DNA of 64,000 nucleotides, from NCBI RefSeq assembly GCF_014196845.1, contig NZ_JACIEM010000002.1, forward strand, positions 372,001-436,000, written 5' to 3'. Position 1 is the first letter of the stretch. Each line of letters begins with the position of its first letter. The position numbers were made by a program, and so were the translations under genes. Source of the stretch: Aurantimonas endophytica (GTDB lineage Bacteria > Pseudomonadota > Alphaproteobacteria > Rhizobiales > Rhizobiaceae). Of the stretch, positions 1 to 64,000 are shown one piece after another. The notes under the pieces were generated by a model. The model did no database searches, was not told where the DNA came from, and was given only the letters and a program-made list of their open reading frames with translations.

Positions 1-771
1 GCCGACGCGCTGGCGGGCCTGGCGGCCTGCGGCGTCGAGGCCGCGGCGCAGGACATCGTTCTCGGCGACCAGGGCCTGTTCGAGGCGTTCCTGCGCGCGC
101 TCGGCCTGCCGGAAGGCTGGCAGCGGCGGCTGATCCGAACCTTCGGCCATGACGACCAGCTGGAGGCGGCGCTGAAGGCGCTGGCGAGCGGCGGCGCGGC
201 AAAGCTCGAGAACGTCGAACCCGACATGCTGGATCTGGCGCGCCAGCGGGAGGAGGGCGCGCTGACTCGGGCGATCCGCCGCCGCATGGACGAAGCGGGT
301 CTGCCGACGCATGCCGGGCGCTCCCCCGGCGAGATCGCCGCACGGCTGATCGAAAAGGTCGCAGTCGCCGAAGCGCGGCTGAGCGAGGCCTCGCTCGGCC
401 TGCTGCGGCGCTTTCTTGCGGTCGATTGCCCGCTGGCGGAAGCCGCCGATCGGCTGCGGGCGCTGGCGGAAGAGGCCGGGCTCGATCTCGGCCGGGCGCT
501 GACCGTCTTCGAGACGCGCAACCTGGCGCTGCTCGCCGCAGACGTCGACCTCAAATCCGTCCGCTATCGGGCCGCCTTCGGCCGGCCCATCGACTATTAT
601 ACGGGGCTGGTCTTCGAGGTCCGGGCGCACGGCTCCGACCAGCCGCTCGCTGGCGGCGGCCGCTACGACCGGATGATGACGATGCTCGGCGCCGCCGAAC
701 CGATTCCGGCCGTCGGCTTCTCGCTGTGGCTCGACCGGATCGGCGATGCGCTCACGGGGGATGCGCGATGA
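1..771 (+). CDS. hisZ: HisZ, ATP phosphoribosyltransferase regulatory subunit (5' end cut off)
   Basis: The frame is open from base 1, so the N-terminus lies outside the window; 256 residues are visible. HisZ is a catalytically inactive paralogue of histidyl-tRNA synthetase that joins short-form HisG to form the first enzyme of histidine biosynthesis, in the cytoplasm. The C-terminal part carries the class II synthetase-like signature: an [13 protein letters not shown] stretch followed by GGGRYD near residues 219-224 of the visible part. The TGA stop overlaps the ATG of hisG in an ATGA junction, which points to translational coupling of the two subunits. A true HisRS is less likely because the frame stops right after the catalytic-like core, with no anticodon-binding domain, and short hisG follows. 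Confidence 0.93.
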
Positions 772-1460
772 GCGTGACGCTGGCGATCCCGTCCAAGGGC
801 AGGCTGAAGGAAAAAGCGCTGGCGGCACTGGCGCAGGGCGGCATCGACGTCGCGCCGGCCGCCGACGAGCGCAGCTACCGGACCGTGGTGACCGGTGCGC
901 CTGGGCTCGAGGTGCTGCTCTTGTCGGCCTCGGAGATCGCGCGGGAGCTCCGCGACGGTGCGATCGATTTCGGCATTACCGGCGAAGACCTGATCCGCGA
1001 GACCATGACGGAGCCGCAGGACGCAGTGGAGATCGTCGCGCGGCTCGGCTTCGGCCAGGCCGACGTGGTGGTCGCCGTCCCCGATGCCTGGCTGGATGTC
1101 GAGACCATGGAGGATCTCGGCGACGTCGCGGGCTCCTGGCGCACGCGCCATGGCAGGCGGCTGCGGGTCGCGACGAAATACTGGCGGCTGACGCAGAGCT
1201 TCTTCACCCGCCGCCACGGCATCCAGAGCTATCGTATCGTGGAAAGCCTCGGCGCCACCGAAGGCGCGCCGGCCGCCGGCTCTGCGGACATCATCGTCGA
1301 CATCACGTCTACCGGTTCGACCCTGACGGCGAACCATCTGCGGATATTGTCGGACGGGTTGATCCTGCGGTCACAGGCGTGCCTGGTGCGCTCGCTGGTC
1401 GGGCGCCGCGACCCTGAGGACGCGGCGCTGGCCGAGAGGTTCGCGGCGCGGTTCCGCTAA
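768..1460 (+). CDS. hisG: HisG, ATP phosphoribosyltransferase catalytic subunit, short form
   Basis: Catalyses condensation of ATP with PRPP to phosphoribosyl-ATP, the committed step of histidine biosynthesis. The 230-residue length marks the short form, which lacks the C-terminal ACT-like regulatory domain and depends on HisZ. The PRPP-binding loop is seen as DITSTGSTL near residues 182-190, and the N-terminus [18 protein letters not shown] is typical of the family. The ATG overlaps the hisZ stop, so this start is well supported; a longer open frame upstream runs antisense-like inside hisZ and is not used. Feedback inhibition by histidine is expected through the HisG-HisZ complex (family knowledge, not visible here). 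Confidence 0.96.
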
Positions 1461-1482
1461 AGGCGGGCACCGCGCCGTTCGA

Positions 1483-1863
1483 TCAGGCGTAGCGGCTTTC
1501 GCGCTTGGTCTTGTCGACGGCCAGCGCCCCGGCGCCGGAGCCGGCGAGGACGAGGAAGCCACCGGCGAGCGCGATGTTCTTGAGCAGCGCGCTCTGCTCG
1601 CCGAGATGCGCGATGACGCCGGTCGCCACGCAGAACAGCGCCAGCGCGATGGCGACGACCCGAACCTGATAGCCGGCGAGGATGGCGAGCCCGCCAAACA
1701 GCTCGAAGGCACCGACCAGGTAAGCCATGACCAGCGGCGCGGGGAAGCCGAGGCTGGCGAGATAGCCCGAGAAGCCCGCGGCGCCGACCAGCTTGCCGAA
1801 GCCGCTGACGATGAAGATGACCGAGAGTAGAACCCGGCCGGCAAGGATGAGATGAGGGTTCAT
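1483..1863 (-). CDS. DoxX family membrane protein
   Basis: A 126-residue integral membrane protein of the DoxX/SURF4-like family with four predicted hydrophobic segments at about residues 5-20, 43-62, 66-85 and 97-115. The motif FIVSGFGKL in the first segment is characteristic of DoxX proteins. Members are linked to redox or thiol-stress functions in some bacteria, but the role here is unknown. I chose the ATG at 1863 because it opens directly on the first membrane segment; the frame continues 57 codons upstream without family-like sequence. It is convergent with hisG, 22 bases away, and lies downstream of fumC on the same strand with about 180 bases between them, so it probably has its own promoter. 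Confidence 0.85.
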   Translation of the reverse strand: MNPHLILAGRVLLSVIFIVSGFGKLVGAAGFSGYLASLGFPAPLVMAYLVGAFELFGGLAILAGYQVRVVAIALALFCVATGVIAHLGEQSALLKNIALAGGFLVLAGSGAGALAVDKTKRESRYA

Positions 1864-2044
1864 GCGAAGTCTCCGATTGCCCGAGGGGCAAAAGACCCCT
1901 TCGTTTCGACAGACGGCAAAATAAACGGTCTTTGGGCGAAATGCAGCCGGCGCGACAGCCGACGAATTGTCAACTGAAATCGATACAATCGAGATCGGAA
2001 GGGTGACGGCACTGCGCGCCGCCACCTGCCGCAAACATGTGCCG

Positions 2045-3436
<1,392 letters not shown>

Positions 3437-3780
3437 GCCCACCTCCAAATCTGTCGCGGCCGCGGCAAAGGCGGCCGGCCGGGGATAACTATTCCGCTTC
3501 GCGTGGAATCGGAACCCCCGCAAGGGCTGGAGGACGCCGGGAAACGCCCGCCGGTCGATCAAGCCAGACCTGCTGTGCGGTGCGGGAAGATGAAATGTCT
3601 GCGTTACTGATAAATCAGTTTTGAGCCGATGTGACCGGTCCGCCTCTTCAGTTACGATCAACGCGTCCACAGTTTCCACTCGCCAACAGAACAACGGATC
3701 TTGACGCGGCGACTGGGTCAGCCGGCGGCCAACGGGATATTGTCTGTTGTGGGTCGAGAAAAATAAAGGGAGGTCAAGGA
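3437..3780. other. Divergent intergenic region, fumC / small secreted protein
   Basis: 344 bases with no supported gene. It must hold the promoters for fumC (leftward) and the small exported protein (rightward). It is locally more AT-rich than its surroundings around 3600-3625, where a perfect dyad occurs (listed separately), and ends in an AGGGAGGTCAAGGA ribosome site before 3781. I could not identify convincing -35/-10 pairs: a TTGACG at 3701 has no good -10 partner at normal spacing. Confidence 0.6.
3606..3619. promoter_or_regulatory. Possible operator dyad ACTGAT-AA-ATCAGT
   Basis: A perfect inverted repeat with six-base arms and a two-base spacer in the AT-rich part of the fumC divergent intergenic region. 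Its size and position suit a dimeric regulator-binding site. No known consensus is recognised and no second copy was noticed, so function is only inferred. Confidence 0.3.
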
Positions 3781-4077
3781 ATGAAGCGGATCGTAGCAGC
3801 AGGTGCGGCAATTATACTTTCGGTGGCGCCGGCGTTGGCGGTGACCGTGCACAACCGCGACGACGACACGAGGCAGGTGACGTTCGACAAGGGAGCAGAC
3901 GAGGTGATGCATCCGGTGGAGGCCGGCACGTCGGTGACCGAGCCCTGCCCGGAAGGCTGCGCGGTGCGGGTCGCCGGCCGCGGCCATGATTTCCTTGCCG
4001 AGGACGGCGACATGCTGGCGATCGACGACATGGTGATCACGCGCGACACGGAAGCGCTGGAGGTCGACAACCGCTAG
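3781..4077 (+). CDS. Small secreted protein of unknown function
   Basis: 98 residues. Residues 1-20 form a clear Sec signal peptide (basic MKR start, hydrophobic core, cleavage likely after APALA at about residue 20). The mature part is acidic, about 78 residues, with a single close cysteine pair (PCPEGC near residues 57-62) that could make a disulfide or bind a ligand in the periplasm. I recognise no domain. The ATG at 3781 is preceded by a strong GGGAGG ribosome site; upstream in-frame codons do not encode a signal. It is divergent from fumC, and a strong hairpin follows its stop codon. Confidence 0.75.
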
Positions 4078-4108
4078 CCGGGGCAGGGGAAGCGGCGGAA
4101 GCCGCAAC

Positions 4109-4137
4109 ACATGAGCCGCCGCCGCGGCGGCTCATGT
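4109..4137. terminator. Strong convergent hairpin, likely bidirectional terminator
   Basis: A perfect inverted repeat with 13-base arms (4109-4121 and 4125-4137, arm ACATGAGCCGCCG) around a CCG loop. It sits between the stop of the small secreted protein (4077) and the stop of the convergent cytochrome gene (4151). There is no T-run on either side, so it may block transcripts or protect their 3' ends rather than act as a classical intrinsic terminator. Confidence 0.6.
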
Positions 4138-4150
4138 CAGGCGGGACGAA

Positions 4151-4867
4151 TCATCCCGCCGGGCAATGGGCGCCGGTGGCTGCCCAGGCTTCGTAGAGGG
4201 CGCCGAACTCTTCCTGCGTGCCCGGTACCTTCTCTCGGCCGGCACCCGGCTCCCAGCCCCAGCCGACCAGATCGTCCGAGGCCATGTGCTCGACCAGCTC
4301 GGCGAGCGACTTGCCGCCATTGCGGTCGACATCCTTGATCTGTTCGCAGATCTCGCCGAGCGAGCGGCCTTCCCAGGCCATCTCGATCGGGGCGAGGTGC
4401 CAGTTCGGGTTGCCGGGGATCGACTGGATGCCCTCGGCCTGGGCGACGAGCCCGACATTCTCCGGCCCGTGGCAGGTGTTGCACTGCATGCCGACGGCGC
4501 CGAAATTCGCCTCGCCCCGCACCACCGGCGGCTGATGTGGATGCATGTCCAGGCCCTGCAGCGGCCGGTTGCCCGCCGGGTGGCAGTTCACGCAGCGCGG
4601 ATGCAGGAGCACCTTGCCGGTCTCCTCGAAGATCGCCACCGACCGCGCCGCCTCGTCGGCGATGTTATCGAAATCGGACACTGGGCGCAGCGACTGCTCG
4701 CCCTGCGGCTGTGTCGATACCGCAGGCGTCGACGGTTCGGGCGCGCCGGGCGCGCGCTCCTGCGCGACGGCTGATGCCGCCACCGCGAGGCCGAACGCGA
4801 GCGCGATGCCGGTCAGGCGACCGGCAAGGATTGTCTGTGACGTCACGAGTCTGGTCCTGTTGTTCAC
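4151..4867 (-). CDS. Exported diheme c-type cytochrome, partner of the IorAB hydroxylase
   Basis: A 238-residue periplasmic protein. Residues 1-36 form a signal peptide ending ASAVAQ. Two haem-binding motifs are visible, CVNCH at residues 92-96 and CNTCH at 129-133, so two covalent haems are expected. It starts with GTG at 4867, and its start overlaps the TGA of iorB in a GTGA junction, which shows it is translated with the dehydrogenase. The obvious role is to take electrons from the molybdenum enzyme and pass them to the respiratory chain; this is inference from context and from similar gene sets. The segment between the haem motifs is rich in His and Met that could supply distal ligands. 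I do not assign a gene symbol. Confidence 0.85.
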
Positions 4868-7023
4868 GACGTGAGGCCGCCGACGATCGGCAGGCGGCGA
4901 ACGGGCTGGCCGGTCAGGCGACGCCAGGCATTGGCCACAGCCGGCCCGATCGGGGGCACGCCCGGCTCGCCCACTCCGGTAGGCGGCTCGCTGGACTCGA
5001 TGATCGCCACCTCGACCTCAGGCATCTCGTCGATCCGCAGCGAGCGATAGTCGTGGAAGTTCGACTGCATGATCTTGCCGCCATCCCCGAGCGTGATCTG
5101 GTCGAACAAGACGGCGCCGAGGCCGTAGCCGATGCCGCCTTCCATCTGCGCCCGGATCACGTTCGGGTTGACCGCGACCCCGCAATCCACCGCGCACCAT
5201 ACCTTGTGGACGCGCGGCCCACCGTCGGCGCCGATCGAAACCTCGGCGATCTCGGCGACGTAGGTATTGAAGCTCTTGTGGACCGCAACGCCACGCTGAC
5301 GCCCGTCGGGGACCGGCGAGCCCCAGTCGGCGAGTTCGGCGACCCGCTTCAGCACGCCCGTATGGCGCGGATGTTCCGACAACAGCGCCAGCCGGCCGTC
5401 GACCGCGTCCTTGCCGCCGCGCTCAAGCAGCTCGTCGATGAAGGTCTCGACGGCAAAGCCGGTATGGGTATGCCCCACCGAGCGCCACCAAAGGGCGGGC
5501 ACCTGCAGCTCGGTCTGGTGGGCGCGCACCCTGAGATTGGGGATGGTGTAGGGAAGGTCCGACGCGCCCTCGACGGTCGTGTCGTCGAGCTCGGTCTTCT
5601 TCATGATCGACTGGCCGGCGATCACCTGGTCCCAGGCGACGATGTTGCCCTCCGCGTCGATCGCCCCCTTCAGCGAATGGACGTAGATCGGCCGGTAGAA
5701 GCCGCCGCGAATGTCGTCCTCGCGGGTCCACATGTGCTTGATCGGGCGGTTCATGCCGGAGGCCGCGAACACCGCCGCCGCTTCCCGCATGTAGGGCGAG
5801 CCAAACTGCGCGCGCCGGCCGAAGCTGCCGCCGGCGAGCTGCGTGTGGATGCGCACCATGGCGGGATCGACCCCGCAGGTCTCGGCGATCGCCGCCTTGT
5901 CCTGGCCCGGGAACTGCGAGCCGGTATAGCAGTCGATCGAGCCGTCATCGGCGCGGACCAGCACGGCGTCGAGCGGCTCCATCGGGGCGTGGGCAAGGAA
6001 CGGGAACACCAGCTCCGATTCCAGTCGGGTGATGCCGTCACCGGACAGCGCCGCCTCGACGTCGCCATTGTCGGTCGCGCCCAGCAGTTCGCCGCCGATC
6101 AGCCGGCGGTAGTCGTCGTAGATTTCCTCGCTCGAGCGCGATTCCGCGGCGGCGAGGTCCCATTCGATGGTCAGTGCCGCGCGGCCCTTCAGCGCCGCGA
6201 AGGTGTTCTCGGCATAGATCGCGATGCCTTGAGGCACCCGCTTGACGTCGACGACGCCGGCGACCTGACGGGCGGCGCTGTCGTCGTAGCTCTTCACCGT
6301 GGCGCCGAAATGCTCCGGATGCGCGACCATGGCGATCAGCATGTCGTCGGCGAGGACGTCGAGGGTGAAGATCGCCGTGCCGTCAGTCTTGGCCGGCGTG
6401 TCGAGCTTCGGCCGGTCCTTGCCGATCAGGACGAAGTCCTTCGGGTCCTTCAGTGCCGGGTTGGCGGGCGGCTCCATCGTGGCGGCCTTGTCGGCGAGTT
6501 CGCCGAAGCCGGTTTCCCGGCCGCTGGCGGCGTGGCTGACGCGGCCCTTCGAGACAGTGATCTCGCCGGCGGGCACGTCCCACATCTCAGCCGCCGCCGC
6601 GACCAGCATGGCCCGCGCCGTCGCGCCGGCGACGCGCATCTGCTCCCATGAGTTGGCGATGGCGGTTGAGCCGCCGGTGCCCTGTAGGCCAAAGGCGAGG
6701 TTCTTGTAGATCTCGTCGTCGGCTGGCGCCGCGGCAGCGCGCATCTGGCCCCAGTCGGCATCGAGCTCTTCGGCGACGATCGTGGCGAGGCCGGTATAGG
6801 GGCCCTGGCCAAACTCGATGTGCTTCGACAGGATGGTCACAGTGCCATCCGTCGCGACGCGCACGAAGGCGTTGAGGTTCTGCACCGGACCCACGGCATC
6901 GGCCGGCGTGCCCTTGAGCAGGGCGCTCGCCGCGAGCGACCTCGTCGCCAGCGCCACGCCGATGACGAGCCCGGTACCGGCCAGGAAGCTGCGCCGGGAG
7001 ACCTTGATGTTCTGAATGCCCAT
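4864..7023 (-). CDS. iorB: Molybdopterin-binding subunit of isoquinoline 1-oxidoreductase-type hydroxylase
   Basis: 719 residues, large subunit of the xanthine oxidase superfamily of molybdenum hydroxylases. The N-terminus carries a twin-arginine signal, SRRSFLAG at residues 9-16 followed by a hydrophobic stretch, so the folded enzyme is probably exported to the periplasm. Family motifs include GGSFGRRAQ (molybdopterin contact) and GVGEPG near residues 683-688, whose Glu686 matches the catalytic base. The usual substrates of this branch are N-heteroaromatics or aldehydes; the actual substrate cannot be read from the sequence. It lies 3 bases after the 2Fe-2S subunit gene and overlaps the cytochrome gene by 4 bases. 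The name iorB is by family only. Confidence 0.88.
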
Positions 7024-7026
7024 GGC

Positions 7027-7485
7027 TCAGCCCTCCAGCGTGTCGGCGGCGTCGTGGATCGCCTGCCGGATGCGGACATAGGTCGCGCAGCGGCAGATAT
7101 TGCCTGTCATCGCGCCGTCGATGTCTTCATCCGTCGGCTTCGGATTGAACTGCAGCAGCGAGACGGCGGACATGATCTGGCCGGACTGGCAATAGCCGCA
7201 TTGCGGCACGTCGATCGCCCGCCAGGCCGCCTGCACGGCCTCGGCCTCCGGACCTTCCAGACCCTCGATCGTGGTCACGCTGGACCCGTCGACCGTGGAG
7301 ATCGGGGTCACGCAAGAGCGCAGGGTCATCCCGTCGAGATGCACGGTGCAGGCGCCGCACTGGGCGATGCCGCAGCCGTATTTGGTGCCGGTCAGGCGTT
7401 CCGCGTCTCGAATGACCCAGAGCAACGGGGTGTCGGGATCGCCGTCGAACGTCTTTTCCTGGCCGTTGAGCGTGAATGTGACCAC
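7027..7485 (-). CDS. iorA: 2Fe-2S subunit of isoquinoline 1-oxidoreductase-type hydroxylase
   Basis: 152 residues with two [2Fe-2S] clusters: a plant-ferredoxin-type site (CGIAQCGAC plus a downstream Cys) and a helical-domain site (CGYCQSGQ and CRCATY). It relays electrons from the molybdenum cofactor of IorB to the cytochrome. The GTG at 7485 is chosen because an AAAGGGGG ribosome site precedes it by about five bases and the protein then begins exactly at the family N-terminus (VTFTLNGQ). It has no signal of its own, as usual for this family; it is presumably carried out by the Tat signal of IorB. First gene of the three-gene operon iorA-iorB-cytochrome. Confidence 0.9.
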
Positions 7486-7691
7486 GGGAGCCCCCTTTCG
7501 GTCGGCTGCAGGGAATGTCGCCGCAAGGCGCGTCCGCTGTGATTGGATTTGTTCCAGTCTAGCCGATGTCCGAAAAACAGCAATGGCTTCAAAGCCCGTT
7601 GCTGCCATGCGTAAGGCAGGCTTGCTGTCTCGCAGGCCGGGTTTGGCGCCGCGCTCGCCGGCGAGTCGGGAGACATCCATTGCCGGCCACG

Positions 7692-7721
7692 AAAAAAGGC
7701 CGCCCCCGGAAGGGGACGGCC
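7692..7721 (-). terminator. Rho-independent terminator of the CsbD-like gene
   Basis: Read on the minus strand: GGCCG, one mismatch, CCCC, a TTCC loop, then GGGG and CGGCC, followed directly by six T residues (7697-7692). This is a textbook intrinsic terminator placed 25 bases after the stop of the CsbD-like gene, and it also insulates the ior operon. Confidence 0.85.
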
Positions 7722-7745
7722 CGCATGCATGTCGGTAGGTCGGGG

Positions 7746-7928
7746 TTAGCTGATCTGGTCTTTGACCGCGTCCTTGACCTTGCCGTAGTTCTTCTGGGTC
7801 TTGCCTTCGACCTGATCGACTTCGCCTTCGGCCTCAAGCCGCTCGTTGCCGACTGCACGGCCCGCGGCTTCCTTGATCTTGCCGCCGAATTCCTTGGCGC
7901 CGCCCTTGATTTCGTTCTTGTCGACCAT
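7746..7928 (-). CDS. CsbD-like stress response protein
   Basis: A 60-residue, highly charged small protein starting [13 protein letters not shown] and repeating the [13 protein letters not shown] pattern typical of the CsbD/YjbJ family, which is induced by general stress in many bacteria. Its biochemical role is unknown. The ATG at 7928 is preceded by an AGGAGTG ribosome site. It is a single-gene unit with its own strong terminator, consistent with high, condition-dependent expression. No membrane segments or cysteines. Confidence 0.9.
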
Positions 7929-8023
7929 GGGATCACTCCTTGTCCGATGCCGGCATAGCTGCCTGGCTTGTAGGCGGATAAACGGTTCTTCCGACTTATG
8001 GTTCCGGCAAACAGACCGAAGGC

Positions 8024-8794
8024 TTACCAAAGCAATCCGACGATCTGGGTCACCGCCAGGCCGCATACGAGGATACCGACGGCGCGCAGCAGGATCGTTT
8101 CCGACACGTGACGCACGATGTAACCCGCAAAGGGTGCAGCCACGACACCGCCAACGATGAGGCCGAGGACGGCAAGGCCGTGGACCCGCAGGTCGCCCGC
8201 CTCTTCCCAGTGGCCGGTGGCAAGGGCGAACACGAACGTGAGCGACACCGACAGGGTGATCAGGAATTCCGCCGCATTGACGCTGCCGATCACAAAGCGC
8301 GGCGCCCCACCGGCACCGAGCAGGCCGGAGGTGACGATCGGTCCCCAACCGCCTCCGCCGATGGCATCGAGGAAGCCGCCGCAGGCGGCCAATGGCGCGA
8401 CGGTGCGCCGTGACACCGGCCGGCTCGGGAACTTCCGGAACGAACGCGACAGCAGATACAGGCCGATCACGCCCAGATAGGCGGCGACATAGGGACGGAC
8501 GACATCGCCGGAGAGCCCGGTCAGGATGTAGGCGCCGGTGACCCCGCCCAACACGCCGAACGGCACCAGCCGCCAGAACAGCGTCCAGTCGATATTGCGG
8601 TGGACGAGATGCGCTGTGCCGGAAGCGGCGGTGGTGAACAGCTCGGCGGCATGGACCGAGGCCGAGGCGGCGGCAGGCGCAACGCCGAAGGACAGCAAGA
8701 CCGTCGACGAGACGACGCCGTAGGCCATGCCGAGGGCGCCGTCGACGAGCTGGGCGAGGGCGCCGACCGCGAGAAACAGAAGAAAATCGTCCAT
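8024..8794 (-). CDS. TSUP (TauE/SafE) family membrane permease
   Basis: 256 residues with about seven to eight hydrophobic segments, an internal duplication and the glycine-rich GGGGWGP motif near the middle (residues about 137-143), typical of the TauE/SafE family. Members export or import small sulfur-containing or organic anions such as sulfite, taurine-derived compounds or sulfoacetate; the substrate here is not determinable. The ATG at 8794 fits the first hydrophobic segment (MDDFLLFLAVGAL); the longer open frame upstream is not family-like. It appears to be monocistronic, between groEL and the CsbD-like gene. Confidence 0.87.
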   Translation of the reverse strand: MDDFLLFLAVGALAQLVDGALGMAYGVVSSTVLLSFGVAPAAASASVHAAELFTTAASGTAHLVHRNIDWTLFWRLVPFGVLGGVTGAYILTGLSGDVVRPYVAAYLGVIGLYLLSRSFRKFPSRPVSRRTVAPLAACGGFLDAIGGGGWGPIVTSGLLGAGGAPRFVIGSVNAAEFLITLSVSLTFVFALATGHWEEAGDLRVHGLAVLGLIVGGVVAAPFAGYIVRHVSETILLRAVGILVCGLAVTQIVGLLW

Positions 8795-8960
8795 GAGATA
8801 CCCGGCAGTTGGTGACGCGCCACAGTAGGCGATTCCCGCTTGCGGGACAGGAAGGAACATCCTGCCGGAGCCCCGCAAGCGACACGCGCTGTGCGTTGTC
8901 ATCCACTGCCGGAGCCGGGAATTTCTGCAGCGCCAAAACGCGGCGACGGCGTTGCCCGAC

Positions 8961-8993
8961 AAAAAAGGGGCCCGGCGAATGCCGAGCCCCTTT
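8961..8993 (-). terminator. Rho-independent terminator of groESL
   Basis: On the minus strand a GGGGC/GCCCC stem extended by GGC/GCC across one mismatch, with a four-base loop (8977-8980), is followed by a run of six T residues (8966-8961). It lies 32 bases beyond the groEL stop, and flanking AAA/TTT pairs lengthen the stem. Confidence 0.88.
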
Positions 8994-9024
8994 CGATAGT
9001 CCGGATGGACCGGTCGGTCGGACT

Positions 9025-10758
<1,734 letters not shown>

Positions 10759-11055
10759 TTAGCCGACGACGCCCATGATGTCGGACTCTTTCATGATCAG
10801 GAGGTCTTCGCCGTTCAGCTTGACCTCGGTACCGGACCACTTGCCGAAGAGGACGCGGTCGCCGGCCTTGACGTCGAGCGGCACGACCTTGCCAGCTTCG
10901 TCGCGGGCGCCGGAGCCGACGGCGACGATCTCGCCTTCCTGGGGCTTCTCCTTGGCCGTATCCGGAATGATGATGCCACCGGCGGTCTTGGCTTCGGACT
11001 CCACCCGGCGTACCACGACGCGATCGTGCAGGGGACGGAAGTTCACAGCTGCCAT
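10759..11055 (-). CDS. groES: Co-chaperonin GroES (10 kDa)
   Basis: 98 residues; heptameric lid of the GroEL folding chamber. The N-terminus [12 protein letters not shown], the mobile-loop region [20 protein letters not shown] and the C-terminal [13 protein letters not shown] are typical. It is the promoter-proximal gene of the operon with groEL. The region upstream has a sigma-70-like promoter and a CIRCE inverted repeat in the expected untranslated leader position, so repression by HrcA is expected. Confidence 0.99.
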
Positions 11056-11116
11056 GTTCGTTTGAACCCTTCTTGGACGATACGGCCGGACCCCTGAGGC
11101 GTCCGGCTCGAAGCAT

Positions 11117-11143
11117 TTGGCACTCCCCTAGGGAGAGTGCTAA
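11117..11143 (-). promoter_or_regulatory. CIRCE operator for HrcA
   Basis: TTGGCACTC - nine bases - GAGTGCTAA on the plus strand, differing at one position from the consensus TTAGCACTC-N9-GAGTGCTAA. It sits about 60 bases upstream of the groES start, between the promoter and the gene, where HrcA binding blocks transcription until heat shock. Confidence 0.95.
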
Positions 11144-11150
11144 CAACCCG

Positions 11151-11180
11151 GAGATAGTGCGAGCGGGCCCTCCGTGTCAA
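11151..11180 (-). promoter_or_regulatory. Probable groESL promoter
   Basis: On the minus strand a perfect TTGACA (11180-11175) is followed after 18 bases by TATCTC (11156-11151). The CIRCE element starts eight bases further downstream, so it would overlap the transcription start region, as expected for HrcA control. Confidence 0.7.
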
Positions 11181-11293
11181 GCTTCGTGAGCGATCGGGCG
11201 CGCGGATCGTGCGAGGCGGCTTCGCCGCATTGGCTTGACCATCCGCCGGCCCGCCTCTATCGCCACCCGATCCCCCAGGAGAGCCGGACTGCC

Positions 11294-12148
11294 ATGGACA
11301 TGTCGACGAAAAGCCCGGCCCGCCGGATCGATTCCCTCGCGGAAGTCACCGGCGCCTATGACGCAATCTTCTGCGATGTCTGGGGCGTCGTTCACGACGG
11401 CCTGACCAAGAAGCGTCCTGCCGAGGCGGCGCTGACGGCGGCGCGGCAGGCGGGGCTCAAGGTGGTGCTGCTGACCAACGCGCCCCGGCCCGCCGCCGCT
11501 GTGGCCGGCCAGCTCGATTCCCTGGGTTTCTCGCGCGATGCTTACGACGCCATCGTCACCTCGGGCGACGCCACCGGAGCGCTGCTCGGGGAATTGGGGG
11601 GGCCGGTCTTCCACATCGGGCCGGCGCGCGATTTCGATCTCTTCGAGGGACTTTCACTCGACAAGGTCGACGAAGAACGGGCCCATGCCGTGGTCGCGAC
11701 GGGGCTGTTCGACGACGAGACGGAGACGCCGGCCGACTATGCCGAAATGCTCGCGCGGCTCGCCGCTCGCGACCTGCCGATGGTCTGCGCCAATCCCGAC
11801 ATCGTGGTCAATCGCGGCGACCGGCTGATCTTCTGCGCCGGCGCGCTCGCCCGCGACTACGAAGCGCTCGGCGGCACGGTCCGGCTCGCCGGCAAGCCGC
11901 ACCGGCCGATCTACGATCTCGCCTCGCGGGTGGTCGGCGGCATCGACCGCTCGCGCATCCTGGCCGTCGGCGACGGGCTGATGACCGACGTTGCCGGGGG
12001 CAATCGCTTCGGGATCGACGTCCTCTTGATCACCGAGGGAATCCACGGGGCGGAACTCGGCGGGCCCGACGCTGCGTCCCATACCATTGCGGCGATGCTG
12101 GCGGAAAAGGGCCTTGCGGCGAACTACCTGATGGCGGATCTGCAGTGA
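11294..12148 (+). CDS. HAD superfamily class IIA hydrolase (TIGR01459 type)
   Basis: 284-residue cytoplasmic phosphatase-like protein. Visible HAD motifs are FCDVWGVVHDG (motif I with the nucleophile Asp, near residue 25), LLTNAPRP (motif II) and VGDGLMTDVAGG (motif IV). The family is related to NagD and p-nitrophenyl phosphatases and is common in alphaproteobacteria; the physiological substrate is unknown, although the constant linkage to ribF makes a role near flavin nucleotides conceivable. The ATG at 11294 follows an AGGAGAG ribosome site. The TGA stop overlaps the GTG start of ribF, so the two are co-translated. Confidence 0.88.
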   Translation: MDMSTKSPARRIDSLAEVTGAYDAIFCDVWGVVHDGLTKKRPAEAALTAARQAGLKVVLLTNAPRPAAAVAGQLDSLGFSRDAYDAIVTSGDATGALLGELGGPVFHIGPARDFDLFEGLSLDKVDEERAHAVVATGLFDDETETPADYAEMLARLAARDLPMVCANPDIVVNRGDRLIFCAGALARDYEALGGTVRLAGKPHRPIYDLASRVVGGIDRSRILAVGDGLMTDVAGGNRFGIDVLLITEGIHGAELGGPDAASHTIAAMLAEKGLAANYLMADLQ

Positions 12149-13128
12149 GCCGAGGCGCGCTGGCGCGACTGTCGTCTGTTGCGGACATGCCGGCCGAATT
12201 GGCGGGCGGCGTAGTCGCCGTCGGCAATTTCGACGGGGTGCATCGCGGCCACCAGGCGGTGCTCGCCGCCGCCCGGCAGATGGCCGAAGTCGACCGGCGA
12301 CCATTGGTCTGCCTGACTTTCGAGCCGCACCCGCGCACCGTCTTCAACCCCGATCGGCCGGTCGCCCGGTTGACGCCTGCCCCGATGAAAGCCCGCCTGA
12401 TCGAGGCGCTCGGCTTCGACGCGGTGGTCGAGCAGCCCTTCGACCGCGCCTTCGCGGCACTCGATCCCGACCGTTTCGTGAAAGACGTGCTGGTCGAGAG
12501 CCTGCAGGCGACTCACGTCGTCGCTGGCTTCGACTTCCATTACGGCGCCAAACGCGGCGGCACACCGGCAACGCTCGCGGCCGCCGGGCGCCACAGCGGC
12601 TTCGGCACGACCCTCGTGCCGGCGCTGCTCGATGCCGGCGGCGAAACGGTCTCATCGAGCCGCATCCGCGCGCTGCTGGAGCGCGGCCAGGTGGACGAGG
12701 CGGCGTCCCTGTTCGGCTATCGCTGGACGATCCGCGGCACCATCGGCAAAGGCGCGCAGATCGGCCGCACGCTCGGCTACCCGACGGCCAACATGGTTCT
12801 CGAGCCGGAGACGCTGCTGGCGCATGGCATCTACGCGGTGCGCCTTCGCCGTGCCGATGGCAGGCTGCATGACGGGGTCGCGAGCTTCGGCCGCCGCCCC
12901 ACCTTCGACGACGGCGCGGCGCTGTTCGAGACCTTCCTGTTCGACTTCTCCGATGATCTCTATGGCGAGACCGTCGACGTCTCGATCGTTGCCCGTCTGC
13001 GGGGGGAGGAGCGCTTCGACAGCGCCGAAGCCCTGGTCGCGCAGATGGACCGGGACAGTCTCGCGGCGAAGACGCTGCTCGCCGCGGTCCGTCCGCTCAG
13101 CGATCTTGACCGGGCCATCGCCTTTTGA
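12145..13128 (+). CDS. ribF: Bifunctional riboflavin kinase / FAD synthetase
   Basis: Converts riboflavin to FMN and then FAD. The 327-residue protein has an N-terminal nucleotidyltransferase domain with GNFDGVHRGHQ (residues about 28-38) and SSRIRALL (about 170), and a C-terminal riboflavin kinase domain with GRTLGYPTANM (about residues 208-218). Both activities are therefore expected. It starts at GTG 12145, overlapping the preceding HAD gene by 4 bases. Its 3' end overlaps the convergent small membrane protein gene by 32 bases. Confidence 0.96.
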   Translation: MSRGALARLSSVADMPAELAGGVVAVGNFDGVHRGHQAVLAAARQMAEVDRRPLVCLTFEPHPRTVFNPDRPVARLTPAPMKARLIEALGFDAVVEQPFDRAFAALDPDRFVKDVLVESLQATHVVAGFDFHYGAKRGGTPATLAAAGRHSGFGTTLVPALLDAGGETVSSSRIRALLERGQVDEAASLFGYRWTIRGTIGKGAQIGRTLGYPTANMVLEPETLLAHGIYAVRLRRADGRLHDGVASFGRRPTFDDGAALFETFLFDFSDDLYGETVDVSIVARLRGEERFDSAEALVAQMDRDSLAAKTLLAAVRPLSDLDRAIAF

Positions 13129-13378
13129 TGCGTTCGTCCCGCTTGTCGTCGTCCGGCGTCGCGTGCCCCAGCATGAGGGCGAACCCGACCTGAACGCCCG
13201 CGAATGTCAGGCCGAGCAAGTAAACCAGCAGCGCGAAGGCGAGCAGTCCGATATCGGACGCGCGCAGCACGGTGCCGAAGCGGCCGATATCGGCCAGCGC
13301 CAGTATGGAGACGAAGACGGCAGCCGCGGCAAAACCGATCAGGGCATTGCGCAACAGGAAGCGGAGCAGTTCCGGCAT
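13097..13378 (-). CDS. Small two-helix membrane protein, conserved in rhizobia-like bacteria
   Basis: 93 residues with two hydrophobic segments (about residues 10-28 and 43-68) and a charged C-terminus ending in several Lys/Arg/Asp. I recognise the general pattern (RNALIGFAAAAVF then LTFAGVQVGFALML) from conserved uncharacterised alphaproteobacterial proteins, but no function. The start at 13378 (MPELLRFLLRN) is preferred because it opens on the conserved part; an ATG at 13405 is an alternative, and neither has a clear ribosome site. It is convergent with ribF and overlaps its last 32 bases. Confidence 0.65.
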   Translation of the reverse strand: MPELLRFLLRNALIGFAAAAVFVSILALADIGRFGTVLRASDIGLLAFALLVYLLGLTFAGVQVGFALMLGHATPDDDKRDERIKRRWPGQDR

Positions 13379-13697
13379 GGCGGCCACCGCGTTGGGCGCA
13401 CGCATCGGCGCCCGCCTGCCATCCCAACTAGGCTCCGCAGGCAGCGCGGCAATCGCGTCTCCGCGGGTGGTCGCCCGGCAGCGATCCGGCATTCTTTCCT
13501 TCGCCGCGCGGAGTTGCTAAAGCCAGCCCCATGTTGGGTCCGTGCATATCGCCCGTCGCGAGACGAATTAGCCGCCCGGCCTTCTGATCGGCTCGCCCGA
13601 GTCGGGGAAGGACCGGGACGCTTCGCCTGTCCGCGCCTGACACTCCATTTCTCGCGCCGCCTCTTTCGCGCGGCGAACGACACGGTTGAACCGCATC
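13379..13697. other. Intergenic region upstream of ileS
   Basis: 319 bases between two divergent genes (small membrane protein leftward, ileS rightward). I see no gene, no convincing promoter pair, no T-box-like leader and no repeat copy here. It must hold at least the ileS promoter. Coding potential on the minus strand from 13379 to about 13492 is only an upstream extension of the small membrane protein frame. Confidence 0.5.
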
Positions 13698-16600
13698 ATG
13701 TCCGACATCGATACCAAGCCCGGCTCGCAGCCAGCCCCCGCCGACGCCGTCGACTATTCCAAGACGCTTTTCCTGCCCGAGACGGAATTCCCGATGCGGG
13801 CTGGCCTGCCGCAGGCCGAGCCCGCCTGGATCGCGCAATGGGACGCGATGGACCTCTACGGCACGCTGCGAAAGGCCTCCGCCGGCCGGCCGAAATACGT
13901 GCTGCACGACGGCCCGCCTTACGCCAACGGCAACCTCCACATCGGCCACGCGCTCAACAAGATCCTCAAGGACGTCATCACCCGATCGTTCCAGATGCGC
14001 GGCTACGACGCCAATTACGTGCCCGGTTGGGACTGCCACGGCCTGCCGATCGAGTGGAAGATCGAGGAGGCCTACCGCGCCAAGGGCAAGAACAAGGACG
14101 AGGTCCCGGTCAACGAATTCCGCCAGGAATGCCGCGAGTTCGCCGCCCACTGGGTCGGCGTGCAGTCCGCCGAATTCCGCCGCCTCGGCGTCGAGGGCGA
14201 CTTCAAGAACCCGTACCTGACCATGGCCTTCGGGGCGGAGTCGGTGATCGCCGGCGAACTGCTGAAGTTCGCCATGTCCGGCCAGCTCTATCGCGGCTCC
14301 AAGCCGGTCATGTGGTCGGTGGTCGAGAAGACGGCGCTCGCCGAGGCCGAGGTCGAATACGCCGACCACGAGAGCGACACGATCTGGGCGAAGTTCCCGA
14401 TTGTTCCTCAGAATATCGTCGTAGACCGCGTCACCGGGGAGACCTCTCCTGGCGACGCGGAAGCGAGGACCCGACAGGATCTCTGGAATGCCTCGGTCGT
14501 CATCTGGACGACGACGCCCTGGACGATCCCCGGCAACCGCGCGATCGCCTTCTCGCCGCGTGTCGCCTACGGCCTCTACGAGGTGACGGCGCCTGACGAT
14601 GCCGAGAACCCGCGTTGGGCGGCATTCGGCGAAAAGCTTGTGCTCGCCGATGCATTGGCCGCCGACGTCTTCGCCAAGGCGCGCGTCCCGGAAGGGGGCT
14701 ATCGGCGCGTTGCCGATGTCTCGGCAGTCGATCTCGCTGGCCTCGTCGTTGACCATCCACTCAAGGGCCTCGGCTACACCTTCCCCGTACCGCTGCTCGA
14801 GGGCGATCACGTCACCGAGGAGGCGGGCACCGGCTTCGTCCACACCGCGCCCGGCCATGGCCGCGAGGATTTCGACGCCTGGATGGGGGCGCGCCGCGAC
14901 CTGGAAGCGCGCGGCATCGACACGGCGATCCCCTTCACCGTCGACGACGACGGCTTCTACACGAAGGACGCGCCCGGCTTCGGCCCGGACGCGCCGGAAG
15001 GGCCGGCCCGCGTCATCGACGACAAGGGCAAGAAGGGCGACGCCAACAAGCGCATCATCGACGCGCTGATCGCTTCGGGCAACCTCCTCGCCCGCGGCCG
15101 GCTGAAGCATTCCTATCCGCACAGCTGGCGATCCAAGAAGCCGGTGATCTTCCGCAACACGCCGCAATGGTTCGTCCACATGGACAAGGACCTCGGCGGC
15201 TATGGAATGGGCGGCACCGCAGGATCGGGCGCTGCCCCTCTCCCGAACCGGGAGAGGGTGGATGCGAGCGGCATCGAGCAGCCGGGTGAGGGCGTGAAGG
15301 GCGCGGGCTCCAACGAGGATACGCTGCGCGGCCGCGCCCTCCAGGCCATCGAGGAGACCCGTTTCGTGCCGGCCTCGGGCCAGAACCGGCTGCGCGGCAT
15401 GATCGCCGACCGGCCCGACTGGGTGCTTTCGCGCCAGCGCGCCTGGGGCGTGCCGATCTGCGTCTTCGCTAATACCGACGGCGAGATCCTCAAGGACGAG
15501 GCGGTCAACGCCCGCATCCTCGAGGCCTTCAACGAGGAGGGCGCCGATGCCTGGTTCGCCGAGGGCGCCAAGGAGCGCTTCCTCGGCAACGAGCACGACG
15601 GGGCCAAGTGGACGATGGTCCGCGACATTCTCGACGTCTGGTTCGACTCGGGCTCGACCCACGCCTTCTGCCTGGAGAAGCGGCCGGACCTGAAATGGCC
15701 CGCCGACCTCTATCTGGAAGGCTCCGACCAGCACCGCGGCTGGTTCCACTCCTCGCTGCTGGAAAGCTGTGGCACCCGCGGCCGGGCGCCCTACGACGCC
15801 GTCCTCACCCATGGCTTCGTCATGGACGAGGAGGGGCGCAAGATGTCGAAGTCGCTGGGCAACGTCGTGACGCCCCAGGACGTCATCAAGCAGTCCGGCG
15901 CCGACATCCTGCGGCTCTGGGTGGTCTCGTCGGACTATTCGGAGGACCTGCGCCTCGGCAAGGCGATCCTGCAGACCAATATCGACTCCTATCGCAAGCT
16001 GCGGAACACGCTGCGCTGGATGCTCGGCACGCTTGCCCACGACCGCGGCGACGAGGTGGCGCTCGCAGACATGCCGGAACTCGAGCGGCTGATGCTGCAC
16101 CGACTGGCCGAACTCGACGAGATCGTCCGCAAGGGCTACGATTCCTTCGACTTCAAGCGCATCAGCCGAACGCTGCTCGACTTCATCGTGGTCGAGCTCT
16201 CGGCCTTCTATTTCGACATCCGCAAGGACTCGCTCTATTGCGATCCGCCGTCGGCGGTGCGCCGCAAGGCCTCGCTACAGGTCGTGCGGATCATCTTCGA
16301 CCGGCTGGTCACCTGGCTCGCGCCGATGCTGCCCTTCACCATGGAGGAGGCCTGGCTGTCGCGCTATCCGCAGGCGCAGTCGGTGCATCTGGAGCAGTTC
16401 CGGCCCGCCGATCCCGCCTGGCGCGACGACGCGCTGGCGGCACGCTGGCAGAAGCTGCGCCGCATCCGGCGCGTCGTCATGGGAGCGCTGGAAGAGAAGC
16501 GGCGCGACAAGATCATCGGCTCCTCGCTGGAGGCGGCCCCGGTGGTGCATGTCGCGGACGCGGAACTGCGCGCGCTGGCGACTTCGGTCGACTTCGCCGA

Positions 16601-16838
16601 GATCGCCATCACCAGCGGCCTGACCATCTCGGCCGAGCCCGCGCCGGCGGATGCCTTCACGCTCGCCGATACGCCGGGCATCGCGGTCGTCTTCCACAAG
16701 GCCGAGGGACGCAAATGCGCAAGGTCATGGAAGATCACCGACGATGTCGGCTCCGATCCGGAGTACCCGGACGTCACGGCCCGCGACGCCGAGGCGCTGC
16801 GCGAGCTCAAGGCGCTCGGATTGCTGTCGGCGGCGTGA
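13698..16838 (+). CDS. ileS: Isoleucyl-tRNA synthetase with in-frame repeat insertion
   Basis: Charges tRNA-Ile, with an editing domain that removes Val. 1046 residues, longer than the roughly 940-1000 usual for bacterial enzymes. HIGH is at residues 81-84 and KMSKS at 715-719; the editing domain ([10 protein letters not shown], then [11 protein letters not shown]) lies between. Two segments explain the extra length: about residues 505-540 are encoded by a palindromic repeat element, and about residues 234-262 hold a second unusual insertion. The C-terminal zinc site is degenerate: KCARSW keeps one Cys and the later pair is absent. ATG 13698 is the first family-like start; an in-frame TTG lies four codons upstream. 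The frame is intact, so the enzyme is presumed functional. A hairpin follows the stop. Confidence 0.96.
14428..14458. repeat. Imperfect palindrome inside ileS
   Basis: A 31-base imperfect dyad: GCGTC...GACGC outer arms, then CC-GG and GG-CC pairs with two G-T wobbles and two mismatches. It lies in a stretch of ileS (about 14400-14485) whose codon use (ATT, GTT, CCT, GTA, TCT) is less GC-rich than the rest of the gene and which seems to add about 28 residues to the editing-domain border. It may be a decayed mobile palindromic element. Confidence 0.4.
15220..15310 (+). repeat. REP-like palindromic repeat inserted in frame within ileS
   Basis: The core is a perfect inverted repeat, CCCTCTCCCG at 15236-15245 and CGGGAGAGGG at 15249-15258 with an AAC loop. 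It is followed by GTGGATGCGAGCGG... and GCAGCCGGGTGAGGG (about 15278-15293), the usual composition of intergenic repeats widespread in alphaproteobacterial genomes. Here it is translated as a Gly/Pro/Glu-rich segment between the conserved MDKDL and [19 protein letters not shown] blocks of IleRS. Boundaries are approximate. Confidence 0.75.
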
Positions 16839-16866
16839 ATTCATCGAGGCGGGCAGGGTGGGTGAC

Positions 16867-16892
16867 GCCGGCCTTGCTTGCCAAGGTCCGGC
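16867..16892 (+). terminator. Hairpin downstream of ileS
   Basis: GCCGGCCTTG (16867-16876) pairs with CAAGG and CCGGC (16882-16892) across a single bulged T, with a five-base loop. It starts 28 bases after the ileS stop. No T-run follows, so it is a terminator-like or 3'-protecting structure rather than a proven intrinsic terminator. Confidence 0.45.
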
Positions 16893-17012
16893 GCGCGTCC
16901 TAAGACACGGCTCGGAATTTCGCCAGATTTGCCTGTCATGGGCGGGTTTCGATCGTCTGGGTCGAGGGGAATGGGCCCGAGCGAACACTGACCGGCTAGG
17001 GGGCCGCAAGCG

Positions 17013-17693
17013 ATGATTTCAGCCACCATGCGAAGGGCAGTCTGCGCCGCGACGCTGCTCGCGGCCGCCCCGGCGCTGACCGGTTGTCTCGGCCCCACCT
17101 ACGGGACCGGGAAGTCGCAGGGCGAGACCTTGTTCGACGACCTCAACAACGTCGTGTCGCTGGGCGGCAGCAAGACCGGCGAGATCGCCTACAGCCCGCG
17201 CCCGGAACTGGTGCGTCCGGAGAATACCTCCGTCCTGCCGGCGCCGCAGCCCACTCGCAACACGACGAGCGACCCCAACTGGCCGGAATCGCCCGAGCAG
17301 CGTGCCGCCCGCCGACAGGCGGCCGCATATCAGGGCGACGGCCCCGTGCCCGCCGACATTGCCTCCGCCCGCAAGGAAGGCGTGACTCAGGCCTATCTCG
17401 ATCGCACGAGGGGCAGCGGCTACGACTTCACCCGTGACGACGATCCGCAGCTCCTGTCGCCGGACGAGTTGAGGGGGCGCGGCGAACTGGTGCGCGAGCG
17501 GCTCAAGGCATCGCAGCAGGGCAGCCCAACCCAGCGGCGCTATCTGAGCGAGCCGCCGCTCGACTATCGCAAGCCCGCCGCCTCCGCACCGGTGGGCGAG
17601 CCCGGCCTTGACGAGAGCGTCAAGGAGCGCCGTATCCGCGGCGCCAGCAACGACGGCCTCGGCTCGAAGATCCGGAACCTGTTGCCGTTCTGA
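17013..17693 (+). CDS. Predicted lipoprotein of unknown function
   Basis: 226 residues with a lipoprotein signal: basic start, hydrophobic core and lipobox LTGC with the modified Cys at residue 25. The mature part is hydrophilic, rich in Pro, Arg, Glu and Asp, and without obvious domains (NWPESPEQRAARRQAAA is a recognisable conserved-looking block). It is probably anchored to the inner leaflet of the outer membrane or to the inner membrane. An ATG at 17028 (MRRAVCAA) is an alternative start that would give a more typical signal length. It follows ileS on the same strand and is convergent with tadA, 15 bases away. Confidence 0.75.
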   Translation: MISATMRRAVCAATLLAAAPALTGCLGPTYGTGKSQGETLFDDLNNVVSLGGSKTGEIAYSPRPELVRPENTSVLPAPQPTRNTTSDPNWPESPEQRAARRQAAAYQGDGPVPADIASARKEGVTQAYLDRTRGSGYDFTRDDDPQLLSPDELRGRGELVRERLKASQQGSPTQRRYLSEPPLDYRKPAASAPVGEPGLDESVKERRIRGASNDGLGSKIRNLLPF

Positions 17694-17708
17694 TCCGCAC
17701 GCCCGCCG

Positions 17709-18155
17709 TCAGCGCCGCTGCCGGAAGAAATCCCTGAGCAGCGTCGCGCTCGCCGTCTCGGCGATGCCGGAATAGACGTCCGGTGCGTGGTGGCAGGTGG
17801 GCTGCGCGAAGAAGCGCGGGCCCGATTCCACCGCGCCGCCCTTGGCATCCACCGCCCCGAAATACAGGCGGCGGATCCGCGCGAAGGAGATCGCCGCGGC
17901 GCACATGGCGCAGGGCTCGAGCGTGACATAGAGATCGCAGCCGGTCAGCCGTTCCGAGCCGAGCGCGGCGCAGGCCGCCCGGATCGCCAGCATCTCGGCA
18001 TGCGCGGTCGGATCGTTGCGAGCGCGGGTCTCGTTGCCTGCTTCGGCCAGCACCACACCGTTCCTGACGATGATCGCGCCGACGGGTGTCTCGTCCCGTT
18101 GGGCGGCCAGGCGCGCTGCCGCGACGGCCCGGTCCATGAAATTCGCGCCTGCCAC
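17709..18155 (-). CDS. tadA: tRNA-specific adenosine deaminase
   Basis: Deaminates adenosine 34 to inosine in tRNA-Arg(ACG), allowing wobble decoding. 148 residues of the cytidine/deoxycytidylate deaminase fold with the zinc motifs TAHAEML (His ligand and catalytic Glu) and PCAMC (two Cys ligands). I prefer the GTG at 18155 because an AGAGGAA ribosome site precedes it and it gives the family-like FMDRAV segment at residues 6-11; the ATG at 18137 would begin inside that block. Divergent from rluB, with 194 bases between, which matches the frequent tadA/rluB pairing in alphaproteobacteria. Confidence 0.92.
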   Translation of the reverse strand: MAGANFMDRAVAAARLAAQRDETPVGAIIVRNGVVLAEAGNETRARNDPTAHAEMLAIRAACAALGSERLTGCDLYVTLEPCAMCAAAISFARIRRLYFGAVDAKGGAVESGPRFFAQPTCHHAPDVYSGIAETASATLLRDFFRQRR

Positions 18156-18349
18156 GCTGCGGTTCCTCTCGCTCGTTTGCCGGCGACCTGTTAGAGCACA
18201 GCCAAACGCTGGATCGGCGCGTCTGCCGTCGATGGTCCGGACAGCTTCGGCTGTCGCCGTGATTCTCACTGGAGCGGCCAGCCGATCCGATACAACTTTG
18301 ACCCCGCAGGGATCTGCCGGCCGTGAGGCCGCCAGCAAGGGCGAATACC

Positions 18350-20266
18350 ATGAGCGATACGACGAACGGCGACGACAGGAAAGGCCGCGGCGCCGGCGGC
18401 AAGGGCGGCCGTGGCGGGAAGCAAGGCGACGGCCCGCGCCGCCCCGCCGGTGCCAGGCCGGCGGGTGGCAAAGGCCCGGATCGCGGTGAGCGACCCGCGC
18501 GTGGAGCGTCCAAAGGCGGCCCGGCACGGCCGCCGCGTGACGGTGACCGGCCGCGCGACAATGATCGGCCGCGCGCCGAGCGCCCCGCGCGCGCCGATGG
18601 CGATCGGCCGAAATCCTTCCGTTCCCGCTCCGACGGCGACGCTCCCGCCCGGGGCCGCGACGAAGCACAGGGTGGCAAGCCGCCGTTCAAGCCGCGCAGC
18701 CGCGGCATGCTCTCGCATGGCGGCAGTGCCGGCGAAGGTCGCGCCGAGCGGCCGCGCAGCTACGGCCGCCTGCAGCACGACGGACCGAAGGACGAGCGCA
18801 AGCCGCGTCCGATGGGCGACGAGCGCAGGCCGCGCACCGCCGGCGGCGCGGGTCGTGACGGCGGATCGAAGCGGCCGCCGCACGCTGCACAAGAAGTCGA
18901 TGCCACCGGATCGATGCGGATTGCCCGCCGTCTCGCCCGCGCCGGCATCGCCTCGCGCCGCGACGCCGAGGGCATGATCGCCGACGGCCGCGTTCGGGTG
19001 AACGGCAAGGTGCTCGACACCCCGGCGCTGGACGTCACCGGCCAGGATATCATCGAGGTGGATGGCTCGCCCTTGCCGGCCATCGAGCGCACGCGCCTCT
19101 GGCTGTTCCACAAGCCGGCCGGGACGGTGACCACCAATCGCGATCCGGAAGGCCGGCCCACGGTCTTCGACCGGCTGCCGGGCGACATGCCGCGGGTCCT
19201 GTCGATCGGGCGGCTGGACATCAGCACCGAGGGGCTCCTGCTGCTGACCAACGATGGCGGCCTTGCCCGGGTCCTGGAGCTGCCCTCCACCGGCTGGCTG
19301 CGGCGCTACCGCGTGCGGGCGCATGGGGCGATCTCCCAGGCCAAGCTCGACGAGCTGCGCCAGGGCATCGCCATCGACGGGGTCTTCTACGGCGCCATCG
19401 AGGCGACGCTGGATCGCGAGCAGGGCGCCAATGTCTGGCTGACGCTCGGCCTGCGCGAGGGCAAGAACCGCGAGGTCAAGCGCGTGCTCGGCCATCTCGG
19501 CCTCGACGTGAACCGGCTCATCCGCCTGTCCTTCGGGCCGTTCCAGCTGGGCGACCTGAAGGAAGGTGCCGTTCAGGAGATCAAGGGAAAGATGCTGCGC
19601 GAGCAGCTGGGCGAGCGGCTGATCGAGGAGGCGGGCGCCGACTTTGAGGCGCCGGTGACCAACGTCTTCTCCAACAAGCCGGTCCAGGCCGAGGAGCCGG
19701 GCCCTGATCTCCGCCCCAAGCGCCGCGGCGACTGGGTCTCGGCCAGCGAGACGGCACCGAACAAGAAGAAGGTCCGCGAGGCAAGGCGCGACGACGCGCT
19801 CGGCCGGCTCGACACGCGCTCGCCACGCGGCGATCGCGACGACCGATCCGCCCGCAAGCCGGCCGGCGGCCGGCCGGAGCGCGGCGATCGTCCCGGACGT
19901 CCCGAGCGAAGTGGCCGCGACGAGGGCGACCGGCGGACGGGCAGCCGTTTCGACGGACCGAAGAAATCCTTCGGCGACCGCGATGCCGGCGACAACGACC
20001 GGTCGCCGGCCAAGAAGCCCTTCGGCGAGCCGAAGCGTTCGGCCAATGTCTGGATCGCGCCGGGCGCCCGGCCACTCGGGGCACGCAATGCTCAGGCGGC
20101 GCAGAACCGCGCGGCCGGGGAACGGCCGGGCAGCGACCGGCCGCGGGGCGATCGCCCGTCGCGGGGACGCCCGTCGCCCACAGATCCGAGCAAGCGCGCC
20201 GGCAAGCCCGGTGGCCGGCCGAAGCCGGGCGGTGCGACGCCGCCGCGGCGTCCCCGGAAGGACTGA
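18350..20266 (+). CDS. rluB: Pseudouridine synthase RluB-type with long low-complexity tails
   Basis: Makes pseudouridine in 23S rRNA (RsuA/RluB/E/F family). 638 residues, against about 250-300 for the compact enzymes. The folded part is central: an S4 RNA-binding domain at about residues 188-235 (RIARRLARAGIASRRDAE) and the catalytic domain with GRLDISTEG near residue 286 (catalytic Asp). Residues 1-185 and about 430-638 are disordered, dominated by Arg, Gly, Asp, Pro and Lys in short repeats such as GDRPRG and ERPGRP. These tails probably bind RNA non-specifically. The ATG at 18350 is chosen over an upstream in-frame start for lack of ribosome site there. rsmD starts 3 bases after the stop. 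Confidence 0.92.
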   Translation: MSDTTNGDDRKGRGAGGKGGRGGKQGDGPRRPAGARPAGGKGPDRGERPARGASKGGPARPPRDGDRPRDNDRPRAERPARADGDRPKSFRSRSDGDAPARGRDEAQGGKPPFKPRSRGMLSHGGSAGEGRAERPRSYGRLQHDGPKDERKPRPMGDERRPRTAGGAGRDGGSKRPPHAAQEVDATGSMRIARRLARAGIASRRDAEGMIADGRVRVNGKVLDTPALDVTGQDIIEVDGSPLPAIERTRLWLFHKPAGTVTTNRDPEGRPTVFDRLPGDMPRVLSIGRLDISTEGLLLLTNDGGLARVLELPSTGWLRRYRVRAHGAISQAKLDELRQGIAIDGVFYGAIEATLDREQGANVWLTLGLREGKNREVKRVLGHLGLDVNRLIRLSFGPFQLGDLKEGAVQEIKGKMLREQLGERLIEEAGADFEAPVTNVFSNKPVQAEEPGPDLRPKRRGDWVSASETAPNKKKVREARRDDALGRLDTRSPRGDRDDRSARKPAGGRPERGDRPGRPERSGRDEGDRRTGSRFDGPKKSFGDRDAGDNDRSPAKKPFGEPKRSANVWIAPGARPLGARNAQAAQNRAAGERPGSDRPRGDRPSRGRPSPTDPSKRAGKPGGRPKPGGATPPRRPRKD

Positions 20267-20269
20267 CGC

Positions 20270-20851
20270 ATGCGCATTGTCGGCGGCGAGTTTCGCGGTC
20301 GCCGCCTGGCAACGCCCGCCGGCGACGCGATCCGGCCGACCAGCGACCGCTATCGCGAGACGCTGTTCAACATGCTCGGCCATCGCCCGGGTTTTGTCCT
20401 GGACGGGGCACGGGTGCTCGACCTGTTCTCCGGCACCGGCGCGCTGGGAATCGAGGCGCTGTCGCGCGGCGGCCGCTTCTGCCTGTTCGTCGAAGAAAGC
20501 GCCGAGGGCCGCGGCCTGATCCGCCAGAATGTCGAGAGCTTCGGCCTGCAGGGCCGTTCGCGGATATTCCGCCGGGACGCGACAAGGCTTGGCCCGCCCG
20601 GCACGGTCGAGCCCTTCGACCTGCTCCTGGCCGACCCGCCCTATGGCAGGCGGCTCGGCGAGGCCGCACTCGCCTCGGCGCTGGCAGGCGGCTGGCTGAA
20701 GCCCGGCGCCGTCGTGGTGCTCGAGGAGGCCGCGTCGGCGCCGTTCGACGTGCCGCCCGGGCTGCGGCTCGAGGAAGCCCGGGTCATGGGCGAGACGGTG
20801 CTGCGGTTCCTCGTCGCGGACGCGGCCGAAGGCGACCTAACTAAACCGTAA
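20270..20851 (+). CDS. rsmD: 16S rRNA (guanine-966-N2)-methyltransferase
   Basis: Methylates G966 of 16S rRNA using S-adenosylmethionine. 193 residues; motifs seen are MRIVGGEFRGRRL at the N-terminus, the SAM-binding VLDLFSGTGALGIEALSRG (about residues 49-67) and the catalytic DPPYG near residue 123. Translation is likely coupled to rluB, whose stop is 3 bases upstream; the two rRNA-modification genes form an operon. Confidence 0.95.
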   Translation: MRIVGGEFRGRRLATPAGDAIRPTSDRYRETLFNMLGHRPGFVLDGARVLDLFSGTGALGIEALSRGGRFCLFVEESAEGRGLIRQNVESFGLQGRSRIFRRDATRLGPPGTVEPFDLLLADPPYGRRLGEAALASALAGGWLKPGAVVVLEEAASAPFDVPPGLRLEEARVMGETVLRFLVADAAEGDLTKP

Positions 20852-20950
20852 TTGGCCTCGAATCCTGCGATCCGCCATTATGCGGCTCCCGACCGGGCGA
20901 CCGCGTCCGGCAGATGCGGACGAGACGCAACAGCGAGGCACTCCCCACCG

Positions 20951-22405
20951 ATGACTGATTTCCCGCGAATGTTTGCCCTGTCGGCGAGCGCGCTCGCCCT
21001 TGCGCTGGTCCTGCCGGTCGCACCGGCTGCATGGGCCGAGACGGTTGCGGCGCCGAGGAGCGAGACGGTCGCCCAGCAGCCTGGCGCGACCGAGGCGCCC
21101 GAGAGCACGGAAGCCAAGCAGGATGCGGCGCAGGTCTCTTCCTTCACGCTCGATAACGGCCTGCAGGTCGTTGTCCTGCCCGACCACCGTGCGCCGATCG
21201 TCACGCAGATGGTCTACTACCGCGTCGGCGCCGCCGACGAGGCGCCTGGGGAGAGCGGCATCGCCCATTTTCTCGAGCATCTGATGTTCAAGGGCACGAC
21301 CAACCACCCGGCAGGCGAGTTTTCCGGCGCGGTCGCCGATCTCGGCGGGCAGGAGAATGCCTTCACCTCGTCCGACTACACCGGCTACTACCAGCAGGTG
21401 CCGGCCGAGGCGCTGCAGATGGTGATGGAATTCGAGGCCGACCGGATGGCGAACCTTGTCCTGTCGGAGGAAGCCGTCCTGCCCGAGCGCGACGTCATCC
21501 TCGAGGAGCGACGGATGCGGGTGGACAACGATCCGTCCTCGCAGCTCCAGGAGATCGTCCAGGCGACGATGTTCCTGAACAGCCCCTACGGCACGCCCGT
21601 GATCGGCTGGCGCTCGGAGATGGAACAGCTGAGCCGCGACGACGCCATCGCCTTCTACGACAAGTACTATACGCCGAACAACGCCATCCTCCTGGTGGCC
21701 GGCGACGTGACCGAGGCAGAGGTGCGCCGGCTTGCCGAGGAGACCTACGGGAAGGTCGAGCGTCGCGCCGAGCCGGGGGAACGGGTTCGCCCCGTCGAGC
21801 CGGAGCCGCTGGCGGCGCGGTCGGTGACCCTGAGCGACCCCCGCGTTACCCAGCCCTCGGTGCAGACGCTCTATCTGGTTCCCTCCGATACCACGGCCGA
21901 GAACGGCGAAGCCGAAGCGCTCGATCTCCTTTCCGACATCCTGGGCGGCGGCACGACCAGCCGGCTCTACCGATCGCTGATCGTCGACAAGGGCATCGCC
22001 GCTCAGACCGGTGCCTATTACGGCGGAACCGCCCTGAAGGAGGGCCAGTTCGCCGTCTACGGCACGCCGCGCGGCGAAGCGAATATCGAGGAAGTCGAGG
22101 CGGCGATCGAGGCCGAGATCGCCGATATCGTCGAGAACGGCGTCAACCAGGAAGAGCTCGACCGGGCCAAGAACCGGGTCCGCAAGAACGTCATCTACCT
22201 GCGCGACAGCCAGACTGCCATGGCGCGCCGCTACGCCGCGGCGCTTTCGACCGGCCGGACCATCGCGGATGTCGAGGCATGGCCGGAGCGCATCGAGGCG
22301 GTGACCGTTGAAGAGGTCAACGCCGTGGCACGCAAATATCTGCAGCCGCAGCGTTCGGTGACCGGCTATCTGCTGCCGGAAGCCTCCGACGATACCCGCT
22401 CCTGA
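20951..22405 (+). CDS. M16 family zinc peptidase, catalytic paralogue, exported
   Basis: 484 residues. A signal peptide (residues 1-29, ending AAWAE) sends it to the periplasm. The inverted zinc motif HFLEH at residues 106-110 and the downstream Glu in the [17 protein letters not shown] region mark an active M16 (pitrilysin/MPP-beta-like) protease. It is followed, with a one-base overlap, by a second M16 gene that lacks the zinc motif, so the two probably form an active/inactive heterodimer as in mitochondrial processing peptidase. An ATG at 20969 is an alternative start with a shorter n-region. The substrate is unknown; related pairs degrade peptides or process exported proteins. Confidence 0.9.
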
Positions 22406-23754
22406 TGTTCAGCTTCGCCCGAAGGAACAGACCGTTGAAGCCATTCGCCCACACCGTTGCCGTGCTCGGCCTTACGCTGACCACCGCCGTCATCTGCGCG
22501 TTCCCCGCCGCCGCCGTCGAGATCGAGGAAGTCACCAGCCCTGGCGGCATCAAGGCGCTGTTGGTCGAGGACTACACCAACCCGCTGATCGCGATGAAGT
22601 TCGCCTTCAAGGGTGCGGGCTCGACGCAGGATGTCGACGGCAAGGAAGGTACCGCCAATCTGATGTCGGGCCTGCTCGACGAGGGGGCGGGCGACATCCA
22701 GAGCCAGGACTTCCAGGCCCGGCTCGACGATCTCGGCGTTTCCCTCAGCTATGACGCGAGCCTCGACGATTTCTCCGGCAATTTCCGCACCATCACCGAG
22801 TTCGGCGACGAGGCCTTCGAGCTCCTGCGCCTGTCGGTGAACCAGCCGCGCTTCGACGAGGAGCCGGTGGCCCGCATCCGGGGCCAGATCGCCGCCGGCA
22901 TCGTCGCCGACGAAAACGACCCCCAGAAGCTGGCAGGCGAGGCGTTCCGCAACACGGTCTTCGCGGGACACCCCTATTCCCGGCCCAGCGAAGGAACGCT
23001 CGAAAGCCTCACGGCGGTTACCGCACCGGACCTCAAGGAGTTCCGCGACCGGACCTTCGCGCGCGACAATCTCTATGTCGGCGTCGTCGGCGCGATCAGC
23101 CCGGAAGAGCTGGGTGCCAAGCTCGACGAAGTGTTCGGCGAACTGCCGGAGACGGCCGAACTCAACGATGTGCCGAACACGGAACCGGTGACCGGCAAGA
23201 CGGTCGCCGTCGAGCTCGCCGTGCCGCAGACGACGATCCAGCTGGCGCTTCCCGGCGTGATGCGGGATGACGACAAGTTCTTCGCCGCCTATCTGGTGAA
23301 CCACGTGCTCGGCGGTGGCAGCTTCACGTCCCGGCTTTATCAGGAGATCCGCGAGAAGCGCGGCCTTGCCTACGGGGCCGGATCATGGCTCGCGAGCTAC
23401 GATCACGCGGCACTGCTCGGCATCAACACCGCCACCCGCGCGGACGCCGCCGAGGAGAGCGTCCGGATCATCCGGGAGGAACTGAAGCGCATGGCGGAGG
23501 AGGGGCCGACAGAGGAGGAACTCGCCAAGGCCAAGACCTACGTCAAGGGCGCCTATGCCATCCAGAACCTCGACTCCTCCTTGGCTATCGCCTCGACCCT
23601 CGTCGGCATCCAGCTCGACGATCTCGGCATCGACTATATCGACCGCCGACAGGAACTCATCGACGCGGTGACGATGGACGAGGTGAAGGAAATGGCGAGG
23701 CAGCTTCTGTCCGTCGAGCCTGCGGTCATCACGGTCGGTCCCGCCGGAGCCTGA
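22405..23754 (+). CDS. M16 family peptidase-like protein, non-catalytic paralogue, exported
   Basis: 449 residues with a signal peptide (about residues 1-37, ending PAAAV). Aligned by eye to its neighbour, the zinc site is replaced: NLMSGLLDEGAGD stands where HFLEH should be, so it should not bind catalytic zinc. The C-terminal FTSRLYQEIREKRGLAYG block is conserved and is the part that contributes the Arg/Tyr substrate-binding residues in the alpha-type subunit. The ATG overlaps the preceding stop (TGATG), which supports stoichiometric translation. It likely acts as the partner subunit of the upstream enzyme. Confidence 0.9.
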   Translation: MFSFARRNRPLKPFAHTVAVLGLTLTTAVICAFPAAAVEIEEVTSPGGIKALLVEDYTNPLIAMKFAFKGAGSTQDVDGKEGTANLMSGLLDEGAGDIQSQDFQARLDDLGVSLSYDASLDDFSGNFRTITEFGDEAFELLRLSVNQPRFDEEPVARIRGQIAAGIVADENDPQKLAGEAFRNTVFAGHPYSRPSEGTLESLTAVTAPDLKEFRDRTFARDNLYVGVVGAISPEELGAKLDEVFGELPETAELNDVPNTEPVTGKTVAVELAVPQTTIQLALPGVMRDDDKFFAAYLVNHVLGGGSFTSRLYQEIREKRGLAYGAGSWLASYDHAALLGINTATRADAAEESVRIIREELKRMAEEGPTEEELAKAKTYVKGAYAIQNLDSSLAIASTLVGIQLDDLGIDYIDRRQELIDAVTMDEVKEMARQLLSVEPAVITVGPAGA

Positions 23755-23758
23755 CGCG

Positions 23759-24631
23759 ATGGGCGAATTCGCGCTGGCGCTCGGCGGCGGGGGCGCCCGC
23801 GGCATCGCCCATATCCACGTTCTCGAGGCGCTGGACGAGCTCGGCGTGACGCCGAGCCGTATCGTCGGCTCCTCCATCGGCGCCGTCATGGCGGCGGGCT
23901 ATGCCTCCGGCATGTCGGGTGCCGAAATTCGCGGGTTTGCGCTCGAGACCTTCGCCCGCAAGCGGGAAGTCCTCGCGCGGCTCTGGCGGACCCGCCCCCT
24001 CAGCTTCCAGGATTTCGTCGAGGAGGGTGGGTTCCGGCTCGGCCAGCTGAATGCCAGACGGGTCCTAGCCGCCTTCCTGCCCACCGACCTGCCGCCGAAT
24101 TTCGAGGATTTGCGGATACCGCTCGGGATCATGGCGACGGATTTCTACGAGCGGCTCGAGTGCGAGATCGATTCCGGTGATCTCCTCAGCGCCCTCGCCG
24201 CCTCCTGCGCCTTGCCGGCGATCTTTCGGCCGGTCCGCCGCAAGGGCCGCGTCCTGATCGACGGCGGCATCTTCAACCCGTTGCCCTTCGACCGGCTCTG
24301 CGACAAGGCCGATATCGTCATCGCGGTCGACGTCAATGGCGGCCCGGAGGGCGATGGCAGCGGCCTGCCGACGCCTATGGAGGCGATGTTCGGTGCGACG
24401 CAGCTGATGATGCAGTCGATCATCGACACCAAGCTCAAGCTCCGTGCGCCGGACCTGCTGCTGCGCCCGCCCGTCGATCATTACCGCGTCCTCGACTTCC
24501 TGCTGACACGGCAGATCCTCGAAGAGACCGCATCCTTCAAGGAGGACGCCAAGCGGGCTATCGACCGGCTGCTCGGCAGGGCGGGACGGCACGCCGAGGC
24601 ACAGGAACCAGGCGGCCAGACAGCGGCGTAG
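23759..24631 (+). CDS. Patatin-like phospholipase (RssA/NTE family)
   Basis: 290 residues with a complete Ser-Asp dyad: oxyanion-hole GGGGARG at residues 9-15, nucleophile elbow GSSIG at 37-41 (Ser39) and DGG at 168-170 (Asp168). Such proteins are lipid acyl hydrolases in the cytoplasm or membrane-associated; the substrate is unknown. It follows the two M16 genes by 4 bases and probably ends that operon. No signal peptide or membrane segment is visible. Confidence 0.9.
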   Translation: MGEFALALGGGGARGIAHIHVLEALDELGVTPSRIVGSSIGAVMAAGYASGMSGAEIRGFALETFARKREVLARLWRTRPLSFQDFVEEGGFRLGQLNARRVLAAFLPTDLPPNFEDLRIPLGIMATDFYERLECEIDSGDLLSALAASCALPAIFRPVRRKGRVLIDGGIFNPLPFDRLCDKADIVIAVDVNGGPEGDGSGLPTPMEAMFGATQLMMQSIIDTKLKLRAPDLLLRPPVDHYRVLDFLLTRQILEETASFKEDAKRAIDRLLGRAGRHAEAQEPGGQTAA

Positions 24632-24749
24632 TCCGGCATCGCACGACCGGAACTGCCTGTCGCAATCTATTCATAGCCTGGACCGTGTAAAACCCGGAAC
24701 GTCGGGCTCTCCCGCCGGTTGTTCTCCTGTCCCAACTGGAGAATTTCCC

Positions 24750-25676
24750 ATGTTCATGCGCGTAGACAAGCTGCAGGCCGAGTTGCCTGCGCCGAAACGG
24801 GCAGACCCCAATGCCGCTGCGGCTCTGCAGGAGCTGCTCGGCGGCAAGTACGGCGAGATGTCGACCCTCGGGAACTACATGTTCCAGAGCTTCAACTTTC
24901 GCTCCAAGGAAAAGCTGAAGCCCTTCTACAGCCTGGTCGCTTCGATCACCGCCGAAGAGCTCGGCCATGTCGAGCTGGTCTCGAACGGCGTCGCCATGCT
25001 GAACAATGGCCCCGACAAGAAGGACGGCGACGTCGGCGACGGCGGCGACATCTCCGGCGCGCCCTTCGAGGACATGAAGGACATCCGCCTCGCGGCCGCC
25101 TTCCTGTCCGGTGGCGGCGGCTCGATGCCGGTCAATTCGAACGGCGTTTCCTGGAACAACGACTTCATCACCACGACGGGCAATGTCGTCGTCGACCTGC
25201 TCCACAACTTCCATCTCGAATGCGGCGCGCGGCTGCACAAGCTGCGGGTCTACGAGACACTGACGGATCCGACCGGCCGCGAGGTCTGCGGCTATCTGCT
25301 GGTGCGCGGCTCGGTCCACGCCCATGCCTATGCCCTGGCGCTGGAGAAGATCACCGGCGTGAAGATCAAGGACTTCCTACCCACGCCGAACATCCCGCTC
25401 GGCAAGATCCCCGAATGCCAGAAGTATCTCGACGAGGGGTCGCATCGCCGGCTCTATACGTTCAGCCCGGGCGACTACAAGGAAATGGCCGGCATCTGGG
25501 GCAATGGCGAAGTCGCCCTGCCGGACGATCCGCAGGGCGAACTGGAAGTCGTCGACGGCATGCCGGAAGGCGGCAAGATCCACCAGCTGACGGGCGTGCC
25601 TTCGGCCTTCACGCCGGACTATGCGCCGGAGGAAATGTTCGAGATCGCCCAGAAGCTCTACAAGAAGTCGCGCTGA
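24750..25676 (+). CDS. Manganese (non-haem) catalase
   Basis: Disproportionates hydrogen peroxide with a dinuclear manganese centre. 308 residues; the expected metal ligands are visible as Glu36 (KYGEMS), Glu70 and His73 (AEELGHVE), Glu157 (FHLECG) and His190 (GSVHAHAY), close to the spacing in characterised enzymes. Cytoplasmic, ferritin-like four-helix bundle. It appears monocistronic, with an ATG preceded by TGGAGAATTTCCC and a UUCG-loop hairpin after the stop. Confidence 0.95.
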   Translation: MFMRVDKLQAELPAPKRADPNAAAALQELLGGKYGEMSTLGNYMFQSFNFRSKEKLKPFYSLVASITAEELGHVELVSNGVAMLNNGPDKKDGDVGDGGDISGAPFEDMKDIRLAAAFLSGGGGSMPVNSNGVSWNNDFITTTGNVVVDLLHNFHLECGARLHKLRVYETLTDPTGREVCGYLLVRGSVHAHAYALALEKITGVKIKDFLPTPNIPLGKIPECQKYLDEGSHRRLYTFSPGDYKEMAGIWGNGEVALPDDPQGELEVVDGMPEGGKIHQLTGVPSAFTPDYAPEEMFEIAQKLYKKSR

Positions 25677-25686
25677 CACGGTTATG

Positions 25687-25706
25687 GCGGGGCCTTCGGG
25701 CCCCGC
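25687..25706. terminator. Hairpin with UUCG tetraloop between convergent genes
   Basis: GCGGGGCC at 25687-25694 and GGCCCCGC at 25699-25706 form a perfect eight-base stem closed by the very stable TTCG loop. It lies 10 bases after the manganese catalase stop and 72 bases from the stop of the convergent topoisomerase gene. No T-run is present on either strand. Confidence 0.65.
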
Positions 25707-25777
25707 TGCTCATGTCACGGCAGGTTCACGGTCCGGGCTGCCATGCTTGCCGAAGGCATGGCGGGGCACCGGGCACG

Positions 25778-26815
25778 TCATTCGGCCTGCCGCGCCACTT
25801 CTTCCAGGAACCGCATCAGCCCCGTCTCGACCCGCGTCAGACCTTCCCGCTGCCGGCCCTTCAAGAGATCCTTCGGCAGCCGTTCGGCCTCGAAAGCCTC
25901 GACGATCTCCGGGTGGACGTAGGACGAGCGCGCAACCGCCGGTGTATTGCGCAGCACCTGCGAAACCGAGCGCATCGCCTTGGCGACGGCACGCTTGCGC
26001 TTGGAGTCGGTATCGGCGCCCTCGGTTTCCTCGATCAGATAGCGCAGCGCCTCGGCGGAGCCGTGGAAGGTGCGGAAATCCTTCGCCGAGATGCGCGCCT
26101 GCGCGGCTTCCCGCAGATACTCGTTGAGCAGGTTGGCGGTCAGCTCGCGCTGCTTCTTCTTCGCATCCGGGAACCTGAACAGGCGCTGCCCCTTGCCTTC
26201 GCGCACGCGCTGCAGCGAACGCACGAGCGCCTTGTCGGCGATCTCGATGCGATTCTCCTTGTTGGATTTGCCGACGAACTTCAACACCGCCACCTTCTTG
26301 ACGATGCGCAGGTTCTGTTTGCGCAGCGAGGCGACGCCGCGGCCGCCGTCCTCGGCGTATTTCTCGTGTCCGGGGCGCATGGCCGCCACGTCGATGAGCC
26401 GCGTCGCGACGGCGGAGGTGCTGAGCCGGTCGACCGTGCGGCGGCGCAGATCCTTGGCGATCCGGCGCCGCAGTCGCGGCAGGGCGCGCCCGAAGCGCAG
26501 CAGCCGCTCGGTCTTGACGGCATTGCGGACGTTTACCCAATCGTCGTGGTAGCGATATTGCAGCCGGCCTTTCTCGTCACGGCCGATCGCCTGGATGTGG
26601 CCGTTCTCCTCGACGCAGATCCGCACGTTGGTCCAGGCCGGCGGGATGACCAGCGCCTTGATGCGCGCCTTCAAGCGCTTGTCGATCACCTTCTCGCCGC
26701 TGCTGAAGCACACCTTGTGACCCTTGCCGCTGCGGCGCCGCTCGATCGCGAACAGCTCAGGGTCCACCATTGTCAGACCGAAGCGTTCGGCATGTTGGGC
26801 AAGTTTCAGGTTCAT
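25778..26815 (-). CDS. DNA topoisomerase IB (poxvirus type)
   Basis: 345 residues, relaxing supercoils through a 3'-phosphotyrosyl intermediate. The N-terminal region (IPPAWTNVRIC, GHIQAIGRDEKGRLQYRYH) and the catalytic domain (VLKFVGKSNKENRI, FRTFHGSAEALRYL, and ARSSYVHPEIVEAF with the active-site Tyr near residue 304) follow the bacterial topoisomerase IB family. The family is common in environmental alphaproteobacteria. The ATG at 26815 opens on the conserved start. It stands alone; 115 bases separate it from the KefB-type gene upstream on the same strand. Confidence 0.93.
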   Translation of the reverse strand: MNLKLAQHAERFGLTMVDPELFAIERRRSGKGHKVCFSSGEKVIDKRLKARIKALVIPPAWTNVRICVEENGHIQAIGRDEKGRLQYRYHDDWVNVRNAVKTERLLRFGRALPRLRRRIAKDLRRRTVDRLSTSAVATRLIDVAAMRPGHEKYAEDGGRGVASLRKQNLRIVKKVAVLKFVGKSNKENRIEIADKALVRSLQRVREGKGQRLFRFPDAKKKQRELTANLLNEYLREAAQARISAKDFRTFHGSAEALRYLIEETEGADTDSKRKRAVAKAMRSVSQVLRNTPAVARSSYVHPEIVEAFEAERLPKDLLKGRQREGLTRVETGLMRFLEEVARQAE

Positions 26816-26930
26816 GGAAGGCGCGTACCAGGACCGGAATGGTCATCGCGTGAACGCCGCCCAAAACGCCATGGTTCCTGGCTGTTCCGCGCCGTTTCGT
26901 TGGCCGGGCGTGAGGGCGCGGCCGCTCCGG

Positions 26931-28820
26931 TCAGTCCGGCCGCGGCTTGTAGTCGGTGAGATGCTTCAGCGAAAAGCGCCGAACCCGTCGCCGACGGCGC
27001 GAGAGGTTGCCCATTTCCTCCGATTGTCGCGGTTCATCGTTGTCCGGCAGCGGCTTGGCCGGTGAGGCTATCTGCCGCGGCTTGATCAGCGGCTCGGGTG
27101 TCACCGGTCGAGTCGTCATCATGTCGTTGCCGGCATAGAGGCCCTCGACCTCCTGCAGCTTCAGCCGTTCGATGTCGCGCGCTCGCACGTCCTCGACGAT
27201 GCGTTCCGCCAGCGAGTCGTCGATGCCGAGCCCGGTCAGCGTCTCGCCGCCGAAGACCAGAGCCGATTCCACCGTCTCGCGGATCTCGAAGTCCACCCCG
27301 CGCGCCCGCAGCGACAGCGCGTGGGCACGGTCGTACGAACGCACGTAGAGGCTGACATTGGGGAACTCGGATCGAATCAGATCAACAATGCGGTCCGTGG
27401 TTTCCCGCTTGTTGGTGCAGACGGCGACGAGTCGCGCCTTGCGGATGCCGGCAGCCTCCAGCACCTCCTTGCGCATCCCGGAGCCGAAATAGATGCGGAA
27501 GCCGAAAAGCGTGGCGTTGCGAATGCGCTCGGCCGAGGAATCGAGGATGGTCACGTCGATGCCGCTGGACAGCAGTACCTGGGCGACGATCTGGCCGAAG
27601 CGCGAGAAGCCGATCATCAGGACCTCCGAGCCGGCGCCGTCGAAGTTCTCCTCGAGGGTCTCCGCCTCGCTCTCGCGCGTCGCGAGCTGGCCGAGATAGG
27701 TGGCCAGCGGTGTCAGCGCCATCGAGAGGGTGATGATGGCGATGAGGAGCGAGGCGGTCTCGACCGAGAAGATCCCCACCGCGGTGGCAGCACTGAACAG
27801 TACGAACCCGAACTCGCCGGCCTGGGCCAGCAACGCCGATACCCGGGCCGCCGTCGCATGCGACTCGCCGGAAGCTCGAGCCAGGCCGTAGAGCAGGGCA
27901 GCCTTGACGATCATCAGGAGCGGCGTCGCGACGAGGATCGCGAGCCAGTATTCGATGATGCCCGCTATATCCACCGACAGGCCGACGCCGATGAAGAACA
28001 GGCCGAGCAGCAATCCGCGGAACGGCTCGATATTGGCTTCCAGCTCGTGCCGGTAGGTGGATTCGGCCAGCAGCACGCCGGCGATGAACGCGCCCATCGC
28101 CATCGAGAAGCCGGCAGCCGCCATCAGCAGCGCCGATCCGAGGACGACGAGCAGGGCCGCCCCGAGCATGACTTCGCGCGCACCGGACGTCGCGACGATG
28201 CGGAACAGTGGGTTGAGGCAGTAGCGTCCGACGAGGACGAGGGCGACGACGGCGCCGATCGACATCGCGACCCGCACGGGATCGAAGCCGGCCCCCTGCG
28301 CGAACGGCGCCAGGAACGGCAAAACCGCGAGCAGGGGCACCACCGCCAGATCCTGGAACAATAGTACCGAGAAACTGGTCTCGCCGTGGCGGGTGTTGGT
28401 CTCGCCCGCCTCTTCGAGCAGCTGCAGCCCGAAGGCCGTGGACGACAGAGCAAGACCGAAGCCGATCACGATGGCCGCTTGCCAGGCCGACATGAAGGCG
28501 TAGGCCGCCGCGCCGAGCACCAGTCCCGTCACCAGCACCTGCGCGAGGCCCACCCCGAAGATCTGCCGACGCAGCGCCCAGAGACGGCCTGCCTTCAGCT
28601 CCAGCCCGATGATGAACAGGAGGAATACGACCCCCAATTCCCCGACGTGGAGGACTTCCTCGCCGTCCAGTACGAGCCGCAGCACCGGGCCCATGACGAT
28701 GCCGGCGGCGAGATAGCCGAGCACGGTTCCCAGTCCGATCCACTTGAACAGCGTCGCAGCGACGATGCCGCCGCCGAGAAGGATCAAGATCTCCAGGAAG
28801 AGGGGTGTGGATGCTTCCAA
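26931..28820 (-). CDS. KefB/CPA2-type monovalent cation:proton antiporter with TrkA-N domain
   Basis: About 629 residues. The N-terminal two-thirds has roughly twelve membrane helices of the CPA2 family (GLGTVLGYLAAGIVMGP, FLLFIIGLELK, GFGLALSSTAFGLQLL); the C-terminal part is a Rossmann TrkA-N domain (VLMIGFSRFGQIVAQVLL near residue 407) that senses nucleotides, followed by a polar tail. It probably exchanges K+ or Na+ for protons, possibly as a glutathione-gated efflux system; no KefF/KefG partner is adjacent. No ATG fits; I place the start at TTG 28820, directly before the first helix. Divergent from pmbA with 121 bases between. Confidence 0.85.
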   Translation of the reverse strand: MEASTPLFLEILILLGGGIVAATLFKWIGLGTVLGYLAAGIVMGPVLRLVLDGEEVLHVGELGVVFLLFIIGLELKAGRLWALRRQIFGVGLAQVLVTGLVLGAAAYAFMSAWQAAIVIGFGLALSSTAFGLQLLEEAGETNTRHGETSFSVLLFQDLAVVPLLAVLPFLAPFAQGAGFDPVRVAMSIGAVVALVLVGRYCLNPLFRIVATSGAREVMLGAALLVVLGSALLMAAAGFSMAMGAFIAGVLLAESTYRHELEANIEPFRGLLLGLFFIGVGLSVDIAGIIEYWLAILVATPLLMIVKAALLYGLARASGESHATAARVSALLAQAGEFGFVLFSAATAVGIFSVETASLLIAIITLSMALTPLATYLGQLATRESEAETLEENFDGAGSEVLMIGFSRFGQIVAQVLLSSGIDVTILDSSAERIRNATLFGFRIYFGSGMRKEVLEAAGIRKARLVAVCTNKRETTDRIVDLIRSEFPNVSLYVRSYDRAHALSLRARGVDFEIRETVESALVFGGETLTGLGIDDSLAERIVEDVRARDIERLKLQEVEGLYAGNDMMTTRPVTPEPLIKPRQIASPAKPLPDNDEPRQSEEMGNLSRRRRRVRRFSLKHLTDYKPRPD

Positions 28821-28941
28821 GCGGGTGCTCGTAAAGGCGCGGGTGGGGGGCGACCGAGGGGCCGCTGTCGCAACCCCGCATCTTGATGGGCGTCGCGTCG
28901 CACAATAGATGGTCTCCAGACGAAAACCAGCAGGCACAATC

Positions 28942-30279
28942 ATGGACAATGACACGGCGCGGCTCCTGACGGTCGCCGAGCGGCTCATCGAGACCGCGCG
29001 AAAGGCCGGAGCGGACGCGAGCGACGTGGCCGTGATGCGCTCTTTCGGCCGCTCCGCGTCGGTACGCCTCGGCAAGGTCGAGGATACCGAAAGCGCCGAG
29101 AGCGAAGGGATCGCCCTCCGGGTGTTCGTCGGGCGCCGCGTCGCCACCGTTTCGGCAGACATCGCCGCCGACATCGAGCGCTTGGCCGAGCGGGCCGTCG
29201 CCATGGCCAAGGTGTCGCCGGAGGATGCCTTCGCCGGTCTCGCCGATCCCGCGCGACTCGCCAGGGACGATCTCGACCTCGATCTTTACGATCCGACGGA
29301 CATCGCTGCACCCGATATGGTCGACCAGGCAATGGCCATGGAAGATGCGGCCCGTGCCGTCGCCGGCGTGACGAACTCCGGCGGTGCCTCGGTCTCCGCC
29401 GGTGCTTCGGGGCTGGTGCTGGCGACCTCCACCGGCTTTGCCGGGCAGCGGATGCGTTCCGGCTTCTCCCGCTCGGTCAGCGTCATCGCCGGCGAGGGCG
29501 TCGGCATGCAGCGCGACTATGATTTCGACTCGCGAATCCACGCCGCCGATCTTGATATACCCGCCGCGATCGGCCGGCGCGCCGGCGAGCGGACCGTTCG
29601 CCGCCTCGCTCCCGGCAAGGTGCCGACCGGGCGCTACCCGGTGATCTTCGATCCGCGCATCGCCCGCGGTCTGATCGGCAGCCTCGTCTCTGCGATCAAT
29701 GGCGCGGCGATCGCCCGCGGCACCAGCTTCCTCAAGGACCGGATGGGCTCGGCGGTACTGCCCGCCTCCTTCACCGTCACCGACGAGCCGCTGCTGCGGC
29801 GCCGGCCGGGGTCGCGGCCCTTCGACGGCGAGGGCGTGCGTGGCGAGACGCTCAGCCTGGTGCGCGACGGCATTCTCGAAAACTGGATCCTCGACTCGGC
29901 GACGGCTCGCGAACTCGGACTTGAGACCAATGGCAGGGCCTCGCGCTCGGCGGGCGGTGTCTCCCCCTCTTCCAGCAACGTGATCGTCTCCCCCGGAACG
30001 ATGACGCCGGGCGAACTCGTCCGCGACACCTTCTCGGGACTCTACATCGACGAACTGATCGGCCATGGTGCCGACCTCGTCACCGGCGACTACAGCCGTG
30101 GCGCCTCGGGTTACCTGATCGAGAATGGAGAGATCACCACCCCGGTCTCGGAAATGACGATCGCCGGCAATCTGAAGGACATGCTGCTGTCGCTGACCGC
30201 CGCCAACGATCGCGACGAACGCTTCTCGATCGTGGCACCGACGCTTCGGATCGATTCGATGACCGTGGCAGGGCGGTGA
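28942..30279 (+). CDS. pmbA: Metalloprotease-associated protein PmbA/TldE
   Basis: 445 residues, TldD/PmbA family. Family members degrade unfolded or leader peptides together with TldD in the cytoplasm (maturation of microcins, CcdA turnover); PmbA/TldE itself lacks the TldD zinc motif. Typical blocks are the C-terminal LELGLETNGRASR-like segment and GLYIDELIGHGADLVTGDYSRGASGYLIENG. No tldD gene is in the window. ATG 28942 is used; a longer frame upstream is not conserved. It is followed after 1 base by a TTG-started phosphatase gene, so the two are co-transcribed. Confidence 0.92.
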   Translation: MDNDTARLLTVAERLIETARKAGADASDVAVMRSFGRSASVRLGKVEDTESAESEGIALRVFVGRRVATVSADIAADIERLAERAVAMAKVSPEDAFAGLADPARLARDDLDLDLYDPTDIAAPDMVDQAMAMEDAARAVAGVTNSGGASVSAGASGLVLATSTGFAGQRMRSGFSRSVSVIAGEGVGMQRDYDFDSRIHAADLDIPAAIGRRAGERTVRRLAPGKVPTGRYPVIFDPRIARGLIGSLVSAINGAAIARGTSFLKDRMGSAVLPASFTVTDEPLLRRRPGSRPFDGEGVRGETLSLVRDGILENWILDSATARELGLETNGRASRSAGGVSPSSSNVIVSPGTMTPGELVRDTFSGLYIDELIGHGADLVTGDYSRGASGYLIENGEITTPVSEMTIAGNLKDMLLSLTAANDRDERFSIVAPTLRIDSMTVAGR

Positions 30280-30280
30280 T

Positions 30281-31087
30281 TTGACCGGCTTCTCCGAAGA
30301 CCTGGCGCTGATCAGCGGGGCGGCGAAGGCCGCGGGCGACCTTGCCATGCGATATTTCCGGCAGGATCCCAAGGTCTGGTGGAAGGAAGGCAACTCGCCG
30401 GTCAGCGAGGCCGACTACGCCGTCGATGCACTGCTGAAGCAGACCCTGCTGGACGCGCGGCCCGACTATGGCTGGCTGTCGGAGGAGATGGTGTCCGCCG
30501 ACATGCGCGACGTCGGGTCGGCGCGCTTCTTCGTGGTGGATCCGATCGACGGCACGAGGGCCTTCCTGCGCGGCGAGGACACCTGGTGCGTCTCGGTGGC
30601 GGTGGTTGAGAACGGGCGGCCCGTCGCCGGCGTGATCGCGGCGACCGCGCTGGGCGAGCATTTCGAGGTGACGGCCGACACGCCGACGCGGATGAACGGT
30701 GCCGTCTGCGCGGTTTCCTCACCCGGCCCGGAAGATGCCCTCCGGCTTGCGGTTCCCGACAGCATGCGCAAGCGTCTGCACGAAGCGGCCGGGAGCACGG
30801 TGCTTCTCGAGAAGGCCGTACCGTCGCTGGCCTATCGCCTGGCGCTCGTCGCCTCGGGCCGGATCGACGGCACGCTCGTGCGTCCGCGTGCCAACGACTG
30901 GGACATCGCCGCCGCCGACTTGCTGATCGAGCGGGCAGGCGGGCTCTTGTCCGATCGACATGGCGACGCCAGCCTTTACAGAAGCCATGGCAAGAGGCAT
31001 GGCCTGTTGATCGCGTCGTCGCTGAGTGCCCGAGATCGGGTGCGCCGGCTCGCAGGCGTGATACCGGATCGAACCGAAGAGACCTGA
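30281..31087 (+). CDS. Inositol monophosphatase / CysQ family phosphatase
   Basis: 268 residues. The metal-binding motifs of the family are VDPIDGTRAF (near residues 87-96) and WDIAAADLLIERAGG (near residue 207); Glu in the EEMVSAD segment is the third ligand. The enzyme is a Li-sensitive Mg-dependent phosphatase acting on inositol phosphate, PAP/PAPS or related sugar phosphates; the substrate cannot be settled. The start is TTG at 30281, one base after the pmbA stop and preceded by AGGGCGGTGAT, which fits the family N-terminus FSEDLALISGAAKAAG. It begins the run of genes leading to lipid A synthesis. Confidence 0.88.
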   Translation: MTGFSEDLALISGAAKAAGDLAMRYFRQDPKVWWKEGNSPVSEADYAVDALLKQTLLDARPDYGWLSEEMVSADMRDVGSARFFVVDPIDGTRAFLRGEDTWCVSVAVVENGRPVAGVIAATALGEHFEVTADTPTRMNGAVCAVSSPGPEDALRLAVPDSMRKRLHEAAGSTVLLEKAVPSLAYRLALVASGRIDGTLVRPRANDWDIAAADLLIERAGGLLSDRHGDASLYRSHGKRHGLLIASSLSARDRVRRLAGVIPDRTEET

Positions 31088-31102
31088 GCGAGGATTGTCG
31101 CC

Positions 31103-31336
31103 ATGGAAGATCAAGCGCCGAAGCAGCTTCTCCATCTCGTCTTCGGCGGCGAGCTGAAGGACCTGCGGGCGGTCGAGTTCAAGGATCTGGAAAGCCTTGA
31201 TATCGTCGGAATTTTCCCGGACTACGCCTCGGCTCTCTCGGCCTGGCGCAGCAAGGCACAACAGTCCGTGGACAACGCCTCGATGCGCTATTTCATCGTT
31301 CACATGCACCGGCTGCTGAGCCCAGGCCAGGCGTGA
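31103..31336 (+). CDS. DUF4170 family small protein
   Basis: 77 residues, no signal or membrane segment, with the conserved pattern LHLVFGGEL, then DLESLDIVGIFPDYASALSAWRSKAQ and FIVHMHRLL. The family is confined to alphaproteobacteria and is regularly found between an inositol-monophosphatase gene and the DUF374/kdtA genes, as here, but its function is unknown. A role linked to lipopolysaccharide assembly is possible from neighbourhood alone. Confidence 0.88.
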   Translation: MEDQAPKQLLHLVFGGELKDLRAVEFKDLESLDIVGIFPDYASALSAWRSKAQQSVDNASMRYFIVHMHRLLSPGQA

Positions 31337-31381
31337 CCGACCCTTTTGCCCCGAGCGCCTACCGCCATGACGGGTGAGATC

Positions 31382-32164
31382 ATGGCCGAAGACAGGATCG
31401 GAATGCAGGCTGGTTCGCCCGAACGTCACTCGCTCGGCAGGCGGTGGCGGAAGTCGCTGCGCCGGGTTCTCCGCCGGGTCATCCGCGGTCGCCTCGCCAC
31501 GTCCGTCATCGGCGCGATCATCTATTCCGGCCTGCGCTTCGTCCATGCGACGCAGCGCCAGGCGCCGGGGTCCAGTGACTGGCGGGGCGACCTGACGACT
31601 TCGCATCCCGCCATCGTCGCGCTTTGGCACGGACAGCATCTGCTGGCGCCGTTCTTCCGCCCTGTCGAACTTCCCTATGTGGCGTTGTTGTCGCGCAGCC
31701 GCGACGCCGAATTGAATGCCAACGTCGTGGAGCGATTCGGCATCGACACCGTGCGCGGCTCCGGCGGCCGCGCCGGCGCCGATCGGTCGCAGAAGGGCGG
31801 GGCACGGGCCTTGATCGCGCTGCGCCGACGTCTCGCCGACAAGATGGGCGTCTGCATGATCGCCGACGTGCCGAAGGGAACGCCTCGCGAGGCGGGGCAG
31901 GGTATCGTCATGCTCGCGAGGATTTCCGGGCGGCCCGTTCTGCCGAGCGCGGCGGTGACAAGCCGCCGTTACGTCGTGAAGAGCTCCTGGGACAGGACCG
32001 CGTTGCCGCTTCCCTTCGGCCGGATCGCCGTCGTGGTCGGTGATCCGATCCACGTCCCGCACGATGCGGACGAGGCTGTGATGGAGGCCAAGCGGCGAGA
32101 GATCACGCAGGCGATCGAAGCGGCGAACCTTGCCGCCGAGCGCCTGGCGCGAGGCGCATCGTGA
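31382..32164 (+). CDS. DUF374 family lysophospholipid acyltransferase-like protein
   Basis: 260 residues from ATG 31382, which has a GGGTGAG ribosome site; ATG 31367 is an alternative. The family belongs to the LPLAT superfamily: a hydrophobic segment at about residues 38-57, then ALWHGQHLLAPFF in place of the usual HX4D site, and DVPKGTPREAGQG. It probably transfers an acyl or similar group onto lipid A precursors or another envelope lipid. The stop overlaps the GTG start of kdtA, tying it to Kdo-lipid A assembly. Confidence 0.87.
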   Translation: MAEDRIGMQAGSPERHSLGRRWRKSLRRVLRRVIRGRLATSVIGAIIYSGLRFVHATQRQAPGSSDWRGDLTTSHPAIVALWHGQHLLAPFFRPVELPYVALLSRSRDAELNANVVERFGIDTVRGSGGRAGADRSQKGGARALIALRRRLADKMGVCMIADVPKGTPREAGQGIVMLARISGRPVLPSAAVTSRRYVVKSSWDRTALPLPFGRIAVVVGDPIHVPHDADEAVMEAKRREITQAIEAANLAAERLARGAS

Positions 32165-33492
32165 GCGATCCGCTCGCCCGTGCCGCCCTGGCTGCCTACC
32201 GGTTCGCGGGGGCGCTCGCCTATCCGTTGCTCGGCCCCTATGTCGGCTACCGCGTTTCGCGCGGCAAGGAGGATTCCGGCCGGCGTCGCGAGCGCTACGG
32301 CTATGCCAGTGTCGATCGGCCGGAAACCGGGCCGATGGTCTGGGTCCACGCTGCGAGCGTCGGCGAGAGCGTCGCCGTGACGCCGCTGGTCCGGGCGATC
32401 GCGGCGGACGGGATCAACGTGATCGTCACCACCGGCACGATGACGTCGGCCAAGCTCGTCGACGAGCGCCTGTCCGACTGTGCGGTCCACCAATATGTCC
32501 CGCTCGACCTGAGACCGTCGGTCGGCCGCTTCCTCGATCATTGGCGCCCGGACGTCGCGATCATCGCCGAGAGCGAGATCTGGCCGATGACGCTGCTCGA
32601 ACTCGCCCGCCGCCGCATCCCACAGGTCCTCGTCAATGGCCGGCTGTCGGACCGCTCGTTCCGGCGCTGGAAGGCGGCGCCCTGGATGGCCGAGGCCCTG
32701 CTGGAAAAGCTCGCCCATGTCGTGGCGCAGTCGGAGGTCGACGGCGAGCGGTTCCGCCTGCTCGGCGCGCATGCGGTGACGGTCGCCGGCAATCTCAAGG
32801 CCGACTCCGAGCCGCCCCCCTGCGTGGTGGAGGATCTGGCCGAACTGCAACGGGCGTTCGGCAGCCGGCCGCGTTGGGCCGCGCTGTCGACCCATGCCGG
32901 CGAAGAGGAACTGGTGGCGGCCGCCCACAAGCGGATCGCCGAGCGCCATCCCGGGCTGCTGACGATCCTCGTGCCCCGGCATGCCGAGCGCGGCGACGCC
33001 ATCGAGAAGCTGCTCACCGATGCCGGGCTGGTCGTCGCGCGGCGCAGCCGCGGCGAGACGCCGGATCATACCACCGATGTCTTCCTCGGCGACACGACCG
33101 GCGAGATGGGCCTCTACCTGCGGCTGACCGAGATCGCCTTTCTCGGCAAGTCGCTGGCCGGTGAGGGTGGGCAGAACCCGCTCGAGGCGGCGATGCTGGG
33201 CACGGCGGTGCTCTCTGGCCGCTATGTCCAGAACTTCCGCGACTCCTACCAGCGTCTCCTCAAGAATGGCGGCGCGCGCATCGTGCGGGACGGCGAGGCC
33301 CTCTCCGAGCATGTCGAGCAGCTGCTGGACGAGCCGAAGACGCTGCAACGGATGGCGGTCGCCGCCGGCGAGACGGTCGAGGAGATGCGCGGCGCCCTGT
33401 CGCGCACCATGCAGGCGCTGCAGCCATTCCTGCATCCGCTGAAACTCTCGATCGGGCTCGAACAGCGGGGCCAGGCCGCCTGGCGGCGATGA
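32161..33492 (+). CDS. kdtA: 3-deoxy-D-manno-octulosonic acid (Kdo) transferase
   Basis: Transfers Kdo residues from CMP-Kdo to lipid IVA on the cytoplasmic face of the inner membrane (also called waaA). 443 residues; one N-terminal hydrophobic anchor, the catalytic-Glu block VWVHAASVGESVAVTPLV (about residues 59-76), AESEIWP near 138, and the C-terminal GEGGQNPLEAAMLG sugar-nucleotide site. The start is GTG at 32161 overlapping the preceding stop, and lpxK begins inside its last codons (ATGA). Confidence 0.95.
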   Translation: MSDPLARAALAAYRFAGALAYPLLGPYVGYRVSRGKEDSGRRRERYGYASVDRPETGPMVWVHAASVGESVAVTPLVRAIAADGINVIVTTGTMTSAKLVDERLSDCAVHQYVPLDLRPSVGRFLDHWRPDVAIIAESEIWPMTLLELARRRIPQVLVNGRLSDRSFRRWKAAPWMAEALLEKLAHVVAQSEVDGERFRLLGAHAVTVAGNLKADSEPPPCVVEDLAELQRAFGSRPRWAALSTHAGEEELVAAAHKRIAERHPGLLTILVPRHAERGDAIEKLLTDAGLVVARRSRGETPDHTTDVFLGDTTGEMGLYLRLTEIAFLGKSLAGEGGQNPLEAAMLGTAVLSGRYVQNFRDSYQRLLKNGGARIVRDGEALSEHVEQLLDEPKTLQRMAVAAGETVEEMRGALSRTMQALQPFLHPLKLSIGLEQRGQAAWRR

Positions 33493-34520
33493 TGCACCGC
33501 GAGACGCCGCCGTTCTGGTGGCGCGAGCGGTCCATCGCCGCGCGGCTGCTGGCGCCGGCGGCTTACGTCTACGGGCGCGTTGCCGGCCGCAATCTGGCGA
33601 AGGGCAAACGTGCCGATGTCGGCGTCCCGGTCCTGTGCGTCGGCAATTTCACCGTCGGCGGGGGCGGCAAGACGCCCACGGCGATGGCGCTGGGCCACGC
33701 TGCCCGCGCGGCAGGCTTCACACCCGGCTTCGTGTCGCGCGGCTATGGCCGCGCCGGCCGGGCAGCGGTGCTCGTCGACCCCGCCCACCACTCCTCCGCC
33801 GAAGTCGGCGACGAGCCATTGCTGCTCGCGACCGTCGCCCCGACGGCCGTTGCCGCCGACCGCAAGCGCGCCGCCGCGATGCTCCGCACCGAGCGGGGCG
33901 TCGATTTCATCATCATGGACGACGGCTTCCAGAGCGCGCATCTGCAGATCGACTACGCGCTGATCGCGGTGGACGCGCGGCGCGGCCTCGGCAATGGCGC
34001 GGTGATCCCCGCCGGACCGCTGCGGGCGCCGCTCATTGACCAGATCCGCGCCGCCGACGCGCTGCTGGTGATCGGTCCGGGCGCGGCGGCCGATCCGCTC
34101 ATCCGTCGCACGGCGCGGGCCAACAAGCCGGTCTTCGAGGCAGCGATCGTGGCGCCGGATGGCGAGCGCTTCCGCGGCATGCGGATACTCGCCTTCGCCG
34201 GCATTGCCGATCCCGGCAAGTTCTATGACAGTCTTGCGGAGCTGGGAGCGGAAATCGCCGAGACACGGGATTTTCCCGACCACCACGTCTTCTCTAAGAC
34301 CGACATGGACGAGCTCTCGGCCGCCGCCTGGCGATCCGGCCTGCAACTCGTCACCACCCGCAAGGACGCCGTGCGGCTGTCGACCGGCGGGGAGGCGACG
34401 AGGCTGTTCATGAAGGAATGCGAGGTGCTGGACGTGGTGCTCGGGTTCCAGCCGCCGAGCCTTGGCGCGCGCATCATCCGCGACACGCAGCGGGCCTTCC
34501 GGCGCCGTCAATACGGCTGA
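33489..34520 (+). CDS. lpxK: Tetraacyldisaccharide 4'-kinase
   Basis: Phosphorylates the 4' position of the tetraacyldisaccharide 1-phosphate to give lipid IVA. 343 residues; an N-terminal membrane-associating helix (TPPFWWRERSIAARLLAPAAYVYG), Walker A-like VGNFTVGGGGKTPTA at about residues 52-66, and DDGFQSAHLQID near residue 140 (Walker B/DDGFQ motif). The ATG overlaps the kdtA stop. Two tandem ATG codons (33489 and 33492) are present; either could be used. Confidence 0.96.
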   Translation: MMHRETPPFWWRERSIAARLLAPAAYVYGRVAGRNLAKGKRADVGVPVLCVGNFTVGGGGKTPTAMALGHAARAAGFTPGFVSRGYGRAGRAAVLVDPAHHSSAEVGDEPLLLATVAPTAVAADRKRAAAMLRTERGVDFIIMDDGFQSAHLQIDYALIAVDARRGLGNGAVIPAGPLRAPLIDQIRAADALLVIGPGAAADPLIRRTARANKPVFEAAIVAPDGERFRGMRILAFAGIADPGKFYDSLAELGAEIAETRDFPDHHVFSKTDMDELSAAAWRSGLQLVTTRKDAVRLSTGGEATRLFMKECEVLDVVLGFQPPSLGARIIRDTQRAFRRRQYG

Positions 34521-34542
34521 GCCCGAAGCGGCAACCGGCCGG

Positions 34543-34755
34543 TCAGGCGCCGGGATGCGTCTCGCGCTCGCGCCGGAACGCTGCTTCGGCGTCCACATAG
34601 GCTTCCTGGCGGGCGACGCTCCAGTAGCGCAAGAGATCGAGCGGGATCGCCTCGCCGGTCACGGCGCAGCGGACATAGGAGCCGGCGCGGAGCACCTGGA
34701 AGTCGGGCGTGGCGTATCTGAGGATCGCCTCGCCGCCGCTGTCCATGCGGTTCAT
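34543..34755 (-). CDS. DUF2093 family small protein
   Basis: 70 residues, soluble. The DUF2093 pattern is clear: AILRYATPDFQVLRAGSYV, CAVTGEAIPLDLLRYWSV, and a C-terminal EAYVDAEAAF. The family is alphaproteobacterial and uncharacterised, often next to lpxK. The ATG at 34755 has a GCGGAGAA ribosome site, so I prefer it over the upstream in-frame start at 34791. Convergent with lpxK (22-base gap). Confidence 0.9.
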   Translation of the reverse strand: MNRMDSGGEAILRYATPDFQVLRAGSYVRCAVTGEAIPLDLLRYWSVARQEAYVDAEAAFRRERETHPGA

Positions 34756-34875
34756 CGAAATTCTCCGCTTCTCGGCCGGGCGCGTCGTCATCGGGCACGC
34801 GGCGGCATTGCCCGTCTGTCCTATGAGGGCTCGGCCGCAGCGTCAATCGCTGGGTCCAGCCGGGCCGCAATGCGA

Positions 34876-36693
34876 TCAACGCCGGCCGAACATCTTCTCG
34901 ATGTCGGCGAGCTTCAGCGCGATGAAGGTCGGGCGGCCGTGATTGCACTGGCCGGAGCCCGGCGTCGCCTCCATGTCGCGCAGGAGCGCGTTCATCTCTT
35001 CCGGGCGCAGGGCCCGCCCGGCTCGCACCGAGCCGTGGCAGGCGATGGTCGCTGCGACGTGGTCTATGCGGCTTTTCAGCGTGCCGGCGGTGCCGAGATC
35101 GGCGAGTTCGTCGGCGATGTCGAGGATGAGCCGCCGGCAGTCTACCTGGCCGAGGATCGCCGGCGTTTCGCGCACGGCGACCGCGCCCGGACCGAAGCGC
35201 TCGAGCGCGAGGCCCAGCTGGCCCAGCGGCTCGGCATGCTCGGCCAGCCGCTCGGCGTCGTCCTCCGGCAGGTCGACGATCTCGGGGATCAGCAAAAGCT
35301 GCGAGGCGAGCGTCTTGCCGTGCAGCGCCGTCTTTAGCGCCTCGTAGACCAGCCGCTCGTGCGCCGCGTGCTGGTCGACGATGACCATCCCGTCCTCGGT
35401 CTCGGCGACGATGAAATTGCCGTGCAGCTGCGCCCGCGCTGCGCCGAGCGGGTAGCGCCGCTCGGCGCCGGCTTCCGCTTCGATTGGGTCTGACCGCTGC
35501 GCAGGCGCTTCGCGGTCGATCGACCCTTTCACCGCGTCGTTCTCCAGCGGGCGAAAAGGCGAGGCCGCCGCGCTGTAGCGCGCCTGGTCGGGCGAGGCGA
35601 ATCCGCCGGGGGCGAAGCCGTCGAAGCGACGGGGTGCCGCAGGTGGTGCGATGTCTGGCCGGAAGCGATCCATCAGGCCGCTGGCGCCGGTGGTCGTGGC
35701 GCGCAGGCCCGCCGCCGTGAAGGCCTGGCGGATCGCGCCGACGATCAGGCCGCGCACCAGGCCGGGATCGCGGAACCGCACGTCGGCCTTGGCCGGGTGG
35801 ACGTTGACGTCGACGAGGGCCGGGTCGATGGTCAGGAACAAGACGGCCACCGGATGCCGGTCCCTGGCCATCACGTCGGCATAGGCGCCGCGTAGCGCCG
35901 ACAGGATCAGCCGGTCACGCACCGGCCTGCCGTTCACATAGACATATTGCGCCAGCGCGTTGCCGCGGTGGAAGGTCGGCAGGCCGGCGAAGCCATCGAG
36001 CTGCACGCCTTCGCGTTCTGCTGCGATGGCGATGGCGTTGGCGCCGAAATCCTTGCCGACCACCGCCTCGATGCGCCGCAGGCTGTCGCGGCCGTCGACC
36101 GCCTCGAACACCGTCTGGGTGCGGTCGGGACCGGCGAGCTCGAATCGCACGTCCGGGAACGCAATGGCGAGGCGCCGGACGATCTCGGTGATCGCCGCGC
36201 CTTCCGCCCGGTCGCTCTTCAAGAACTTCAGCCGGGCCGGCACGGCGTGGAAGAGGTCGCGGACCTCGACCACCGTGCCGCGCGACAAGGCCGCCGGGCG
36301 CGGCCCGCTGCTCCGGCCCCCGTCGACGGCAATCTCGAAGGCTTCCGCCGCGCCGGCGACGCGGGACTTCACCGTCAGCCGCGCGACCGACCCGATCGAG
36401 GGCAGCGCCTCGCCGCGAAAGCCGAGTGTTTCGATGGCGTCGAGGCCGCCGGAAAGCTTGGAGGTGCAGTGCCGCCGCACCGCCAGCGGCAATTCGTCGG
36501 CGGCGATGCCGCTGCCGTCGTCGGTGACGCGCAAGAGGCTCTTGCCGCCGGCGGCCGTGGCGATCTCGATGCGCCGCGCGCCGGCGTCGAGCGCGTTCTC
36601 GATCAGTTCCTTGGCGACGCTCGCCGGCCGCTCGACCACTTCGCCGGCGGCGATCTGGTCGATCAGGGCATCGGAGAGCTGGGCAATCGCCAT
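34876..36693 (-). CDS. mutL: DNA mismatch repair protein MutL
   Basis: Couples mismatch recognition by MutS to strand removal. 605 residues: GHKL ATPase domain with [11 protein letters not shown] (about residues 29-39), DDGSGI, and [10 protein letters not shown] (about 92-101), then a Pro/Ala-rich linker at about 340-415 and a C-terminal dimerisation domain. The endonuclease motif DQHA-XX-E-XXXX-E is present ([12 protein letters not shown]), with ACHGSVRAG downstream, so this MutL should nick DNA itself, as in MutH-less bacteria. It lies downstream of glgX on the same strand with 113 bases between and may have its own promoter. Confidence 0.96.
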
Positions 36694-36806
36694 GGGGCTT
36701 CGGCTGATGGTCGGAGTGCGCGGTCGCCCGCCTGGGTCCCGTGTCTATCGCGGCCAGGCGGTGCGGGCAAACGACGGCGCCGCGTGCCTGTGGACGACGC
36801 GCTGTC

Positions 36807-38861
36807 TCAGGCGCGTTCCTCGAGCATGACGTAGACCGACCGGCCCTCGACGATCAGCGTCTCGCCGGCATCCACCACGCATGGTTGCTCCTGTGGCGCA
36901 TCGGAACGGACATGCAGGCAGAAGCGATGGCCGGGGCGCGGCGACGGCAGCGTCACCATCGCGGGCGCGTGCGTAGCGTTCAGATAGATCACCGCCCGTT
37001 CGCTCTCGTCCTCGGCCGCGCGGCACGGCGCATAGACCGACATGCCGAGGAAGCGGCGTTCGCCATCATCCCAGTCGGCCTCGCCCATCACCGCGCCATC
37101 CTCGCGCAGCCACGCGACGTCCGGCACGCCGCCGTCATCGACCGGTGCGCCGGTCAGGAAGCGGTCGGCGCTCAGAGCCGGGTGCTCGCGCCGCAGCCGG
37201 GAAAGCCGCCCGGTGAAGTCGATCAGCGTCTGGTCGGCCTTCTCCCAGTCCAGCCACGAAATCTCGTTATCCTGGCAGTAGGCGTTGTTGTTGCCGCGCT
37301 GGGTACGGCCGAACTCGTCTCCGGCGACGATCATCGGCGTGCCGCGCGACACCAGCAACGTCGCCAGCAGCGCCCTTATGTCCTTGCCGCGCGCCTCGAT
37401 GATCGCCGGATCGTCGGTCTCGCCCTCGACACCGTTGTTCCAGGAATGATTGTCGTTGTGGCCGTCGCGATTGTCCTCGCCGTTGGCCTCGTTGTGCTTC
37501 TCGGCATACATGACGATGTCGGCGAGGGTGAAGCCGTCATGCGCCGCGATGTAATTGACGCTGGCCGACGGGGCCCGCCCGTCATGGTTGTAGATGTCGG
37601 CGGAACCGGCAAGCCGCGTCGCCAGCGCCCCGGTCATGAAGCCGGCGCCCTTCCAGAACTGCCGGACGTCGTCGCGGAACCGGTCCTGCCATTCGAACCA
37701 CGGTTTGGGAAAATTGCCGACCTGGTAGCCGCCCGGCCCGACATCCCAGGGCTCGGCCACATGGATGCGGTCCTTCAGCAGCGGATCTGCGGCGACCATC
37801 CTGAAGAACGGTGCGTCGGTCGAGAAGCCGCCATCGACGCGGCCGAGCACGGTGGCGAGATCGTAGCGGAAGCCGTCGATGCCCGTGGTCTCGACCCATG
37901 TCCGCAGCACGTCGACGAACATCTTGGCGACCGGCGCCTTGTCGGCCGCCATGGTGTTGCCGGTGCCGGTGTCGTTCAGCATGAAGGCCGGCTCGCCCTC
38001 CGGGTGGCGGTAGTAGAGCAGATTGTCGAGGCCGCGATAGCTGATCGTCGGGCCGGTCTCGTCGCCCTCGCCGGAGTGGTTGAAGACGACGTCGAGCAGC
38101 ACGCGGATGCCGCGCGCATGCAGCGCCTCGACCGTGCGGCGGATCTCGGCGAGACCGCCGGGCGCAAGCCGCGGATCCGGCGCCATGTGGGTGATCGGGT
38201 TGTAGCCCCAGGCATTGGTGAGGTTCAGATGGAGCAGATGGCCTTCGTCGATCCAGGCGGCAAGCGGCATCAGCTCGACCGTCTCGACACCGATCTTCTG
38301 CAGGTGGTCGAGCAGGTAGGGCTCGGCCAGCGCCGCGACGGTGCCGCGGATCGTGGCGGGCACGTCCGGATGGCGCTGGGTGAAGGCGCGAACCTGCATC
38401 TCGTAGGTGAAGCCCGGCGTCGCGAAGGGCAGCGGCGCGGCGTCGCGCGCCAGATCCGTGACCACCGCCCGCGGCACGAAGGCGGCGCTGTCCAACTCGC
38501 GCTCCGGTGGCGCGGTCAGCGCCGGCGTGTAGACGAACGGCCGGTCGAGCTGGACCGCATAGGGGTCGACCAGCAGCTTGGAATAGTCGAAGCGGTGGCC
38601 GGCCTCCGGCTCGAACGGCCCGACGGCCCGCAGCCCGTAGCGGGCGCCGGCGGCAAGCCCCGGCACGAAGCCGTAGCGCGTACCCCCATTGCGGCCGGGC
38701 AGCGGCAGCCTGTCGGTTTCGAGGCTCCCCGCCTCGTCGAACAGGCAGAGATGGATCTGTTCGGCATTTTCCGAATAGACGGCGAAGTGGACGCCGTCCG
38801 CATCGATCGTCGCGCCGAGCGCGGTCGGCCTGCCGCGCTCGGCGGTGATGTCGTAGGTCAT
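36807..38861 (-). CDS. glgX: Glycogen debranching enzyme (isoamylase type)
   Basis: Hydrolyses alpha-1,6 branch points of phosphorylase limit dextrin. 684 residues: N-terminal CBM48-like domain (VHFAVYSENAEQIHLCLFDE), GH13 catalytic barrel with the family triad in DGFRYDLATVLG (nucleophile Asp), AEPWDVGPGGYQVGNFP (acid Glu) and AAHDGFTLADIVMY (third Asp), then a C-terminal beta domain. Last gene of the glg operon, 16 bases after pgm. Its presence implies that a branched polymer is made, although no branching enzyme gene is found in the operon. Confidence 0.94.
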   Translation of the reverse strand: MTYDITAERGRPTALGATIDADGVHFAVYSENAEQIHLCLFDEAGSLETDRLPLPGRNGGTRYGFVPGLAAGARYGLRAVGPFEPEAGHRFDYSKLLVDPYAVQLDRPFVYTPALTAPPERELDSAAFVPRAVVTDLARDAAPLPFATPGFTYEMQVRAFTQRHPDVPATIRGTVAALAEPYLLDHLQKIGVETVELMPLAAWIDEGHLLHLNLTNAWGYNPITHMAPDPRLAPGGLAEIRRTVEALHARGIRVLLDVVFNHSGEGDETGPTISYRGLDNLLYYRHPEGEPAFMLNDTGTGNTMAADKAPVAKMFVDVLRTWVETTGIDGFRYDLATVLGRVDGGFSTDAPFFRMVAADPLLKDRIHVAEPWDVGPGGYQVGNFPKPWFEWQDRFRDDVRQFWKGAGFMTGALATRLAGSADIYNHDGRAPSASVNYIAAHDGFTLADIVMYAEKHNEANGEDNRDGHNDNHSWNNGVEGETDDPAIIEARGKDIRALLATLLVSRGTPMIVAGDEFGRTQRGNNNAYCQDNEISWLDWEKADQTLIDFTGRLSRLRREHPALSADRFLTGAPVDDGGVPDVAWLREDGAVMGEADWDDGERRFLGMSVYAPCRAAEDESERAVIYLNATHAPAMVTLPSPRPGHRFCLHVRSDAPQEQPCVVDAGETLIVEGRSVYVMLEERA

Positions 38862-38877
38862 GGGCTCGTCGCTGCGA

Positions 38878-41955
<3,078 letters not shown>

Positions 41956-41956
<1 letters not shown>

Positions 41957-43227
41957 CAGTAGGACAGCCTGTCGATCATCGGCTTGGTGACCAGGCAGAT
42001 GCCGCTTTCGGTGCGGCGAAAGCGCTTGGCGTCCAGTTCCGGATCCTCGCCGATGACCAGCCCGTCCGGGATGTGGACACCGCGGTCGATCACCGCCTTG
42101 GTGATGCGGGCGTGGCGGCCGATATGGCACTGCGGCAACACGACGGCATGGTCCAGCATCGAATAGGACCGCTGGCGCACGCCGGTGAACAGCAGCGAGC
42201 GCCGCAGCGAGCCGCCGGAGATGATGCAGTCGCCGGAGACCAGCGAGGAGACGGCGGAACCTCGCCGATCCTCCTCGTCATGCACGAACTTCGCCGGCGG
42301 CACGGTCTCGGCATAGGTCCAGATCGGCCAGTCGCGGTCGTAGATGTCGAGCGGGGGGATGATGTCGGTCAGGTCGATATTGGCCTGCCAGTAGGCGTCG
42401 ACCGTCCCGACGTCGCGCCAGTAGGCCTCGTTGTCGGGCTCGTTCGCCGAGCGCACGACGGAGCGGTTGAAGCGGTGGGCATAGGCGACGCCATGGCGGA
42501 CGATATGCGGGATGATGTCCTTGCCGAAATCCCGGTTGGACGTCGTGTCGGCGGCGTCGCGCCGCAACTGGTCCATGAGGAAATGCGTCTCGAAGACATA
42601 GATGCCCATCGAGGCCAGCGCCGTGTCGGGCCGGCCCGGAATCGCCGGCGGGTCCGCCGGCTTCTCGATGAAGTCGGTGATCCGGTCCTTCTCGTCGACA
42701 TGCATGACGCCGAAGCCGCTGGCTTCCATGCGCGGCACTTCCAGGCAGCCGACCGTCACGTCCGCATTGGAGTCCACGTGCTGCTGCAGCATGAACTCGT
42801 AGTCCATCTTGTAGATGTGGTCGCCGGCCAAGATCACGATGTAGCGCGGGGCGTAGTCCTCGATGATGTCGATGTTCTGGTAGACCGCGTCGGCGGTGCC
42901 GGCATACCACTGGTCTTCCGAGACGCGCTGGCTCGCCGGCAGGATGTCGAAGCTCTCGTTGCGGCCGGGCCGCAGGAAGTTCCAGCCGTTCTGCAGGTGT
43001 CGGATCAGGCTGTGGGCCTTGTACTGGGTGGCGACGCCGATCCGGCGGATGCCGGAATTGATGGCGTTGGACAGCGCGAAATCGATGATCCGGGTCTTGC
43101 CGCCGAAGAACACCGCCGGCTTGGCGCGCGCGTCGGTGAGTTCCAGAAGCCGGCTGCCCCGGCCACCGGCCAGCACGTAAGCCATGGTGTCACGCGCCAG
43201 TGGCGCGATTCGTCGGTTCTCAGGCAT
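41956..43227 (-). CDS. glgC: Glucose-1-phosphate adenylyltransferase (ADP-glucose pyrophosphorylase)
   Basis: Makes ADP-glucose from ATP and glucose-1-phosphate, the regulated step of glycogen synthesis. 423 residues; nucleotide-binding [16 protein letters not shown] (about residues 17-32), [20 protein letters not shown], catalytic [14 protein letters not shown], and a C-terminal left-handed beta-helix. In this lineage activation by fructose-6-phosphate and pyruvate is typical (family knowledge). ATG 43227 has a GGGAGG site; an in-frame TTG five codons earlier falls on that site and is rejected. 183 bases separate it from glgP. Confidence 0.96.
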
Positions 43228-43410
43228 TCTTTTCCCTCCCAAGGCGGCGGTGGGGCTCCCCGTCCATCACGCTGCCCGAAGACAGGCGTGATGGCGCGCT
43301 CGTGATCTGTCGTGTCCCCAGACGCCAGTCAGTACGAGATAGCGCCCGGCGTGCAAGCGGCTACGCCGGGAAAGAACGCTCGTCGGGAAAGGTCCCGGAA
43401 CGCTAAAGCC

Positions 43411-45911
43411 TCAACCTTCCCTATCGGGGCCCGCCTTCCAGATGTCCCGTGCATACTCGCGGATGGAGCGGTCGGAGGAGAACCAGCCCATGCGCGCGGT
43501 GTTGTGGACGGCCTTGGCCTGCCATTCGTCCTGCTGCGTGTACAGGCCGTCGAGCGCGCGCTGGGTGTCCCAATAAGCCCGGAAGTCGGCGCAGATCATC
43601 CACCAGTCGTTGTTGTAGAGATTGGACACCAGCGAGTGGAAGCGCGACGGGCTGTCCGGGCAGAACAGGCCGGACGAGATCGCGTCCAGCGCCTCGCGCA
43701 GCATCGGCTCGTTGTCGATGATCGAGCGGCCGCTATGGGCCTCGCGGCGGCGCTGCGCCACCTCGCTGGCGGTGAGCCCGAAAATGAAGATGTTGTCTTC
43801 ACCGACATGCTCCAGCATCTCGACATTGGCGCCGTCCAGCGTGCCGATGGTCAAGGCGCCGTTCAGCGCGAACTTCATGTTGCCGGTGCCGGAGGCTTCC
43901 AGTCCGGCGGTCGAGATCTGCTCCGACAGGTCCGCCGCCGGCATGATGATCTCGGCAAGGCTGACATTGTAGTTCGGGATGAACACCACCTTCAGAAGGT
44001 CGCGCACCGCCGGATCGGCGTTGATCACCCGCCCGACATCGTTGGCAAGATGGATGATCTCCTTGGCCTGCACGTAGCTCGGCGCCGCCTTGCCGGCGAA
44101 GATCTTCACCCGCGGCGTCCAGTCGCGCTCGGGATGGGAGCGGATCTGGTCGTAGAGCGCGATCGCCTCGATGATGTTCAGGAACTGGCGCTTGTACTCA
44201 TGGATGCGCTTGACCTGGATGTCGAAGATCGCGCCCGGATCGACGCTCGTCGCCATCCGCTCGCCGATGATGTTGGCGAGGCGCTCCTTGTTCTGCCGCT
44301 TGACGGCTGCGAAGCGCTCCCGGAAGCCGGCGTCGTCGGCCAGATGGTCGATCTCGATGATCTTCTCGATGTCGTCCAGGAAGCCGGGGCCGATCGCCTC
44401 GGTGATCAGCCCGGTGAGGCCGGGATTGGCCTCCATCAGCCAGCGCCGCGGCGTCACGCCGTTGGTCTTGTTCTGGATGCGGTCCGGATAGAGTGCGTGA
44501 AGGTCGCGGAACACCGTCTGCTTCATCAGGTCGGTGTGCAGCGCCGAGACGCCGTTGACCGCGTGGCTTCCGACAAAGGCAAGCTGGCCCATGCGCACAC
44601 GGCGCCCGTTGCCTTCGTCGATCAGCGAGATCGCCGCCACCTGGCCGTCGTCGTAGCCGTGCTCCTGGGCCGCCTCGCGGATGATTCCGGTATTGATCGC
44701 GTAGATGATCTGCATCTGCCGGGGCAAGAGCCGCTCGAACAGGTGGATCGGCCAGTGCTCCAGCGCTTCCGGCAGCAGCGTGTGGTTGGTGTAGGAGAAG
44801 GTGGCGCGGGTGATCTTCCACGCCTCGTCCCACTCGAAGCCATGCACGTCGATGAGGAGCCGCATCAATTCGGCGACAGAGACGGCGGGATGGGTGTCGT
44901 TGAGCTGGATGGCCACCTTGTCGGCGAGGTTCGACAGATTGTCGTTCTCCTCGAGATGGCGGCGGATGATGTCCTGCAGCGACGCGGAGGAGAAGAAATA
45001 CTCCTGCCGCAGGCGCAGTTCCTGGCCCGCCTGATGGGAGTCGGCCGGGTAGAGCACCCGGGTGATGGCCTCGGCCTTGTTGGATTCCACCAGCGCCCCG
45101 ATGTGATCGCCCGAGTTGAAGGCGTCGAGCAGGATCGGGTCGAGCGCCTGCGCGCTCCACAGGCGCAGCGTGTTCACCTGGCGCCCGCGCCAGCCGACCA
45201 TCGGCGTGTCGTAGGCGACCGCCAGCACGCGCTCGGCGGGCCGCCAGACCTGCCGCGACGGCCGGCCCGGCTCTTGGATGGTCGAGACCTTGCCGCCGAA
45301 GCCGATTTCGTAGCTGGCGTTGCGGCGCTCGAATTCCCACGGATTGCCGTGGACCAGCCAGGTCTCAGGCAGTTCCACTTGGGCGCCGTCGGCGATCTCC
45401 TGGCGGAAGAAACCATGCACGTAGCGGATGCCGTAGCCGTAGCCGGGAACGCCCGTGGAGGCCATCGACTCCATGAAGCAGGCGGCGAGCCGCCCGAGGC
45501 CGCCATTGCCGAGCGCCGCGTCCGGCTCCAGTAGCTCGATCATGTCGAGTTCGACGCCATAGCGCGACAACGCCTCGCGCACCGGCTCGGTGAGGCCGAG
45601 ATTGTTGATCGCGTCGCGCAGCATGCGGCCGATCAGGAATTCCATCGAGAGATAGCAGACCCGCTTGCCGCCTTCTTCCGCGAAACGGTCGGCCGACTCG
45701 AACCAATGGTCCATGATCCGGTCGCGCACCGCCAGCGTCGTCGCGCGCAGCCAATCGTACTTGCGGGCCGAGGCCGGATTCTTGCCAATCGAGTAGGTGA
45801 GCTTCTCGACGATCTGCCTGGCCAGCGTGTCCGGATCGTTCAGCCGCGGCTCGGGCTTCAGGACACCATTGCCATTCAGCGGGGCCTCGTGGGTCTGGAC
45901 CGGTGCGGACA

Positions 45912-45912
<1 letters not shown>
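43411..45912 (-). CDS. glgP: Glycogen phosphorylase
   Basis: Releases glucose-1-phosphate from glycogen with pyridoxal phosphate. 833 residues; N-terminal SIGKNPASARKYDWL, LSMEFLIGRMLRDAI, ALGNGGLGRLAACFM (about residues 132-146) and the PLP-lysine block EASGTGNMKFALNGALT near residue 672. Second gene of the operon; its ATG overlaps the pgi stop by one base and lies just after AGAGG at the end of pgi. A 183-base gap then precedes glgC, where other bacteria of this group carry glgB. Confidence 0.97.
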
Positions 45913-47552
<1,640 letters not shown>

Positions 47553-47712
47553 CCACAGGCTCCTGTGCCGCAGTCCGACGCGCGGCAGATTTCGAGAGCC
47601 GGCTAGCCGTCCCTTTAGGCCGGTTCGTCCAGCGTGGCAAACAGTCTCGTCGAAAATTGTGATGGCAATTCATGCAGATTGGAAGCCTGCCTGAATCTTG
47701 ATCCGACGAAGC

Positions 47713-47737
47713 CGGGAGGGCTTTGCGGCCGCTCCCG
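47713..47737 (-). terminator. Weak terminator-like hairpin after the aldehyde dehydrogenase gene
   Basis: CGGGAG/CTCCCG outer arms with an inner GGC/GCC stem, one bulged G and a six-base loop. It begins 19 bases after the dehydrogenase stop codon. No T-run follows on the minus strand. Confidence 0.35.
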
Positions 47738-47755
47738 CTTCTTGTCCGGCGACGA

Positions 47756-49117
47756 TCAGTCGATCGTGACGGTCTTCACGTTCATGAAGGCATGCATGCC
47801 CTCGCCGGAAAGCTCGCGCCCATAACCGGAGCGCTTGACCCCGCCGAACGGCAGGCGCGGATCCGATGCGGTCATGCGGTTGAAATTGGTCGCGCCCTGG
47901 TCGAGCTCGCGCACGAACCGCTGCTGCTCCGCCGGCTCGTTCGTCCAGACCGATCCGCCGAGGCCAAACTCGGAATCGTTGGCCAGCGTGATCGCCTCGT
48001 CGGCATTGCGGACCTTGAAGAAGATCGCGCAGGGACCGAACAGCTCCTCGCGATAGGCGGGTGCCGCTTCCGGGACGTCCGCGATGATCGACGGCTGGAA
48101 GAAATAGCCCGGACCCTCGGGCGAGCCGCCACCCGTGACCAGCTTCGCCCCGGCCTTGACGGAACGGCCGATCTGATCGCCAAGATCGTCGACGCTGGAG
48201 GGCAGCGCCAGCGGACCCATGCCGGTATCGGCATCCATCGGGTCGCCGAGCTTGATCGCCTCGACCTTCTCGCGGTAGCGGCCGAGATAATCCTCGTAGA
48301 CGTCCTCGTGGACGATGAAGCGCTTGGCGGCGATGCAGCTCTGGCCGTTGTTCTGCATGCGGGCGACGACGCCGACTTCGGCGGCCTTATCGAGGTCGGC
48401 GGAGGGCATGACGATGAACGGATCGGAGCCGCCGAGCTCCAGCACCGTCGGCTTGAGCTCCGAACCGGCGACCGCGGCGACGGCGGAGCCGGCACCCTCG
48501 CTGCCGGTGAGCGTCGCGGCGCGGATGCGCGGGTCGCGCAGGATGCCCTCGACCCGCTTCGACGAGACGAGGAGGGTCTGGAACACGCCCTGCGGCGCGT
48601 CCGCCTCGAGGAGGATTTCCTCAATCTTCAGGGCGCAGAGGCTGACATTGGAAGCATGCTTCAAGATGCTGACATTGCCGGCCATGATCGCCGGCGCGGC
48701 AAAGCGCAGGGCCTGCCAGAACGGAAAATTCCACGGCATCACCGCGAGGATCGGTCCCATCGGCAGATACGCGACGTAGTTCTGCTTGGCCGGTCCGTCA
48801 CGGTGATCATCCGCCAGCAGGCGCTCGCCATGGTCGGCATAATAGCGGCAGCCGGTCGCGCATTTCTCGACTTCGGCGACCGCTTCCTTCAGGCGCTTGC
48901 CCATCTCCAGCGTGGCGATCCGCGCCAGCTCGTCCTTCCTGGCCTCGAGCAGGTCCGCCGTGCGACGCAAGAGATCGGCGCGGCGGCTGAAGGGCGATCG
49001 CCGCCAGTCGGCGAAAGCCGCGTCGGCATTCGCCAACGCATGCTCGACCTCCTTGTCGCTGTGCTCGGCAAATTCCTCGATCGTCTCGCCGGTGGCCGGA
49101 TTGATGCTCGTCGGCAT
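47756..49117 (-). CDS. NAD(P)-dependent succinate-semialdehyde-type aldehyde dehydrogenase
   Basis: 453 residues of the aldehyde dehydrogenase superfamily. Recognisable parts are INPATGETI at the start, MPWNFPFWQALRFAAPAIMAGN (about residues 130-151), the nucleotide site LTGSEGAGSAVA, catalytic Glu in LELGGSDPF and catalytic Cys in NNGQSCIAAKRF (near residue 256). The closest class by eye is the short succinate-semialdehyde dehydrogenase (YneI/Sad-like), acting in GABA or putrescine breakdown, but substrate is inferred. ATG 49117 has a CAGGAG ribosome site. It seems to be a single gene. Confidence 0.88.
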   Translation of the reverse strand: MPTSINPATGETIEEFAEHSDKEVEHALANADAAFADWRRSPFSRRADLLRRTADLLEARKDELARIATLEMGKRLKEAVAEVEKCATGCRYYADHGERLLADDHRDGPAKQNYVAYLPMGPILAVMPWNFPFWQALRFAAPAIMAGNVSILKHASNVSLCALKIEEILLEADAPQGVFQTLLVSSKRVEGILRDPRIRAATLTGSEGAGSAVAAVAGSELKPTVLELGGSDPFIVMPSADLDKAAEVGVVARMQNNGQSCIAAKRFIVHEDVYEDYLGRYREKVEAIKLGDPMDADTGMGPLALPSSVDDLGDQIGRSVKAGAKLVTGGGSPEGPGYFFQPSIIADVPEAAPAYREELFGPCAIFFKVRNADEAITLANDSEFGLGGSVWTNEPAEQQRFVRELDQGATNFNRMTASDPRLPFGGVKRSGYGRELSGEGMHAFMNVKTVTID

Positions 49118-49274
49118 GGGATGCTCCTGGTTCACGAGATCGCGGCGCATTCGATGCCGCAGTCGGCGCCACAAATAGGCGGCCGGCGGCGATTCGGAAG
49201 GGCGGGCTGCCTGCAACGCAGCAGAGTTGAACCCAGGACGGATTGTCGTGCGGAAGCGACAGGCCGAGGGGGCG

Positions 49275-52200
49275 CTAGAACTCGCCCTCGTAGAACACCC
49301 CGACCTCGCCGCCCCCCTGAGCATCCACCGCGCCGCGGGCCTTGAGACCGGCGCCGAGATCGAGGTCGATCGAGACCCGGCCGGTCGAATCGACGCCGAG
49401 ATAGGTGTTGTCGTTGATATAGCGTCCGACGCCGACCGCGGTCTGGCCGTCCTCCGTGGTGCGGATGTCGAGATCGTCGACGCCTAGCTGCGCGCGCAGA
49501 TTCTCCAGAAGGCCGGTGGAGCCGCCGACGCCGGCCAGCGACGCAGCGGCTTCGGCCAGCTGGGCGATCTGCAGCGGCGACAGGTTCGACGTGCCCTGGT
49601 CGAAGATCAGCCGGGCCAGCACCTCGTCCTGGGGCAGCGCCGGGCTCGAGGAGAAGGTGAAGCTCGGATCGTTCGCCGGTCCGGTGACCGCAATGTTGAC
49701 GGTGACATCGCCGGTATCGGACTGAGCCAGGAGGTCGAGCGTCGGGATCAGCGCACCGGTGAAGCTCAGCCGGCCGCGCTCGAAGTCGAGGCGCCGGCTG
49801 AGGATGATGAATCGGCCCCGCTGGAGCTCGAAGCCGCCGACGATGCTCGGCGCGTTGGCCGGGCCGGTGATCTGGATCGTGCCGCCGAGTTCGACGTCGA
49901 GACCGCGGCCGCGCACGAAGACCCGGCTCGGGGCGTTGAAGGTCAGATCGAAGGCGATGCCGCCTTGCGAAGCGCCTTGGCCGCGGTTCGGGAACAGCTC
50001 GCGCTGCTGCTGCAGCACTGCGGGGCTGGCATTGACGTGGGTGACGTCTATCCGCGCGAGCGAGCCCGGCAGGTTCTCCGGCACCAGGACGTTGATCTCG
50101 GTGGCGTTGATCGTGCCCGCCAGCAGCGGGGTCTGAGTAAGCGGCCCGGTCAGCGTGAGGTCGGCGCTGAGCCGCGCACCGATCAGCTCGCCGTCGCTGT
50201 AGCGGCCGTCGACGAGACGGATCGTCAGGTCGGCGGGAAACCCGTTCGACAGGCCGACGCTGCCGCCGATCGACAGCTGACCGCCGGACGAGAGGTTGGC
50301 GCTGAAGGACCGGATCGTCGCCGTCTGGCCATTGAGCGCGATGGTGGTCGCGATGCCGTCGACGGCGATGTTGGTGCCGGTATCGACGAAGCGTGAGCCG
50401 GCGGTGGAAATCGTGCCGACAACGTTCGGGGTGCTGGCGGGGCCGGTGACCCGCGCGTCGATCTGCGCCGTTCCCTCGAGGGAGCGGCCGCCTTCGGCGA
50501 GGATGCTGTTGGCGAGCGACAGGGGCGCGGTGCCGACGAGGGCGAGGTCGAGCTGCGGGGTGCCGGCCAGATTGACCGAGCCCGCGGCCCGGAAGTCGAT
50601 GCCGCTGCCGGTCAGCGTCGTCGTGGTGGTGACGGCGTTGCCGGTGTACTGACCGTTACTGGCGATCGACAGCGCGCCGACGCCGGCGTCGCGGGTCTGC
50701 TGGATCGAGGCGCCGGTGATGGCGACATCGTAGGTGACTGAAGGGCTGGAGGGCGATCCCGCCGCCCGGATCGTGCCGCTGATCGTGCCCTGCGGCGCGA
50801 TACCGGGTGCGGCGGAGCCGGCGATGGAAGCCGGCACGTTGTTGATCTGGGCCGTCAGGTTCAGCGCATTAGGGCCAGCGGTGCCGGTGACGTCGATCGA
50901 ACCGCCGCCGATCGCGACATTCGCCCGGTCGAGCCGGAGCGTGCCGCCGGCATACTGGCCGGCGACCGTGCCGTTCACGGCTGGCGCGCCCGCGGCGCGA
51001 CCCTGGGCAACGGAGATGTTCGCCAGCGCGATGTCGAAGCCGGCGTTCGGATTGCTGATCGAACCGGTTGCCGTCGCTGTCCCGTCGATCGTGCCCTGCG
51101 CCCCGAGCCCGTCGACGAAGCCGTTGGCGAGGCCCACCGGGAACCGGGTGATCTGGACGTTGAGATCAAGTAGCTCGCCGACCGTGCCGCGCGCGGTGAG
51201 CGAGCCGTCGCCGACCGTGACATCGGCATTGGCAATCGTCGCGGTGCCGTCGGCATAGGAGCCCGCAACGTCGAGCGACAACGGCGCGACGCCGGACTGG
51301 GCGATCTGCCGGCTGGTGATGCCGGTGCCGGTCAGGTCGAAGCTCGCCTGCGGGTTGGAAAGCGAGCCGGTCGCCGTGCCGCTGCCCGAAATCGTGCCCT
51401 CGGCGTTCAGCCCCTCGACGAAGCCGTTGGCAAGGCCCACCGGCAGTTCCTGTAGGCGGAGATCGATGTCGAGATTCTCGCCGATCGTACCCGAAGCCGA
51501 CAGCGAGCCGTTGCCGACGGACAGGTCCGCATTGGCGATGGTCGCCGTGCCGTCGGCATAGGAGCCGGCGACGTCGAGCGAGAGCGGCGCGACGCCGGAC
51601 TCGGCGATCTGCCGTGTGGTGATATCCGAGCCGCTGAGGGTGAATTGGGCGCGTGGGTCGGACAGCGAGCCGGTCGCGGTGCCGTTGCCGGAGATCGTGC
51701 CCTCCGCCGCGAGATCCGGCAGGTAACCGTTCACCAGACCGACCGGCAGCTGGTCGGCCGAAAGCTGCAGGTCCAGCTGCTCCCCGACGGTGCCGCTCGC
51801 GGTCAGCGAGCCTTCGCCGACATTCACGCGTGCGGTGTCGAGGTTGAGCGTGCCGTCGGCAAGGCGGCCTGAAGCCGTGAGCTCGAGCGGCGCGATGCCG
51901 CTCGCTTCGATGCCATCGGCGGTGATGCCGGAGCCGGCAAGATCGAAGCTGGCGGTCGGGTCGGACAGCGTGCCCGTCGCGCGGGCGGTGCCGGAGATGG
52001 TGCCCTCGGCGCCGAGCCCGTCGACGAAGCCGTTGGCGAGGCCGACGGGGATGTTGTTGACGTCGACCGCGACATCGAGGGTCTCGCCGATCTGGCCGGA
52101 TGCGGTGAGCGAGCCGTCGCCGACATTGACCACGGCGGTTTCGAGGTCGGCGGTGCCGTTGGCGTAGCTGCCGGCAAGCCGCAGATCGAGCGGTGCGACG

Positions 52201-55200
52201 CCGGATTCGGCGATTTCCTGCGTCGTGATGCCGCTGCCCGACAGGTCGAAGGTCGCCGCCGGATCGGACAGCGACCCGCTGGCGCTGGCCGTTCCGGAAA
52301 TGATGCCCTCGGCGTCGAGACCCGGCACGAAGCCGTTGGCGAGCCCCACCGGCAGGTCGTTGGCGCGCAGCGCCAGATCGAGCGTTTCGCCGATCGTGCC
52401 GGAGGCGGTGAGCGATCCGTCGCCGACCGCGACATTGGCTTCGGACAGATCGAGCGTGCCCTCGGCGTAGGAGCCGGAAAGGTCGAGCGTCAGCGGCGCG
52501 ATGCCGGCAGCCGCGATCTCCTCGGCGGTGATCTCGCGGCCCTCGATGTCGAAGGTTGCGGCCGGGTCGGCGCGCGGGCCGGTGACGCTTGCCGTGCCGG
52601 AGACGGTGCCGGCCGCGTCGAGCCCGTCGACGAAGCCGTTGGCCAGCGCCACGGGCACGTTGTCCATCGCAACGCTGACGTCGAGCTGCTCCCCGACCGA
52701 GCCGTTGGCGACGATCGACCCGTCGCCGAGGTCGACCCGCGCGGTCTCGAAGGTCAGAGTTCCGCTTTCATAGGTGCCGGCAAGCACCGCCTCGACCGGC
52801 GGGACATTGGCGGCGCGCGACTGGCCGACCGCGAGTTCGGTGGCGTTGATCGAGAAGCGTGCCGCCGGATCCGACGCGGCGCCGGAAATATCGGCGGAGC
52901 CGTCGATCCGCCCGGCAGCGGCAAGGCCGGGCACGAACGGATTGGCGATGGCGGCGGGCACGGCCTCGAGCCTGAGCGCGAGGTCGAGCGTCTCGCCGGC
53001 CGTGCCGGCGAGCGATACCGTGCCGTCGCCGGTTTCGAGAAGGATTTCCGGCAGTGTCGTCGTGCCGTCGGCGATGCGGATCGTCACCGGCTCGCGCAGC
53101 CGTACGGCAGCATCGGGGATTTCGGCTTCGAGGCGCTCGAGGGCGATCAGCGTGGTGCCAGGCTCGAAGCTGGCACTGCCTTCGAGGCGGAGCGGCACCC
53201 CATTGAGTTCGGCCGTGGCCGCGAGACCGGTTGCGTCACCCTCGCTGGTGAGGTCGACCGCCAGATAGCGCACCGAAAGGCCCGCCGCATCGATCGCCTC
53301 GGCACTGACGCGCCCTGCGGGCTTCGGCGTTCCCAGATAGTCGCCGACCGCAAGGTCGATGATCGCCGCCTGCAGCGTGTTGCCGGCAAAGCCGATGCTG
53401 TCGCCGGCAAGGTCCAGCGTCGCTACCGGCATGTCGTCGCCGTCGACCGACAGCTCGATCGTGCCGTTGACGTCGCCCGATGCGTCGACGCCGCCGAGAG
53501 CCGCCAGCGGTCCGATATCCTCGACATCGACGCTCAGCGTCCCGACCGGAGCGAAGGCATCGGTCAGTGTCAGGTCGCCGGTAATCGCGTTCGGGCCCTG
53601 GCGGATGGCGAGGCCGTTGATCCGGCGTTCGCCGTCGGCGAGGGTTTCGAGTTGCGCGGCGCCGGACAGCGGCTGGCCGTCGAGCGTGCCGGTGATCTCC
53701 ACCGTACCGGCGGGAGCGCCGGCGTCGAACGTGCCGCGCGCCGAAACGCTGAGGTCGGCGAGCTCCCGGCCGTTGATGCTGAGCCCGTTGCCGGAAATCT
53801 GGAGGTCGACGTCCGGCTGTTCCACCGGACCGGATGCCGTGAGCGAGAAGGTCGCCGCGCCGGAGAAGGCGGAATTCACCGCCCCAGCCTGCTGGAGCTC
53901 GCCATCGATATCGGCGGTGACGGTGCCGCCCGACAGCGCGGCGCTGCCGCCGATCGTCAGACCTTCGCCGCGTACCGACAGGTTCTCGGCCGAGATGCCG
54001 GCATCCGGGGTGCGGGCGAAGCGGCCGGACACCGCGAGTTCGTCCCCGGCCAGCGGGATCATGGCCGCCGACAGCGCGGCTGTCTGAAAGGCCGACTCCA
54101 GCGCGAGGTCGAAGACAGCGAAATTCAGCGCGGCTGTGCCCTGCAGATCGATCGATGCGACATCGGTGGTCGCCCGGCTCGGGTTGAAGACCAGCCCCTC
54201 CGCAGTCAGCGCACCGTCGACGGAAAGGCGCAGCGGTCCGGTGAGGAAGCGGTCGGCGAGACCTTCGGGAGCTGCGACCTCCGTCGCCGTCGCCTCGATG
54301 GCCAGCGGTCCCCGCAGGCCGGAGATGTCGAACCCGGCGCTGGTGAGCGTGGCGTCGACGCCGGTCGCGACATATTCGCCGTAGCCGGCGCGCGGCAGCT
54401 GCGCAGTGACGTTCAGGCCGGCGGCGTTCAGCGCGCCGGTGATCCGGCCTTCCAGCCCGGCGACCTCCAGCTCGGTCGCACCGGGCGGGGTGCCGAAGGA
54501 GAAGGGGATCGGGCTGCCGTCCCGCGAGGCGACGGATACGGTCAGGTCGTTGCCCGCGCCGGCAAGGTCCAGCGTGCCGGATGCCGTTGCGGCCAGAGCG
54601 TCCGATGCCAGCTCGGCCTGGTCGACGACATAAAGACCGTCGTTGCGCGCCAGCATCTGCACGTCGAGATTGGCGCCGCCGGCGACGTAGCGCGCATAGG
54701 CCTCGGGCACGAAGCGTTCGGCCGCGACGCTGAGCGAGGCTGCGACGCGGCGGCCGTCTTCGGCGCCGTCGACACGCGCCGTCAGCGTCGCTGCGGGCTC
54801 GCCGCCGACGGTGAGCGAGCCGTTTGCCATGAAGGCGGACAAAGGCCCGGAGCCGTTGATCGTGAGTTCCACCGCCGGCCGGTCCGGGATGTCGAGCAGC
54901 GTGGCGACGAGGCCGCCGGCCGGTTCGCTCGCCGCGATGTCCAGCCGCAGCTGGTTCTGGTCAGGTGCGTATCCGATATCGAGCGCGACCTGACCCGGCT
55001 GATCGAGCCGATCGATGTTCGCCCGCACGGCCAGGCTGGTGGGATCGGCGGCCAGCGTGAGGCTGCCATTGGCCCGCAGCCGCGCCTGCGTGCCCGCGAT
55101 CGGGGCGCCGAGGACGAATTCCTCGATCGCCAGATTGCGAATGCTGGCGGTGATCGAAGGCAGGGAGAAGCCCGAGGCCTCCTCCTCCGCTGTCTCGGGC

Positions 55201-55529
55201 TGGCCCGTCGGCAGGCGTTCGAGCACGATCTGGCCCGCCGTCAGGTTTTCGATCGACAGGTTGGAGCGCACCAGCGCGAAAGGCGACCAGTCCATCGCCA
55301 GATCGCGGGCCGTCAGGAACGTGCCCTGCGGATCGCTCACGGTGACGCTGCCGATGCGCAGGCGTCCCGTCAGCGCGCCGGAAAGGCCCTCGATCTCGAC
55401 CTGCATCGTGTCGGTCGAGATGAAGTTCTCGAGCCGGGTGGCGAGGAACTGCTGGGCCTCGGCCGGCCGCGCCGACAGCAATGTCGAGAGGGCGACGAGG
55501 GCGAGGAGGAGGGGGGCGAAGCGACGCAT
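49275..55529 (-). CDS. tamB: TamB, translocation and assembly module inner membrane component
   Basis: 2084 residues, anchored at the N-terminus (signal/anchor at residues 1-26) and spanning the periplasm as a long beta-rich groove; with TamA it supports outer membrane protein insertion or phospholipid transport. The C-terminal DUF490/TamB domain (about residues 1740-2084) is clear: RFIILSRRLDFERGRLSFTG, SFTFSSSPALPQDEVLARLIF and the aromatic C-terminal VGVFYEGEF, typical for docking to the Omp85 partner. The middle holds about eight diverged 101-residue tandem repeats. It is longer than E. coli TamB (about 1260). ATG 55529 overlaps the tamA stop by one base. Confidence 0.93.
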   Translation of the reverse strand: MRRFAPLLLALVALSTLLSARPAEAQQFLATRLENFISTDTMQVEIEGLSGALTGRLRIGSVTVSDPQGTFLTARDLAMDWSPFALVRSNLSIENLTAGQIVLERLPTGQPETAEEEASGFSLPSITASIRNLAIEEFVLGAPIAGTQARLRANGSLTLAADPTSLAVRANIDRLDQPGQVALDIGYAPDQNQLRLDIAASEPAGGLVATLLDIPDRPAVELTINGSGPLSAFMANGSLTVGGEPAATLTARVDGAEDGRRVAASLSVAAERFVPEAYARYVAGGANLDVQMLARNDGLYVVDQAELASDALAATASGTLDLAGAGNDLTVSVASRDGSPIPFSFGTPPGATELEVAGLEGRITGALNAAGLNVTAQLPRAGYGEYVATGVDATLTSAGFDISGLRGPLAIEATATEVAAPEGLADRFLTGPLRLSVDGALTAEGLVFNPSRATTDVASIDLQGTAALNFAVFDLALESAFQTAALSAAMIPLAGDELAVSGRFARTPDAGISAENLSVRGEGLTIGGSAALSGGTVTADIDGELQQAGAVNSAFSGAATFSLTASGPVEQPDVDLQISGNGLSINGRELADLSVSARGTFDAGAPAGTVEITGTLDGQPLSGAAQLETLADGERRINGLAIRQGPNAITGDLTLTDAFAPVGTLSVDVEDIGPLAALGGVDASGDVNGTIELSVDGDDMPVATLDLAGDSIGFAGNTLQAAIIDLAVGDYLGTPKPAGRVSAEAIDAAGLSVRYLAVDLTSEGDATGLAATAELNGVPLRLEGSASFEPGTTLIALERLEAEIPDAAVRLREPVTIRIADGTTTLPEILLETGDGTVSLAGTAGETLDLALRLEAVPAAIANPFVPGLAAAGRIDGSADISGAASDPAARFSINATELAVGQSRAANVPPVEAVLAGTYESGTLTFETARVDLGDGSIVANGSVGEQLDVSVAMDNVPVALANGFVDGLDAAGTVSGTASVTGPRADPAATFDIEGREITAEEIAAAGIAPLTLDLSGSYAEGTLDLSEANVAVGDGSLTASGTIGETLDLALRANDLPVGLANGFVPGLDAEGIISGTASASGSLSDPAATFDLSGSGITTQEIAESGVAPLDLRLAGSYANGTADLETAVVNVGDGSLTASGQIGETLDVAVDVNNIPVGLANGFVDGLGAEGTISGTARATGTLSDPTASFDLAGSGITADGIEASGIAPLELTASGRLADGTLNLDTARVNVGEGSLTASGTVGEQLDLQLSADQLPVGLVNGYLPDLAAEGTISGNGTATGSLSDPRAQFTLSGSDITTRQIAESGVAPLSLDVAGSYADGTATIANADLSVGNGSLSASGTIGENLDIDLRLQELPVGLANGFVEGLNAEGTISGSGTATGSLSNPQASFDLTGTGITSRQIAQSGVAPLSLDVAGSYADGTATIANADVTVGDGSLTARGTVGELLDLNVQITRFPVGLANGFVDGLGAQGTIDGTATATGSISNPNAGFDIALANISVAQGRAAGAPAVNGTVAGQYAGGTLRLDRANVAIGGGSIDVTGTAGPNALNLTAQINNVPASIAGSAAPGIAPQGTISGTIRAAGSPSSPSVTYDVAITGASIQQTRDAGVGALSIASNGQYTGNAVTTTTTLTGSGIDFRAAGSVNLAGTPQLDLALVGTAPLSLANSILAEGGRSLEGTAQIDARVTGPASTPNVVGTISTAGSRFVDTGTNIAVDGIATTIALNGQTATIRSFSANLSSGGQLSIGGSVGLSNGFPADLTIRLVDGRYSDGELIGARLSADLTLTGPLTQTPLLAGTINATEINVLVPENLPGSLARIDVTHVNASPAVLQQQRELFPNRGQGASQGGIAFDLTFNAPSRVFVRGRGLDVELGGTIQITGPANAPSIVGGFELQRGRFIILSRRLDFERGRLSFTGALIPTLDLLAQSDTGDVTVNIAVTGPANDPSFTFSSSPALPQDEVLARLIFDQGTSNLSPLQIAQLAEAAASLAGVGGSTGLLENLRAQLGVDDLDIRTTEDGQTAVGVGRYINDNTYLGVDSTGRVSIDLDLGAGLKARGAVDAQGGGEVGVFYEGEF
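50800..52970 (-). repeat. Tandem ~303-base repeats in the middle of tamB
   Basis: About seven to eight copies of a 101-residue unit, each with PVGLANGFV-GL near its start, then an EGTISG-A-ATGSLSDP segment, ITT-QIAESGVAPL, GSYADGT and GDGSLTASGTIGE. Unit starts fall roughly every 303 bases (recurring plus-strand AAGCCGTTGGC near 51120, 51425, 52025, 52330, 52630). The copies around 51240-51320 and 51540-51625 are nearly identical at DNA level; outer copies are more diverged. Confidence 0.85.
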
Positions 55530-57484
55530 CAGAAGGCCTGACCGATGCCGGCGTAGATCTGGTAGCTCGCATCGCGCGGACCCGGGTCGAGCGGGATGGC
55601 GACGTCGAGCCTGATCGGCCCGAAGCTCGTCAGATAGCGGGCGCCGACGCCGGCGCCGATCTTGAACTCGGAAAAGTCGGGGACGAGGTCGTCGCCGACC
55701 GTCCCGACATCGATGAAGGGTACGATCTGGATGTTTTCGGTGACGCCGATGCGCGCCTCCGCCGAAGCCTCGAAGAGTGACAGGCCGCCGGTCGGCGTAT
55801 CGGTGAAGACCTCGTTGAAGCCGGGGGGCGCAAAGGACGGATAATACGGTCCGACCGACTGGAACTCGTAGCCGCGCACCGAGCCGCCGCCGCCGGCGAA
55901 GAAGCGCCGGTCGTTCGGGATGTCGGCGAGGTCGGCGCCGAAGATCGTGCCGTAGCCGACCCGGCCTGCGAGGATGAAGCGGTCGCTGTCGGAGAGCGAG
56001 AGATAGCTGCGCCCATCCAGGCGCGTCTTGGCAAAGGGCGTCTCGGTGTTGAAGCCGTAGGTCGGCTCGACCAGGGCCTGGGCATAGAAGCCCTCGGTCG
56101 GGTTCAACTTGTTGTCGCGGTTGTCGAACGTGTAGGTGATCGGCAGCGACGCCAGCAGATAGTCCTGCGTGCCGAGATAGTCGGTGATTTCCTCGTACTC
56201 GCCCCGCAGGATGACCGAGAGCGTCTGGTTGGCGTCGATCTCGTATTCGACGCCGCTGGTCGCAGCGTAGCTCACCCGGTCGTAGGCCAGGGGCTGTTCG
56301 CTCTTGGCTTCGAGCGAGCCGACATAGACCGAATTGGGGCCGAGCACGCCCGGCTTGCGGAAGACCAGCGAGGCGGCATAGTCGAAGCCGTCCGTCTCGC
56401 GCGCCTCGTTGGATATCGCGGTGGCGCCGATGCGAGAGACCGACGCGTCGAGCCGGATCGATTCGGCCCGGCCGAACAGGTTGCGGTGGCCGACATAGCC
56501 GGAGGCACCCGCGCCGGCGGTGTTGGAGTAGGTCGCGCCGACGCCGTAAAAGCCGAACTTGCGCTCGCCGACCTCGATCTGCACCGGCAGGGACCCGTCC
56601 GCCGCCTGCGCCCGCGCCTCCCTGACGGTGACGCTGGAAAAGACGTCGAGTTTCAGCAGCCGCTCGCGAGCCGCGGCGAGATCTTCGGGCGAGAAGACCT
56701 CGTCCGCCTTGACCCCCGCCATGTAGGCGATGAAGCCGGGATCGACGTCCTCTGCCCCCTCGACGAAGGTTTGCCCGAATGGCACCGGGTTTCCGGGCGC
56801 GAGGTCCACGTCGTATTCCAGCCGGTTGGTGGCGGCATCGGCGATGATGTCGCGATCGGTGACGGCGACGAAGGGACGGCCCTGCTCGCGCAGTTCCCGA
56901 AAGAGCCGCGCCTCGCCGTCCAGCACGTCGGCGGAACCGGCGGAGGCGCCGGGGGCCAGCCCGAATCGGGCCGGATCGACGGGGATGCCCTGCGTCGAGA
57001 CCGAGACGCGTCCCAGCGTGTAGAGCGGGCCGGGCCGCACCCGGATCGAGACCGGGACGGGGCGCGACGTGTCGAATGCAGCGTCCGGCGGCAGGTCGAC
57101 GATGTTGCGGCCTTCGATGAATATATCCACCAGACCGTCATAGCGGGCGTTCTCGAACAAGGCAGCGACCAGCCGCCGCCTGTCGTTGCGGGCCCGCGAC
57201 AGGAGTCCGAGCGAGCCGGAAACGGCCTCGTCCTCGCCGGAGATGAGCGTCGAGGCGCTCCGAAGGCTGGATTCGATCGACCCGTCGTCGCCTGGCGCCG
57301 GGGCCACCGTCAGGTTTACCGTGTAGCGGATCGGATCGATGATATCGGCGTCGGGGGCCTCGTCCTCGAAGAAGCGGAAGCCGAAGATCTCGAACGCGGC
57401 GGCCGGGCGTGGGCTGCCGGCCACGAGGCAAGAGCCGGCCGCCAGCATCACCAGCTTCGCGCAGGAGTTGACCCTATAATGCAA
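55529..57484 (-). CDS. tamA: TamA, Omp85 family outer membrane assembly protein
   Basis: 651 residues. Signal peptide at about residues 1-30 (ending RPAAA), POTRA-like region to about residue 290 ([52 protein letters not shown]), then a 16-strand beta barrel of the bacterial surface antigen family with [14 protein letters not shown] (the L6 VRGY motif) and a C-terminal aromatic GIGQAF. It works with TamB, whose gene overlaps it by one base. The start is TTG 57484 with a weak GGGAAG site; ATG 57448 is possible but would leave a short signal peptide without basic residues. Confidence 0.92.
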
Positions 57485-57982
57485 TAATTCGCTTCCCGCT
57501 GCCGCCCGAACTCGCTGCCGGGGAACAGAACCGACCCACCGTCACGCCATCGCGACGGCGACATCGTTCGTGCGGTCGAATTTCTCCCCCTGCAGCTCTT
57601 AGCATGGCGGGAAATCGTGAAATAACAACTACAAGCCGTTACTTGATGCCGTCCTGACGCATCGCCGCAGCCATTCCGCTGGCGGCTTGTGCCGCAACGG
57701 TCACAGCTGCCGCAGCGTCCGGAAGGCAGGCGAGACATCTCGTCGCGCCCACACTGCCCGGCGCCCTCCGAGGCATCGGCGACATTCGCGGCTGGCAGAC
57801 GCCGCGCCGTGGATGCCCGCCGCGGCTCAATGGAATGGTTCTGAAAAGCGCTTGAAGCCGTCTCGGAGAGAGGGCACTGTCGCCATCCAGAGCGCGCCCC
57901 TCGTCGAAGGCGCGCCGCAAAACACAACCGGCCCGGCACGTCGAGCGACACGCCGGGCCGTCGGTTCCCGGGGGAGGGTTCT
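57485..57982. other. Divergent intergenic region, tamA / cox operon
   Basis: 498 bases without a supported gene. It should hold the tamA promoter (leftward) and the coxSLM promoter (rightward). A minus-strand frame ending at 57639 translates to an Ala-rich tail ([16 protein letters not shown]...) that looks coding-like but has no recognisable start or domain, so it may be a gene remnant. A large hairpin at 57929-57960 lies just before coxS. I found no sigma-54 or clear sigma-70 elements. Confidence 0.5.
57929..57960 (+). promoter_or_regulatory. Hairpin in the coxS leader
   Basis: A perfect nine-base inverted repeat, CGGCCCGGC at 57929-57937 and GCCGGGCCG at 57952-57960, with a 14-base loop. 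It ends ten bases before the GGGGGAGG ribosome site of coxS. Possible roles are attenuation, mRNA stabilisation or a regulator site; none is proven. Confidence 0.4.
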
Positions 57983-58471
57983 ATGAGCGAAGTGACGATG
58001 ACGGTGAACGGACGGGAGATGACCGGTACGGTCGAGGACCGCACGTTGCTGGTCCAGTATCTGCGGGAAAATCTGGGACTGACCGGGACCCATGTCGGCT
58101 GCGACACCTCGCAGTGCGGCGCCTGCGTCGTGCATGTCGACGGAAAGGCGGTGAAGGCCTGCACCATGCTGGCGGTGCAGGCGTCGGGATCCGCCGTGAC
58201 CACCATCGAGGGGCTGGCGAACGGCGCCGAGCTGCATCCCGTGCAGGCGGCTTTCCGCGAGCATCACGGCCTGCAATGCGGCTTCTGCACGCCGGGCATG
58301 ATCATGACGGCCGTTGACATCATCGGCCGGCACGGCAGCGACCTCGACGAGCATACGGTCCGCGAGGAACTCGACGGCAACATCTGCCGCTGCACGGGCT
58401 ACCACAACATCGTCAAGGCGATCCTGGCCGCCGCAGGCGCCGGTGAGCCGCAGCGGCTCGCCGCCGAATAG
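57983..58471 (+). CDS. coxS: 2Fe-2S subunit of form II carbon-monoxide-dehydrogenase-like enzyme
   Basis: 162 residues. Two [2Fe-2S] sites: CDTSQCGAC plus a following Cys in VKACTML, and CGFCTPGM with CRCTGYHN. It transfers electrons from the molybdenum subunit to the FAD subunit. No signal peptide, so the complex is cytoplasmic. The ATG at 57983 has a strong GGGGGAGGGT ribosome site. First gene of coxS-coxL-coxM, the order usual for the form II branch. Confidence 0.92.
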
Positions 58472-58563
58472 GCGGCCGAGCGGCAGGACGTTGAGATCAT
58501 GAACGGCCGGATCGCCGGAGGAGGCGCTCCCTAGCCGGTTTTCGAACACTGGGAGGTTTCGGA

Positions 58564-60909
58564 ATGGGTATCGAAGGTATCGGCGCACGGGTCCTGCGCA
58601 AAGAAGACAAGCGTTTCATCACCGGTCACGGCCGCTATGTCGACGACATGGTCGTGCCGGGCATGAAATACGCGGCCTTCGTTCGCTCCCCCTATGCCCA
58701 TGCCACCATCGCCGGGATCGACGTGGCCGCGGCCGAGTCGATGCCGGGCGTCATCGGTGTCCTCGTCGGGGAGCAGTTGCAGGGCGACGGCATCGGCAAC
58801 CTGATCTGCGGCTGGGGCGTCTCTTCGAAGGACGGCTCGCCGATGAAGATGGGCGCCTACCCGGCGCTCGCCGTCGGCACGGTGCGCCATGTCGGCCAGC
58901 CGGTGGCGGTCGTCGTGGCGGACACACGGCTGCAGGCCCGCGACGCGGCCGAAGCCGTGGACGTCACCTACCAGGAACTGCCGGTCGTCGTGCAGGCGAC
59001 CGATGCGCTCAAGGAGGGCGCGCCGCAACTGCATCCCGAGGCTCCCGGCAACCTGATCTTCGACTGGGAGCTCGGCGATCGCGAAGCGACCGACCGGGCC
59101 TTCGAGCGGGCGGCACACGTCACGAAGCTGCACATCGTCAACAACCGCCTGGTGCCGAACCCGATGGAGCCGCGCGCCGCGCTCGGCCACTATGACATGG
59201 CGGACGATCACTACACCTGCTGGACGACGTCCCAGAATCCGCATGTCGCCCGGCTGGTGATGAGCGCCTTCTACAATGTGGCGCCGGAGCACAAGCTGCG
59301 GGTCATCGCGCCGGATGTCGGCGGCGGCTTCGGCTCGAAGATCTACATCTATCCGGAGGAGATCGTCTGCCTCTGGGCATCCAAGCGCACCGGCGTCCCG
59401 GTCAAGTGGACGTCCGACCGCTCGGAGGCTTTCCTCACCGACGCGCATGGCCGCGACCACGTCACCGAGGTCGAGATGGCCTTCGACGCCAACCAGCGAA
59501 TCCTCGGCCTGAAGGTCGACACGGTCGCCAATCTCGGCGCCTACATGTCGCTGTTTTCCTCGGCGACCCCGACCTATCTCTACGCGACGCTCTTGTCCGG
59601 CCAGTACGACATCCCGGCGATCCACGCCAATGTCCGCGCCGTCTACACCAACACCGTGTCGGTGGACGCCTATCGCGGCGCCGGCCGGCCGGAGGCGACC
59701 TACGTCCTGGAGCGGACCATGGAGACGGCGGCCCGCGAGTTGGGGATCTCTCCGGCGGAACTGCGCCGCAAGAACTTCATCCGCACCTTCCCACACCAGA
59801 CGCCGGTCATCATGAACTATGACGCCGGCGATTTCGACGCCAGCCTCGACGCCGCCATGGCGGAGGCGGACGTCGCCGGCTTCGAGGCCCGCCGCGCCGA
59901 GGCGAAGGCCCGCGGCAAGCTGCGCGGCCTCGGCATGAGCTGCTACATCGAGGCCTGTGGCATCGCCCCGTCCAAGGCCGTCGGCTCGCTTGGCGCCGGG
60001 GTCGGCCTCTGGGAATCGGCCGAGGTCCGGGTCAATCCGGTCGGCACGATCGAGATCCTCACCGGCTCCCACAGCCACGGCCAGGGCCACGAGACCACCT
60101 TCGCCCAGCTCGTCGCCGAGCGCTTCGGCCTGCCGGTCGACAACGTCCAGGTCATCCACGGCGACACCGACAAGGTGCAGTTCGGCATGGGCACATACGG
60201 CTCGCGCTCCGGCGCGGTCGGCATGTCGGCGATCGTCAAGGCGCTCGACAAGGTCGAGGCCAAGGCCAAGAAGATCGCCGCCCACGTGCTGGAGGCGGAC
60301 GCCGGCGACATCGTCATCGAGAACGGCGAGGTGAAGGTCGCCGGCACCGACAGGAAGCTCGCCTGGCACGAGGTCTGCCTCGGCGCCTATACCGGCCATA
60401 ACCTGCCGGACGGCATGGAGCCGGGCCTCAAGGAGGGCGCCTTCTACGACCCGACCAACTTCACCTTCCCGGCTGGCTGCTACATCTGCGAGGTCGAGGT
60501 CGACCCCGACACCGGCACGACCGAGATCATCCAGTTCGTCGCCGCCGACGATTTCGGCCGGGTGATCAACCCGATGATCGTCGAGGGCCAGGTGCATGGC
60601 GGGCTTGCCCAGGGTATCGGCCAGGCGCTGCTCGAGGGCACGCGTTACGACGACACCGGCCAGCTGGTGACGGCCTCCTACATGGACTATGCGATGCCGC
60701 GCGCCTGGGACCTGCCGATGTTCAAGGTCTCGACGTCTGAGACCCTCTGCCCCGGCAATCCGCTGGGCATGAAGGGCTGCGGCGAGGCCGGCGCGATCGG
60801 CTCGCCGCCGGCGGTGATCAATGCCATCACCGACGCGATCGGCAACAACGACCTGTCGATGCCGGCGACCCCGGAGAAGGTCTGGCACGCGCTCCACGCC
60901 GTCGCCTGA
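58564..60909 (+). CDS. coxL: Molybdopterin subunit of form II carbon-monoxide-dehydrogenase-like enzyme
   Basis: 781 residues, xanthine oxidase superfamily. The active-site loop reads AYRGAGR at residues 369-375, the form II signature, and not the AYXCSFR loop with the Cu-ligand Cys of proven CO dehydrogenases. Other motifs are [19 protein letters not shown] (molybdopterin contact, about residues 247-265) and [13 protein letters not shown] near the C-terminus with the catalytic Glu. CO oxidation by form II enzymes is disputed; a different hydroxylation substrate is quite possible. Start ATG 58564 follows GGGAGGTTTCGGA. No coxD/E/F/G accessory gene lies in the window. Confidence 0.92.
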
Positions 60910-61027
60910 GCAACAAGGATTTGCCGGCGGCGCGATGCCGCCGGCGGGGCTCGCCGCCCCTTCGATTTCAACTCTTGCGCCGCGCGGTCGGCCTTCTTGC
61001 CGACCCGGCGCCGAACGGAGCAGATCC

Positions 61028-61837
61028 ATGTACGAGACCGTCTATCATCGTCCGACCTCGCTGGAATCCGCCGTGGCACTCATTGGCGAGAGCGGCGGCG
61101 AGGGCAAATACATGTCCGGCGGACAGACGCTGATCCCGACCATGAAGCAGCGCCTCGCCGCGCCCTCGGCGCTGGTGGACCTGCGCCACGTTCCGGAGCT
61201 GAAAGGGATCGAGGTCAATGGCCGCTCGATCCGCATCGGCGGCGGCACGACCCACGCCGAAGTCGCCCGGCATGAGGGCATCAAGAGCGCCTGTCCCGGC
61301 GTCAGCGAGCTGGCCGGCCTGATCGGCGATCCGGCGGTGCGCCATCTCGGCACGCTCGGCGGCTCGATCGCCAACAACGATCCCGCCGCCGACTATCCGG
61401 CCGCCATGCTGGCGCTCGGCGCGACGATCCATACGAACCGTCGCGAGATTCCGGCGGGCGATTTCTTCCTCGGCCTGTTCGAGACGGCGCTCGAGGAAGA
61501 CGAGATCGTCACCGCCGCCTCCTTCGAGGCGCCCGATCGCTGCGGCTACGAGAAGTTCCGCAATCCCGCATCGCGCTATGCCATGTGCGGCGTGTTCGTC
61601 GCCCAGCGCGGCACCGACGTGAAGGTCGGCGTGACGGGGTCCGGCTCGAACGGCGCCTTTCGCTGGGAAGCGGCAGAACAGGCGCTTTCCTCGAACTTCG
61701 ACGGCTCGGCGCTGGCCGATCTTTCCGCCGACGAAGGCATGATGATGTCCGACATGCACGGCACATCGGCCTATCGCGCCAATCTCGTGAAGGTCGTCAC
61801 CAAGCGCGCCGTCGCCAAGGCCGCGGCGCACGGATGA
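61028..61837 (+). CDS. coxM: FAD subunit of form II carbon-monoxide-dehydrogenase-like enzyme
   Basis: 269 residues. FAD-binding motifs GGQTLIPTMKQRL (about residues 32-44) and TLGGSIANNDPAADYP (about 110-125) are clear, followed by the CODH flavoprotein C-terminal domain (FRNPASRYAMCGVFVA). It passes electrons from the iron-sulfur subunit to the quinone pool or another acceptor. The ATG at 61028 has a GGAG site eight bases upstream; the longer upstream frame overlaps coxL and is not conserved. Gap of 118 bases after coxL. Confidence 0.92.
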   Translation: MYETVYHRPTSLESAVALIGESGGEGKYMSGGQTLIPTMKQRLAAPSALVDLRHVPELKGIEVNGRSIRIGGGTTHAEVARHEGIKSACPGVSELAGLIGDPAVRHLGTLGGSIANNDPAADYPAAMLALGATIHTNRREIPAGDFFLGLFETALEEDEIVTAASFEAPDRCGYEKFRNPASRYAMCGVFVAQRGTDVKVGVTGSGSNGAFRWEAAEQALSSNFDGSALADLSADEGMMMSDMHGTSAYRANLVKVVTKRAVAKAAAHG

Positions 61838-62004
61838 TCGCCGGCGTCGCCATCGGCGACGCCAAATCTCGCGACGCCGCCTTCGGGGCGGGAGCGATGG
61901 TTCCCGTCCCGGTTGAAGCGGGCCGTGGCCGTGGTAGTCTGCACATTCGGCCGTGTGGAGGTCCCGGTGGGTTCACCGCGGGCGCGGCTGTCGGGAGGAA
62001 CAAC

Positions 62005-62976
62005 ATGAAGACGACGACTTGGCTCGGCGCGAGCCTCATCGTGCTCGCGGCAGGCAGTGCCAGCGCGCAGGATTATCCGACGCAACCGATCACGATGGTC
62101 GTGCCGTTCGCAGCCGGTGGCCCGACGGATACCGTCGCGCGGCTGATCGCCGAACCAATGTCCCGTGAGCTCGGACAGCAGATCGTGGTCCAGAACGTCG
62201 CCGGCGCCGGCGGCACGCTCGCCGGGACGCAGGTGGCGAATGCCGAACCGGACGGCTACAAGATCCTGATCCACCATATCGGCATGTCGACGGCCCCGAC
62301 GCTCTACCGCAATCTACCTTACGATCCGACGACGGATTTCCTGCCGATCGGCCTGGTCACCGACGTGCCGATGACCGTCATCGGCCGCAAGGATCTGGCG
62401 CCGACGACGATGGCGGAGCTGATCCCCGTCATCAAGGAGCAGGGCGACCAGCTCACCTACGCCAATGCGGGAATCGGGGCTGCCTCGCATCTGTGCGGCC
62501 TGTTGCTGATGACGGCGCTCGACACGCAGATGACGACCGTGCCGTACCAGGGTACGGGCCCCGCGATGACCGATCTCATCGGCGGTCAGGTCGACCTGAT
62601 GTGCGACCAGACCACCAACACGACCGGCCAGATCAAGGGCGGTGAAGTGAAGGCCTACGCGGTGACGACGAAGGAGCGCCTCGACGCGCTGCCGGACGTG
62701 CCGACCACCGCGGAATCGGGCCTTCCGGATTTCGAGGTCAGTGTCTGGCACGGTCTCTACGCGCCGGAAGGCACGTCGACGGAGATCGTCGAGCAGGTCT
62801 CGGCGGCCCTGCAGAAGGCCCTGGCGGACGAAACCGTCATTGCCCGGTTCGGCGATCTGGGAACGGCGCCCTCCTCACAGGAAGAGGCAACGCCCGCCGC
62901 GCATGCGGAACGCCTGACGTCGCAGATCGAGCTGTGGCGCCCGATCATCGAACAGGCCGGCGTCTACGCCGATTGA
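62005..62976 (+). CDS. tctC: Tripartite tricarboxylate transporter substrate-binding protein (TctC/Bug)
   Basis: 323 residues, periplasmic. Signal peptide at residues 1-22 (ending SASAQ). The mature protein begins DYPTQPITMVVPFAAGGPTDTVARL, the hallmark of the Bug family, with VENVAGAGGTLAGTQVA-like and YQGTGPAMTDLIGGQVDLM blocks. It captures a carboxylate for the TctAB permease; the ligand is not known. The ATG has a strong GGGAGGAA ribosome site. A large hairpin after the stop may let this gene be expressed above the permease genes. Confidence 0.94.
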   Translation: MKTTTWLGASLIVLAAGSASAQDYPTQPITMVVPFAAGGPTDTVARLIAEPMSRELGQQIVVQNVAGAGGTLAGTQVANAEPDGYKILIHHIGMSTAPTLYRNLPYDPTTDFLPIGLVTDVPMTVIGRKDLAPTTMAELIPVIKEQGDQLTYANAGIGAASHLCGLLLMTALDTQMTTVPYQGTGPAMTDLIGGQVDLMCDQTTNTTGQIKGGEVKAYAVTTKERLDALPDVPTTAESGLPDFEVSVWHGLYAPEGTSTEIVEQVSAALQKALADETVIARFGDLGTAPSSQEEATPAAHAERLTSQIELWRPIIEQAGVYAD

Positions 62977-62995
62977 TCGGCCGCAGCAATCATGT

Positions 62996-63029
62996 CGGTG
63001 GAGCGTGGCGCAGCGCTGCCGCTCCACCG
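62996..63029 (+). terminator. Intercistronic hairpin between tctC and tctB
   Basis: CGGTGGAGCG at 62996-63005 pairs perfectly with CGCTCCACCG at 63020-63029; the loop itself contains the dyad GCAGCGCTGC. It starts 19 bases after the tctC stop. No T-run follows, which fits a partial terminator or mRNA-stabilising element that raises the level of the binding protein relative to the permease. Confidence 0.65.
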
Positions 63030-63056
63030 TGAACCGTCCGCTGCTCGGAACGTAGA

Positions 63057-63518
63057 GTGACCCTTCACAAATCTGCGCGCGATCTTCTGGCAGGCGGCAT
63101 CTTCGTCGCCTTCGGCCTGGCCTTCGGCTATGCGAGCTACGGCTATGATCTCGGGACCCCGCTGCGCATGGGGCCGGGCTTCTTCCCGCTGGCGCTGGCG
63201 GGATTCCTCGTCCTGCTCGGGCTGGTGATCGCCCTGGCCGGCGTCCGCAATACAGAAGACGCGCCGCTCGGCGCCTTCCCGGTGCGCGGCTTCGTGCTGA
63301 TCATCGGCGCGTTGATGGTCTTCGCGCTGACGATCAAGGGGCTCGGCCTCGCGCCGGCGCTCTTCCTGACCGTGCTTCTGGCGGCCTTCGCCAGCCGGCG
63401 GACCAAGCCGCTGGCCGGACTGGTCATGGCGGTCGCGCTGCCGGCCTTCTGCATCGCGGTGTTCATCTACGCGCTGCGCGTACCCGTTCCCTTGTTCGGC
63501 CCCTGGTGGCCGATGTGA
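63057..63518 (+). CDS. tctB: Tripartite tricarboxylate transporter small membrane subunit (TctB)
   Basis: 153 residues with four hydrophobic segments (about 10-28, 43-61, 76-92 and 98-135 as a split pair) and the family pattern [24 protein letters not shown]. It forms the membrane part of the carboxylate transporter with TctA. The start is GTG at 63057; the ribosome site is weak. Follows tctC after 80 bases and precedes tctA by 13. Confidence 0.9.
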
Positions 63519-63531
63519 CCCGGATCGCGTG

Positions 63532-64000
63532 ATGGATCTTCTCGTCAACCTCGCGCTTGGCTTCGACACCGCGCTCACCCCGGTGAACATCTTCTACTGC
63601 TTCCTCGGCGTGCTGCTGGGCACGCTCGTCGGCGTCCTGCCCGGCATCGGCCCGACGGCGACCATCGCCATGCTCTTGCCGATCACGCTCAGCCTGTCGC
63701 CGGTGACCTCGCTGATCATGCTCGCCGGCATCTATTACGGCGCGCAATATGGCGGCTCGACCACCGCGATCCTGATCAACCTGCCGGGTGAATCCTCCTC
63801 CGCCGTCACCGCCATCGACGGCTACCAGATGGCGCGCAAGGGCAGGGCCGGGCCGGCGCTGGCCACGGCGGCGCTGGGCTCGTTCTTCGCCGGTACGGTC
63901 GCGACGCTGATCCTCGCGGTGGCGGCGCCACCGCTCGCCCGCATCGCCCTGCAGTTCGGCGCGCCAGAATATTTCTCGCTGATCGTGCTCGGACTTCTCG
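63532..64000 (+). CDS. tctA: Tripartite tricarboxylate transporter large membrane subunit (TctA), 3' end cut off
   Basis: 156 codons are visible and the frame runs off the window end. The N-terminus is typical of Tct[32 protein letters not shown] with the LPGIGP motif, then [21 protein letters not shown] and [18 protein letters not shown] membrane segments. Full-length members have about 500 residues and twelve helices. ATG 63532 is preceded in frame by a GTG at 63529; the ATG is preferred. Confidence 0.93.

Follow-up and report, generated by a model that had tools for sequence, protein, structure and literature searches.

How does a palindromic DNA repeat come to be read as part of a protein, and what becomes of it there? 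The first translated palindromic repeats to be described were those of Rickettsia; such repeats have since been reported from scattered genes in other bacteria. The question is raised here by ileS, the isoleucyl-tRNA synthetase (IleRS) gene of Aurantimonas endophytica, which lies in the window, that is, the whole stretch of 64,000 nucleotides that was analysed. A first-pass annotation had proposed that a palindromic repeat stands in frame within this gene, as in Rickettsia. This reading is supported by our results, with translation as an expectation. The features to which we refer are as follows:

13698..16838, forward strand: ileS, isoleucyl-tRNA synthetase (type 1), 1046 aa; TIGR00392 match of 750 bits, cut-off 621
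14754..14780, forward strand: site A, empty in this genome and filled in some relatives; HPLKGLGYT, editing-domain loop near residue 356
15213..15308, forward strand: site B loop, residues 504-535, predicted disordered (AlphaFold2, pLDDT <50)
15236..15295, forward strand: palindromic repeat unit R1 (hairpin and tail), about 60 bp, with four own-genome copies elsewhere
15236..15258, forward strand: perfect 10-bp dyad with a 3-nt loop, from the hairpin scan
15259..15295, forward strand: conserved R1 tail TGGATGCGAGCGG...CGGGTGAGGG, from the alignment of copies

The in-frame position holds: the reading frame is open across the whole repeat segment, from which we infer that the segment is translated within IleRS, and the 750-bit TIGR00392 match identifies the protein. 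This protein (P0001) starts at the ATG of ileS at 13698; residue 1 in our numbering is the codon at 13704, the ATG lying two codons further upstream. No second IleRS was found among the own-genome matches listed (three of six), the others listed being paralogues at 26-27%.

The dyad was said to have perfect 10-base arms at 15236-15258, and we find CCCTCTCCCG-AAC-CGGGAGAGGG exactly there, with a loop of 3. The two motifs said to follow it, GTGGATGCGAGCGG and GCCGGGTGAGGG, both come after the dyad. The R1 core codes for about residues 512-531 of IleRS. The addition, first put at about 30 to 35 residues, measures 27 residues relative to the nearest relative (45 versus 18) and 38 relative to 12 of the 31 genomes with a readable site B loop (46 versus 8). 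The window holds four hairpins with arms of at least 10 and a loop of 3-12, the dyad in ileS being one of them; thus, its size by itself is not unusual. The other three, at 4109-4137, 35441-35468, and 38813-38844, have sequences unlike R1. The CCCCTCTCCCNNNNCGGGAGAGG pattern, with up to three mismatches, is expected 0.12 times in window shuffles. GCCGGGTGAGGG alone is not enriched at up to two mismatches (18 in the window versus 18.6 in shuffles), and 10 query units found no other R1-like unit in the window outside ileS, with no match longer than 16 bases. Rfam 15 gave no match in 14900-15600 (E up to 1), nor in the whole window at the gathering score, which rules out a curated RNA element.

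Further copies of the segment exist in the 5.0-Mb genome of the window (G000). The 59-bp R1 core (15237-15295) matches C1:1447645 (88%, E 7.6e-14), C7:173398 (87%, E 5e-13), and C4:195819 (78%, E 3.6e-5), all three obtained with a 101-bp query at E <1e-4. A fourth copy, C2:462367, was found with the C7 copy as query and is 81% identical to it. The copies have the hairpin and tail in common, while the hairpin loop and the middle are variable. All four lie outside coding-like frames, called from base composition without annotation, and start 459, 10, 87, and 37 nt past a frame end; by a stop-to-stop count, the C4 copy also adjoins a second coding-like frame. They are apparently intergenic, and the element is a dispersed palindromic repeat, as had been claimed.

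The window's GTDB genus is represented by eight genomes, including Aurantimonas aggregata (G002), A. coralicida (G007), A. marina (G001), and A. manganoxydans (G005). R1 is present in five of the eight (E up to 1e-4; one to five matches each), namely the window's genome and four more, which have it at loci other than ileS. The C1 copy has the same position and flanks in G003, as does the C2 copy in G002 and G006. These shared positions suggest that the C1 and C2 copies likely predate the one in ileS. R1 is a low-copy dispersed repeat, in part older than the split of these species. The idea of an ordinary length-variable loop that happens to contain a palindrome retains next to no probability. 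Loop length does vary among IleRS, a 44-residue insert without obvious repeat occupies site B in G006, and the window has three other hairpins of such size; set against this, the four additional own-genome copies (E down to 7.6e-14) and those at other loci in four genus genomes rule out a chance palindrome. A Y1/RAYT transposase (PF01797) was detected in none of the seven genomes searched (G000, G002, G009, and the hosts of L093, L105, L126, and L139), in a search that was positive in 5 of 14 control genomes. On this absence from seven of seven genomes, we reject a RAYT-borne REP.

Within the genus, R1 occurs in ileS in one of the eight genomes, that of the window. Site B is empty in the two nearest relatives: it reads GGFGINAGVTAPADDTLR in G003, which is 95% identical in one part and 90% in the other, and GGYGINAGVTAPADDTLR in G002, which is 91% identical. 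The remaining five members are also without R1 in ileS, G004 and G006 having other inserts there. The simplest reading is that R1 was likely gained in ileS of this lineage after its split from the nearest relatives. In a phylum-wide sample, 58 of 60 genomes match, and nearly all rows listed stop near 493-504 and resume near 530-541, a break that rules out a conserved IleRS feature. One genome, G072, aligns across site B, owing to an insert of its own. We read 29 phylum loci, with 27 readable site B loops, and a long repeat was present only in L290 (G072). As the annotation's reading would have it, neither the two nearest relatives nor the distant IleRS loops that we read contain the element. 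One observation complicates the timing. P0002 and P0006, which lie outside the window's clade, share the PLPNRER-type hairpin-loop peptide with the window's IleRS, and the intergenic copies of its own genome have hairpin loops other than this variant. This hints at an older insertion followed by losses, or at exchange from ileS to ileS.

Where in the protein does the repeat fall? The structure was predicted with AlphaFold2 from 82 sequences (mean pLDDT 86); a shallower model from 33 close sequences (mean pLDDT 64) was discarded because its quality was too low. The best solved folds for the model are 8c9e, 8c9f, and 1qu2 (1qu2_A, TM 0.87 by target length). Site B is flanked in the model by a strand (482-492) and a helix (541-551), and residues 504-535 are predicted to lack secondary structure. 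Other stretches of low pLDDT are residues 204-219 and 472-481. In a sequence alignment with S. aureus IleRS (1ffy), the flanks of site B align up to residue 418 and from residue 420. R1 is thus predicted to fall in a disordered loop that corresponds to a one-residue turn in the S. aureus enzyme.

Both site B and site A receive other inserts. By our reading, palindromic or repeat-like inserts stand at one or the other site in 9 of 80 named Rhizobiaceae/Aurantimonadaceae relatives: site B is filled in seven (L084, L085, L087, L103, L105, L114, and L126) and site A in five (L084, L085, L093, L126, and L139). A second sample of 40 relatives gave 31 readable site B loops, with repeat-like inserts in four (G000, G004, G009, and G024). 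The insert of G006 (L036) at site B is less GC-rich and has no obvious palindrome. In G004 (L035), the only close IleRS among the matches listed has an in-frame TAG at the edge of the site B insert, which may be read as a sequencing error, a split gene, or readthrough. Outside these families, L290, from another alphaproteobacterial family, has at site B an inverted stem-loop pair with CGTC adjoining the stem, as judged by eye, and its insert has 75 matches in its genome, both strands counted.

We also classified the loops of 120 proteins, with families assigned by text patterns on the peptides. The set was drawn with the region containing the insert, so that the following proportions are biased: of 112 full-length proteins, 42 have short loops, 62 belong to at least one pattern-defined family, and 8 are unclassified. 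Three family patterns are matched within one loop of P0006, and a single family occupies both sites of one protein in Pararhizobium mangrovi (G009) and in Tianweitania populi (L126). Loop B of P0109 consists of three tandem copies of a unit of about 30 residues (GGKPDRASAGQAAPAERSRASGDSV). Among 114 further proteins, drawn with a profile that favours the consensus, three B loops were flagged and none was repeat-like by eye.

For twelve other host genomes, we joined their inserts into two queries and searched the genomes with these. Further copies of the insert, or of half of it, were clear among the matches listed in six: Jiella mangrovi, Aureimonas glaciei, Tianweitania populi, Rhizobiaceae MAG ECS31B3, Aquibium sp. 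ELW1220, and P. mangrovi. Among the matches listed, no clear copies were found for Jiella avicenniae, Fulvimarina manganoxydans, Aquibium carbonis, Paramesorhizobium deserti, G004 (4 matches in all), and G024 (38 in all); in F. manganoxydans, the ileS copy is the sole match to its insert. The site B loop is likely a landing place for stray DNA.

Loop content could instead have been exchanged between ileS genes by homologous recombination, or inherited with many losses, rather than freshly inserted. The window would then have received or kept an R1-bearing loop also found in other Aurantimonadaceae. The PLPNRER peptide would fit such a history, as would the site A inserts of J. avicenniae (L084) and J. 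mangrovi (L085), which are 86% identical over 155 bp, spacer included, and thus likely descend from one insert. Furthermore, many inserts are bordered by conserved LGGYG and DTLR flanks, through which recombination could occur. We nevertheless regard this as unlikely for the window. Outside the R1 core, its loop differs in both length and sequence from those of P0002 and P0006. Different families occupy the same loop, and six hosts have copies of the insert or of half of it in their own genome, which points to a local supply.

How often does the loop content change? A quick tree of 85 IleRS, built after both loops had been taken out, gives 11 changes for the 11 filled site B rows (G006, with its non-repeat insert, included) and 6 for the 6 filled site A rows; in a 112-row quick tree, the family label switches 46 times (changes per rows: R1 11/11, R2 5/5, R3 8/8, R5 11/13, R6 12/17, and R7 6/9), all of these being counts that merge gain, loss, and exchange and overstate independent gains. 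We find 39 close pairs, with identities of at least 92% once the loops are set aside. A loop longer than 24 residues occurs in 20 of them; the loops are less than 0.6 alike in 16 of these 20, although the pairs share members and are non-independent. At least four close pairs have two different recognisable inserts (P0056/P0078, P0097/P0098, P0006/P0014, and P0058/P0105). Judged from sequence, the insert content of IleRS loops turns over quickly.

R1 itself is apparently used in two reading frames at site B. By peptide pattern, 6 of 120 proteins have it in the GERV/NRER frame, to which P0006 (NRERA) is added by eye as the seventh, and 4 of 120 have it in the GEGG frame. Four R1 copies compared as DNA (the window unit, L004, L105B, and L037B) have one forward frame stopped and two open. 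The use of two frames argues against selection for one peptide and for a stop filter.

Hairpins are concentrated in the two loops. With perfect arms of at least 9 and loops of 3-14, loops A and B of 80 ileS genes contain 10 hairpins in 5,562 nt (1.80 per kb), and the rest of these genes 19 in 225,267 nt (0.084 per kb), so that the loops are about 21-fold denser. The 10 hairpins are spread over seven genes, and the filled loops of L087 and L126 hold none. This density, at two loops of one multi-domain enzyme, would be compatible with a hairpin kept for a purpose, either slowing ribosomes on the ileS mRNA between the editing-domain and catalytic-core segments and so aiding folding, or tuning expression. 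The perfect 10-bp arms of the dyad and the folding of the R1 unit (z -2.6 versus shuffles) would also agree with such a role. We think it very improbable, however, for the hairpin is absent from close relatives, and families, lengths, and frames vary between close proteins. The stems of the intergenic copies are well paired too, so that pairing need not be selected in ileS. It is also decidedly unlikely that the IleRS loops are true exchange hotspots, in which repeats from unrelated families arrive, displace each other, and disappear at a rate far above that of other loops, through a useful mRNA hairpin (pausing) or a locus that attracts the mover. If they were, IleRS would be a natural tag recording which repeats move in a lineage.

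We consider it probable that a dispersed REP-like repeat lies in frame in ileS, with an arrival that likely postdates the split from its nearest relatives and a predicted translation product that forms an unstructured loop, likely tolerated by the enzyme. R1 would be copied or moved, with no Y1/RAYT transposase found in the seven genomes searched, and would land in many places. Within genes, copies would survive only if they add a number of nucleotides divisible by three, introduce no stop, and keep their residues out of the fold. IleRS would have two sites of this kind: loop A within the editing domain, and loop B at the point where the chain returns from that domain to the catalytic core. 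Both would act as landing pads that quickly gain, replace, or lose their content. The best reading of the inserts is that they are dispersed repeats tolerated in loops predicted to be unstructured, and the data may be explained without any benefit to the cell.

How does this compare with known repeats? The available parts of the literature describe Rickettsia palindromic elements (RPE; Ogata et al. 2000/2002, cited in PMC2229807 and PMC3733652), the in-frame palindromic elements reviewed in PMC2229807, as 105-146 bp long with terminal inverted repeats, and the RPE-7 insert table of PMC3767692 includes R. japonica ileS. Like these, R1 is a dispersed palindromic repeat, in frame in a conserved gene and absent from relatives. 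Unlike the RPE as described there, its core is 59-60 bp, with one main hairpin in place of the terminal repeats; its host belongs to another lineage, and different families fill one site. The likeness is one of description only; as regards how the element behaves, the Rickettsia parallel drawn in the first-pass annotation is borne out.

According to the available part of PMC3733652, REPs of the GTAG and CGTC superfamilies are found within genes in a number of species; many of them lie in genes for repair, UvrD for example, and some in genes for tRNA synthetases. The only reuse of roughly one site that is reported there concerns recB of two Xanthomonas; here, members of different genera reuse two loops of IleRS. 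The same portion of that paper gives CGTC-tagged REPs an unpaired CGTC beside a stem of 8-9 bp that closes a loop of 4-5 nt. By eye, the window unit differs in its 10-bp stem and 3-nt loop and has no CGTC beside the stem, whereas the L290 insert does have one. Nor does R1 resemble a GTAG-tagged REP with its RAYT, as there is no GTAG beside the window stem and no PF01797 in the genome. The RIME and AB, C palindromes of rhizobia (Osteras et al. 1995, cited in PMC2573895) are similarly dispersed in rhizobial genomes, at dozens per genome, but are described as intergenic in the available part of PMC2573895, a comparison made by description only. We found no report of palindromic repeats reused at IleRS loops in the papers searched, mostly freely readable ones. 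Translated REPs are themselves already known; what is new is that two loops in a single essential enzyme are reused and change their content fast.

One essential protein thereby becomes a replicated natural experiment, with two loops, several repeat families, one of them apparently read in two frames, and both empty and filled close relatives. It allows measurement of how repeats without a known transposase spread and of the rate at which protein loops take up stray DNA. It also allows us to ask whether added peptides ever acquire a role. A caution follows for annotation: Gly/Pro-rich inserts in alphaproteobacterial enzymes can be repeat DNA.

In-frame repeat copies are also found in glyS (GlyRS-beta; L173, L174, L175, L197, L199, and L214), in a UvrD/PcrA-type helicase (L171, L176, L201, L212, and L213), and in pyruvate dehydrogenase E2 (L205 and L208). 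These gene families were checked with profiles for L173 and L250 (glyS), L212 (best pcrA, below cut-off), and L205, and assigned by motifs in common for the rest. The glyS gene of the window's genome (L250, G000:C2:493465-495582) carries an in-frame palindromic composite, matched as DNA at C2:495004-495150, which reads ISPLVGEMPGRAEGG...ISPTRGEI. The composite is present in G002 (A. aggregata) and probably common to G003 too. The helicase of the same genome has a short loop at the repeat position. At several other loci that we read, the repeat stands outside any coding-like frame, in keeping with a mostly intergenic element. The helicase loop before CCVGDDDQSIYGWRG holds different repeats in several genera (L171, L176, L201, L212, and L213), and the glyS of Aquibium sp. 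ELW1220 (L197/L214) accommodates palindromic insertions at three separate places within one frame.
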